From: Paramecium tetraurelia
Lineage: Eukaryota > Ciliophora > Oligohymenophorea > Peniculida > Parameciidae
Reading direction: 5' to 3'
DNA: 64,000 nucleotides
Assembly (NCBI RefSeq): GCF_000165425.1
Contig: NW_001799277.1
Coordinates: 62,001 to 126,000 of the forward strand
Under the pieces are notes generated by a model that was not told the origin of the DNA, did no database searches, and saw only the letters and a list, made by a program, of their open reading frames with translations. The translations under genes were made by a program, and so were the position numbers. This document shows positions 1-64,000 of this stretch, one piece after another (positions within the stretch are counted from its first letter, which is position 1; each line of letters opens with the position of its first letter).

Positions 1-314
1 AAGCATGCAACTTAGGTGGCTCCTGTCAATTGACTACAGAAGGTGAAGGTCTTGCATGAACTTCCACCTTAGGGGTCTGTGGTCCACATACATTTCAAGT
101 TTGCAGCACATGCAGAAGCAACAGTTATCAAATTACATTCTTAAGTGGAACAGGAACTTCCATCCCATATGCATTACGGTCCCATTTTAGTACAATCACT
201 CTCGTATGACAGTTAATCACATGTGCATGAATTTGTTGTATAGAATTATCCGACACTTTATCCACTGCTTCCCAAACATCCCACAAAGAATAAGGCGAAG
301 ACGATTTTGATCAT
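1..314 (-). CDS. Cysteine-rich surface-antigen-like protein, 3' part off window
   Basis: The reading starts at an ATG at 314 and stays open to the window edge (104 codons). It begins with a clear signal peptide (MIKIVFALFFVGCLG), then a Cys-rich stretch with the spacing C-x-C, C...C-x-W, CNL...CAANLKCMW. The C-x-W pattern is typical of the periodic Cys repeats of Paramecium surface antigens (immobilisation antigens) and their smaller relatives, which are secreted and often GPI-anchored. Four in-frame TAA codons read as Gln. It lies 189 bp downstream of the HEATR6-like gene on the same strand. The 3' end, and so the size and anchor type, is not visible. It could also be another secreted Cys-rich ciliate protein; the family is inferred from the motif only. 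Confidence 0.7.
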
Positions 315-503
315 TCGATTTAAATAAAATAATTTATGTTCTGCATTTAATCAGAGCTTCCCTTTAAACCCATAAAACTAGATAAGATACCTCAATTAAG
401 AATCTTTGGAATCATCTAATCTCGACTATCCCCATAAATCAATGAAACTGTTTGATTGTTGTCCATAATACTAAAAATGAATATAGATATATATATTTTT
501 ATA

Positions 504-2996
504 TCAATCGATTGAATATATTTTAATTAAACTGGAGTCTGTACTCAATTCTTGCAAGGCTTCTAATGCAGAAAAACTGATTAATTTGTCAGAAGGAGAT
601 TCATCTATCACATTATACAAAGTAGTTGCAATAAATGACATTTGCTAAAAGAATCCCTAGAATTCCTCATCCTTTGGAACACTCAAATATTGATTAATGA
701 TATATGAATGTTCCAATTACTACTTGAACGTCTTTTCATCATCTTTAAAATTTTATTATAATTGCAGCACTTCCTACTTACTCAAATCACTATTCGCTAT
801 TATTATTTGGGAATCCTTGGGTTTCCTATCCAACACTGCCGCATAGATTTCTGTTGCCACTCTCTCCAACACATTCTCCTCATGCAAAGTGTCATCCAAT
901 GCATGTATCAATTCCTCCAAACTCAATCTCTTGAAAAACCCCTCCAAAACAAATAGAACACTCTCTCTCATCCTTGTCTAATACTTCTTCTCTATGAAAT
1001 TGTCGTGATTCTTGAATTTCACCAGTATCCAAATTAAGGATCTCAAGTAATCCTTTGCATGTTCATTCTTCAGATATCTCACCAACTCCACACAATGCAT
1101 TTAAGCCTTTAAATTATCTAAGGATTATTCTATTCAAATACCTCCTTTAGTCAACACATCCAAAATACTCTATCTAATCTTTGCATTCTCCAATAACTCT
1201 TAGCAATTCCCCTACACTGCATTATGCAAACTTGTAGAAGCATTCCAACTAATCTTAGGATTCTTAGATGCCAAAGCATTTGCATAACAATTTATCAAAT
1301 CTTAATTTATTGTTGCCTACTGACATTTCATCAAATAATATCCCAATCCACGTAAACCATTTGTTGAAATCTTCTCCTTAGTATTCATTGCGAAATTCAA
1401 AAACAACTGATAAAACTCTTGATTCAAATTCACCAAACTGCTCAAATTAGCTGCTGCCCAACTACTTTTCTCCAAAACATGGACATTATTCCCCTGCAAT
1501 TTGTTAAACATCTAAGATAACTCTTGAACTGCCATTGGATTCTGCAAAACACTATTTGAACTGCATAAAGTCCCTATTGCCTTATAAAATGTGATTTTTA
1601 AACTCGACATGTTAAATGGAGTATCACTGAACAGTTATCCATGAATGTAACTAATTTGTTTGATCAGCTTCTCAATCACTTCTTAACTCTGCTTCTGCCA
1701 AAACTAATCCTGAAGATTACCTATGATGTTGAATCCTGCAGGAACCAATTCAACCGCATTTGACTATAAACATTCCAAAGCCACATCAATTAAGATCTCT
1801 TGATATCCTTGTTCAGCTACACAACTAATCTCCTCGAAGATCCTGTAATACTAAATGTTTGGCTGTTTGATTCTTTGCAATTCTTAACAATTTACTAATT
1901 CACAGAATTCCTTATGGAAATGCGACTAACACTTTTGCAATAACTAATAGCATTCTTAAATGAATAACTCATTATTATTATTGTTATTTTCATTCCTCTC
2001 CTTAATTCCTTACAGACATTGCTTAATCAAATACTTTACATCTATTGTCTTTATGCCCTCATAAACCAAAACATTCAAAATCTACATTGCAGATGTTTTC
2101 ACAGTTGCGTCATTGATCAACTACAATGAAATCTAATATAGGGGAATCCCACCCTCCTAATCCTACAATTTAGTAAGGATTCTGCATTCCTGCATCAGAT
2201 AAACCTCTAATTTGCATAATTGAATATTGAATTGACTATCATTCTATTTCCATCCAGAAAGTAAAGCAAGTGCTGTTTCATGAATCTATTTTACACCCTA
2301 GAATAACACATATGCCTTGGGCTAAAATCCATGTTGATGTTTAACTATCTCAATTCCTTGAATCCACTTAGAGACATTCAAGGTATCCAACAGTACTATT
2401 ATTAAATGAACCAAATTAATCTTTGTATTCTTTCTAGGTTCATGTTGCAGTAGTTGTAACAATTTCTACAAGAATAGTTACCAATTGCTTTAAAAATACA
2501 GTGGGAATTCCTTGATTAGAGTCTTTAACACAAGTATGCTGGTTGATCTTATTTTCGAATTAGCCTTTTGGGCTGCATCACTCTACCCTTCCGAATCACT
2601 AGAGAGGTCAGTTACGACATGTTCGGGTTGAAGATTGCCAAACTGAGGAATGCCTGTAAAGCAACATCGGAAGACTAATCTGATGAATTGATCTGGTGTA
2701 TCGATTTTGAATTCTTAAAGCAATGCTCCGATGGCTTTTAACAAAGTAATATTGATTGGTTAGGTTAGACACCTTTGGATTGCCACTTGTAAGGTTTACG
2801 AATTGAATTCCTTGGGTTGGAGCTGAATGAGTTTAGCCACCAATCTGATGGCTTAGTCAACAGTTTTGAGAATCTCAATCAAGACGGGTACCATATCGTG
2901 GGTCACTCTATTCTCCAGATGTTTGAGAGTATGCATCAATTACTCTTTATTTTCGAGTTGTTTCCTTAGTGATTATGCTGTGATATGTTAATGCAT
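504..2996 (-). CDS. HEAT-repeat protein, HEATR6-like
   Basis: A single 830-codon frame runs from ATG at 2996 to TGA at 504 without introns. It consists of helical HEAT/ARM-type repeats: Leu-rich amphipathic pairs throughout, with signature stretches such as SWAAANLSSLV, LRGLGYYL and ISWNASTSLHNAV. These resemble the 'W-N-A..A..N' and 'N-A-V-R-A-L-G' repeat motifs of the HEATR6 family. HEATR6 of animals is about 1180 aa, so this copy is shorter. Function is unknown; HEAT proteins act as scaffolds. It is divergent from the gene starting at 3136, with 139 bp between the two ATGs, which probably holds both promoters. HEATR6 is my best guess from repeat wording; another HEAT/importin-like protein is possible. 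Confidence 0.6.
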
Positions 2997-3135
2997 TTGA
3001 TTATTTCTTTTATAATGTAATTATTTGAACAAGAAATGAAATTAGACCTTAATTTTAGTTCGCTTTTTATGAAGTATTCGAGATTGATCCCATACATAAG
3101 CTTGATCAAATTGTCCATCGAATTCATTATTAAAA

Positions 3136-4236
3136 ATGGTACTCTCAAATGACGAGACATTTGAACTAACTTTTGTCGATCCTTTTAGGTAATGCAAAGG
3201 AAAACCTTTGGAATACAAGCACATCATGACACCTGAAGGGATCTGTGTCATAGGTGAGGTGGATCAACATTTCATACTCAACGTAGAGTGCAAGGACAAG
3301 GGAGTCTATGGCATCAGGGTAATAGTGGATGGCTTCACTCTCCCAGGGAAGAAGACTTTCAAGAGCAAGTGCAAAGTGCAAGGCTTCACCAATTCCGATG
3401 GCAATATTAACTGCTTCAAATTCTAAAGGCCAAAATCAGACCCAGAATCAACCAATGTGTTCAAGAGGAATGTGTACAGACCACCTTGGGATATGAGTTA
3501 GAATGACTATCGTGACTATCCTGGAGGTGCAGGTGAAATAATAGTCAAGATCTACGAAACCAAACAGGAGGAGAACACACAAGGAGGTGGTGGTGGAGGA
3601 GGACCAAGAGGAGGAGGTGCAAAGAAGTCACAGGATCCCATGTTTGTTGAAGTGACTAAGAATGATAGCAAATCAGCTGAGGATCAATGTTTAGGCATTT
3701 CTTAAGGCAATGTCATTGAGTTGCCCCCTAGACAGGCATTTGATGATTCCAGACCACCAAAACCATTCAAAGATGTCATTGTCTATGAGCACATTGTTTA
3801 ATCCTTCAGAATCATTTATTTTGATGCTGCAAGTCTGGTTGAGAAGGGATTTGTTAAATTGAATTGTCATAATCACATTGCTTATTTGACGGAGGAATTC
3901 TTCCAAGGAAACGAGGCTGCTTTGATCCAGGTCTTGCAGACTCTTATTGAGAGTGGATAGAAGGATAAGGAAGAGTCGGATATTCAGCAGACGGCGAATG
4001 TGTTGGTTGAAAGATTGGATTACTATTTCTCTGGAGAACTATTGAATATATTTTTGAATAAGGAGAATCAAGAGTAATTGCAATTGGATCCTGGTTCAAG
4101 GGCCTAGTATTTGGAAAGTGAACTCATCAAATTAATGGAGTCTTGGCCTGATTTCTTTTTGAATTTGGGAATGGGAGCCTTTGGAATAAAAAACAAATAT
4201 GATTAGAAACTATACATTGAGAAGATTCAAGAGAAA
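3136..4236 (+). CDS. Unknown protein, C-terminus cut by telomeric repeats
   Basis: ATG at 3136 opens a 367-codon frame with no intron and with several Gln encoded by TAA/TAG. The N-terminal half looks like a beta-rich domain (MVLSNDETFELTFVDPF, then VIGEVDQHFILNVECKDK). A Gly-rich linker follows (GGGGGGGPRGGG near residue 155) and then an acidic helical half ending ...YIEKIQEKG. I do not recognise the family. At 4237 the sequence becomes pure telomeric repeat. The frame runs on through it as alternating Gly/Phe and then Trp/Gly/Val codons and stops only at 4393, clearly not native protein. The true C-terminus is therefore missing or has been replaced. It is divergent from the HEATR6-like gene. 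Confidence 0.7.
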
Positions 4237-4283
4237 GGGTTTGGGTTTGGGTTTGGGGTTTGGGTTTGGGGTTGGGGTTGGGT
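4237..4283 (+). repeat. Interstitial telomeric repeat tract, G-rich strand
   Basis: The tract reads (GGGTTT)3-GGGGTTT-GGGTTT-(GGGGTT)2-GGGT, about 47 bp of perfect G3T3/G4T2 mixture, the composition of Paramecium telomeres. The G-rich strand runs left to right, so the tract is oriented as the end of a chromosome whose body lies to the left. It interrupts one gene and directly precedes a 5'-truncated gene. A lone TTTGGG (4295-4300) follows after 11 bases of other sequence. It may be a de novo telomere addition site joined to more DNA, a collapsed alternative chromosome end in the assembly, or a genuine internal tract. Confidence 0.95.
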
Positions 4284-4288
4284 AATGA

Positions 4289-5251
4289 TATAGGTTTGGG
4301 ATTACGAATCTAATAACATCCTCTATCTACGCATTAGATTTCATACAATTATCTACTATTCAATGTTCATGTGCATAAATGATAACTAAAGATGATTGCT
4401 TAAGATTCAATTGCAAAATAGCACCCTACACATTATCCTCATAGAAAATCAATCTTGATAAAGCTTCTCTAAAAAATAAGACTGCACTATCATTGGCAGT
4501 CCCAAAATTTAAGTGTTCAGCATTATTTTGTACCGACATCAAGACCCAAGAACTTTGTGATAACACAGGCGAATGTGTCTGGAATAATAATGGCGCATGT
4601 GAACTATTTTCTGGATGTGGATCCTATTAAGTTGATAAAAAAGAAGATTGCTTGTTAAAGAGCACATAAACTAAGTTCTGCACATACGATGAGGAATAGC
4701 AGAGTAATGGGAAATACAATTGCATCAATGATCTATCAAAATCAGGGGGTAGTTTTATGACTTGCTTCACATTAAATGATGAGAGTCTGTGCAATCAATA
4801 CGAATATGCTGTATGCACTTGGAGATCTTTTTAGCAATGCTAGGATGAATCTGATGAAGTTAATTTGTGTTAGTAATATCAATATTGTATTGGAGAGGAG
4901 AGTAAGGATTGTGCAGATCTCTCAGGATTTGAAGATAAGTGTGATAAAAGAGCAAATTATTGCAAATGGGTTAAGGATAATAGTACGTGCATGGAGAAGG
5001 AATGTTCTGATTATACATCAGAAGCTGATTGCAAGAGTATTTTAACAGATGATTTAAAACGGGCAAAGCCTTGTACATGGGAAACAGAATAGTGTATATA
5101 GGGGTTCAATTTAACTAAATTAAATAAGTACAATTGTCTGATTGATTCCTTGAATACTTCGATGTGGAATGAGGTTGAATAGAGATGCCAGAGTTGTAAA
5201 TTTGAAAAACTATTGAATTTTATTATTTTTGTAATGTTATTATTATAATGA
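4289..5251 (+). CDS. Cysteine-rich surface-antigen-like protein, 5' truncated
   Basis: Open in the ciliate code from just after a TGA at 4286 to TGA at 5249 (320 codons). No start codon or signal peptide can be found before the telomeric tract; the first Met in frame is at 4378. The product is strongly Cys-periodic: CSCAQ, CLRFNC, CTDI..LCDNTGECVW, CEL..GCGS, CTWRS, YCKW, CTW...QC. This is the C-x-W/C pattern of Paramecium surface antigens. It ends in a hydrophobic tail (LLNFIIFVMLLLQ) after CQSCKFEK, as expected for a GPI signal or a membrane anchor. Surface antigen genes are commonly subtelomeric in Paramecium, which fits its position. Many Gln are TAG/TAA. It is likely a broken gene. Confidence 0.75.
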
Positions 5252-5293
5252 ATTAATCATATGATTTATTATAATTAGCAAAATAAAGAATCC

Positions 5294-5517
5294 ATGAAAA
5301 AAAAGTGCAGAAAACTTAAGACATATTTTGCACCCAAATTAAGTAGAAAAAACAAATCATAACAGATGAAGAAGTTGAGATTGATCCAATTTCATACGAA
5401 GACTTTGATGATCTCAAATAATTGCGTAGGATGATCAGACAAACTGACCACTCAATTAATTAATACGGAAAGGAAGTTAAATAGCTTTAAGATAACATTA
5501 AAAGGTTAACTAAATGA
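5294..5517 (+). CDS. Small coiled-coil protein (66 aa), one 23-nt intron
   Basis: ATG at 5294, intron 5343-5365 (GTAG...ACAG, 23 nt), TGA at 5515. The basic start (MKKKCRKLKTY) is followed by an acidic patch (NEEVEIDPISYEDFDDL) and a short amphipathic helix (QLRRMIRQTDHSINQYG). Removing the intron joins the only two coding-like frames, so I trust the model. The length is a multiple of three after splicing. An in-frame ATG upstream could add 12 residues. No family is recognised. After the stop another frame stays open (see 5594-5839), so the gene could continue through a further unseen intron. Confidence 0.55.
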
Positions 5518-5593
5518 TAGCACTTATCAAATTCAATATATTTATTTAAATTATTATCTATCTCGTTTAGATAATTTACAATAATTCTATGTG

Positions 5594-5839
5594 ATGAGAG
5601 TTGATTTCAGCATAATCATATCAACTCTTCATTCATAATTCAATAAATTAGAATTTAGCCATCAAATCCTGCACAATACAGCTTCTATATAACACATATT
5701 TCTGAGTTAAATTGTTAAAATTAATTATAAAATTTCTTCAGAAACTGATTTTTAGATTGAAATTAAAATTATAGTCCCTTTTGCATTAAATAAATGGATA
5801 AATGAAGTGCTACAAAATAGATTTGCATTTTTTGAGTGA
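5594..5839 (+). CDS. Possible small hydrophobic ORF (81 aa)
   Basis: ATG at 5594 to TGA at 5837, 81 codons, Ile/Leu/Phe-rich with three TAA/TAG codons read as Gln. The same frame is open upstream to about 5512 and overlaps the tail of the preceding small gene, so it may instead be the 3' exon of that gene joined by an intron I cannot place; the only GT...AG candidate is 16 nt (5505-5520), shorter than any other intron here. No homology recognised. The rest of the 5518-6034 stretch shows no convincing gene on either strand. Confidence 0.25.
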
Positions 5840-6034
5840 TTATAAGCAGTTCTATTTTAGTAGCAAAGCAAATCTGTATAAATTGGATTAGTAAGACAAC
5901 GGTTTTTTCTCTGTAATGTGATTATAAAATTAATTAAAAGGGACAGACAACATAATTTCTGTTTCATTGTTTGGTGAAATGGATATGTTATTAATATATA
6001 TACAGTTTCAAGAAGATTTAAAAATATTAATTCA

Positions 6035-6421
6035 ATGGGATCCATTTGTGTAGCGAGACACCAAAATTTGGCTTCTATCACTTAGAGTGACGTAGAAGTT
6101 GCTGAAGAATAAGCCATTAATGATCAGGTCAGCACTATTTCCTGCAATTTTATTTCAACTTTGGAACTTCAGTTTAAAAGCACAGCTTCATAAAATCAGA
6201 TTGAACATCAACAAACCCAAAGAATTTCTTTGGAGTTATCGTAGATTGGTCAATAGATTGAGAGGAAAGGAATTCTTAAGAACACTAATCCTCATTATGA
6301 AGAAGAATTAAGAATACTTTCATAGACAATTAAAATTAATCAAGAAGAAATGCATTATGAGAAACTAGTGAACTACTTAAGGGCTCGTAAAATTTAAGGG
6401 TCATACAAAATAAATTTATGA
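6035..6421 (+). CDS. Putative N-myristoylated helical protein (128 aa)
   Basis: ATG at 6035 to TGA at 6419, no intron, 128 aa. The start MGSICVARHQ carries Gly2, Ser3 and Cys5, a classic N-myristoylation plus palmitoylation signal, which supports this start and predicts membrane attachment. The rest is acidic/Gln-rich and helical (EVAEEQAINDQ, ILSQTIKINQEEMHYEKL) with many TAA/TAG Gln codons. Its stop faces the stop of the E2 gene (convergent, 47 bp apart). No family recognised. Confidence 0.6.
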
Positions 6422-6468
6422 ATTAATTCTTACTATAATATATATATTTATATATTGCATTCATTTAA

Positions 6469-6946
<478 letters not shown>

Positions 6947-6975
6947 TTAATTTATATATTTTATATATATATAAA

Positions 6976-7801
6976 TCACATCAATCTATGTCTAATAAGA
7001 ATGTTTTCTATATTCTCAGTACTACACATTAAATTAATACTTTGTTTGTAATATTGGCAAACAATTGCCTCACTTACATCTGGTGTCTCCTTGTAGAAAA
7101 GGACAAAACATCCCTAAATCAACTGCTCGAATTGTTTCTTCAACTCTTCATGAGTAAAATCGACCATTCTAATATTTCGTTTTTGCAAGATCTCCATAAA
7201 TTACTCCTTATTGCATTCAACAACTCGTTTAGTCAGATATTTATAAATGTATGGCAGTCCTTCTTGAGTGATTTTAAAGGGAGTTACCTAGCCACCAAAG
7301 CTTTCCTTGCCCCTCTCAAATAGTTTCTAGCCAATGTTAATAAGTTTAAGGTTCTCTAGTTTAATACAAATATTATTTACAATTTTTGGGATCAAACAAT
7401 ATATTTTTTACATCCTCACTAACATATCTAAATTTCTTGTTGACTTACATGATGATGTCAAGCGATTATCCAGTACCTAGGACTTATCCTTAAGGAAATC
7501 CACTGATACCATAATAATCACAAATGACTTTCCAATCATAGTCATTGATCGGAGTATAAGGTTCGAGTAATGCAGCTTTATCTTTCTCATTTTATTATTT
7601 GCCATCCTATTCATTGCTTTACTTTAAGATGTCCTTAAGATGATCTTAATTGACATCAATATCTTAAATAAATTATTCTTATTAAACATCTTCTGATTAG
7701 ATAACTTCTTATTAAGCTGATTATTAAACTTATTCAGGCTATTATTATTAATTAGGTTATTCTGGTTTATCAGTAATTTATTCAACTTCAATTTATTATT
7801 A

Positions 7802-7900
<99 letters not shown>

Positions 7901-9360
7901 TGGTTACTCTTAAGATATTATTGATTCTTAATAAATTGGCTTTTTCCAAATTACTGCTTACTTTTTCTTAAATAATGCCAAATAGAAACCACCAGTGTCT
8001 TAATCATGTGGTAGTACTCTCAATGTCTTCTCTATACCAATTTTATTCATAAACTCTTCAGTATCTGGCCATAAAGAAGGCTTTAATGTCTTTAAAGCAT
8101 TAATCATTTATCCTTCCTATTTTCTAGAAAACTTAGAAAACAACTTTTTAATATTCAATTTTTGATTAACATTATTAACTTCATAGACTAAATCATCTTC
8201 AGTGACACTTTCAAGGAAAGTCTTTTCATCTTAGTCTGGGTTTGATTCTCTTTGAAGATACTTTTAGGTTAGAAAGTCATCAGTAACGATAACCTTCCAA
8301 TCCTTGACTCCTTTTCTAGTTTTGAATCCTTAGAGTGTATGTAAATCAACTAATTCAAAAGCATCAAAGCCAGCCCTTCTAAAGACTTCAGCCACTACAG
8401 CCTCATCCTCAATTGGATTGAGTGAACATGTGCTATACATAACATATCCTCCAATTTTGCATAATTGAAGTGATCTCATCAAAATACTCAATTGCAAAGG
8501 ATGAATGACATTGCCATCTCTTGCTGACCATTTGACCCATCTTGTAGGTAACTTACGAGCAGCTCCATCCCCAGTGCATGGAACATCACATAACACTTTA
8601 TCAAATTGTAATCTCTATCCATTGATATATAAGGTAGGATAGAATTAAGCTGCATAATTGGTGACCATAACCTATGCGGTTGGCATACGAGATAGTTGAT
8701 GCGATAACATATATGCTCTTTTGGCATCTACATCATTTGCAACAATCAATCCTTTAGTTACTACCTCCAACAATTGACAAGTTTTTGATCCTGGAGCTGC
8801 ACACATATCCAGAACATAATCAGTTGGTTGAGGATCCAATAACAACGGAGGAAGCATTGACACAAGTTCTTATCTAGTCAAAAGACCAGTCGAATTGCAT
8901 TTTTATATGAATTGGTGTAGTTTAGTGAGGGCAGCTGATTTTCTAAGACTTTTCTTAGGCACCTTAGATTCCCATACCAAATGATTTGGATACCATTTAA
9001 TTTCTCTAATTGGCTCTACTATTTCTTCTTCATTGACCATGTCTTTTATCAAGGATCCATCTTGTAATCTTTCAATCAAACTCTCGTATTTGTATTAGGA
9101 TGGATTAATTCTGAAAGTGACAGGCAATGGAAGAGATAAAGATTACCAGAAGATCTGAAACTCTTCAGAAGTTATTTCTGGTAATTGGATCTAAAATATG
9201 GGTAATGATGATATCATACTTCATAGAAACGACGAAAGATGGGATTCTCAAATTAGACGACACAAATTTATTGATTGTCTTGATCCCAGTGATTTGTCTT
9301 AACTTTCTTCTGAGGAGCATTTTCATATTTGCTTTAATTCTTGTTTCTATGTTTTCCCAT
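6976..9360 (-). CDS. tRNA (cytosine-5-)-methyltransferase, NSUN2/TRM4 family
   Basis: A SAM-dependent m5C RNA methyltransferase. ATG at 9360; introns 9191-9219 (29 nt) and 7356-7380 (25 nt); TGA at 6976; 776 aa. In order: an N-terminal region with NPIFRRFYE and [10 protein letters not shown]; the SAM-binding motif [15 protein letters not shown] and VANDVDAKR; motif [11 protein letters not shown]; motif [17 protein letters not shown] with the two catalytic cysteines; and the NSUN2-specific C-terminal domain ([15 protein letters not shown]). Between catalytic and C-terminal domains sits a Gln-rich linker with 35 consecutive Gln. Both introns are needed to join conserved segments. Family assignment is strong; the exact tRNA target is not predicted. 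Confidence 0.93.
7793..7897 (-). repeat. (TAA)n microsatellite coding polyglutamine
   Basis: On the coding strand 34 TAA and one CAA make 35 consecutive codons inside the NSUN2-like gene. In the standard code this would be 34 stops; in the ciliate code it is polyglutamine. The tract separates the methyltransferase core from the C-terminal domain and is flanked by more Q/E-rich sequence. Confidence 0.95.
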
Positions 9361-9470
9361 ATATTAAAAGATAAATTAAATTAAAAGAAATTCATTATGA
9401 AAGAATATTTGACTATTTATTGTTATGAAAGAATTGATAAAATATGTTGAATTGTAATTAAGTAAGATTT

Positions 9471-10982
9471 TCAAACTTCTAGCTCATTTTTACAAATTGG
9501 GCAATGTCTGCTCTTCTTGAGCCATTTGTCTATGCATTCGTCATGAAAATAATGTACTATACAGGTATAGGAATATATTATATACAGCATGGAATAGTCT
9601 TAACTTGATCTTCCTCTTCGTATTCACAAAGACATATTAGACATTTCATGTGGTCCTCATCCAATTGTTTAATTTACTCTAAATTGATCCTCCTTACTGG
9701 CAATTACTATATCTCATGATCCTCACATCCCAGGTGACCCTCAACAGTGCCATTTTCATTTAACTATATGAAAGTATTCAACAATCTGTGCAAGGATTCA
9801 ATCTAGTCCTATCTTGTGTTATTTCCATTATTAGTAGATCTGTTTATAATATTATAACTTTGATTTGATTGCAGTTGCTATAGATTCATTCGCTAATCAA
9901 CTTAATCTGTGATTTGAATGTGTGTTTAATTTGGAATGACAAAGCCATAATCCTCATCTAAACACACTTCAAAAATGAAATCTCCAATCCTCAAAATCTA
10001 GCCTTTCTCCAAATATCTAGTCAATCCTGAAAAGTACGGATGGATGACTTGGTTAAGTACTTACTGAATTGCTTGATTTCTATTGCTACGAGTGAATTCT
10101 ATGGGTTGCTTCAAAATGATGAATTAGACTGAAGACAACCTGGGAACATTCGAAATGCATTCCATTTTTGTGTATAAGTGCAATCTCCCAGATTACTCAG
10201 TGCATTGCAATATAAAATATTCTTGATTGTTGATTTTTATATACGAATCTAATAATAGTCCCACAAAGTCATACCCTAAATGAGCTGATTTTCTTTCGGA
10301 TGAGAAAAGAAATAATGGAAAAGTTCATCTTAACAGTTTTTTCTTTGGGTGTACACCTTCAATCTGTACAGGATTCTGTCTGTATATGATTCATAACAGT
10401 AGATCTTTGTGCCAGTACCCACAATACCTTGGAGTTGGGAACCACATCCAACCACTCGGAATTCAAACTAGTCGATATTGAAGCAAGCCCCTGATGTAAT
10501 TACTCTCTCTCTCGTCTGGAAGAAGGGCAATATAATTTGGGTCATCAAATGTCCATATGAGATGTGATTAATGCAAGTCCTATTGTGATTAATGGAAATA
10601 CTGATTAACACGCAGCACAACCTAATCTAGATATTACATTGGGAAACTATATGAGCAGCATTGAACCTCCTGACTCTGATTCAAGAGAGTGATCACTCCA
10701 TCCTTTATGACATAGGGAATTTGGCATTCTTCACATTTGTTAGTTCTGCCCAATCCATCGTCGAAGAGTAAAAACTCGCACCTTAAACAACTTACTCTTG
10801 AAGCTTTGTAGTCGGGCTTTTTGAGAATTGATGATGGAAAAGTTGAGCAGCCTAATCATGCATATTTAAACATTACTCTAGGTCAAATATTTGGTCAATT
10901 CATCTTCAGGTTTATTCGGTTGCTTCATTTGTAAGGAAGATTGATTCCCCTATTAATTTGGGTGTTTGGAACTATTTCCCAT
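9471..10982 (-). CDS. RING-H2 finger protein, probable E3 ubiquitin ligase
   Basis: ATG at 10982, introns 10852-10876 (25 nt) and 9557-9585 (29 nt), TGA at 9471, 485 aa. The start MGNSSKHPN fits an N-myristoylation signal. Residues about 55-100 hold a CxxC...CxxC pair (SCLRCEF, KCEECQ), a likely zinc ribbon. The C-terminus is a full RING-H2: CLICLCEYEEED, PCLHYFHDECIDKWL, CPICKNELEV-stop. The second intron lies inside the RING and its removal restores the PCLH ligand. RING-H2 proteins recruit E2s such as the UBC4/5 enzyme encoded 2.5 kb away. The middle 300 residues match nothing I know. Confidence 0.85.
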
Positions 10983-11256
10983 TTAGGAATTAATAATATA
11001 TATATATTTGAATTAAAATCCGATCTTACTAGAGTGTGAGTAAGTTCCATTTCCTATAAAGAATGATTGTCCGACTTGAGATTGATGTTTTAGATGACTC
11101 AAAACCAGTTGTTAGGATTATATACATTAATTTATTATGTTTATTATTTTGAGTGTTCGATACTAAGTAATGTGAATAGAATTCTAAATTTATTGAGTTC
11201 TTAAGAATAAGCTATAAAAATTATTATGCTATTTTATAATAATTAAAATTTAGAGA

Positions 11257-12189
11257 ATGGCAAATTACATAATTAAATAGGTTTAATAATTTGAAAAAGA
11301 ACATAAAACATTGGTTCCTACTATATACCAAATTTTGAGTAGTTTTTTTTTCGCCCTTAACCACTTTAGTGTAAAATTGTTTGATGGCATACCCGTAACT
11401 CAAATAATTATATGGAGATGTTGCTTGACATTTGGAATTATCAGATTGCTCAGTCAAATATTGCCATTGCAATCCTACCCAAAAAACAAGAAGATAATGA
11501 GCAAACTCTTGATTAGAGGTGCGATAGGAATGTTCGGATTCCTGGCCTGCTTCTCCTCACTGAAATTGGTTGCCGTGTCAGAAGCAGTAGTACTGATGAA
11601 GACCAATCCCATTTGGACTACTCTCATTTTGGTGTACGTGCAAAGGAAGGAGAGGATCAACATTAGAACTTCATTGGAGATACTGACTTGTATTATCGGT
11701 GTAATTTTCATAACAAAGCCTCCCATAATATTTGGAAATGAGAATTCAGAATATTCGGTGTTATATTTAGTAGGTCTTTGTTTGGCACTTGTAACCGCAT
11801 TAGAAACAGCTGTGGCATAAGTGATTATTAAATCATTAAATAATCAAGTTCATTCATTCGTCATATTGCAATACTTTTCCTTATTCGCAATGGCAGGTGC
11901 AGTGCTCTTTCAATTGTATTCGCCTTTCGAGGATATGAGATTTCTCTCTTGGAAGGAAGCTGCAATACTCTTGTTCAGTGGCTTCTTGGGCTGTTTGGGA
12001 TCGATGTTCATGAATAGAGCAATGATGTTGGGGAAGGTCACGCAAATGGCTCTTATAGGAGAGACTCAGATAGTGTTCAATATTGTTTTGGATTTGTTGA
12101 TTTTGAAATAGATGATCGGGATGACCAGTTGGATCGGAATCGGGATGATAGCCACAAGTCTCACCTCAAATATAATGTAGAAGAACTGA
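11257..12189 (+). CDS. EamA/DMT-family membrane transporter, copy 1
   Basis: A single exon, ATG 11257 to TGA 12187, 310 aa, with about ten hydrophobic segments in two EamA-like halves: VSEAVVLMKTNPIWTTLILV in the first, LGCLGSMFMNRAMMLGKV and QMALIGETQIVFNIVLDLLI in the second. This is the drug/metabolite transporter fold (SLC35G-like proteins). The substrate cannot be told from sequence. TAA/TAG at 11278, 11284, 11287 and 11818 read as Gln. The next gene is a close tandem copy starting 38 bp downstream. An ATG upstream of the TTG at 11311 was chosen because the frame before it is open and coding-like. Confidence 0.85.
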
Positions 12190-12227
12190 TTATTAAACAA
12201 ATTATTTATGTCTAATTAAATATAAAT

Positions 12228-13190
12228 ATGGCAAATTTGCTAATAGGTTTGACACAATAACTTAAAGTGTTAGAGAAACAATACCCCACAGGGTTGCCTG
12301 CCTTTTATTAGTTGATGTCCAGTTTGACATTCGCACTCCACACATTTAGTATTAAATTTTTTGAAGGAATTCCTGCCAGCTAGATCATAGTTTGGAGGTC
12401 TGTCCTGACCTTGGTTATACTCTAAATCCTAATTTAAATGTTCCCTTGTTAATCATACCCAAAAAGCAAGGGGACTCTGGTAAAGTTGATTGGAAGAGGA
12501 GTTTTCGGAGGCATTGGGTTTATCTCATTCTTTCTTGCTTTAAAATTGACGACTGTGTCTGAAGCAGTGGTGCTGATGAAAACCAATCCTTTGTGGACAA
12601 CCTTATTGGTAGTTTACATTTATAAAACTGAGAGGATGACATGGAGATCGATGATGGAAATACTCTTCTGTCTTTTTGGCGTGGTTCTGATTGCAAAACC
12701 ACCTATTATAATGTCAGTACTAGGTTATGAAACTCATGAATTAGAATTCACTTACTTGTATTTCATAGGACTGTGTCTCTCGTTATTGACGGCATTGACT
12801 ACTTCGATTACATAAGTGCTGATCAGTTCACTTTCGAAAGAGGCTCATCAATTAGTCATATTACAGTATTTTTCATTATTCGGAATAACGATGGCTTCAA
12901 TCTATCAGCTCTATTCCCCATTTGAACAATTTCATTATTTAAGTTTATCAGAAATGGGTTTAATGATAATCAGTGGGTTCTTGGGTTGTTTAGCTTAGTT
13001 GTTTATGAATAGATCAATGATGATAGGAGATGTAACACAGATGTCATTAGTTGGACAATCTCAAATCGTATTCAACATTTTGTTGGATGTCCTCATCATG
13101 AAGCAAAACATAGGAATATTGAGTTCTTTAGGTATATTTCTGATAGCAGCCAGTCTAGTTTCCAATATCTATAAGAAAAAGAAAAAGTGA
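12228..13190 (+). CDS. EamA/DMT-family membrane transporter, copy 2
   Basis: A single exon, ATG 12228 to TGA 13188, 320 aa. Clear paralogue of the upstream gene: shared VSEAVVLMKTNPLWTTL, SFFLALKLTTVSEA, SGFLGCLAQLFMNRSMMIGD and GQSQIVFNILLDVLI, the same order of about ten membrane segments and a basic tail (YKKKKK). Eight or so in-frame TAA/TAG codons split the frame under the standard code. Tandem duplication is likely recent enough for easy alignment, but the copies have diverged substantially. Convergent with the kinase gene at 13325. Confidence 0.85.
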
Positions 13191-13324
13191 TCGAAATACT
13201 TTGGATTGTTATTATTAATTTATTTTTGTTTTTCAATAGTATTCATCATTGATTCAATTAATAGAATAAATTTAGTTGTATGGATACATAAATTAATCTT
13301 CTAATTAATGATATTAATAATTGA

Positions 13325-14842
13325 TCATATTTTTCCACTTCTTGTTAATCTTAATGGTTGGGATCTCTACAATAATTGACCAAAGGATTCTATTAAGTTG
13401 AGTTGATGAGTGCTTTGTAAGGTGTCCTCATTTTCAAATCCGAAGTCTTCAAAACATTGTTCTAGACGGAGAATAAGAGTGTCAGCATTTGGTCTATCCT
13501 AAGGATTAAAGGACAGACAATCGGCAATTAATCTCATAAAGTTATCTTCGATATTCTTGTCAGCCAAAGTCTATTAAATCTTCTCGAATGTGCATTCATC
13601 TCTGTACATTTCATCAGTCCACAAGAGAGAAGAATGTTCCACTGGATAGACTCCTTGATTAGCTATTTAATAAACTAGAATTATTATATAAATTAAATGA
13701 TTACATATCATTCCAATCTACCAAATGTCTGAAGTAAAGGTGTAATTGGATTGTCCAGTCTCAGGTGGTTCATAATTAGTAGATGACGTCAGACCAGTGA
13801 GAATTTAGTTACAGAATTCAGGAGTATCATCTAAGGTAGTAGAGTGATCAAAGTCTGCAATTTTCAATTGAGCTCTATCTAGATCCTCGTGACTCAAGAA
13901 CAGATTCGAAGGCTTTAGATCTCTATGCAAGATTCGATGTCTATGTAATTAACGAATAGCTAAAATAAGAGGTAATTGGATACCAAATGCCAATTGACAA
14001 CAGAGATCTTTAATGTTCCTGTCATAAATTTCAGAACTCTCAAATGCCTTCTATAAATCAGTTGGGTACATTTCCATGAATAAGTACAATTGATCCTAAA
14101 TTCTAAAATAAGCAAAATAATAAGCGAAAGGTTCATATTTTCTAAAGTTTTCCATGATCTCCAGTTCTCTCTAAGAACACAATATGAGATAATCCCTGTT
14201 ATCTGCAATGTCTAATTTTGCAGATTTCATTACAGTCCTGTTGCTGATTCCAGGGATGGTCTTCAAGAAATCAGGAGTGTCGAACACATAAACGAATGAA
14301 TTGGCTTTTTCATCAACTATACTTAAATCATTTGTAAATGAAAAGATTTTTTATAAAAATTCCACATAGGGCAGATCTTCAGTGAGACCTATGTTCACAT
14401 CCTGTAATTCTAAGAGATAATCGATGATTTCTTAAAAGTCAGAGCCTTAACACTCTAATCCCATGTTGGAAACTAAAAGTCACTTCTATGAAAATGAATA
14501 CCTAATTCTATGAAACTAAAAAAAGATTCATCAGGAGTGATGACTCTATTGAATTCGAAGTCAATTTATTAAAGACAAACGTGAGAACCAATAATAATGA
14601 CTTTCTCTGGTGTAATCAAGAATGGTAGTTGTCTCTTACACAATTCCTGCAATGCTTATAAATTCGTTATCATCCATACTTATTGCCACCAACGAAGCCA
14701 CGTATATTTTCTCGTCTGAATTCATATGCTCTAAATTGTTCTACAATGAGTATTCCTAGTAATCTGGACCAACCAATGAATTTTCTGGCAAATACAAATC
14801 CAACACAGGCAATAAGTTATACAACTTAATTTTCCTTAGCAT
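13325..14842 (-). CDS. Divergent protein kinase with DFD instead of DFG
   Basis: Start taken at ATG 14842 (conservative); introns 14655-14679 (25 nt), 14473-14501 (29 nt), 13675-13704 (30 nt); TGA at 13325; about 477 aa. Kinase features: YLFMEMYP in the hinge region, HRILHRDLKPSNLF (catalytic loop, intact HRD and N), LKIADFDHS where DFG is expected, NYEPPET in place of the APE motif, SDIWQIGM, and DRPNADTL at the end of the C-lobe. The N-terminal 250 residues are helical and unlike known domains. The N-lobe is poorly conserved; VMKSAK may hold the ATP-site Lys. The frame continues upstream to an ATG at 15019 but crosses a TGA at 14978-14980. Substrate unknown. Confidence 0.8.
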
Positions 14843-15135
14843 CAAAAATCTCTCATTGTTGATTTCGTGTGTTGTGAATCTTCTTATTATATAATTGTAA
14901 TCATTTGTCCTTCTTCTACCTTTGTATTCCTTCCTATCAACTGATTCAAATTACCATAAATTAATCGGTTGTTCTCTTCAATTCTAACTAGAAATAGGAA
15001 TCCTCGAGTCTCTCCTCATTGAATTATGGCACTCGTTATTACATTTATTTTATTAATGTACTATGTTCAAATAGAATAAACATATAAATATCAAAATAAT
15101 TAAAAATAGATAGAATTATTCAAAAAAGTACATGA

Positions 15136-16464
15136 TCATTAAAACTCTTCATTATCAAAAGAGACACAACTATTTCTATGTGGATTCATCAATAATGATT
15201 ACTCCATTTGTTAAATCAAATTCTCCACTGAACCTAATTCTTTCTTTAGCTCCTCGATCTCTCTCTGTAAATCATTGAATTCCATCAAATTGAATTCCTT
15301 AAATCATCATATAAAAATCTATACCTTTGATTTGACAACCCTCTCCATCTTGTGCTTGATCTCCTTGATTAGAAACTCTCTCTTCTTTTTTACCTCCTAT
15401 AAGTTGATTTCAATTTCTTCATTGATTTATTTAGGCTGTTAAAATTATTATGATTTGATTTCCTTCAATTTTCTAGCAGTAACTGTTTAAAATATATCCT
15501 TAATAATTTACACAGCAGTCCTAAGCTATTTCTCAGGTATCTGATTTAAATAATATTCATCATTTTTGGTTAAGTATTCGTGTACAAATTGTCTTAACTC
15601 TGGGTCATCCAAGAAATCTGTATTCGTTTAAAAATTCTGTTCTGATTGCTTCTTAGAAGACAATGATCGACCTTAATTATCGAACTCTAAGATTGTTGTC
15701 TTCAATTCATCGTTCTCCTGAATTAATTAATCATTCTACTGACTCAACTCATTGTAAGTTTAAGTGAACTCTTAAATAAGCTTATCGCTTTCAAATGACC
15801 TAAGATCCTTTTCTTACTTCAACATCAATTTCAATTCGTTGATCTCCTTCTCTTTCTATTTTAATATCTTTTAGAACTTCTCCTACACTGTTTTCTACTC
15901 TAAAATCTCATTGTCTTTCTCATTCAACTTTTCCTTAAACTCTTAAAGTTAACTCGAGATCTATTTGTATTTCGTTTCATTTTACTTAGCCGACTATATG
16001 TGTTTCTTCAATTCATTTTCCTAACTACTCTCAATAACACAATAATTACTCTAAACACTTTTATTATAATTGAGTACAATTTCGATCAGTATCGCATTTC
16101 TTCGTCCTCTGCTTCTCTTATTCCTCCTTCAATTAATCATATCTCTTAGTGATCGCTCTTAGATTATCCTCCAAATTATAAATCCTTTAAAACAGTTGTT
16201 CCCTTGATTCTTAACGAAATGGTGAAGTATTCTCATAATATGGAAATTGAGGCTATAGATTTTGGTTTATGGTTTGCTGGACCTAAGGGTATCCCACATT
16301 GTATTTAATTGGGGTCATCTACTGTTTGTCGCTATGCTAATAGAAAATAAACTAATCTATTGTACACTGTATCCTTTGAAAGGTGATGTGTTAATCGCTT
16401 TTTCAGGTGTTTTAGTTACATAAGTGGATGGAGTTTATATCAGTTTTAGAGGTTGTTTTTGCAT
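15136..16464 (-). CDS. Long coiled-coil protein (415 aa)
   Basis: ATG at 16464, introns 16337-16365 (29 nt), 16025-16049 (25 nt) and 15298-15324 (27 nt, AAG end), TGA at 15136. The N-terminal 110 residues are Pro/Gln/Ser-rich and likely disordered. From about residue 130 to the end the protein is heptad-rich (KLNEKDNEILEQK, QKEKEINELKLMLKQEKDL, LQREIEELKKELGSVENL). Skipping any one intron brings TGA into frame. Such proteins are common at ciliate basal bodies and cytoskeleton, but nothing here proves a location. Adjacent to the kinase on the same strand. The intergenic 16465-16796 is AT-rich and probably holds divergent promoters. Confidence 0.75.
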
Positions 16465-16796
16465 TAACGAATAATAACAATTAATTTTTATATATAAATT
16501 GATTTGTTTGGTAGTTGATTTTTGTTTAACACAGATTAACTTACCATGCATAGAGATGTTCAATTATGAATAATATTTATCGATTATATCAAAAATTGAT
16601 CTAATTATCACAAATATATCAATAACTATTGTAGTAAGTTTAATAAAATAAGTAAAAGCTATCTTAAAGTATGTAAATAAAAATAATATAATATACAAAC
16701 TATTCTTTCATCTTAACCTTATTTTAGAAATATTAAAATTAGACACAAAGAAATTTAAATAGTGAAAAATTAATATTCATAATTATTATTTTTCAA

Positions 16797-19700
16797 ATGA
16801 ATTTACTTGAAAAGATCACTTATATCATAACAAGATTACTTTTCTTTTAGATTAGATGTTTTGCAATTACTCTAAATGATTCATTACCAATTTAAAAGTA
16901 TAATCTCCTTGAAAATGAGAAGATTTTCTCTCACTATCAGATTGGTGCATTCCCTCTTGATAATCAAACTTAACAAGATTATACAGATATTGAGTTTCCA
17001 TTAATAGATTACAAACAAACAATAAAAACTGGAAGCCTTATGGTGAAAAATGTGCAACCTATTAATATTAATGATTAAGAGTTAGCTATTATGACTATTA
17101 TTGATGATGAAATGATCTGCTTATTACAATTAAATACATATTCAGTTAATGATGAATTAAGATATTTAAATTGTTCGATTAGATTTAAATTTGAGTCAAA
17201 CCATTGTTTCTAGGTCTATTAAATTTCTAATGATTAATTATTAATAATATGTTAAAAGGATGCTAACACAATATATCTTTATTTATAGAATTTTGATAAT
17301 TAAGTAATCAATTAGTATGAACTCAGCATTATATAGAATTGCAAAGTTAACTCAGCGTTTTAAGACTCATTCATAATTATTTATTAATCAGATTGTATAG
17401 ATTCTAGGGATTATACTGATTGCTAGTAAACAGAATTAGTTATCCTAAAGATTGAGGAAGGTTAAATTAAGTCCTATTATAAAAAATAATTAGCATAAAT
17501 ATCAGCAACTAAAAATATAGATATCGAAAAAACCGGAAAATTAAGAGAAATTTAAATTTGCTTTACCAAAAATCTAGTTTTTGTATTTACCAAAGGAGTT
17601 TACTATTGTAACGTCTTCAATTAGGATTAATGTTATTAAATTAAATCTATCTATTAATATTCAACAATTGTCAAAGTATATAATTCTTGTTCTAAAAGTA
17701 ATGTTTTAGAATATACAGATAAAGGAGAATGTATTTTAATTAAATAATTTAGGGTATTTTAAAAGATTTCTAATTGATTTAAATAACTTAAATTATAAAG
17801 ATTATGTAAATTCAGGGATAATCTAAAATAAGTTGCTAGTCTTTTCAAAGGATGACTTATATATCATCGCTAGTTCTAGGATCTACAATAAAAGGAAAAT
17901 TTAAGTTCAAACTACTATCCCAATTGCTAATTTATCTTATTTCGCATTATTAGATGTAGAAGGGAAATTGCAAATTTATTAAATGAATTATTAAAGGTAT
18001 TACTATACTTATTCTCGCTAATTATAATTGATAGCTTTCCTGCCAAATAGCTTCTATGAAGTGAACACTAATTTGATAATTATTTAGATGGAAAAGTATG
18101 ACTCATAAAACCCTCCATTTTTAATTGGAGATAAGGAAATAGAGATTTATCATAGAAATTTCGAAACTAATTTAAGTATAAACAGAAATTAAATTTAAAG
18201 ATCTATTCCTTTTTAGATATTGAAAATTGAAAGAAATGGTAGGTTTGTGAATTATTAATAGTAAACAAGAGGATTTTAATGTAAATATAACAATAAAGTA
18301 ACTTACATTAATTTGTGGTTTTTTGAAAAAATGGATCTTCTTCAAATCTTAATTCTTGAATTAAAATCGACAATATAAATAAATGTCTGCTCTTAAGGAA
18401 GGCTAATGAATCATTTTGCAATACCTTTGCATTAAAATTTTATAGGCATAGTTGTTAATGAAGAGTATCTATAACTATTGATAGTTTATTAAAATGAACT
18501 TAATCTGTATTAGTTAATTGATATGGAACTAGTTAGTAGGTAAATCAGATTAGAAGAGAAGATTATTAAAATTTTGAATAATAAAAAATCAATCTCATTA
18601 ATTTTGGATGATTGTAAGATTATTTTATTATCATCCGACTCTATAAACTCATATATAGAATATTTTTAATATAATGGTGATAATTGTACTGAAATTTAAT
18701 TTTTAGCCGATAAATAACTTACAATAACTCATGACTAAATTATAAAGTACAACAGCGAAAAGATCATTTAAATAATAAATTTACCGTATAAGGTATTTCA
18801 AGTGAGTTTTTGTGATAATTTATAACCGTCATTCTTTTTAATATTTTATGAGCTTTAACAAATGGTTAATATATCCTTATTCTTTGATTACTAAGAAAAA
18901 GTAGAAAAACTTTACGATTTGCCATTGCATAATTTTTAAATAAAAATACCACTCAACTATTAATATCAAAATTCTTATTTGATGATATTAGCATATAATA
19001 ATGAATTCGATGACGTTTTATTGATTTATAATTGTAGGGAAACTTCAATTGAATCTTTAGTGTGGATTACATAATTAGATCAAAACGAGAAGTAATTCTT
19101 TGGATTTATCAATTCAAATCTAGACTTTTTTTACATAAAAAATAAGTCTATTGTTATTCAAAATATAAATCACATCCAAATCATTCTTGAAGAGTATGAA
19201 AACAATTTTTAAAGCTTTATTCCCTTCTTAACCTTTAATTTTATTTTAGAATCATAATTGTAACACATAAAAAAATAAGCAAATATTGAAGTTAAGTAAT
19301 ATTTTATTAATAGCAATTAATCCTTGGCTCTTTTAAAAGAGGATTTCATTGAAATTGATTCAAAAGGATACATAAACCTTATCAATATCTATGGAATAAT
19401 CAATTATATTGCGATTCTTGAGAATTCAGAATAAGGAATAATACATCCCTTAACTCTCTCTAATCCAAATGAAATATTAGAATGTCTATCCTACAGTAAT
19501 AATTTGTGTTTACAATCTGATTCTGTTTTTATGTTGAGATACTAAGAATAAATCTTAAAGCTTTAACTTGATAAGGCTATAATGAATGATTGCTTAATCT
19601 TTTTTGATAAACAGTTAGATATATATAGTATAATTGAACTGTAGGATTTTTAAGGCTGGATATCAATTAGCATAACCAAACTTAAATTTGAAATATTGCA

Positions 19701-20679
19701 AACTAAAGGGTAAGTATCAATAAATAAAACTCTTGAACAAACTTCAATTATTTTAATGGCATAAGTTGTTCAAATCTTAAATGTTGAAGGTCTAATTATT
19801 CTTATTTAAGATTACATTGATGGCTATCTAGTTATGGAAGGATAATATCATTCTTAAAAAATAGAATTTAGGCTAAGTTTTCCTTATTTTACATGTGATA
19901 CATTCTTCATCACAAATGGTACATACTTCTTTATGGCTGGAAATAATTAATATCTCCAATTAAAAGTATTTTCCTTTAAAAATATCGATTAAAATTTAAC
20001 ATGTTAAACTCTTTTTAGTTAAGAATTAGAGATGTCATAGATTATGACAGAGCTACATTTTTCTGAATTGCAATTAGAATTAAGCATTATAAAAATTTTA
20101 GCAGTTGATTTTGATAGTCATTCACTTAAATTTTAAGCAATACTATTCCTTACAGATTTTTTTGCCTTTTCTTTTTCACTTCATTATAATATTGATTAAT
20201 AAATTGTAATGGAAATGTAAATTTAATCACTCTTCAGATATTCTAATTAATCGAAATTTAATAATATGATATATCTTGATTAGAATTTCATAATTATAAA
20301 GGTGTCAAATACATCAAGTTCTTCATTATTGATTTACGATTTAAATTTAACCTCATAAAAGAAAGAACTTGATGCAATCTAATTAATTCCGGATTAAACT
20401 TATACTTTAATTGAAAAGTTCAATGAGACACATCACGTAATTCTTTAACATGATAAAGATATTCTATAAGTTCAATTCATTTAGTTGTCAAAATATTAAA
20501 TTAAGTGTTTTAATCAATGTAATTTTGCAATGACATTACAATTATAAAATGATTGTTCAAGTATCATAGTTAAAGCTAAATAATAAAATGATATGGCTTT
20601 AGTAAATTATAATTATATTATTATTTTATTGATTTGTTTTCTATGCATTATTAAAACAACTTTACATAGAAAACATTGA
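16797..20679 (+). CDS. Giant secreted/type I membrane protein A (1286 aa)
   Basis: ATG 16797, a single 22-nt intron at 17731-17752, TGA 20677; the rest of 3.9 kb is one frame with well over a hundred TAA/TAG Gln codons. N-terminal signal peptide (MNLLEKITYIITRLLFF), an ectodomain of about 1230 residues of short hydrophobic strands separated by polar turns, very rich in N, I, Q, L and Y, and one C-terminal membrane helix (YIIILLICFLCII) with a short basic tail (HRKH). The strand pattern, with recurring short motifs like LLIICQKD and LLVFSKDD, suggests stacked beta-propeller-like repeats. I do not recognise a named family. It is tail-to-tail with a similar gene at 20865. Confidence 0.85.
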
Positions 20680-20864
20680 AAATAAGAAAGAGTGTGTATA
20701 ACATTGATTAACTTATATATCATTTATTATCGTTATAACTTTCTTAGGAGTATTAAAATTTTAAACATTTAATTTATTGATCATATTTTATTTAGAAAAT
20801 GGGTTAAATTTAAATTAAATTCATAATATCTTTAAATTCAATTTTATCATACAAAATAAGGCTA

Positions 20865-23800
20865 TCATTTGATTTAATGACGGAATCTTCTATTTTTAAA
20901 GGTTTTCAAGAATAGAATTAAGAGTATCAAATTGACTAAATTAATAAGAGAAATTCGCATGTTTGAAAAATTTATAATATCATTTCTATCGAAACTAGGA
21001 TAAAACACTAATGTTAAAGTAGATACTGAATTATTTAATTTAATAGTTTCAATTGTTTATTTAAATGGATTTTAGGGTTGAAATTAATATCCTTAAAATT
21101 GTACAAAACTCAGTTGTTAAGTAGTATTTACACTTTTTATTTAAACAAAATGTGATTCATTAAAATATTCTATAGTTGTATTTTGTTCTACATATTGATA
21201 GAGACTATCAAGAACCTTTATAGAAGATAAATTATAAAAATATATGACAGTTTCTTCATCCATAAGCAAGGATAAGATTAAGGTGTTTTAATTTGCTAAG
21301 CAATACTATAATTACCCTTTATTATGTTAATACCGAATAAAATTGATTATATGGCTATGCATTAAACTTTGTTAAAAATCTATAATTAAATTGATTCTAA
21401 AGCAATTTTATGCTATGAAACATATAATGATATTTGTTTCAAATATCATATAATTTAAAGTGTGATTTAGAATTAATAATGAATTTACATGTAAAAAACC
21501 CAAAGAAAAGTACTCCGTAATCATTTAGGATATGTCAATTTCTAAAGTCTTGTCATTACTGTAATTTTAAGTTAACAATACAACATGAATGAGATGATTA
21601 ATTTTATTATCATAGCAAAATATTACATAATGATTTTTTACATATATAACTTATACAATCTAAAAGTCAATACGATCTTTATATGAGAATTGTTTGAGAT
21701 CATTTTCTTAAAATAGTAGAATTTAATATTGTTTTTTATTCATGATTTTGATTATGGCAATATTTTCTATGAAAATTATACTTTAAATTCTATCTGCATA
21801 AAAATCAATTTAAAGACTTTATTAATATTATGATTTCTTGTTCAGTTAAATTTGATTTACCTCATATTTTTCCAAAAACATTCCAGAAGCCAGACAAAAA
21901 ATTTCTTACATGCTGGATAAGTCTTTTATAAAAACTAAGTCTTTGCATGACTGGGGGAGTTTTATCATGATTTGATTCACAGAATTGAATAATATTACAT
22001 CTGTATCTTTATAACAAGCCTGATTAGAATAGAATCCACACTCAAGAAATGGAGTTATAACAATAGGAACTAATTTTTGAAAGTCATTCTCTCTAAGCAA
22101 ATATACATTATCAATTTAATTAAATACATTTTCAAAATTTATTTTGTTTATTTATTTCTGCTTGTGATAGTGTTATAGAAATGGAATTTTATTATCTTTT
22201 ATTTTTAAGGTGTAATTGAAATGAGATATTACAATATCGAATTAAACTATTTTAGACAAATTAAATATATCGGTTTTAGCTTCTAAATAATTTAATTCAT
22301 GTTTAAAGTCAGTATCAAAATCTAAATATTGATCAGTAAATTTTAGAAAAACTTATTTTAAATAAGTAACCATTAGAGATGAGTTATAAATAGAAACAAT
22401 TTGATGAACATTTAAAAAAGTGAAGTAATATTAATTTTGGTCGATATTAATTACTTTTATCAATATACTAATTAGTTAATTATTGAGATTATAGACAAGA
22501 AGAACTTCCTGTTAATTACTAGGATTTTTGGCAGCTATGGCTAATTAATCCCAAAATATTTCATATCTTAGAGGATATATAATTGTGAAATCATACAAAG
22601 GGAGGTTAAAAAAAAAGTATAAATCTTAAAACTATATGCTATACAGTTTTAGAACAATCTTTTTTTCAATTACTTCGAAAATGACTAGCCTTTCCTAGTT
22701 TACAAAATAGATATAGTCAATGATCTAATCAAAATTGAATATAACTTTATTTGAAAAATAAGGTAAAATTTCAATTTCTTTATTAGATATTCTGATTTCC
22801 TGTTGATCAAATGGTTTAAATTTACAACCAAATTAAAGTGAATTGTTTATTTCTTCATATTTTAAAATATCTATTTGAATAAAGATCTCAAGGCAATCCT
22901 ATAAATAAATACTAACAACTTGATTATTTTATATTATTTTATTGATCTCTTTAGTTATCCTTAGAGACCACTTCAATTCTATGATTTTATCATAATGAAA
23001 TGCTTTTATGATGTTTTTAGATATTATTATGAAGTTTTGTTATTCGATACAAAACCTGATTTACGAGTTTTCATAATAATCACTTGGTTTTATTTGATAA
23101 CTTATTGCATTTTTACTATTAATTATAGATATTGCTTTTTTGTTAACTACAAAAATTGTATTATCATTAATACTATGTTCTATTAAAAAAACTTCCTATC
23201 CCCAAACCATATCTTTATATTAATTTATAAAAAAATGGTTCTTTGCTAATACTAAACTACTGTTTTGCTATTGTTTGAGTGTAATTGAAAAAGGTAATCC
23301 TTATTGCATTTAGAAAATATTAAAAAGATAATATCCATCCTGATTGACGTATATGGTTTCAAATTTTACTGTCTAAATTAAAAAATAAGGAGCTGATTAC
23401 TTTATTATTTTTACAATAATCGGCTCTTATGAGACCTTGAATTATTGAACATAAAAAGCCAATATATTTTACTATTTTGTTTAAGGTATGTATCTAAGCA
23501 TATTGTTAATTCTTAGGAATTCTAAATCTCTTTATTATTTAAAACTTATTATAAAAGGTAATTATCCTAAAAATAGAATTTAGGTGTTGTTTTTCACTTC
23601 ATATTTTAGTGAGATTATATCATTGTTATAAATGTATAAGGACTCATTACAATAAATGATAATATTTTCATTAATAAAATTAATTGAGAGCACTTTTTCG
23701 CCTTTTGGATTAAAGTATACTATATTTTCAGATATAAATATTTCAAATTAACTACTTTAATCAATAATTACAAAATAATCCCTCTTTAAGTAAAAAAAAG

Positions 23801-24611
23801 AACCAATATACTTATAATTTCCAACCAAATTGTGTAAAATCAATTCAATCTTTCCAGAATTTAAGTAATAATCAAAGATCTTCTACTGACAAAATATTCT
23901 TAATTAATCACTATTTTTTATTTGGATTGAGTTGATTTCACCAATTATATCGTTATCAAAATTACTCAAATTAAAGTAGTGTTTTTTCATTGTTAATTTT
24001 ACTTTTTAAATTTCTACAATATAACAAAAAAATAATAAATTTGTAGTTTCGATTAAGATTAATTTATTATCAACTTCCTAAGAATAGAAAATAGTATTGA
24101 ATTATGATGTGATCTCTAAAATATCTAATAGTTAGTTATGTAAGTCTATTAGTTTGAAAATTTAAATATTTTGATTCCTACATTCTAATATAAACAAATT
24201 CTGTACAATATTATATAAGTTTTAACAATTTTTTTGGCTAAAATTAAAAAAGTCATTCTAAAATTTAATTAATTAATTATTGGATAAATAATTCATAATT
24301 TTGTAATTACATTCTATAGTAGATGCTTTAACTAAGCAAATATAAATCTCATTCTATTCATAATTTATAAAAGTCGTAACTTTTGAAACACCTTCAGTTA
24401 AAGTATAATGATGGTCACGTTCAATCAAGTTATTTGATATTTTAGAAATAACATTCGAAAACCTTGGATTCGTAATTGAATTATTTTCTGAAATCTGCGA
24501 TTCTATTATTAATACTCTCCTTGATAAGTAATAATTTTCATTCTCAGTCATTATAATCTCTCTTATTGCTTTTGTTAAAATAAAGCAAGAGAAAATAATA
24601 ATATTCCACAT
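20865..24611 (-). CDS. Giant secreted/type I membrane protein B (1248 aa)
   Basis: One uninterrupted frame from ATG 24611 to TGA 20865, checked codon by codon on the minus strand from 24354 down: no TGA in frame, no intron needed. Same architecture as protein A: signal peptide (MWNIIIFSCFILTKAI), a long ectodomain of strand-like segments (IIYCNESLYIYNND, LFILECRNQNIQIFKL), and a C-terminal membrane segment followed by a basic tail (FKNRRFRHQIK). Local wording resembles protein A (a stretch with ICLV/ICLL, then N..L..C.RNQN.Q.F), so I infer distant paralogy. Convergent, with 185 bp between stops. Function unknown; a sensory or adhesion receptor is one possibility. Confidence 0.85.
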
Positions 24612-24771
24612 TATTAAATAACTTAAAAATATAAATTAATTATAATACTAATATAAATAAACCTTCAAATTTCATACTTCAATTATCAATTATAATGGTT
24701 ATAATAATTATCATATAATATTTATTATAATTAGTTTATATTATTGGAATTATTCTACATGAATTATTTAA

Positions 24772-26929
24772 TCAGAATTTTTAATCTAATTCATTCAATA
24801 AATTTAGACATGTTTTCAAACTAATTAATGTTTATTTTGTCTCTTTTCTGGATTTCTAAATAAATTGATTTTCTTGCAGTAATTCATCAACAGAATCCGA
24901 TTTGTATAATACCCCAATCAATTCTCTCTCGCATAGATTTCTTGATTGATTTACAAGAAATGTAATTATAGTTTTTGGAATAGAATCACAAATATTCTTC
25001 TTTACTAAATTGAAATATGAGACGATAAGGTCTTTAATCATATCCATCTCTGTTTATTCTCTTTTACTTGGTCTATCATTTAATTTAATAACATTTGGAA
25101 CACAAGGCAATTATCTTTTTGGATCGTTAACGTAATACTATTAATTAACATAGGCAATTTTATTTATCACTGATTATTATTGTAATATTTAACTTTCATC
25201 TATCTATTCCAGCTTTTTTGGTTTTAAAGTATTCTATTTCCTTTTATTGTTTAAAATATCGAGTTTACTATCGTACAATTCTGTTTGCTTATTATTTTTA
25301 AATGGCCAAAAATTTAAAAATTTACCAGATTCACTTTCACTCTAAACAGGTGATTTTTCTCTTATAATTTATTATGGTTATTATCTTTATTCCTCTCTAT
25401 TAACTAAATCCATTCCAGATACAAAATCTGGGTGACTAGTATTAATATATCCAATCTCAATTTCTAATAGATTTTAAATTATTTCATCTGTTTGAATTAA
25501 ACATTTATTTAAGAGATTTTCAATAACTTCTTAAATTCTATTGGATAATACATCAAACCTTTCAATTTCAGGTATTGAAATTTGATTGATTACTCTTCTT
25601 AATTCTTCAAAAATTATATGAGAACATTCAATGGAAGGCATGCGTAATCTTTAGATTTATTGTCTAACCAATAACTCAAATGCTCCTTAAGGAACAAATA
25701 AACTAGGTCTAATTCCATTAGCATTTTTGATAGCTGTTCTTATTTCATCATCGCTTAACACATCAAATGGATTCATTTTTTAAATTGTTCTTCTGAAGGT
25801 TTCGTTAAATACATAAATTATTCTTGATCCACCAATCAACTCTTTACTGGTGATATCTAAGCATCTTCCTTCCAACATATCCTTATAAGAGTTGGAAAAC
25901 TTAGAAATTAAGGTTAATACTAATAAATTCTTTGTTTCTTTAGATTCAAGATTGTCGTAATCACCATATTGTTTTAATTCATATTCCTTCATCTAAGCCA
26001 AACTTATTATTGTCTCCCTTATTACAGGTAGTGCTCTCTTAATATGTTAGATAAAATTCATATTTAAGGTCTTTACCAAATAGCCAATACCCATCTTCTC
26101 TGAGTATTTCTTATATATTTTGTGACTCTCAAAAAATTCTTTCTCGTCCTTCAATTAATTTTAAATTGTTTTATTTTTTTGTATGTCCTTCTACCCTCTC
26201 ATGATTACACCAACATAACCTAATTGCAAAGGATAAGTCTGATTGAGCAAATCATTCAATATATCAGATCCTTCATCCATTAAATCTAATTGAGTGATTA
26301 CACCTATTGTTCTTAAACCATTAGGATCTACACTTCTAGCCAATTTTAACCCATCTGATGTTGCCAAATCATCTGAAGCCTTTGAAACTGCTAAAATCAA
26401 ACTATTCTAGTTTTTAATGAAGGGCAAAACAATATCCAAAACCTTTTATTCTATGTCTTAGGGTTAATCTCCAACAGGATTCTTTGTAATTCCTGGTAAA
26501 TCAATCAATTGTAAATTTAAGATATCCTTTGAGAAATATTTCACCTTTATGGCAACTGGGGATATCCCTTTGTTCTTTCCAGCCACTTTGTCCGTCTCCT
26601 ATTCAATTAATTTTCTGATCTCATCTGACTCAAAAATTTTCTCCCCTCTCTTGTCCATAAACTCAAACCAACTCTATTCAGCATCAATAACTTAATGCAA
26701 TTATATCTCTATCGGTCTCCTTGTTACAATTCCTTTTCCTCTTGGTAGAAATTCTCTCCCCACAATACTTTCAAGAAGAGATGATTTTCCGACAGATTAG
26801 GATCCTATCACTACAATTGATGGCAAATTCAACTCATTACTCAAACCAGCTGAACTTAATATATCCTTGTTGATATCGATATATGAATAGTACATGTAAA
26901 TCATTTATAAAGGGGATCAATTTCTCCAT
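24772..26929 (-). CDS. Dynamin-family GTPase
   Basis: A membrane-scission GTPase. ATG 26929, intron 26866-26893 (28 nt, AAG end), TGA 24772, 709 aa. The intron joins the dynamin N-terminus [15 protein letters not shown] to the GTPase core. G1 GSQSVGKSS, switch GIVTRRP, G3 DLPG, G4 TQLD (usual TKLD), VIMRGQ, a middle/stalk domain and a C-terminal GTPase effector domain ([26 protein letters not shown]). Length fits dynamin-related proteins without PH and proline-rich domains, as in other ciliate dynamins. Likely roles are endocytosis or organelle division; the sequence alone does not choose. Confidence 0.93.
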
Positions 26930-27666
26930 AATTAAATATTAATTCTTATAAATAAATTATTAAAAACAATTTAAAATCAAAATATTTTGTATTTCTGTTG
27001 TGTACTTTTCAAATTCTATATCATTAGTAAAATATTAAAGGTAGTCTTTATCAAATTTTAAATTAAATTTATTGTTTTTAATATAACTTATATGAAGAAG
27101 AAAAACCTTAGTATAATCATATATAATAATTCAGTTTATTTATCTAATATTAACAAAACAGAAATATAAATTAATGAAAGGTTTAAATCAATAAACTGAA
27201 AAGAAGATTGTAATAATAAAGATAATTCAAAGAGGATTTCTTAAATTTCTATATCCACATTTATATTATTGCAATCTAATATTAAAATTATTTATTTATA
27301 CAATAGTTCCTGTTAATAAAAAAAATAAATCATTGAGATTAATTTATTCTAACTATCAAATAAACTAAAACGTTTAAGATACTTTTATATAATAAATTTA
27401 CAGATTTGTCTTCATTAATATAATACAAATCATCTTATCCTTCTTAAGAAAAGTTATTTATATTTTGTAAGATTGATTTACGTTTTCTCAAATTTTAAGG
27501 TTTATTATTTCTTACTTAGGTATATTTTAATTATGAATGTTATAATATATTTATTAAATTCCAGAGTATTTGGATATATTTCTATTCAATATTATAATGA
27601 TGATTTATAAAATAATTATTTCAATCAAAAATTGATGAATAATAATCAACATGTAGATATATAACA
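26930..27666. other. AT-rich intergenic stretch, nothing recognised
   Basis: About 740 bp of very AT-rich DNA between the dynamin start and the stop of the next minus-strand gene. No coding-like frame, repeat array or RNA gene was seen. It should contain the dynamin promoter. Confidence 0.6.
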
Positions 27667-28584
27667 TCACTTTTTTGAAGTTTTGATTTTTTTTTATGAT
27701 GTAATTTGAGTCTTCATCTCAAAGAGTGCCTTTCGAGGAGAACTCAATAAATAGACAGAAAACTTATTTTATTCTTTTTTTGAATTTATTTATGGCAATT
27801 AAATTTGTTTTTGTGGCTTTGGAGTGTTGATTACCTTCATTGAAGTGCAGGATGATACAAATTATTAGACAGTTTTATTGACATTTGTTAGCATAATACC
27901 TTCAGTAAGTTTGCGATTATGCATAGAAAAGTTTTTAGTTTTGATTAATGGAGTCTTAGATTATAGAGGTTTTGATTCTGAGACTTTTTGATTTTATTCA
28001 TCGCTTGAACTAGTTCTTGATTCGTTGATGATATTTTTAAAACTATTAAATGCAAAACTTGGTGATTTTGTTAGATTGACAAATGAGATCAGAGCTGTTT
28101 CATAAGTTTAAGAGTTTTGCGATATTTCCATGATGCTTTTTGAATATTTTAATTCATTATTATAAAAGAACTCATAATTAATTTGTTAATCATCTTTTGT
28201 TAAAAGCCTTTTACATTTTGCAATGGCTTCTGATGTTTTAGTATTCACCAATATGGATTTGGTTTTTCGTGATCTATAATTGTTAGTGATGATGATTGTA
28301 TTGTTTTATGAATCTCCAATATTTAAACTCGTGGAGGTAACATAAGTACCTTTTCTTCTTTGCATTCTTCGTTTCCTCTTTTTACAATGATGAGCCCTTA
28401 TGTAGGTTTATGGATGCAAAGCATTTTATCTATCTTAGAAGGCACCTACATGTCCACACTCTGAACATCTACAACTTTGTCTTCTGAAGGGTTTATTATT
28501 AGATGTTCTTTTTGTGGGAGGCGAGAGAAAACTTCGTTTTTTGTTAACTAATTGTAATAATTCTTATCTACGAGATCTATTCAT
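27667..28584 (-). CDS. Zinc-finger-like protein, tandem copy 2 (305 aa)
   Basis: ATG 28584 to TGA 27667, no intron, 305 aa, basic and Ser/Thr/Asn-rich. Residues about 35-75 carry RQSCRCSECGHVGAF followed by H and YIRAHHCKKRKRR: a C-x-C-x2-C...H...HHC arrangement that may bind zinc and is followed by a basic, nuclear-localisation-like run. The remainder is low complexity and likely disordered (NESRTSSSDEQ, NTPKPQKQ). The upstream gene is a paralogue with the same CxCSxCG start. DNA- or RNA-binding is a guess; I know no family with this exact motif. Confidence 0.7.
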
Positions 28585-28668
28585 TATTTATATAAATAAA
28601 TGGAAACTATTATTAAATACAAAGAATCAAATTAAGAAAATATTGTTATGTTACTACAAAATTAATTA

Positions 28669-29676
28669 TCAAAAAATTCCTTTTAATGTAGATGGAGTAT
28701 TTTTTCTAGAGTGAAATTGGTGTTTTTGTTATTTTTGTATTAGTTATTCAGATGAAATACTTTTAATGATGGTTCTGGTTGAATTTTTGAATGAAGTTTG
28801 AATAATACTATCAACCTGATTTCTAGATGTAATGTTACTAAAATATGGAGATTGGTGGTGTAAGGAAGTTGGACTGAATTCAGTTTAAGGAGTGATTTTA
28901 ATTTGTGAAGAAAAACGGGAGGATTTTTGTTCATCATTTTTTGAAAATCGTAATGGTTAAATTGTGGTAAAGGAGTTGATTGCTATTTTATGAATTTTGG
29001 GTAATTTCTATTAATGATCTAATGTAATGTTAGTAAAAGAATACCTTTTTCATATAATTTCTATTATAGATAAACTCTGATTGATTATCTTTGTTTATGT
29101 TTGCTGTCAATAATTTTGGCTTGAATTGATTGCATATGCTGATTTCTATAATTTTATTTGTCATCATGTTTTTCATTTTGGACCTGTTATTGTTATGTAG
29201 GTATGATCGGAGAAGCATCAAAATTGATTTTGGTTTTAAATCTATACATTTTTTTCTGTTTTTCTTTTTTCTTTGTTTTCTTCTATTTATCTATTAAATA
29301 GATAATGCAATAGACAGCATTTTAGAATCTTTTAAGTAATCTGAAGTTTCTAAGAATGGACATTTGGGTGTGAAAAACAGTAAATTTCTTTTAAAGACTC
29401 TTAACTTTTTTATTGGCTTTACCACATTGAGAACAACAACAACTCTCATTAACATTAAATTAAGAGTTCCGTGAAGTTTCCGAACTACTTTAGTCTGGGA
29501 GGTTACTACCTATCCAAAGAATTTAAATCGAGATTGTTGAAAGACTTGGACATATGATCTGAATTGGAAGGGTGTATGGGTTTGGAATAATATGGTGTGT
29601 TTAGATGATTTAGATGTGCCATGAGACCGGTAACTCTTTGAAGACAATATGCTTGCAAGGTGTCATGATGATCCAT
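28669..29676 (-). CDS. Zinc-finger-like protein, tandem copy 1 (318 aa)
   Basis: ATG 29676, introns 29485-29509 (25 nt) and 29019-29044 (26 nt), TGA 28669, 318 aa. Residues about 75-115 read SCCCSQCGKANKK...FHTQMSILRN, matching the CxCSxCG block of the downstream neighbour with partly different later ligands. A strongly basic helix follows (QKKTKKKEKQKK), then Q/S/N-rich sequence. Both introns are needed to avoid TGA. The stop lies 84 bp from the start of copy 2, same strand, so the pair looks like an old tandem duplication with fast divergence outside the finger. Confidence 0.65.
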
Positions 29677-29744
29677 GAATATTAATTATTATTAATTTTG
29701 ATATCTTAATTCGTAAACAAAATATATGCTATAATATATCATAA

Positions 29745-31701
29745 TCATAGATAAATGTTCCATAAGCATACAGTTCCATCATAACTAGTTGTAATAACTT
29801 ATTTTTGATCACTTGTCCAAGCAACTTTCGAAACTCCAGAAGAATGTCCTAAATATTTACCCAATATCGATTGAGTTAATATAGAAATCAAAATTAACTA
29901 ACATAATTGATTATCAGTTACCTCCCCAGAATCTGACCCCGTAGCCAAGATCTTGCCATCAGGACTAATGGCAATTGAATTCAATTTCGTAACGTCGATG
30001 GATTAGACTGGCTCAACAATGTCGATATCCCAAAATTAAATGGGCATATTAATACCACAAGTGACTAACATTTAATAAGGAATGAGAATTACTTAGTTCT
30101 AACTCATTGTCCTTTCTTTAAGTCATATCAAGAAGAACTCCATTTCTAGATTAATGTTGAATAACCTTTTTGTCTGTTTTGAGATCATAAGTGTAAATGG
30201 TTTTATCAGCTGAGCATGAATGTATAAGATTAGGTTTCATAAGATCTGGGAATACTTTTGTTATTTCTTTCGAATGGATAGATATTTGAGTAATTAATTA
30301 TCTAGCTGTCTTTGACCAAACTCTAATAATACTATCCTCACCACCAGAGAGATAATAATTTTGATCACTATACAAACTAGTCACAGCTCCTTTGTGAGCA
30401 TTAACAATCTCCCATTTAATTGGAGATACTGGTTTATTAGTTATCATATATGCTCTAATAAATCCATCTCTCCACCCAGAGACAACAGTCCTATCAGGAT
30501 CCAAATACACAGATGACCCCTTGACTCTGTTCATGTTTATTGGAATACATCTAGTAATTACAAGCATTTCATTCATATCCCATACCATAACTACACCTTC
30601 ATAATCTATGGAAACAAAGAGATCACATGCATTTAAAGGCACTGATAAACCAACAACACTAGATAAGTGTCCTTCAGTATGAACAACCGAATCTAGATTT
30701 GCAGTGTTGATTCTATAGATTCTACCATTGGATGTTCCTGCCAATAATTCATTGCCATTTGGATCAGTTGTAATTGAATTCATCCTGCCTTCTAGACAGA
30801 TTTCTCTTTCTAAATTCCATCTAGTATCACTTCCAGTCAACTTCTTCACTTTTCCATCTCCTGAACCAACAAACAGATTCCTACCAAATATATTTATACT
30901 CAAAACTCCATTATTACTCACTGGTATTGTTGCTTTGAATATTCCTCCTTGTTATGATGATATACTGAAAATACAGATTTCACCAGCATGAGTTCCTACA
31001 TATAAATAATCCCCATTTTAATCAATTACTGCTTTAGTGTAATTCCTTACTAAACCACTACTAGGTAATTGACATGGAGCTTATTTGAGTTGATATTGCA
31101 TAGAAGCGACATCAAAATCCATTGTATTTAAGAAGATGTTGGAACCTTGAGAAGTGACAATTAAATATTAAGAATGTTTAGTTGATGATCTTCTTGGAGG
31201 ACACCAAGTAATCAGATTTATTGGAACTTCCAATAACTTATTATGAACAATGGTATAATCTTGGCAATTCCATATTATTAGATTATTGTTAGAGGCAGTG
31301 GCTGCTAAGAATTTATCATCGCTTGAAAAGGAAAGATTTGTAATTTCATCTCTCAAACCTCTAAATATTTGCATTGGTTTTCTTGCGTTGAAATCCCATA
31401 GTATGACTGGTGCTTCTGGTGTCTTAGCATTTCTAGATCCCATTTATCCAGATGCTATGTATCTGCCAGTCTTCGATAATGTCAATGCACTAATGTCCAT
31501 ATCATGTCCTCTCAAAAACAATTGTTAATGTTTGTCATTCAAGTTCTCTATTACAATCAACCCTGCCAATGCATAGACTATTGTCGACTCCTTTTGAGGA
31601 TGCAAGTGAATCACATCGCGATATCTCCCAGAAAATCCATTCATGTGATCTAATTCTATTGCATCGCTCTATAGAGGCAGTTTCTATCCTGCCTCTGGCA
31701 T
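29745..31701 (-). CDS. Cilia- and flagella-associated protein 52 (WDR16)
   Basis: A WD40 protein of motile axonemes (inner junction/doublet lumen). ATG 31701, introns 30065-30092 (28 nt) and 29898-29921 (24 nt), TGA 29745, 634 aa (CFAP52 is about 620). The N-terminus MNGFSGRYRDVIHLHPQ matches the family's 'GFNGHV..GL..HP' start; then LRGHDMDISALTLSKTG, SGQMGSRN...VILWDF, a run of WD repeats (HKGAVTSLYSD, LSGGEDSIIRVW), and the final GHSSGVSKVAW and TTSYDGTVCLWNIYL. Two seven-bladed propellers are expected. Convincing orthologue; fits a ciliate genome. Confidence 0.93.
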
Positions 31702-31998
31702 ACTCTGCTATACAACTTATGGAAGAGTTTAATTATAATAAGGATTCTGGTACTGTTACGGATTTTGAGTGTATTATATGGGAGGCTATGGGTAAGGTTG
31801 CTTGTAATAGGGTTGTTAATTCCCTCTTTATGCATAATCTATTGGAGTATTCGTTATTGGATTTATTCCATTCTTATTCTGATGGCCTGGTTAAGGTCGT
31901 AAATTCATAATTTAAATTATTATTTCTTTTTTCAATTATATATGTATAATAGTATATGTATAAAATACTACTAATTAATGAAAATTTTAATTTCATTT

Positions 31999-32565
31999 AT
32001 GTCATATCTCATACATAAAATTCGATATGCCTTTGCTATTTAAAGAATACCGAATGGGACTCATTTAATTGTTGGATTGGGAAACCCAGGCAAAATTTAT
32101 GAAAATACCAGACATAATGCAGGCCAATTGTTCATTAAACATCTTGCTAAAGAGTTTAACATAAAAATGAGTGATGGATAAAATGGGGCTATTGGGTCAT
32201 TTCAACACATTATCTTGTTCAATCCTCTTTCCTTCATGAATTCAAGTGGTCATCCAATCAAAAAAATTGCAGACAAAGCCAATATTCAAACTAGCAATAT
32301 TATCATTGTTCATGATGACTTGGACAATTTACCAGGAAGGTGTAAGATAAAGCAAGGAGGAAGTGCAGAGGGACATAATGGTTTGAAATCCATTATTTAA
32401 TATATGGATGATAAATTCATTAGATTAAAAATTGGAATCGGAAGACCTAATTCAAAAGACCCTGCAATTGTAAGTGATTATGTGATGAGCAAATTAGATT
32501 ACGAACCATCATAACAAGCATTCAAATAAGGAATCGTGCTTGTACGACAACTCTTTAAATTTTGA
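31999..32565 (+). CDS. Peptidyl-tRNA hydrolase, bacterial Pth1 type
   Basis: Releases tRNA from prematurely terminated peptidyl-tRNA. Single exon, ATG 31999 to TGA 32563, 188 aa, the usual length. Conserved: [18 protein letters not shown] (catalytic His and Asn), [48 protein letters not shown]. The N-terminal 20 residues are basic and lack acids ([16 protein letters not shown]), consistent with mitochondrial import. Divergent from CFAP52 across about 300 bp. Confidence 0.95.
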
Positions 32566-32593
32566 TGATCATCTATCATTATAAGGTCATGCA

Positions 32594-32806
32594 TCATTCA
32601 ATATAATTGGTTTCATCTAATAAAGTGTTGAATTCTGAATCTGTCAAAATATCCGAATTCTGACATTTTTCTTATCTCTATCTTGCATTCTTTCCCATTC
32701 TTCCAGATTCTCCTTTACTACGATTCAAGCCCAAACCGATCATCAAAAATATCATGCTTACTATGAATATAGTGATTGCTTCCATCAAAAGATCGTTTTT
32801 TAACAT
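32594..32806 (-). CDS. Small single-span membrane protein (70 aa)
   Basis: ATG 32806 to TGA 32594, 70 aa. One hydrophobic helix (ITIFIVSMIFLMIGLGL) near the N-terminus, then a basic segment (NRSKGESGRMGKNARQRQ) and an acidic tail. The frame is open 28 codons further upstream without an ATG. It faces the peptidyl-tRNA hydrolase stop at 28 bp. No family recognised; V-ATPase-like or mitochondrial small subunits can look like this, but that is only a resemblance. Confidence 0.5.
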
Positions 32807-33305
32807 TTTTTTATTTTTATAATACTCATTATCAAATTCAATATAATAATATAACAAGTTATTATCTCTAACTTTTAACTTATTTTTCAATACATATATA
32901 GAAGTATTTTTTATGCTTTAAGAAATTTAATCATTATATTCTGTATTCCAAAGATTTTGTTAAAAGACTTATCTCGATTTGGAACAGTTAATACTTTTAG
33001 CATAATTTCATTATATAGAATTCAGTACTTTTCAACTTCTATAACAAATTATTTAGTTATTTTATAGTCTTATTTATCCTGATAGAATTATTATTTCTGA
33101 AATCATTTACAGAATTATATAATCACACATAATTATTGAAGTGTTCTCTTATATGTGATATTTAGTGTAAACACAAATTCATTTATTAAATTGGTTTTTG
33201 ATTTAATTTAATATCATGTGATATTTTTTCATTAAAAATGAAGAGACCAGAGAAAATAGAATATTTGAATATTTTAATTATTATATGAATAGATAATTTG
33301 AAGTC
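32807..33305. other. AT-rich intergenic stretch, nothing recognised
   Basis: About 500 bp with no coding-like frame beyond the N-terminal open extension of the small membrane protein. Probably holds the two divergent promoters. Confidence 0.55.
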
Positions 33306-34348
33306 ATGGGTTTGTAACAGGTGAATCAACACTTACTATGTTCAATTTGCAGGGAAGTATTTTATAATCCAATCAGAGCAACATGTGGGTATAATTAGAT
33401 TCAAATTATAGACATACATTTTGTGGTACTTGTTTGGTTCGTTGGATACAATAGAAGAAGAGTTGTCCACTCTGTAGACATCACTTAGAACGCAATTATA
33501 AATTCGATAAGGATATTTTAGCAACCAAAATAGTTGGAGATGTTAAGGTCAAATGTTTGAGGTGTTAATAATGGAATGGAACATTGGCAGCATTCAAATA
33601 ACACAAGAAAACATAATGCAAATTTGTTCAAAAAAATAATGAAATACCATAAAATGCAATTGAAATAGGAGATGATAATGATATCACATTTCCATTTATT
33701 ATTATTGATACTCGGAAAATAGTTAAGACTGCTAACCATCCTATTCTAGTATAAATAGATGAACAAAATAACAAACAACGTGATGATCTATTTATAAGTT
33801 AAATAAGATAGAGTAACCATTTTTAGAATGACAATCCTCAAGTAGAAATCAACCCTTATGTTATAAGTGATTAATCAAATCATATAATAATTGAAACTCA
33901 AGATAATGTATTGCTAGAATAATCTAGCTAGTAATAATAAATATTTATCTGCCCAAATAATGAGTTATATATAGATGTAGAAAATTTAAATAATTAGAAT
34001 AACTAAACGGATATAAAAGATTTATAAATTATTATTAATGAATAATAAGGGAATCTTTGCAAAAAGCCAGAAGACATAATTTAAATATAACAAAATTAAT
34101 AGATGCAACATCCAAATTAATCAGAAATTGAAATCTTGGAACCTTCTTTAAGAATACTAAATAGTAGAGAAATCAAGGAATTAAAATCTAAGAGAAAATT
34201 TAAAATAAATATTCTAAAAAATGCTGTGACAATAGTTGAACCCCTAATTGATTCGATGAATGATGATTAATTCAATGAGTTTATAGATCATATGAAAAAA
34301 GAAATGACGAATAAACTTAATGAACTTTTAAATACTTCTATTTTATGA
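33306..34348 (+). CDS. TRAF-like RING-finger protein (339 aa)
   Basis: ATG 33306, intron 33389-33411 (23 nt), TGA 34346. Start MGLQQVNQHLLCSICREVF leads into a C3HC4 RING: CSIC, PIRATCGHTFCGTCLVRWI, CPLCR. A second putative zinc site follows (VKCLRCQQ...HKKTQCKF) as in TRAF-type fingers. The rest is Asn/Ile/Gln-rich with many TAA/TAG Gln, and ends in a helical stretch (FIDHMKKEMTNKLNELL). The intron splits the RING between TCG and HTFC; splicing restores it. Probable E3 ligase; RING-plus-zinc proteins are expanded in ciliates, so no specific orthologue is claimed. Confidence 0.82.
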
Positions 34349-34369
34349 TAATTCTTGTTATTATGTATC

Positions 34370-36073
34370 TCATTTTAAATAGTTGTTAATATACTATGCG
34401 CAGTTCCTTCCTGGTGCACCCATCACTCCTCCACCAGGGTGAGTTCCAGAACCGCATAAGAATAGCCCATTGATAGGAGTTCCATAACTATTATACCCAT
34501 TGCTTGGTCGATTTCCATACAATTTATCCAAAGTCAAAGCCCCATGGAAAATATTGCCTTCAGTCATATTAAGAAGTTACTCAATTTCCTAAGGTGTAAC
34601 CATATCTGTATAGAGTATGGACTTCCTATTAAAATGAGAACAATAGCTACTTAAAATTTGGAGCATATTAAGAAATGTAATCAATGACTTACTCCTTCAA
34701 TTATTTTTTGATTTAATCATTCCAATTGGCCTTATAAGGAGTATATTAGACAAGACATTGTACAATGTGTTATCCCTACGGAGCAATTGTTTTGTCATGA
34801 GCAGTAGGAACAACTAAATCCACGAATAAATTATCACTAAAAGACCTATAAGGCGAATGATCGATTAATCATACTTTCCATTTATGCAATCTTAGTATGC
34901 TTATCTCAATGTGTCTAGCCTTTCGCATCCTAAATGAGTTGTACCAATTAAGACAGATTCAGGTTTTTCATATTTGGTTCCCTCAAAACATTTAAATTTA
35001 GGCATTTCAGATACAGCAAAATTAAATTTAGTGCAAGCTCCATTATATTCCATATGTTTAACATCACTGAAATATTTAGGGTTCTTAGCTTTTTGGTCAG
35101 GTGATAACAATTTTTCGAAAGTGATTCTGGGAGTTACACTGCTTATGATGGTATCACTATAATAAGTGTTATTATCTGAGCATTTCACACCAGTGACTTA
35201 ATTATTAGAAGTGAGTATTTGATCCACACTTATATTGGTCTTGATCTCGACTCCTTTCTGCTCATTCAATTTAGTTAGGATCTTAGATATGGATCCCATT
35301 CCACCTTCTACAAACGCCCATTCTCCCTTCGAATTTGGGAATATCTCACCCATCACATGATGCAATAAGATATAGGCGCTGGCTGGAGTGTCTATAGATA
35401 TCATTTCACCTATGATGCCATCGGTTATGAGTGTTCCCTTTAGAATATCAGATTCGAACCATTTATTTAAGAATTAACTTGACGATTATGACATAAATTA
35501 AATGTAATCGTATATCTAATTAAATATAAATGCAAGATATACTTTATCTTTGTTTTTCCATCCATCTTGACCCATCCTTAACAATAATCCAAGATCATCA
35601 AAGCTTTTCTTGATGTTGTATCCTTTGCCTCTGGCGGATGTGTCATATGGATATTTATCCTAATAATAACTCCACAAATCTATAATTTCTGAGAGGAATT
35701 GGTTGTACTCATCATAGACTTCACTGTCTCTTTTGGAGAACTTGGCTATCTCTTGTTTGCAAAAAGTTGAATCTGAGTTCATCAACAGGTATTCGCCCTT
35801 GTTCTTGGTTACTGTAATACTGGAGATGGGTCTTCTAAAGAGTTTCAAGCCATGTGAATATAGATTCAATTCATTGATTACTGACGGACGCATCAACGAT
35901 AGCAAATACGAGAATCGACTAAATTTAAATCCGGGATAGACTTCTTCAGTTTAAGCAGCTCCTCCGGTTACGTGTCGTCTTTCTAGGAGCAAGATGTTTT
36001 TATGTTTTAGATAGCATGCTGCCACAAGTGCATTGTGACCACCGCCTATAATGATAGCATCATATTTTTTCAT
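34370..36073 (-). CDS. FAD-dependent oxidoreductase, PYROXD2-like
   Basis: ATG 36073, introns 35516-35542 (27 nt), 34846-34874 (29 nt) and 34626-34650 (25 nt), TGA 34370, 540 aa (PYROXD2 is about 580). Dinucleotide-binding start [20 protein letters not shown], then [31 protein letters not shown], the middle [13 protein letters not shown], and the family C-terminus [12 protein letters not shown] and [20 protein letters not shown]. Each intron removal rejoins conserved blocks. PYROXD2 relatives are mitochondrial amine-oxidase-fold proteins related to phytoene desaturases; substrate unknown. Its first codons overlap the 3' end of the upstream gene by 14 nt. Confidence 0.9.
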
Positions 36074-36618
36074 ATTTAATAAAATCAATTTATTGAGAAT
36101 GTCTTGTTTAAGAAAATAAAGTGTTTCGTTTAGTGATCAGTTTGGGCACTGAGCTTTTCTTATAGAAACTCAATTGTGAATTCGACTATTATGTTTTAAT
36201 GGCTCCTATCACAGAACTTGTTCTAACAGATTTACGATTGTTAAGATAAATAGAGTGTTAAGGACATATATTGTATGATCGTTCAGCACTAGTCTCAGTT
36301 CTCGTTGATTGTTATGTTTTGAATCGAATCGGTTTTATTTGTCTTCTCCTCTGGCTGACTCTATTCTGAGCTTAGATAATATAATTTTTGATTGTCTCCC
36401 CAATCTTAGTATTCCTATGGACTGCGTAATTGTAAACTGTCTTGCTTTTTTCATTTGACAACTTAGCTATGTTGATTTGATACTTATTATCAATGTCAGG
36501 TATCATGGTCTAATTTCTGGAGGACTATCATTACATTCCTCATCAAATTTTGTTACGCACTAATCACTCTTTGCATTCTCTAGTAATTCAACCACTTTCG
36601 AATCATTTCTTAATCCAT
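36060..36618 (-). CDS. Small basic protein, overlaps next gene
   Basis: The firm part is ATG 36506 to TGA 36060 (148 aa): basic, Ser/Thr/Gln-rich, with [15 protein letters not shown] and SVPKLITKR, probably disordered. A 25-nt GTA...TAG intron (36510-36534) would join it to an exon starting at ATG 36618, giving 177 aa; I prefer this but cannot prove it, because a third frame over the same exon also looks coding. The stop lies inside the first codons of the PYROXD2-like gene (start 36073), so the two same-strand CDSs overlap by 14 nt. Family unknown. Confidence 0.5.
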
Positions 36619-37328
36619 AATATTTACTATATTTGTATAATCAAAAAAATAATGATAATATCAATGATAACAATATTGAGAAACCATGAAATGAGAGATG
36701 GAAATATACATTATTCAAGAGTGGATTTATAAGGAAACCTAAATTGTGAAGCTGAAATTCAGTTATTTGTTGATAATATTAGATAAATCCTTTATAAAGA
36801 TATATTCAAAATACTTATTTGTACAATCTATTACTATGAATTATAATAACTTATTTGATAAATGAATTATAAATATTATAATTAACATTTCTTATAAATC
36901 TTTCATCCTATCTTGATTAACTAACAATTATTGGCTATAACTAACTAAAATAGAAAGAATATCAATTGAATATTTCTTTGAAAGAATTGTTAATTATTGT
37001 ATATGAACAAATAACACAAATTTATAATAAAAATGATTAAAGGGAAATCTGAATAATTATCAATGAATATTGTAGAAAATATTAAGTTAATCAATTATAC
37101 TTTGTAAATTCTAATATAATTTCAACAAATATATGTTTTTTCAATTTAATTACAAATAATTATTGATCATTAGAATCATTTAACTTCATATCTAAAAATC
37201 AAACTAATAAAATTAGCAAAGCAAATTATTCATGTCTAAACTTAGTAAGTTTGGCACAATATCAATTTCAAATGATTTCATCATTCACAGTAAAGAATAT
37301 ACTTTTATTATTTTTTTAATCCAAATAA
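36619..37328. other. AT-rich intergenic stretch, nothing recognised
   Basis: About 700 bp of AT-rich sequence between two divergent genes. No coding-like frame or repeat was found. Confidence 0.55.
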
Positions 37329-38883
<1,555 letters not shown>

Positions 38884-38911
38884 TTTTTTATTAATTATAT
38901 AAAAAACGGGT

Positions 38912-39981
38912 ATGAATAGAATTGGATTTGGATTGTTATGTATAATGTTGGTGACAGCCAGCAGCAATGTGATGTTACAGACAGCAGATCATAGTGCATT
39001 CAGTGAAGTGTTTAAAACTTATGTAATGATTGTTGGTTTACAAGGAAACAGTCAAAATAAAGTGAATTCGGAGGTAGATTATTTGGAGAGTTATTGGTGA
39101 TGGTTCAGAAGGGTGAAACATTGTAGAGTCTAAATGATCACGTTGAAGAGTTGAGAAAGCATTTGTCAGATGATGAATCAGAAGATGAGAAATATTTCAA
39201 TGAAAAATAACAGGAAATGGAGGCTTCATTTTCTGGCTTGGCAACTGAAGTTGAAGAGTTAAGAGTATCAGTAGAACAAGCAGCAAGTAAAATTCAAGTG
39301 TTGAATAAATAATAAACTATCATTGATGGGTTATTTGCAAATGATCAACAAGCATATTAAAAGAGAGTCGGTGATCAAAATGCTATTTTGGATGTCATAG
39401 GATAATTGTTAGTACGTGTTAGTGAATTACAATAAGGAGGAGGACACAGTTTGATTGAGAAGGACAACTTATTGGATGAAATCAAGGCTTTAGGAAGAGG
39501 AAAGCATGTGGAAGTCTTGGCTTAAGTAATTAATCATTATCTATATGTAAATAGATTACAGCTCATTTACAAACTGAATAGGTTGAACACATTTAAGAAT
39601 TGTTGAATAGATTGAGAGATGCAGTCTTAAACAGTTTAGCTATTGATGAAGAGAAGGAATAAGAAAATATTAGATTATACAATAAGTTGAGTGGAGAAAT
39701 CAGAAGGTAATGTTAATACATGATATTTTTAAGTTCATTGGCTTAAAGTACTAGATCATTTTAAGAATTGGAGGCTCACTTTGATTAAAAGGAATTTGAA
39801 TTGAATTCTAAGAAATTGGCAGTTCGTGAAGTAGGAGAGACATTGTAAGACAGAAACGATTAGAGGTGAATAATTATATCATTTGAGTAGATAGTTTATA
39901 TTGGATAGAGTCTAAGAGGCATAAAAATTATTGAATGATAATTTGGATAGAATTGCGAGATGGTCAGTTGAAAGCGAATGA
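38912..39981 (+). CDS. Trichocyst matrix protein family
   Basis: ATG 38912; introns 39023-39051 (29 nt), 39526-39554 (29 nt), 39707-39733 (27 nt, AAG end), 39866-39890 (25 nt, GTG start); TGA 39979; 319 aa. Signal peptide MNRIGFGLLCIMLVTASS, then long helical heptad stretches (LQSLNDHVEELRKHLSDDES, LATEVEELRVSVEQAASKI, LQTEQVEHIQELLNRL) with a Gly-rich loop. This matches the layout of Paramecium TMP precursors: secreted, acidic, alpha-helical, cleaved and crystallised in trichocysts for regulated exocytosis. Family call is from architecture and wording. Splicing of all four introns is required to stay open. Confidence 0.75.
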
Positions 39982-40022
39982 AAATGAATTTGGAAATTTA
40001 ATAATTTTTAATTTAATAAATA

Positions 40023-40602
40023 ATGAACGCAGTGTTATCAAAGCTTGATCCATTAATTACAAAATTTGGACTTGATAATACAGATCAGATTGAAATACTC
40101 AAAGGACCATGCAGTAAAATCGGAGTTAGACCTGCTTATGTGGTCTTTGTTTTTGGTTCTGTTGCACTTTTCAGCATATTGTTTGGAATTGCAGCACGTT
40201 TTCTCTCCACATTCATTTCCATCCTTTACCCAGCCTACAGAAGCATTCAAGCTATTGAAACAACAGGTATGTTATTCCCCCTTATTGTAGGTGAATCTGA
40301 CGACAAATAATGGTTGACCTATTGGATTCTATTTTCGATCATCACTTTGACAGATGCCACCATTGGATTTGCATTAGAATTCATTCCCTTCTACCACATC
40401 TTGAAATTGGCACTCTTTGTTGCTTTATTCCATCCACAAGTTAAAGGAGCTGAGAAATTGTATGACAAGGTAATGGTTTATTGAGATTATGTTTTAGTTT
40501 GTACATCCCCTTTATTTGCAATATCATGAGAAAATCGACAAGGGTTTCCAAAAGGTTTAAGACAAAGTTAAGTAACAAGTCAATGACAGATTTTAAAATT
40601 GA
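40023..40602 (+). CDS. TB2/DP1/HVA22 (REEP5/Yop1) ER-shaping protein
   Basis: ATG 40023, intron 40470-40497 (28 nt), TGA 40600, 183 aa. The family core is clear: a reticulon-like hairpin region (VVFVFGSVALFSILFGIAAR), LYPAYRSIQAIE, the WLTYWILFSIITLTDATIGF segment, FIPFYHILKLALFVALFHPQ, KGAEKLYDK and HPLYLQYHEKID. REEP5/Yop1 proteins insert hairpins that bend ER tubules. Length is typical. The intron lies between KLYDK and FVHP. Confidence 0.93.
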
Positions 40603-40762
40603 TATATTATGGCCACGTATAAATATAAATTTGTAATCATTTGAATGTTCCAGTGGCTCTCATTCTGCATTCGCCAAGTGATTGAGTAAGATATTTGATT
40701 TCTTTTCGTTGTTGATTGTATTTAAATACAATGGTCTAACGTAAAAATGATTCCTCAACTTA

Positions 40763-41599
40763 ATGAAAGTCAAAGTGAATCATGTGGACACTTCTAAATT
40801 CTGTTGTCTGATTGATTTCCAAACGAGCAGAGCCATCCAGCATTACTTGGAAGATGGCTCCATACCTAAATTAATAGATATTGATCATAAATACCCATTG
40901 TAGTTTTATTCAACTTTATTTAAAGTAGCAATTGTTATCTAAGCATAATCCTTAAATGGCATTTGCAAATTTTACAATGCTTTGATCTAAGTGAAACCAT
41001 TAACTGTGGCTTCATGATGAAATAAAAAGAACAGATCCTTTTCTGAACTAATTTCGATTTTGATTGATTAGGGATTACTATCAATTCCCCTTAATAAAAC
41101 ATTATCCTTACTAGTTGTAAGACTCGGAGACGAATAGGTTCTGGTTAACTAAGTTCCTGGACTTCGGAGAATCGATCTTAGAATCGAATATTAATGTTTA
41201 AAATGCGATCGTAAAGGATTTTGTGTCCATCCTTTAAGGCTGGATCCAAGTAATCGATTTCAGCAAAGTCTATTGGATTCATTTGCATAGAATTCAACCA
41301 TGAGGTGCCTGATTTCATATTGTATTTTGAAATTATTTAAAACAGTTAATAAATATGAATTAATTAGTTTAAGTCATTCTATTTTTGAATTGTACAAAAG
41401 TGTTCCGAGAAGAGGATTCACCCGTTTTCAACAAAATAGTGGTAAGTTGTCTGATCAAGTGTAGTACAACATCCGGAACAACCAGTACTCTCAGATGTCA
41501 GAATTGCAGAGCGACTTAGCAGAGTATCTAAGTTCTTGCGAGAATGCTGAGATCAAGGAGAGAGTGAACTACGAATTAAGGAGATTGGGATTAATTTGA
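40763..41599 (+). CDS. Unknown cytosolic protein (270 aa)
   Basis: ATG 40763 follows an in-frame TGA; intron 41006-41029 (24 nt, GTG...AAG, containing two in-frame TGA); TGA 41597. Sequence is globular in appearance (FCCLIDFQTSRAIQHYLEDG, LNKTLSLLVVRLGDEQVLV) with a possible zinc knuckle (EYQCLKCDRKGFC) near residue 145 and a charged helical C-terminus. Gln uses TAA/TAG. No family recognised. It starts 161 bp after the REEP gene and is followed 44 bp later by a coiled-coil gene on the same strand. Confidence 0.65.
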
Positions 41600-41643
41600 G
41601 AGAGAATATTTAATATATATATATATTTAATATACAAATAATT

Positions 41644-42252
41644 ATGTAAGACTCTGATAGCGAATCCTAACTGCTTTATCAATCGATTGCTGAACAGTAA
41701 TATGATGTGGAAGATAAGCAAGTCATGGTGAGTAGTCTTACAGATATGGCTGAAGCATAAGATGAATCTATTCAAATTAATTTTGATAGAGAAATGATCT
41801 CAAAATTGGAAGAGGAAATTGTGTTATTGCAGAGAAAGAATATATATCTCACTGATTAATTGAAGGATAGGGACAACTAAATCTCCCTACTCAAAGAGAA
41901 ATTGCAAAAGCAAACTGCTATTAATGACACTCATCAAATTGCTGAAGTATAACTAAAATAATAAATTGAAGAATTAAAGATAAAAATTACAGAACTTCAT
42001 TATCAAAAGGCCATGAGTCAAACAAAAGTTCAAACTATCCCTAAAATTAATTTAGATTTTAGTTGGGTTAATCATATTGAAAGAGATCATTCTCATGATG
42101 GGTTGTTAGAACGATATGATCAGATGAAAGTTGCTAAGCGACTTGCACCTATCCAAATTAAACAGCCTAATTAAATACAGCATAGTCCCTATTTCGAACA
42201 GTTATCTGAAAGGAAACCTATCACATAAAGAAAACGTCCTAATAATTAATGA
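41644..42252 (+). CDS. Coiled-coil protein (202 aa)
   Basis: Single exon, ATG 41644 to TGA 42250. Acidic start (MQDSDSES), a strong heptad region at about residues 55-130 (ISKLEEEIVLLQRKNIYLTD, LKDRDNQISLLKEKLQKQ), then a basic tail (KPITQRKRPNNQ). No catalytic domain. Could be cytoskeletal or a basal body component; no specific match. Confidence 0.7.
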
Positions 42253-42712
42253 TTTTTATGTTATCTATATTTACTTTGTGTTATGATCCACATGTTTAAT
42301 AATAGTCATTACATTAATTCATTTACTACTAAATTGTCATCCCTTAACTAAATTTTAAATTGAATCAGTACAATGAGTATAAAACTAAATACACAACAAA
42401 TAATATTCCATTTGAATTACAGTAGGTTTTCAGAAAATGTTAGAATAAGGAATTCTACAGGTTCTCTTCTTTAGAAAAACTGATAAATATTGTATATTCT
42501 TTATAGTAGTACAAAAATGAATTAATTTCCAAGAAAAGTATTAATATCTCTACTTTTTTGATGATGACAATATAATTAATATGATCACTCTTACCAACCA
42601 TTTTAGGTATTCTTAAAATAGCCTAAATGTTAGGAGAGATACTCTTAATAAACTGTGTTTATTTTAATATTTTGTTTTGATTTAATATATTATAATTATT
42701 CACGTAGCCTAC
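42253..42712. other. AT-rich intergenic stretch between convergent genes
   Basis: 460 bp without a coding-like frame or recognisable repeat. Convergent gene ends on both sides, so no promoter is expected here. Confidence 0.5.
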
Positions 42713-43256
42713 TCAACCTGGTCTAGCCCAATTCTTAGCAGGTGGTAATTCTCTTAATGACAATTTATCATAAGGAGTGTTACGACTATAATATAGCTTA
42801 TATTTTTTACGGCTCATTAGAATCTTTCTTTACTACAGTGTTCCATGAGGAAATCTAATATCCTTACCAGCCATAAGCAATGAAAATGAAGAAAACCCAA
42901 GGCAAGATTCTAGTATTCATTACTGGAGTATGAATATTGAATATTCCATTTCTTTCGAATGAGGTTGTTCTTCTAAACCAAGCCATTGTTGCTGGAGTTC
43001 TTTCTTTACTTATCAATCAACAATCTTACATGTTCTAGCAGTCCTCAATACCAATCCTTCAATATTTTAAGGGATCTCAGGTTGTACTTCAAACTTCCCA
43101 ACATTAGCAGCCAAGAAATCACTTTTCTCTTTAAATATCAATCATATTCATACATTATTGTAATTGTCCGAATTCTGGGCCAACCTTATCATACTTATTA
43201 GTAAACAGAGGATCAAATTTACCAAAGGTCTTGGTCTCAGGTATGAAATTGCTCAT
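42713..43256 (-). CDS. Single-span membrane protein, possibly mitochondrial (155 aa)
   Basis: ATG 43256; introns 43129-43153 (25 nt, AAG end), 43004-43029 (26 nt, AAG end), 42786-42810 (25 nt, TAG end); TGA 42713; 155 aa. Soluble N-terminal half (KTFGKFDPLFTNKYDKVGP), basic segment TMAWFRRTTSFERNG, one membrane helix (RILPWVFFIFIAYGWQGY), and a short C-terminal tail ending LPPAKNWARPG. Size, single helix and lack of a signal peptide resemble accessory subunits of respiratory complexes, but that is inference. All three introns are required. Confidence 0.65.
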
Positions 43257-44639
43257 TATTTTTATTAATCAAAATTCTTTATATTTTAGATACTAATTGT
43301 TAATATTTGATAATTCATTATTAATTACTCTTTCTAACTACCTACTAAACTATATAAAGCATAATACATTGCTAATATAGTCTTATAAATTACTTGACCA
43401 TATCTTTTGTTTAATAAACAATTGAAAAACACACTTATATTCTGGTAATTTAAAATTTGAATATATGAAAGTGTTGTTAATCATTCTATTTGAAAATTTT
43501 TCAATGTAATAATAATTATATTTGTATTTATTTCATTTGTTAAATTGTTGATTATGATGAAGAACAAATTAAAGGTATGTTAAGTGTCTAATAAAAAGGT
43601 TCAATAAGAGAATATAATAGGGGGAGGGGGAAGAAAAAATGAAAAACGGATGCTTAATATAAATATGATTTCAATAGCTTCTAATAAATACAATATTGAG
43701 AATAGAGTTTAGACTTTAGTTTTCATTCAAGCATATTTATGAGTTGGATGATCAAGATTTCATGCAATTGGGCATAATGTCATACAATTATATATTAAGG
43801 AGAGTTCTTATTTTTATCCTTTGAAAAATATTTGTATATATCTTGTTTGGAATATAATAATACTTGTTTAACGAAATAAAATCTTATGCACATGGAGAAA
43901 GAAATGAAGAAATATAGAATTGAATCTTTCTAATTTTTATGATGAAAAATATCTCTTCTCTATTTTTAAGTCAAAAAGTATTAATCATACTATAATATGA
44001 ATATGATTTTTAATTTTTATAAGTAATATGTTTGTGGAGTTGTTAACGGCAAAAGAATAATATGGTAATTTTATTTTTTGTTATCAGTTAGAAAACAAAG
44101 CGATGAAGTCATGTAGATAGTCAATACTTTACTATCCTTCTTGTTAAATATCAAGGTACTAGTGATTGTGGAGTTGTTTAGCATTTTATAAAGTTTATTT
44201 TGCTATTATCATTTGGGTTTCAAATTTTGTAGAAGAGATAATTTTAAGAGGAAATTCATTTGATTTGCAAGGATGATTATAAGTTAATTTATAATCTCAA
44301 ATAATAGATTATATATAATATGGATTTAAATGTATAATTCTTTATATTCTGAATAACAAATTAATTAAATCTTATATAAGAATTTATTTTAATTTTATTT
44401 ATATTGCATCAGTTTGGATTTTGATCACAGAAAACAGTGTGGCTTGAGCCGTTCATTCTGGTGGGTTAGGAAATGAGACAGAATTGGGAGTTACAGAGTC
44501 TTTTATTGGGTGGAGGTAAAATGAAGAAGGAGGGAGACTCCTGGTAGAATGGGATTAAGTAGAAAACAATATTAAGGTGTGGATTTTATTAAAAATAATT
44601 TATGTTGATAATCATAATTACTTATATAAAAAATTTCAA
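43257..44639. other. Long AT-rich stretch with a GC-richer island
   Basis: 1.4 kb without a convincing gene. A G-run (GGGGGAGGGGG, near 43620) stands out. From about 44405 to 44575 composition shifts to a much higher G content. The plus strand there has a 56-codon frame from ATG 44473 (MRQNWELQSLLLGGGKMKKE) to the TGA at 44641, and minus-strand frames are also open, but nothing is recognisable. It might be a gene remnant or an RNA gene; I cannot tell. Confidence 0.4.
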
Positions 44640-45658
44640 ATGAACAGCTCTGAATCGAATGATTTCTAAAATGGGGAATACAGATTTTAAGAAGATGAGG
44701 ATTACATTGATTTTGAGGAATTAGGGTAGAATGATATGATGAGATATGAAAATGATTAGGGAAAGTATGAATTATTTTAAAGTGTTTGATAGTATAGAGT
44801 TGGTTAACGATAGGAATCAAATTGAAGAGGATATGAATTAGAGTGAGATGTTGAAGGCATCTTCAACTGTTTGCATGAGGGTAGATGAATCGGATGAGTC
44901 AGAAGAGGAATCTTAACTTCAAGGAACGTAAGTTATTATAGTATTATTATATACAGTCAGTCAAGAACCTGTAATTCTGGGACATTGTAGAAATCGATAA
45001 GGAAGAGGAATAGGAATAAAGAGGAACCTGTAAGATATGAATCATTAATAGTATGTTGTAGAAGAGGAAGATTAAGAAGTGGAGTGAGGAAGAGGATAAG
45101 AGTTTGGAAGATTTGTTTCAAATTTATAAGGGAGAATGGGAGATCATAGTGAAATTTTTGGAAGGAAGAACAGTTTCATAATGTAAATAGCACTGGCAAC
45201 GTTTGAGTGGTGGTTAGGAGAAGAAGAGGAAATGGACAGAGGAGGAAAACCAGATCATATTGTCATTTACAAAGGAGAATCCGTAGTTTAATAATTGGGC
45301 TTTGATTGCTTCAAGTATGAAATGTTGATTAAAGAGAGGAATGCAGGGTAGGAATGGGAAACAAATACGAGAGCATTACATGAATCAGTTGCGTCCTGGG
45401 ATTAAGAATAAGCAGGGTTGGACAGAGGAAGATGACAAGTTGTTGTTAAATTTGTATCAGAGATATGGGAGTAAATGGTGTTAGATAAACAAACATTTTG
45501 AGGGAAGAACAGTATGATATTTGTAGTAAATGAAGGAAATAATGTTGAAGAATAGATTCAATAAATTGTAGAAGGGAAACACCTATATTGATCACTTTCT
45601 CAATATCGATGATGAACCCCACTAATTCTAATAATCTCACACATTCTCCTTTAATTGA
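44640..45658 (+). CDS. Myb/SANT-domain protein, three repeats
   Basis: ATG 44640; introns 44765-44792 (28 nt), 44928-44956 (29 nt), 45051-45076 (26 nt; 20 nt also possible), 45315-45338 (24 nt, GAG end), 45512-45535 (24 nt, AAG end); TGA 45656; about 295 aa. Acidic N-terminus (ESDESEEES), then Myb repeats: R1 KWSEEEDKSLEDLFQ...GEWEIIVKFL..RTVSQCKQHWQRL; R2 KWTEEENQIIL...NNWALIASRMQGRNGKQIREHY; R3 WTEEDDKLLLNLYQ...GSKWCQINKHF, LKNRFNKL. Spacing of Trp and helix-three residues is canonical. Likely DNA-binding, c-Myb/CDC5-like repeat type. Intron ends were chosen because they rebuild the repeats exactly. Confidence 0.85.
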
Positions 45659-45683
45659 TTATATTTAATAATTATTTATACAA

Positions 45684-47362
45684 ATGGGATCAATTTGTTA
45701 ATCGCATTCCTGTGCAATTGAATACACAACTCAATTGAGCACAAGTGTTAACTTTCTCAAACCACTCATTGATCATCAATAGGATGACGAGGTAATAGAG
45801 GAATCCTTATCCCCTACTGATTTTGAAAAGGAGTTTACTACCACTAAGTCAATGGTGCCTAAATCTCCAGATGTCATGTAAAAATCCCCATCGAGTTCAC
45901 CTACTCCTAATGATTCAGTTGTTATATAAAAATTTCATGTAACTTCTGACGATTTCGTGAAGTTTCGATATGAGAACGTTGCTGATTCATATTAGATCGA
46001 GAGATCACTAGGTTCTGGCAGCTACGGAGAAGTGTTTATTGTCAGAAATAAGTAAACAAGTAAGTTGAAGATCATTAACTTTTAGATTAATTGAGAGCCA
46101 TGAAACAGATCAAAAGACAATAAAGTTCAATGAGCAAGAAGGCTTTAAGAGAAATGGAGATTCTCTCTAAGTTGGATCATCCATTTATAGTGAAAGCAAT
46201 AGAAGTATTCTAAGACGAATAAAGTTAGAACATGATTTTGGAGTATTTTTATTAGTTTACATAGGTTGCTTTAAGGAACTGATATCTAGGAAGATATTTA
46301 AAACAATCACAGTTTCACAGAAGAGAAGGCTGCCAATATAGGTTATCAATTGCTGTTGGCAATAAGTTACATCCACAATCAGGATGTGGTCCATAGAGAC
46401 ATCAAGCCAGAGAACATTCTATATCAATATAACAATGGGAACACGTACATTAAACTCATTGATTTTGGTATTTCTACTGAAATCAAGAAGAATAGGAAAC
46501 TGAGTTCCCAATTAGGATCAGTAATAAAATCAAAACTTAAGTTAGATGTACTTTATGGCCCCTGAGATTTTCAGCAAAGACTATGGCAAATAGATTGATA
46601 TTTGGGCTTGTGGTGTTACTTTGTTCTATATGGTTCATAAAAGATATCCTTTTATGGGGAGGACCAATTAAGAGATGAAAAATGCTATTAAGAGTGGAAA
46701 ATTCTCGTTTGATAAATATATTAGTCTGGAATTATAATGTCTTTTGTGTAAGATGTTGTAGATTAATCCCAATAAAAGGATCACTGCTTTATAAGCATTA
46801 CAAGAGGATTGGTTTGTTAAACATAAATTTGCTGGTCAAATCAATCAACAATTGATATTTAAATTAATAAATTATCATTCCACAACTTTATTTGAAGAAT
46901 TGATATTCTCTCTCATTACTTATTTTTTTCACAATAGCGATGATCATGGCTCAGCCATATAAACTTTTTTGTATCTGGATGCGGATTAGGATGGGTAGAT
47001 TTCGAAATAGGAATTCAAGAAATCCCTATATTAATTGGATCTTCCCAATTCAAATTAGCAGATCGATGATCTATACGCAACTCTGAATAAGTAATCAGAT
47101 GATACACTCACTTACAAGGGTATGGTTATCAAATAAGATAGTAGAATTCTTGGCAGCCTCAGTAGCCAGAGATAAAATTTAAACAAAGAAATGCCAGAAG
47201 TTTTGTTTTCAATTGATTGATCATGATGAAGATGGCAAGATATCGGAATCAGATTTCTGTCATTTAATGGGTAAGAACCACTCCAATCTTTGGCATCTCC
47301 TAAATCCTTCGGATAGTTTATACATAACTGAAGAGGAATTTTATAGCATGTTCAAATCATGA
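45684..47362 (+). CDS. Calcium-dependent protein kinase (526 aa)
   Basis: ATG 45684, start MGSICQSHSC (myristoyl/palmitoyl signal). Introns 46060-46085 (26 nt), 46243-46264 (22 nt), 46521-46545 (25 nt), 47141-47165 (25 nt; 22 nt also fits); TGA 47360. A Ser/Pro-rich N-terminal region of about 110 aa precedes the kinase: GSGSYGEVF, AMKQIKRQ, LELLQGTDI, HRDIKPENIL, LIDFGIS, YFMAPEIF, DIWACGVTLFY. EF-hands: canonical DADQDGQISKQEF and DHDEDGKISESDF, with degenerate ones between and after. All key catalytic residues present. Second CDPK in the window, only distantly like the one at 37329. Confidence 0.9.
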
Positions 47363-47454
47363 ATAGTTACTATTATTTATATTATATATTCTCAAGACTC
47401 AAGTCTCATTATGTGGTATTCTACTTTTGGCATAAATAATTAAATTTTTTATTT

Positions 47455-47790
47455 ATGTTTAAACCTAATTTCTCAGGTTAATCCAAATCACTGCCTTAAG
47501 ATGACTTTGAAAAGTATATCAAGACAACCTTATAGGAAAATTACTACATGACTTGTTTGGATACATGTTTTGCTGATTACTCTACACCTATTTGTATGAA
47601 AAATATTTGTATTTCACTTGTAGCAGGACAAGAGAAGGTTTGTTTGGCTAAGTGTCTTGACAGAGCATATGATTCATTACGACTGGTGCAAAAGATCATT
47701 GATCCCTTCGACAATATGAAACAGAAGAAGTTTTACTATAAACTAGACGGACAGAATGTGTTAGGTTTGAAGAAGGATTAAATGTTGTGA
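47455..47790 (+). CDS. Small-Tim-like protein with twin CX3C (111 aa)
   Basis: ATG 47455 to TGA 47788, no intron. The middle holds CLDTC and CLAKC, a twin CX3C pair, plus CMKNIC between them; the rest is charged helix (DDFEKYIKTTLQENYYM, LDRAYDSLRLVQKII). Twin CX3C helical-hairpin proteins of about 100 aa are typical of mitochondrial intermembrane-space chaperones (Tim8/9/10/13). The spacing between pairs (about 25 residues) is longer than the usual 11-16 and two extra Cys are present, so this is a loose match; a CHCH-like protein is the alternative. Confidence 0.5.
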
Positions 47791-47803
47791 TTATTAATTA
47801 ATT

Positions 47804-48204
47804 ATGAAAATATTGTTGCTCTTTGTATGTTTTGTGTTTGCTCAAGCTGAGTGCTGTAAGAATGATCATATCACATTGTAGACTATTATCAACTGGGGGC
47901 TTAGCATTACTGTCAAGAATGCTGCTACTGGTATGACGGAGAATGGTTCTGCGAAACCTATTAATATTGCTACACTTTTATTGCCATCACAATATCGATC
48001 TGGATTGCCATCTGTCTAATATATACTAGCATCTATTTTTATGTTCGAAATAAGACGATGCGGAGAATAGCTATGATCCACAATAGATCAGCTCAAGCCC
48101 AGAGAGAAAATAGTGCTATTAACAGTTCAAAAAGAAATGAAATACCTAATGCGACTATCGAAGTGGGAGTGATGGATGTTCAAATATCGAATGATTAATT
48201 ATGA
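47804..48204 (+). CDS. Secreted Cys-rich type I membrane protein, copy 1 (124 aa)
   Basis: ATG 47804, intron 47856-47881 (26 nt), TGA 48202. Signal peptide MKILLLFVCFVFAQA, a short Tyr/Trp/Cys-rich ectodomain (HYCQECCYWYDGEWFC, ETYQYCY), one membrane helix (FIAITISIWIAICLIYTSI) and a basic/polar cytoplasmic tail of about 55 aa. The layout matches the next gene. Its stop TGA overlaps the next ATG (ATGA). No named family. Confidence 0.7.
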
Positions 48205-48718
48205 AACAATATTTTTTATATTTAATGTTGTTGCTATTTATATTCATTGTGCCTCTCTTGGGTTAAACATGTTTCAGCAACAAGGCAGCTGTGGATTGTG
48301 GTACTTTGAAGTGTTGCACTCAAGAAGGCTATTGTGCTGTATAAGAGACTGATTGTTATTACAGTGCTGAGAAATGTACAGATTAATAAGATTTCCATTA
48401 GACTCATGCGATTATGCTGAATGTGATTATTGTTGTATTTACAATGGAGATACTGTTGAGTGTGGAACCAAAGATCAATGCCTCGCTTGGATATTCATAT
48501 TGTTGGGTTCTTGGCTCCTATTAACATTAATTGTAACATTTGCAGCTATCAATCGCAAAAGAAACATTGCTACTCGTATGATTGTTATTGCTGAGAAGGC
48601 TAAACTGGTTGCATTAGATAACTCAAGAAAATCTATAGTCTCATAAATAATAGGAACAGAAGAATAATACGGCAAAGAATTTTAAGTTAATAAAGATAAT
48701 TATAATTTGTAATTGTGA
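48201..48718 (+). CDS. Secreted Cys-rich type I membrane protein, copy 2 (163 aa)
   Basis: ATG 48201 (or the in-frame ATG 48225, which also leaves a good signal peptide), intron 48376-48401 (26 nt), TGA 48716. Signal peptide MKQYFLYLMLLLFIFIVPLL, ectodomain with twelve or so Cys including CGTLKCC, CDYAECDYCC and CGTKDQC, one membrane helix (WIFILLGSWLLLTLIVTFAA), then a cytoplasmic tail with RKRNIATRMIVIAEKAK. Same architecture as copy 1, same strand, overlapping by 4 nt. Likely small surface receptors or adhesins; not recognised. Confidence 0.7.
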
Positions 48719-48733
48719 TTTTGGTTTTGTTTT

Positions 48734-49492
48734 TCATTCATAAAAATTAGAATTCTATTTTTGTTATTGTAAGATCTTCTCCTTGCATTTCTGCATCTTC
48801 TAAAATAACTCATCTTTCGAAGGATTCGCTTTACTCTCTTATACTTTCTCTTATAAGGCTTCAACTACAATTCTCTATGAGATTTTCTCATCCGTTTATA
48901 AGAGATCTAAGGTTTTCCTCAATGAATTCAAATCTGTGGATGCTCTTGATGATTTCATTTGTTCAGGAGATTTCGATTTTTAAATAGAGTTCTATTTTTA
49001 TACATTGTTCTAATTCTAAATAATGTTCGAATTTTAATTGGTGATCTAATTTTAAATAGTGCTCTAAATTTGTAAGGATTGTTTCAATTGTTCTTAAAGT
49101 GGTTTCTTTGGTTACACCTACAAAGCAATTGGCTAAAAGTTGATTTGAGGTTTAGCTTGTTCAACTTTTTTAGTTGTGACATTTAATTCTTTTAAAATTT
49201 CTATATTTTCTCGATTTTGTTATGATGGCAAGTCATCACTCTTTTCAATAACTGTGTAATTGAGATTCAGAGTCTAATCCATAAATTAGGTATAATTAAG
49301 TTGAGATTTGTTGCATCTATTTTGGGTTTCGATTTCTATAAATTGGCTGACATCCAATAATTGTTATTGCAATCTTGATTGTCGCTCGTCATTCAGTTGT
49401 TAATTGTCGATGGATTGCAATATCTTAACGAAAACCAATTTAAATATTTTAGATGTGGTTGTAACTAAGATGTAAGACATTTGATATCTCAT
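48734..49492 (-). CDS. Coiled-coil, N/Q-rich protein (about 252 aa)
   Basis: TGA at 48734; start taken at ATG 49492, though the frame stays open further upstream and an ATG at 49480 is equally good. Central Asn/Gln/Ile repeat-like tract (IQNQITNQNSNIIQNQ), then helical heptads (SLRKTLDLLQTDEKISQR, KDELFQKMQKCKEKIL). Most Gln codons are TAA/TAG. Opposite-strand frames between 49380 and 49678 are also open, so the 5' end is uncertain. Convergent with the Cys-rich pair (stops 15 bp apart). Confidence 0.55.
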
Positions 49493-49549
49493 TTCTGTTA
49501 GGACATTATCAATTTAAATATTCTGGAGATAGACTGCACAATAATTTAA

Positions 49550-49678
49550 ATGTTCGAATTTCAAAAATGCGAATGTCAACTAAGCAATCAGACAGACCCA
49601 ATAGAAAAAATTGAAGAATCCTAACAAATCAAATATTTATTAGATGAATAACAAGGTGAACCTGAAATAATGAATTGA
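49550..49678 (+). CDS. Possible small acidic ORF or 3' exon (42 aa)
   Basis: ATG 49550 to TGA 49676. The same frame is open from just after a TGA at about 49378 and reads like protein with paired Cys (FRCGCNQDVRHLISHFC, FEFQKCECQ), then an acidic end (LLDEQQGEPEIMN). No upstream ATG exists, so it may be an exon of a gene whose start I cannot find, or a chance frame antisense to the minus-strand gene 5' region. Low confidence. Confidence 0.25.
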
Positions 49679-49977
49679 GATTACCATTGGAAAATCAAGA
49701 CCTCTGCCTTTTGTTGATGGATGATTTGCACTATAGTCTTGGCTGTTAGAAACACAAATAGTACGATTTATACATTGTTCATAATTAATGTTTAGAAATT
49801 ATTGTTTTTTGGACATTTAATATATTTTTATATTTGCACATATTATGAACACAAAGTAGAACAAACCCATTTATGATACATATTAAGTATGGTATTATGA
49901 AGGAATAAAAATAATGCTGATTACTTGTTAATAGTTTACGATTAGAATTTTAATTATAACAGTTAATTTAAAAATCA

Positions 49978-50989
49978 ATGAAGTCGAACAACGAGAACAA
50001 TTATGTACGAGTGTCATACAACAACTTTGTAACTACACGCAATCGACAATTCGGAAATGAGATCACAAACATACAACGAGTACCAACTCGATCTACATCG
50101 CAATTCCTCTGTTCCAAACCCATGTTGAAGATAGAAGAAGAAATTCCTCTTCCTGTTCCTGAATTCGTAAATCCATATGTTGCTGATATCTTCGAATATC
50201 TACGTGTCAATCAACATAAATTCATGTGTTAGACTCCCTTCTACATGAATTTACAATTAGACATTACCAATTAAATGCGTTCAATTCTAATTGACTGGCT
50301 AGTCGATGTGCATCTCAAATTTAAGTTGTAATCAGAAACCCTCTATATGACCATCAATTTAATTGATCGCTACCTTGCCAAAAATACAATCATGCGAAAT
50401 AAACTCCAACTTGTCGGAATTGCCTCCCTCTTCATAGCATCCAAATTTGAAGAAATCTATGCTCCTGAACTTAAGGATTTTGTATGCGTTTGTGACAATG
50501 CATACACTAAAGAAGAAATACTTGGTATTTATCACCCCTTATTATACCAGAAATGGAAAGCAAAATTTTATTAACAATCTAATTCCACTTGACTTCCACT
50601 TCCCCACTCAAATTCCTTGAAAGACAAATTTCTGGAGCCAATCTCTGTGACAAAATCAATTTTGCTTCCAGAATGATTCTAGAATTATCTCTCCTAGACA
50701 TCAGATGTCTCAAGTATTAATAATCCATCTATCCAGATTTTCATCATCCCTATTAGCTACGACTGCCATACTCTTAGCCATTAATCTACTTCGATCACCA
50801 TAAGTATTGCCCTCCTCACTTCATTATGTTGACAACCAAGAAGATCTTAGACAGTGTTTATAAGAATTTCTCCCTGTCATCAAATTATTATAAAGCAGTA
50901 ATATGACTGCAATCAAAAGAAAGTATTCTCTTGACAAATATAATAAAATTGCTGAGCAAATCATGACAATCTTACATAATTAAAAATGA
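49978..50989 (+). CDS. Mitotic-type cyclin (cyclin A/B family)
   Basis: Regulatory subunit of cyclin-dependent kinases. ATG 49978, introns 50525-50550 (26 nt) and 50714-50736 (23 nt), both ending CAG; TGA 50987; 320 aa. Cyclin box: NPYVADIFEYLR, QMRSILIDWLVDVHLKF, TLYMTINLIDRYLA, LQLVGIASLFIASKFEEIYAP, DNAYTKEEIL; then the C-terminal cyclin fold (TSPLKFLERQ, LELSLLDIRCL, SSLLATTAILLAINLL). The MRxxLIDWLV and ASKxEE motifs are diagnostic. No obvious destruction box (RxxLxxI) in the short N-terminus; TRSTSQF lies where one might sit. Confidence 0.93.
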
Positions 50990-52448
50990 ACTATAAACAA
51001 TTAATATATATGTATACTTATTTATAACCAATATTTTCGAAGTCAAAATTAAATTTAATTTTATCTATTTTTTATAATATATAAAGAATCTGTTTATTTA
51101 TATTTTATTATCTTTCATTTTTTAAATGTTTTTGAGATAAAATAATTGGTCTATTACTAAATTCTAAGCTTAAATTAATCCTATTTGATACTTGTTTTAC
51201 AGAAAAGATGATTATTTAATATTACATTGTATTAATCATCCTGATCTCGTCTATTTAATTTTAGTTATAACTCCATCATTTATACATAATTCTGTTTCGA
51301 AATGTAGATTTTACGCAATTCTAGAAATTTAACTCTAATTTGGTTAATAGATTTCAACCAACTATTTAATGGTTTTACAGAATAATTATTATTGATCCGA
51401 AATTGAAATTACTCTAAATACAATTGTATATTCATTATTAAACTGAATATCTATAGATAAAATATTCAATATATATATATTTTAAAATTTCACAATTACA
51501 TTAGTTGTGTTTTGAATTTAAAATTTAAAAAGAATTATCAATTGACTATTTCTTATTTAAAACATTTATCTTGAGTATTGATAATACTCCTTTTTTTGAT
51601 TAATTTAAAGTCCATCTATTATACATAGCCATATCAACAATTATTGCTACTAAGATTACATATACATAATCTAATTGTTAATTCATATTAATATTATTCA
51701 TTTTTAAAGCAAAGGTCATAATCACTCATTAATTAATTTTAAAATTAAAGATTAATGGATGTGAATGAATGAATTTTTAATCAACAATTTAATATTTATG
51801 TTTATTAAATTAAAAATATTAATTTCCCGCTACTTAATTTTATATTGCTCATTGTTAATTTCTTTTCATTTTAAGAATATTCAATCATATTAGCTTGAAT
51901 TCTTTATGTTGTTGCGCTCTTATTTATATTTTTTCAATTTATCTAAATTGTAATTAAAAATTACCAAAAAGTCTGTAAAATAACTTATAAATAAATATTC
52001 TATAGAAAAATAAGTTAGATGAATTAAATTTGTACAAATTGGTTATTTAAGTTTGTTAAATAAAGAATAGCAAAATGACTCTTAGAAAAGTTAAAGAACT
52101 TTTGTAATTTTTCTGGAATAACCTAAGTTTGGAATTAATTTATATAAGTCAAAATATTTGAAATTCTCTATTTTATTGAAATTGAGATATTTTCGTATCA
52201 GCAAGGGAAATTTGTATTAGAAAGTTCTAGTAGTTCTAAATTTGGAATATCAAGGGAATAAAGATTGTTTTATAATATATTAATTTCTATCGTTAATCAT
52301 AAATATTGTCAGGTTCATCTAAAAATCAATGAAACTTAAATGTCTAAATATCGGTTGAAATCTCTATGGACATGATTTATATTGAATATTAGATCAGAAT
52401 AACAAACAATATGTAACATTGAAATTTAAAATCAAAATAAACCTCTTT
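50990..52448. other. Long AT-rich stretch, no gene found
   Basis: About 1.46 kb with extreme A+T content and no coding-like frame on either strand. Given the decayed copies just downstream it may be decayed gene DNA; I see no repeat arrays or transposon motifs. Confidence 0.5.
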
Positions 52449-52718
52449 TCATTGAAGTCTGTTGTGTTTTTCAAACTTATTTCTAAGGTAATCATTCCAT
52501 AAGTATAGCAAGTCTGTAAAATCAGAGGAATGCTAGCTGAATTTCTTAATCATTAAATTATTTTCTTTTTTCTCAGTATTTTCTATTTTTTAATTATGGA
52601 AATCTAAGCTGAATGGAGATTTTTCAGGAGAGTGTTTAGACTTTATATCCTCATCTAGATTATCGACATCACCAATTATTATTAATGGAGAAAGGGAATT
52701 TTAATGAAACTACTGCAT
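52449..52718 (-). pseudogene. 3' fragment of unknown gene, decayed tandem copy 2
   Basis: An 89-codon frame from ATG 52718 to TGA 52449. Its text parallels the copy at 52919-53640: an M-Q...NSLSPLIIIGD start and an end SSDFTDLLYLWNDYLRNKFE against DFTEQLYMWNGYLVKKFE. The 5' part of the gene seen in the other copy is missing here; only AT-rich sequence lies upstream. I read it as a truncated tandem duplicate, perhaps a pseudogene, though a small expressed protein is possible. Family unknown. Confidence 0.5.
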
Positions 52719-52918
52719 TTTAATTAATATATATAAATGGAAGAAATTAAAGAAACTTTTATAAAGTCTTTTTATATTAATTACAATATAAATAAATTTG
52801 CTATTTTCTAATTAGCACTTTATTTTTATCATCTCAAATCTTGCAATATTTATATAATTAAGCTATTCATTGAATTTATTTAAAAAGTCAAAGCAATATA
52901 TATATCATTAATTCATAT

Positions 52919-53640
52919 TCAAAACTATTTCGGTTCAAATTTTTTCACTAAGTAGCCATTCCACATATATAATTATTCAGTGAAGTCTTAAGACCGAAAC
53001 TTTTTTCTTCTTGCTGTATTGTCCCCATCAGAACTCTTCCTTGCTGATTAGATAAATGTATTTGTTTAGGAAGATTGGCTCGATAATTCAAAGTCATCTA
53101 TAAAATTCACAGGACTATTATCCCCTTCTATAATTAGATGTTTTAAAGGACTCTATGTCAAGTTTTGCATGTTTAATTTTTATTATTAAAATGCATATGG
53201 ACCACAATCCCATATTTGAATATCAAAATCATTCATTAGAATCTTACAATAACAAAATCTGGGAGAAGGTAATTTTTATTGTAAAAATAAAACTGTAGTG
53301 CTTTAGAAATCAGATGATAATCATTTAATAACAAAAATTGTAGTTACAAACTTTTAATTTGTCTTCTGCTCGATAATATTAATTATTATTATATATAGTT
53401 CAAGCTTCGTCCTATTTAAAGCGCTGAGTAAAAAAGCCATTTATTTGAAAAAAGTTGTACTAGATAATTGATAAAAATAAGTAGTGCCATCGAATAAAAC
53501 CGAAATTATTTCAGAAAGAATGATGATATATAATTATTATTTACAAAATCGAAGATGTTAATCCTTTGAATGACAAACATAATATTAAAATTATAATTAG
53601 AATAAATTATACGAATATTTATATTTTAACAAAATATTAT
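52919..53640 (-). pseudogene. Unknown gene with in-frame TGA, decayed copy 1
   Basis: A coding-like frame runs from about 53640 down to TGA 52919 but is broken by a TGA at 53321-53323; no GT...AG intron of suitable length removes it. Upstream part: SVLFDGTTYFYQLSSTTFFK and FLLSALNRTKLEL; downstream: LPSPRFCYCKILMNDFD, IQIWDCGPYAFQQQ, SSDGDNTARRKKFRSQ and DFTEQLYMWNGYLVKKFE. Two strand-helix segments hint at a globular domain, unrecognised. Start not defined. Related to the fragment at 52449-52718. Pseudogene is my favoured reading; a sequence error at the TGA is the alternative. Confidence 0.5.
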
Positions 53641-54032
53641 ATATTTATTTTGAATGAATTAATACAATTATAATTTTTGACTATGTATAATGAAGATTTT
53701 AAGATTTTTATAACAAATTGAGTTATTATAAATTTTAATATCTCATTTACTATTAAATAAATCTTCTTTATTGTCATAAATTATTAATAATAATAAAGAA
53801 ATATAAATTATAACAAAAATCAAATATATGAGTTTGTTTGTATATCTTCAAAATATTATCTTTTGATTTCTGTTCTATTAGTTAAATAATAATAAAAATT
53901 GCGATAACGAGAAACTGATTTTAAGTGATATTATTAACAAATAAAGAAATACAAAGTGACTTATTAGATTATACTGTGCTTCTTAATTATTTTAAATACT
54001 TAAAATTCAATATTTAATTTAGTACTTTTGAA
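53641..54032. other. AT-rich intergenic stretch
   Basis: About 390 bp; an open frame on the minus strand near 53640-53660 may be the start of the decayed gene, otherwise nothing seen. Confidence 0.4.
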
Positions 54033-55958
54033 ATGTCAGAAGATTCAAATTCAATATTAACAACCATAAAGTACTACAAGAGTATATTAAAATTTCCATC
54101 GTTTCCAAAATAATACTCAGAATTAGATGAGACCTAAGAGTAGAATGATCTTTTTTTTTGTAATTCAAAATAGAGAAAGGAGGAAAGTTTAAAGTTATTA
54201 AAAGAATGGGCTTAGGATAGAATGGAATTGTTTGAAAGGAATAGAGAAATTGTGGAAGAATTAGCAAATTCATGTGATTACAAAATACGATTATCCGTTG
54301 ATTTCCTTCAAATAGCTTACAAATTTTTCAATGAGAAATATTTCCATGAACAACAATATGCATAATTTCTTATCACAAAACCTTAACCTGCATTGAAATA
54401 AAATCCATTGAATTAATCATTATATTCTACTGTCGGAACTTCAGTCTCAACATTTGAGGAACACAATTTAAAAAGGTTAGAAAAAATTGCTAATTTTGCT
54501 CATTCGATTTAAACTGACATACTTAAAGCCAAATCCTTTAGTGAATTGAGTGATATGGATAGAAAATTGGATGTGCTCTTGAGTTCAATAATTACATAGA
54601 AAAAATTGTTATAAAATTACATTACATCAGCAGGCTAGAAATTGAACTTAATAATCTAATAATTCCCTCAGCATCAAGTACCTTAAAGATAGAGGAAACC
54701 AATATTTGATGACTAGTAATAATAAAATAAAACGGATAAGTAAAATACATAAGCTCAAGGTAATGAAGTTGTTGGAACAGAATGTTTATAAAATCCAGCT
54801 GAAAAGGGACTTAATAAATCGATAAAAGAATAAGAAAGATAAATTAGGGAATAATAATTAAAAGATGAGTAAAGTTTAAGTAATGGAAGTGAATTTCAAT
54901 AAGAAGAATTGTAAGAATAATAAGAATAAAAATAAGAATAACAAGATGAAGCAAAATGTGAAATAATATAGAATAAAGAAGAATAGCCATAACAATTACA
55001 AAATTAAGAATAATTTAATGATAGTTAGGAGTAGTCTGTCTAATAGTAATAATAAGAAAAATAGGCATAACATTTTGTAGAGACATTAAATAGTGCAGAA
55101 ATGTACAAATAATAATAATAATTAAAAGAACGATAAACATTTGATTAAAATAAGTTGAAATCAAAAAATTACTAATCTTAAGGACAACCAAATATCTAGT
55201 AATAAATTAAGAATGAAGATGATGGAAAAAAGTAATAAAATCAATAAGTGGATGTGTATAGACTTATAGTTAGTTTTGTGGCCACTCAATAATATGCTAA
55301 TAAATTATTAAATTAATTGGTAGAAAAGGTTATCTCATATTGGAAATAAGTCATTGCAATTGAATAAACAAGAGCATAATGGGCTAAAGATTCATGTTAG
55401 ATTTATAAAAATGGCATAGCAGAAGTTCATAATTTATAAGTAGAATTACCAGAATTGAAAATCGATGTTGAAGATCATTACAAATTAAAGAAATTATTAC
55501 CAAAAGAGATGTCATAATTTGAAGATGGAAATGAGGAGGATTTTCTTCAAACTTTAGTTATCAAAGAACTGGGATGCCAAGCAGCAAGGTTATTATTGAT
55601 TAAGGAATTTAAAGTAAATGTTATAGATAAAACTAATGAAATATAAGCTATCCTAGTGCTAACTATTGATAAATATGTTGGTTGTTGGTTTAAGCATGAT
55701 GAAACAGTAGAAGGTATTTATTATTTTGAGTTAAAGCTATTGATAATCCTGTTCTTCATTATCCTATTAATGGTATGGCAATACAGAAAGTTAACGAATT
55801 AGTGTTGGATATCATGCCCTCAAGACACTTATTGTTTTTGAATGTAATATTAATATATTCAAATCTAGATTGCAAATGATAGACAGAAAAGTAGGATTAA
55901 ATTCCAAACAGCAGACGATATGGAAGAATTTTGTACGATATCATAAGCAAAGGTTTGA
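54033..55958 (+). CDS. Glutamine-rich protein with unknown C-terminal domain (625 aa)
   Basis: ATG 54033; introns 55714-55736 (23 nt, AAG end) and 55844-55868 (25 nt); TGA 55956. N-terminal 170 residues helical (LKLLKEWAQDRMELFERN, VDFLQIAYKFFNEKYF). Residues about 180-400 are dominated by Gln, Glu and Asn, nearly all Gln encoded by TAA or TAG, probably disordered or prion-like. The C-terminal 200 residues look globular (QTLVIKELGCQAARLLLIKE, VLTIDKYVGCWFKHDE, LVLDIMPSRHLLFLNIAND). Both introns are needed for the C-terminus. No family recognised. Confidence 0.7.
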
Positions 55959-56128
55959 TTATAATGAGTGTTATATATGATAGATATTTTTATTATAAAT
56001 TAAATTTGTTATGAAGAATATCTTTTACAATTAATCGGAAAGTAAAGAACAAATGAATTAAATGAAAATACTTCTATATTATTATTTTATTGATAATTTA
56101 TCATTGTTAATCATTTAATAATAGCTTT

Positions 56129-56810
56129 TCAATTTATTTCAAAGATCGTATCATAAAATTCAAATTCATAACCATTTTCAATAACATTGAAAGAATGTTT
56201 AGTCAACATATCAAATAATTAATTTTATAATGAGTTTTCATTTAAAATAATATGTCCTTTAATTAGTTCCAAAAGGTTTTTAAATTTTACATTAGATTGT
56301 CCTGAATAATAATTTCATTATGATTTCATATTCATACTATTCTTTACTTAATATCAAATCAGGGGGATCATAGGCTATTAAATATTTGAAACAGTTTCAC
56401 TTTGACTTTCAATTCCTTTACAAATAATGCTACTTTTATTATTCTACTTCTATCTCAAATTTGACCACGAAAAGCACTTTAGTCTACACTTAATACATCT
56501 TTTCTGAAATTTCATATTTGTTTATCAATCCATTTTGTAACCTCACAACAAGGCTTTCAATTTGAAGTAGTTATTCTATAACAGGTAAAAGTTATTCTTT
56601 TCTATTTTTAAGGAATTCTTGCATTTCTTGAAAATAATGAATATTCTATTAGTGATAATGTTTTCCTTCATGTAAACATTTGACATTAATCTGGATTCCT
56701 GGCAAAACTAATTAAGACAGAAATTTGCAGTTTTGAAATGAGTAGGGGACATTTAAATTTGCGATCATCGACAACTTTCTTTTCGTTAATTTTGATGAAC
56801 CTATATACAT
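56129..56810 (-). CDS. Spliced gene of unknown function, structure unresolved
   Basis: First exon: ATG 56810 to about 56420 is a coding-like frame (SSKLTKRKLSMIANLNVPYS, LVLPGIQINVKCLHEGKHYH, EMQEFLKNRKEQLLPVIEQL) with a helical second half. Further segments in other frames also read as protein: NCFKYLIAYDPPDLILSKEQ, then KFKNLLELIKGHIILNEN and HSFNVIENGYEFEFYD ending at TGA 56129. At least two introns must join these, but I could not place them with confidence. Without splicing the first frame stops at TGA 56409 (133 aa). The Cys/His pair followed by helices loosely recalls B-box/coiled-coil proteins of ciliates. Confidence 0.45.
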
Positions 56811-57910
56811 TAAATTAAATAATATAAACTCTACATTATAAATTTTATGATAATATATATAAATCAAATTGACTTATATTATTTGCAAATATGAATAACC
56901 ATAATATTAATTTCAAAATTAAAGTTTTTTATAAAATTAGAAAAACTGAATTCTTTAGAATACATGCGATGATTAAAAATAAGTTAATGATAAATAATAT
57001 GATCTTAGCTTGCCAGGTCTGAGCATTAAGTATTTTTGATCCTGTTACAGTCTAGTATAAAATCATCAAAGTAAATATTTAATAAGCTTCTACATATTTA
57101 TCCCTTTGGTTTTTTGTATGGTAATAACTTATTTTGATTACTACCTTTGTATTTAAACATTTTTCCTAAGTTGATGAGTTACTCTTTTAGATTGAATTGA
57201 AAGGTATAAAAAAAAGATAAATATAATTTTTTTCTATTATTAAATACCCATGGATTAAATCACTAATTTTTTCTGTATGAATTTTCTGATCAATATAACA
57301 AAATAATAAATAAGTTCCAAAGAGATGAAGTATTTACTAGATGTAATAAAGAACTGGTGAAAGTGTTGAAATGTAAAAACAATTAATTTTAGCATTGCCA
57401 TATAATAATAGTTGACGAAATATGATTTTAGGTTTTCTAGTTGTTCTAGAACTTGTAATATCACCTTACGAAATGTTGAAGAAAATCAATGCCGCAACAA
57501 ATTTTAAGTATACCTCTTTATCTCCTAATTAAAAAAAATTAGTAGATTGATATTGAAATCATTATTTTAGATTGAGCATTTAGTAGAAATCGATAATTAT
57601 CCAAAATCGGATAAAAATGAATAATTATTTATGCACATTCAATAAAATAAATTTATAATTGCAACCTTAGTACAGGTGAATCTTAAGGAAGAAGAATTTT
57701 CTTAACAAATATGATCTTTTTCTAATATAGTCTACAATTCTATAAACTCACTAAGACTGAGTACACGAAATTAAACTGAAATCGCTTATAAATGTCAAGG
57801 AAAGACATCAAGGAGTAAATTTATAATCAAAAATAGAGACGATTCTGGGATAGCAATATATATATATTGTGTTTCTGAATCTATTGTTATCAATTCATAA
57901 CTTATAAATC
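56811..57910. other. Long AT-rich stretch, no gene found
   Basis: 1.1 kb without a convincing gene. Short open frames exist on the minus strand (around 57440-57600) but show no motif, start or splice structure that I would defend. Confidence 0.45.
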
Positions 57911-58090
57911 ATGGAGACATTTTAGTTGATTAAGAAATTAGATTGAGAGATACGGAAATGTGAAGAAGAAACAAAATTTGATACAACAAGTAGTGAATAG
58001 GGAACTTCCTTCAGAAATTGCACCTGCTAACTTAAGAAAACAGAGGAGTAGATCGAGAGAATAAAATATATGAAAGAAGGGGATTTTTGA
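57911..58090 (+). pseudogene. Small coiled-coil ORF broken by an in-frame TGA
   Basis: ATG 57911 to TGA 58088 reads METFQLIKKLD, TGA (57944-57946), EIRKCEEETKFDTTSSEQ, ... QLKKTEEQIERIKYMKEGDF. The heptad-like pattern continues across the TGA, and no intron fits, so this is either a small pseudogene or a mis-sequenced base. A second frame over the same DNA (NVKKKQNLIQQVVNRELPSE) is also open but has no ATG. Confidence 0.35.
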
Positions 58091-58290
58091 ATTCATGAAA
58101 TTTATAAAAGTGTTGGTTTGCTTAAGTGAGAACATTGTTATGGAATACAAAATGAATGTTAATAGATTCTTCAATAATTGCTTCTATTATTGAAAGTTCC
58201 TTAGATTTTATCATAAAATAGATGTGAGTGAATGATTCGAGTCTAAATAATCATTTTATAAAACAACCTCTAATTAGATTAGTTTTATTA

Positions 58291-60153
58291 ATGATAAAAT
58301 AATAAAATATATAGCAATTATTCCCTAACTTATAGGAATAATCTTATGAGACTCTCCAAAGGGTTTATGAAAATATTGCTCTATAACAATTCCATGTCTT
58401 GGTCTAACAAATAAAAACCAAGTTCCCAATCCCAGAATAAATCAAAGCTGTTTAATTTCCTACACAAGAGAATGCAGTTGAATTCTTTTAGAATTACAAC
58501 CCAATCATTTTAGATTTAACTCATATTTAAGACGTTAAGATTAAGTTATATAAAAATGCAGCATTCTATGGAACCTTGGTTGACGGTTTAAGACAAGGAC
58601 AAGGCATTTTAATTAAATCAACATTACAACTGTACGAAGGTTCTTTTCTGAGAGACAAGAAGGATGGCATAGGATTTGAATTGCTGAAGTAAAATCAATT
58701 TTACTATGGCACTTATCTGAATGGATTGCCACATGGAGAAGGAGTGTTCTGGTCGAAAAACTAGAAGTATATCGGATAATGGCATTAAGGGAAGAAAGTA
58801 AATAACAATTTCTATTTTCAAAGCATGGAATTGGATGGTATCAAGGGAGTCATTCCGATTATTATCTAGGACAATGGGAAAATGGAAGATGTTTTGGACA
58901 TTGCATCTACATCAATGGAGACATGTATAACTGACTAATAATTTTAGATATGTTGGTTATGTTACCAATGATCTCAAACACGGCAATGGTTAAGAGTATT
59001 TTGAAAATGGAGATTACTTTGTTGGAGAATACAAAAATGGGAAACCTAATGGTCATGGGGAATTTTATTGGAATAATGGTAATTTCTATAAAGGAGAATT
59101 TGTGAATGGCCAAAGAAATGGTTAAGGGATGTGGGAGAGTAAGACTCAAGAAGGAGTAAACATATACAAAGGTTAATATGCTAATGATAAAAAATGTGGA
59201 CAAGGAGTGTTTCAATATGCCAATGGAACCAAATATGAAGGCTATTTCATAGATGACAAAAGATGTGGATATGGAGAAATCGTTTGGTAAGACAAGGCCA
59301 CTTATAAGGGTTATTGGGTGGATGGATTGATGGAAGGAGAAGGGATATATGAATACGACACTCTGGTTTTGAAGGGTAATTGGAAAAGCAATTAGTTATA
59401 AACTATCGACAAGGTGAGAGTCTCATTGAATCAATTTCCTCAGTAACACAACTTAAAAGAGATAAATGAAGATGAAGAGGTTAGATCGTAAGTGGCTGAT
59501 GAACCAGATTAGGATGAGATCGGTAATTAATTTTAAACAGAAATTCTTACCTCAAAGACAGATACTATTCCTGGTCCTGTTCAAACTGCTTCTCATTACA
59601 CTAGTCATAATGATGTGTAATTTCATCAGAGATTGCCTATTTTGTAAAGACAATTTGATCTGCTGAGTCTTATTGATTAAGGACTTCATTATTAGACTCT
59701 AGAAGCTTCACACAGATAGAATAGTTCCAGCATTGGCATTCAAACTGATAGCAAAAAGTAGTTCCTTCCTAAATTGGTTCTCAATAAGAAAACTCCTACT
59801 CAATATAGTAGTAGTGTGGATTATCAACAAAATGAGAATAATAAATTTAAGTTTGATTCTTTGTCTAACTCTCCTAATACTCGAGGAACTGATCAATCAA
59901 ATAAATCAAACAGAGAATAGAAGAAACCAAATCGATCTATATAATATAGAAGTAGGAAAAATAAATAAGCATTATTATCAAAGAAGGAGTAGAACATTTG
60001 GGCAATAAAGATGAATAAATTAAAATTAAGTCCTGCTAAGTACACTAAATTATGGAATCATGAAGTAAGATATTGGTTTCTATATAGGTTGTAACTGAGA
60101 TAAAATAGTTTTTATATCCTCCAATCTGGAAACCTCCATCTCATTTATCATGA
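58291..60153 (+). CDS. MORN-repeat protein (596 aa)
   Basis: ATG 58291; introns 58798-58823 (26 nt, AAG end), 58925-58947 (23 nt), 60065-60087 (23 nt); TGA 60151. Residues about 100-380 contain roughly ten MORN repeats of the form YxGxxxxGxxxGxGxx (YGTYLNGLPHGEGVFW, YVGYVTNDLKHGNGQEYF, FVGEYKNGKPNGHGEFYW, YEGYFIDDKRCGYGEIVW). MORN repeats bind membranes or scaffold cytoskeletal structures; radial spoke and basal body proteins in ciliates carry them. The C-terminal 200 residues are polar, Ser/Thr/Asn-rich. Short conserved end KPPSHLS after the last intron. Confidence 0.88.
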
Positions 60154-60306
60154 ATTATTAATGCTTAACACTTTATTTTTAATTTAGAATATATTTTTGT
60201 ACTCTATAATTTCCAAGTTCTAAGTTTAAATACATTCTCAAGAATATCATAGATTAACTGAAAAAAAAATACTTGGATCTGAATTTATTAGTTTATAATA
60301 TAAATT

Positions 60307-61673
60307 ATGTAATTATGTTAATTAGAAAAAACTCATAAAATCTCCAACAGCAAAGCCTTTTGTTATCACAAGTAGACAAAGGAGACTTACATTTTAACTA
60401 TCCAACCTCCGAGCGAGTTTAATCGTTTACTTTATCATTTGAATCATCCAAATTTATTACTAGTATAGGAGTTTTGGGAAGAGAGAGGACAGATTTGTTC
60501 TGTTTAGAGGTGCGAAAACATCAATGATTTATAAGAAGTAATGAATAATACGATATTAGATTATGCAAAATAATAAGTTCTCTGAAAATACAATTCTGAC
60601 GATATTATATTAGATCATATCGGCTATGTTTTATTTGGAACAACAATAAATACCTATAACAGTCTCATTGAATAATGTGTTTCTGGATGAATAATTATAG
60701 GTGAAAGTATGATCATAATTGTTATTATTAGATAGATGTTTTGAACATAGTGAACGCATAGCTTTCATTCGCATCTCCTGAAGTCTTAAGGAAGGAGGTT
60801 GAGTCATCTGGAATTTGGAGTGCAGGATGCATAGCATATTACTTAATGAAATGTGAGTTGCCTTTTTCTGGAGCCAATGAGAGATCAATAGCTTATAATA
60901 TTATATATAGGGAACCACCACCAAGTGATTTCTAGGAGTTCCCATTAGTTAGTGCAATATTGAAAGTCATATTCATTAAGAATTGGAAGAGAAGGGCCAC
61001 TACAAAGCAGGTTCTGCAATTCCTGGCTTCCAAATCAGCAACAGTGCAGGAACCTGTTAAATTACTGAGATCGCCATAATCTTCAGTTGGCAAGAATAAA
61101 TCTAGTATGATGCTTAGTAAAATTGACAGAGTAGAATATTCAGATAAATAAACTGACAGCATGAAAATGGATGATAAACAATCTCCATTAGCCAAGGTTC
61201 TCACATTATAAGAATTTGAGGATTAATTGTCTCGTATGAAGGGAAGACCACAATCCTCAATGATAGATGAATCCAATGAAATTATTAACAAAATTAAAAG
61301 AATGAGACCCAATTCTGCAATAACTCTAACTGGAAAGGAGTTTGTCAGAAAGAATATAAAGGAAGAAATTAATTAAAGAAGACAGGTTCAAAGTTCAAAG
61401 CCTTTTCTTGTGAAAAAGAATACTGAAAACTTTGGAGGAAAACATCATAAGGAAGTCTCGATTGATTTGGACAATGCAGATAAATTAAAACATAGCGATA
61501 CTATAAGAGTGTACAATCTAGAGTATTAAGATAATGCCATGCATCCAGCAAAAAATAATAAGGTATTTCTGAAAATATTGAAACCGAAAATGGTATCTGC
61601 TGCAGATTACCCTAAAGAATAGATTTAGGGGATGTAAATGTGGAAAACCAAAATGAACTCAATGCTAATTTGA
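60307..61673 (+). CDS. Pseudokinase (catalytic motifs lost), 439 aa
   Basis: ATG 60307 (start least certain), introns 60538-60559 (22 nt) and 60707-60731 (25 nt), TGA 61671. The protein-kinase fold is readable: N-lobe KAFCYHKQTKETYILTIQ (Thr where VAIK Lys should be), RLLYHLNHPNLLLVQEFWEE, helix E ILYQIISAMFYLEQQQIPIT, then VSLNNVFLDEQLQVKIDVLN where HRDLKPxN and DFG belong, SFASPEVL in the APE position, GIWSAGCIAYYLMKCELPFSG, and the C-lobe end. Catalytic Asp, metal-binding Asp and ATP Lys all appear replaced. A 170-aa polar tail follows. Likely a scaffold or allosteric regulator. Confidence 0.8.
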
Positions 61674-61869
61674 TTGTATTTATATAATTTAACATTTGTT
61701 ATCGATTACAAATATTTCATTATTATAATAATCAAATACTAATCTTAAAAAGATCTTTATAATAAACCATTGATGAATTGGCAACTTAATACAGTTGGGG
61801 TTCATCAATATTTTATTTTTATTATAATTAAATACTAATTTAATATAATACGCAAGTAAATAGATTAAT

Positions 61870-62548
61870 ATGCAGCAATATAAATGTTTAGCATTACCTG
61901 GATGGTTGAATGATGCTGAGATAATGAAGGGTTTAATGGCTCAATTAGATAAAGCTTTGGCCTCTGTGATAAAGTTTGAGTACTTAGATCCTTCCTATGA
62001 TGTTAGTAAGAGTATTTCTCAATTACCCTCCCACATACAAGTGCCATAAGGAGCAGGCAGTAATCTTCTAAAATATTTATAAGAAACACTTTATAGATGG
62101 GGAGATATCCACCTCGATCATTCGTAAGATATAGCCAACTTAAGGGCTAAAATAATTAATGATCCAACAATTGTAGGAGTAGTTGGATTCTCTCACGGAA
62201 CATTATTGGTGACAGAATTAGGATAATTAGCTCATACTGATTAAGAATTGAAGAAGAGACTTAAATTTTTTATGGCATTTTCTTGTCATGGTATTAAAGC
62301 TAAGAAAGAGATTTATTCCTAAAAAAGGTTAATCACTATTCCAACAATTTAATCTTTGGGAACGAGAGATCCCCTTGAATTGGAGTCACTAATATAATCT
62401 AGTGAGTTTTTAAATCCTGTAATCATCTATACTGATTCGAGTAAATGTTAATTTTATAACAGCTCATAGAGTTCCGATTTTTTCATTCGAGTAACTTAAG
62501 AAAATTTAGAAATTTGTTTAATCAGCCTTAGAATAACCTAAATTATGA
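61870..62548 (+). CDS. FSH1-family serine hydrolase (OVCA2/LovG type)
   Basis: ATG 61870, intron 62441-62462 (22 nt), TGA 62546, 218 aa, the usual length for the family. Start KCLALPGWLNDAEIM matches the FSH1 opening; nucleophile elbow VGVVGFSHGTLL (GxSxG with Ser); IPTIQSLGTRDPL supplies the Asp; and after the intron DSTHRVPIF supplies the catalytic His. Without splicing the His would be lost and the frame would run on to a later TGA, so the intron is well supported. Alpha/beta hydrolase acting on small esters; substrate unknown. Confidence 0.85.
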
Positions 62549-62563
62549 AAATTTATTATTTAA

Positions 62564-63395
62564 TCAAACAAAATTTTCTAGACTCTCAGGAATATCATTT
62601 AGTCTAATCCCTTATTCTTACAAGAGTCTACTCATTTCAATTTCCACTTTATTCAGAAGATTGAGAATTTCTTAATCACCTTAAGCATTTCTGAGACTTG
62701 CAATTTGATCCTCCTCTTCAACTCCAAATTTAGCATAAATCTAATCTTGTATTATTGTGTTGATTATAGTTGGCACCAGTATCACATCTTCTGAGGGCTA
62801 TGACTATATTCTGTAAATATACAATTCGATGTAAAATGTCTTTATAATCTTAAGAGAAGTTCCTCAAAATATTTACACTAAATTGAATAATCTCCTTTGT
62901 TTATTTTAAATTCAATTTTTTAGTTGATTCAATTTTCTCTTTTAGTTTTTGTTTTACACTTGCCTACAACATATACAATTGCTAAAAATATCCCTGATCC
63001 ATTCTCACAAGCACACTCTCCTCGAATATCTCTTTGGGTACATCTAATTCATATAGTAATCTTTTTAATGCCTAATCTAAGACATCTTCGACATTCATGA
63101 TGAATTAGATAATGCTATCAACATAAAATTCTTGTTTTTATTTTCGTAGTCTCCTTCTCTGAACTCGATTCACCTTGCTCAATTTAACATAGTCCTCTCC
63201 TGCTATTTCTAACTATTTGGCATAGATCTCCACTATGCAATTAGCCTCTAAAAAATGATCTTCATTATATCTAATCTCAATATCTTTGCTAATTTCTAAT
63301 TTTTAATCTATAGATCGATCGTTTGTATCCAAATATTGATCTAAATCATGCTTCCAAAATAATTTCTCTAAGCTTTGTTTCTCTTTAGCGCTCAT
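62564..63395 (-). CDS. Helical/coiled-coil protein (270 aa)
   Basis: ATG 63395, a 19-nt intron at 62804-62822 (GTA...TAG), TGA 62564. Almost entirely charged helix (SAKEKQSLEKLFWKHDLDQY, KLSKVNRVQRRRLRKQKQEF, SVKQKLKEKIESTKKLNLKQ, KVEIEMSRLLQEQGIRL). The intron, if real, is the shortest in the window; without it the frame stops early, with it the C-terminal acidic helix joins in frame. Convergent with the FSH1 gene (16 bp between stops). No family recognised. Confidence 0.6.
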
Positions 63396-63413
63396 TTTCA
63401 TGTAATAGGCGCT

Positions 63414-63695
63414 ATGAAATATTCAATAAACGCTTACCAAAAGCCTACTATTCCTAATGAGGATAATAAGACTACTTTATTTTTAGATATTGCTTATCCC
63501 ATAATTAATTATATTATAATTTTGAATTATTATCATGTAATGGTTTTTAGAGAATTATTTGAAGCATATTATTCATACTTAGATATATTGAAGATATGGA
63601 TATCAGCAATAAGTAATTACCATGGAAAATTACTTTTTTATAAAAGGAATTTAAACCATAATAAATTATCTTTTAATGTTTATCTGCAAAAGTGA
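63414..63695 (+). CDS. Doubtful ORF (93 aa)
   Basis: ATG 63414 to TGA 63693. It uses no TAA/TAG Gln codon, unlike real genes here, and reads as Tyr/Ile/Asn-rich sequence (PIINYIIILNYYHVMVF). It begins 18 bp from the start of the divergent helical gene. It might be a first exon or a chance frame. From 63696 to the window end only AT-rich sequence is seen. Confidence 0.3.
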   Translation: MKYSINAYQKPTIPNEDNKTTLFLDIAYPIINYIIILNYYHVMVFRELFEAYYSYLDILKIWISAISNYHGKLLFYKRNLNHNKLSFNVYLQK

Positions 63696-64000
63696 TTTTC
63701 TAATGATCTGAAACTCTAGAACTATTAGAACTCTATGCTTTAGTAATATTATTCTGAGGTAAATTATGTATTCACTTGTAGAATTATATTAATAAACAAA
63801 AATTCTATTAATATTGTAGATAAAAATCAAATCCTAAATAATAATAATTAGGTTCTATTTTCATAATCCAGTTCGAATTCATTTTACTCTATACAAATAA
63901 CACCTAAATATTGTTATATAATTATTTTAGTAATAGATTATTTGTTTGTACGCTCATTATTTATTAATATCTATAAAGGTTGTGTTCCTACTATCATCTA

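Follow-up and report, generated by a model that had tools for sequence, protein, structure and literature searches.

The telomeric tract and the genes on its two sides

The window, that is the whole 64-kb stretch of Paramecium tetraurelia DNA that was analysed, corresponds to positions 62001-126000 of contig C165 (495,371 bp), in an assembly of 69.07 Mb and 231 contigs. In this genome TAA and TAG stand for glutamine, the telomeres are mixed G3T3/G4T2 and there are duplicated collinear blocks, features that agree with a species of the Paramecium aurelia type. At 4237-4282 of the window, on the plus strand, there is an uninterrupted telomeric G-strand tract of 46 bp, which is built of G3T3 and G4T2 repeats. 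A first-pass annotation of this DNA had reported a perfect run of 47 bp; the tract is present, but it is one base shorter, since the 47th base (4283) is a T that is common to the tract pattern and to the native sequence. The repeat GGGKTTGGGKTT, when up to one mismatch was allowed, matched the window seven times, and all seven matches fall inside the tract, as compared with a mean of 0.30 and a maximum of 2 matches in 100 shuffles; by these counts a chance repeat is ruled out as the origin of the tract. The examination of both strands showed that it is the sole telomeric run in the window, and a search of the 64 kb for C-strand runs of at least two units gave none. The earlier statement that the G-strand caps the left piece only is upheld: the window showed no C4A2 run that would cap the right piece. 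The left edge of the tract reads AAA/GGG, without TA, and the mixed G3T3/G4T2 repeats abut unique sequence directly, as they do at the alternative telomere-addition sites of Paramecium.

On the left side of the tract there is a gene of unknown family (3136-4236, plus strand), which as assembled comprises 367 codons and lacks its native tail and stop. Its frame is open from the ATG at 3136 straight into the tract, over exactly 367 codons, which confirms the first-pass description of a gene of this length that enters the tract without a native stop; when the tract is read as coding, 52 foreign codons are added. The gene matched no Pfam family at E <= 1, and the search of solved structures with its protein gave four matches, the best of which (E 0.061) was taken as chance. 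An older paralogue on contig C77 (365 amino acids, 62% identical) has its stop at nearly the same point.

On the right side a Cys-rich frame (4307-5248, plus strand) of 314 codons, with 30 Cys, leads to a hydrophobic C-terminus and a TGA at 5249. It was initially thought to begin without ATG or signal peptide, and indeed it has no in-frame ATG; there is nevertheless an ATG at 4285, which misses the frame by one base. Besides the window and the related locus on contig C185 (see below), the right gene matched seven loci, and the three paralogues that were examined (on C169, C47, and C72) have a hydrophobic start after Met, signal-like when judged by eye, as well as a hydrophobic end. The 314-amino-acid frame matched 0 Pfam families at E <= 1, the surface-antigen model included. 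The label 'surface-antigen-like', given to it at first, suits its architecture (Cys-rich, hydrophobic ends) and not any Pfam family at that threshold. Both frames on the window contig are undamaged except at the tract, and the view of 'two broken genes' holds for the assembled sequence and is limited to it.

The duplicate locus and the mosaic edge of the tract

The DNA search of window 1-8000 against the whole genome gave a match at C185:367037-369586 (minus strand, 89% identity), which covers window 2995-5552 and thus crosses the tract. In the detailed alignment C185 corresponds to window 2995-4237 on the left flank (1119/1245 positions, 90%) and to window 4283-5519 on the right flank (1135/1238 positions, 92%), and between the matching flanks it contains 42 bp of ordinary sequence, without the tract. 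Judged against C185, the 46 bp of the tract replace a native segment of near-equal length (42 bp). When collinearity was compared, for C165:42001-82000 with C185:351001-381000 only, all 10 alignment blocks (10/10) agreed in order and orientation along 30.6 kb that include the site, and they reach from 14.1 kb left of window base 1 to window 16494. Judged from these alignments, the C185 locus is the whole-genome-duplication twin of the tract locus. Since the twin passes through the site without interruption and in collinear order, the left and right sides belong together, and the collinearity implies that they were already adjacent when the genome was duplicated. The bridge sequence of C185, searched against the assembly, matched C185 and the tract locus only, and no native version of the tract locus, free of telomeric bases, was found by this search elsewhere in the assembly.

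The twin also contains what is missing from the two genes of the window. In C185 the left gene continues for 15 more codons (VINNPMKNEIQIKQQ) and then ends with TGA, and the right gene starts at the same ATG, which there opens the frame of the Cys-rich protein; behind it comes a hydrophobic stretch, MIQFIIINLITSSIYALD, that is signal-peptide-like when judged by eye. In C185 the two genes, which lie on the same strand, share four bases (ATGA, window 4285-4288) where the left stop codon and the right start codon overlap, an arrangement that is unusually tight for two separate eukaryotic genes. The substitutions that separate the window from C185 at the first, second and third codon positions number 16/6/88 in the left gene (367 positions each) and 17/6/45 in the right gene (314 positions each). 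In both genes they are concentrated on third positions, a codon-position bias that suggests constrained genes. The C185 copy itself is shifted in frame by extra single bases, of which two lie in the left gene and one in the right. These extra bases may be sequencing errors or early decay; sequencing error is possible because, as passages of the published report state, 10,339 insertions of 1-2 nt were removed in the correction of the 13x Sanger assembly of P. tetraurelia (PMC3464196).

Beyond the tract native and telomeric bases alternate before the sequence becomes native for good. The first 10 bases past the tract, TAATGATATA (4283-4292, plus strand), are native and in C185 hold the TGA that stops the left gene together with the ATG that starts the right one; they are followed by telomeric GGTTTGGG, native ATTA, then CG, and native sequence from there on. 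The segment that consists of GGTTTGGG plus ATTACG (4293-4306, plus strand), termed here the mosaic edge, differs from C185 by six substitutions and one extra base: GGTTTGGG stands in place of ATTTATT, which is one base shorter, and CG in place of TT. All six substitutions fall within 13 aligned columns and in five cases (5/6) change the base to G, and right after them come 80 bases (4307-4386) that are identical to C185. The binomial probability of 6 substitutions in 17 columns at 8% divergence is 0.0015, where both the 17 columns and the 8% are the analyst's choice, and by this comparison of sequences the mosaic edge is unlikely to represent ordinary divergence. The alternation of native and telomeric bases past the tract stays in register with C185. 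Taken together with the near-equal length of the segment that was lost, this is the pattern expected from a consensus of two kinds of reads.

A proposed alternative telomere addition and the competing explanations

The arrangement is best explained, and with good probability, by an alternative telomere-addition site, the capped reads of which were blended with spanning reads in the assembly consensus. According to this model, in some macronuclear copies the chromosome would be cut near 4236 and the cut end capped by telomerase with G3T3/G4T2, leaving a left chromosome that is shorter but still measures at least 66 kb, and in other macronuclear copies the chromosome would continue through the two adjacent genes. 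During the assembly, reads of capped molecules would be placed among the spanning reads by means of their unique left part, and the consensus would then take telomeric bases for 46 columns, again for about 8, and finally native ones. We infer in this way that capped molecules exist, that they arise through a developmental break and that their reads were mixed with the others. The column-wise mixing predicts lengths of tract and native segment as close as those found (46 vs. 42 bp). Yet, a toy consensus model with independent per-base quality, which counts against the simplest form of blending, produced a finely interleaved mosaic at the scale of single bases and not the observed blocks, hence block-wise switching of the consensus is assumed. 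Two further results count against the model: the search of the window gave no C-strand cap for the right piece, and the census of the assembly (see below) gave a single other gap-free internal tract, on C1, for which no twin beyond 613 bp was found. The assembly is presumably of Sanger origin. The entry of an alternative form into the consensus has a precedent, since passages of the report on the P. tetraurelia somatic reference mention that at least one germline form, an internal eliminated sequence (IES), was assembled into it (PMC3464196).

Two suggestions of the first-pass annotation are in line with this model. The first, that 4236 is a telomere-addition site which caps the left piece, is the best-supported reading in the light of the twin and of the mosaic edge; the second, that the right part represents a longer version of the same chromosome, gains support from C185, in which both sides follow one another without a break and in collinear order. 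Alternative sites of telomere addition on the macronuclear chromosomes of Paramecium were reportedly studied by Le Mouel 2003, Caron 1992, and Amar 1994. The window site is like them in its mixed G3T3/G4T2 repeats on unique DNA, in a position that is not conserved and, probably, in the existence of a longer form of the chromosome, and it is unlike them in being known as a tract inside a contig rather than as capped molecules, and in lying within coding sequence. The proposed event is of a known kind and is not new. In the parts of the published reports drawn on here, it is described that alternative telomere-addition regions lie 2-13 kb apart on some Paramecium chromosomes, each of them being heterogeneous (PMC7599177), that the telomeres are mixed G3T3/G4T2 and the positions of addition heterogeneous (PMC3408717), that germline repeats, when eliminated imprecisely, leave ends which are either capped or rejoined (PMC7599177, PMC3408717), and that in P. 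bursaria about 30% of telomere-addition sites are located in coding regions (PMC7702705). No literature on exactly this locus was found by title, and absence from print is not claimed.

If the proposed model is true, a further alternative end would be mapped on a somatic chromosome of Paramecium, at single-base resolution and inside coding sequence, and the assembled C-terminus of the left gene as well as the assembled start of the right gene would be untrustworthy. Breakage at the start of a Cys-rich gene also brings to mind the P. tetraurelia A surface-antigen gene, the 5' end of which is said to be a place of breakage in the work of Amar and Dubrana 2004. In both cases, if the model holds for the window, a telomere-addition site lies at the start of a gene for a Cys-rich protein that begins with a signal-peptide-like sequence; however, the right gene of the window encodes a small protein of another, Pfam-unmatched family. 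By this analogy, breakage at 4236 might act as a somatic switch, in which capping, by a cut between the end of the left gene and the start codon of the Cys-rich surface-type gene, would deprive the cells or macronuclear copies concerned of the start of the latter, and the C185 locus would be the unswitched copy, although such a role is very doubtful.

The rival that survives best takes the assembled sequence at face value, as it is gap-free: telomerase would have healed a break that occurred recently at 4236, the healed end would then have been rejoined to the rest of the chromosome with a loss of 42 bp, and the sequenced strain would carry the resulting tract either in its germline or in a large part of its macronuclear copies. 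Healing followed by joining is chemically conceivable, imprecise joining is known in Paramecium from passages of two reports (PMC7599177, PMC3408717), and the search with the C185 bridge, which matched only C185 and the tract locus, gave no native version elsewhere. On the other hand, this requires that the lost native segment and the tract agree in length by coincidence, and that 10 native bases be followed by another telomeric patch. The tract would also deprive the right gene of its start and lengthen the left gene by 52 foreign codons, and yet both genes are otherwise without disabling change on the window contig. A real internal tract of this origin is thus unlikely, and the germline healed break, considered in the first-pass annotation, is disfavoured on the same grounds of mosaic edge, near-equal replacement and genes that are otherwise open and constrained. 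The interstitial telomeric sequences of other eukaryotes are stable chromosomal loci; the window tract shares with them the telomeric repeats within contiguous sequence, whereas it is missing from the duplicate locus and has a mosaic edge.

A chimeric assembly join was another of the options named at first. Joins of a telomeric end to another piece do occur in this assembly, as the head-to-head tracts around 150 N on C28 illustrate, but C185 has both sides of the tract in the same order (90 and 92% identity) and is collinear over 30.6 kb, and the join at the tract is gap-free. The chimeric long-range join is ruled out by this collinearity, and the proposal was rejected; an assembly chimera or a cloning artefact, which would join a telomeric end to an unrelated piece, is on the whole highly improbable. 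In this way a comparison of whole-genome-duplication twins present in one assembly can, even without reads, tell a chimeric join from a local blend. The weakest rival, somatic retention of a germline element (an IES or a repeat that resembles telomere), is scarcely credible, for although a retained IES is noted in passages on the Paramecium reference (PMC3464196), an IES sits between TA dinucleotides and leaves complete flanks, and here 42 bp of native DNA are replaced and the left edge, AAA/GGG, has no TA, by which such an element is ruled out.

Telomeric tracts of the assembly and other features of the window

In a census of the assembly at least 43 telomeric tracts were counted in 40 contigs among the matches listed. 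The first pattern gave 156 places, part of which were used, and four further patterns gave 2, 80, 7, and 38 places; the census is blind to tracts of G4T2 only or with many errors. Among the 43 listed tracts, 27 are close to a contig end (about 300 bp or less) and nine are close to an N run (50 bp or less; N runs in this assembly are not necessarily gaps). Two are gap-free and internal (the window tract and C1:1212-1261), and five, on C67, C68, C168, C171, and C172, are unclassed. A short non-telomeric tail follows the terminal tract in several cases (C64, C205), and both such tails and the vicinity of N runs are as expected of low-stringency telomeric reads. The tracts beside N runs imply that elsewhere the assembly joined scaffolds across chromosome ends, which is as expected if longer and shorter chromosome versions coexist. 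At about 4524-4977 of the segment C28:247501-257500, two head-to-head telomeric tracts surround 150 N and join two chromosome ends.

The second gap-free internal tract among those listed, C1:1212-1261, is in C-strand orientation, with 1.2 kb beyond it. The genome search with the first 5000 bp of C1 gave non-telomeric matches that were partial and confined to bases 1-613, and no twin beyond 613 bp was found in it; the relatives of bases 1-613 are located on C167, C170, C164, and C223, and from these matches the segment possibly belongs to a subtelomeric family. Contig C165, from which the window was taken, has a telomere of its own at the right end, from 495220 on, and in its first 2 kb no telomeric run was found by the pattern used.

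Other features of the window include a TTA microsatellite at 7793-7898, perfect or nearly so, with about 35 copies. Two AT-rich long open frames are found at 17116-20679 (plus strand) and 20865-24671 (minus strand), of 1187 and 1268 amino acids from stop to stop, respectively, for which Pfam gave no match at E <= 0.01. Next to them, at 24772-26916 (minus strand), a complete-looking dynamin with N, middle and GED domains is encoded in a single open frame.
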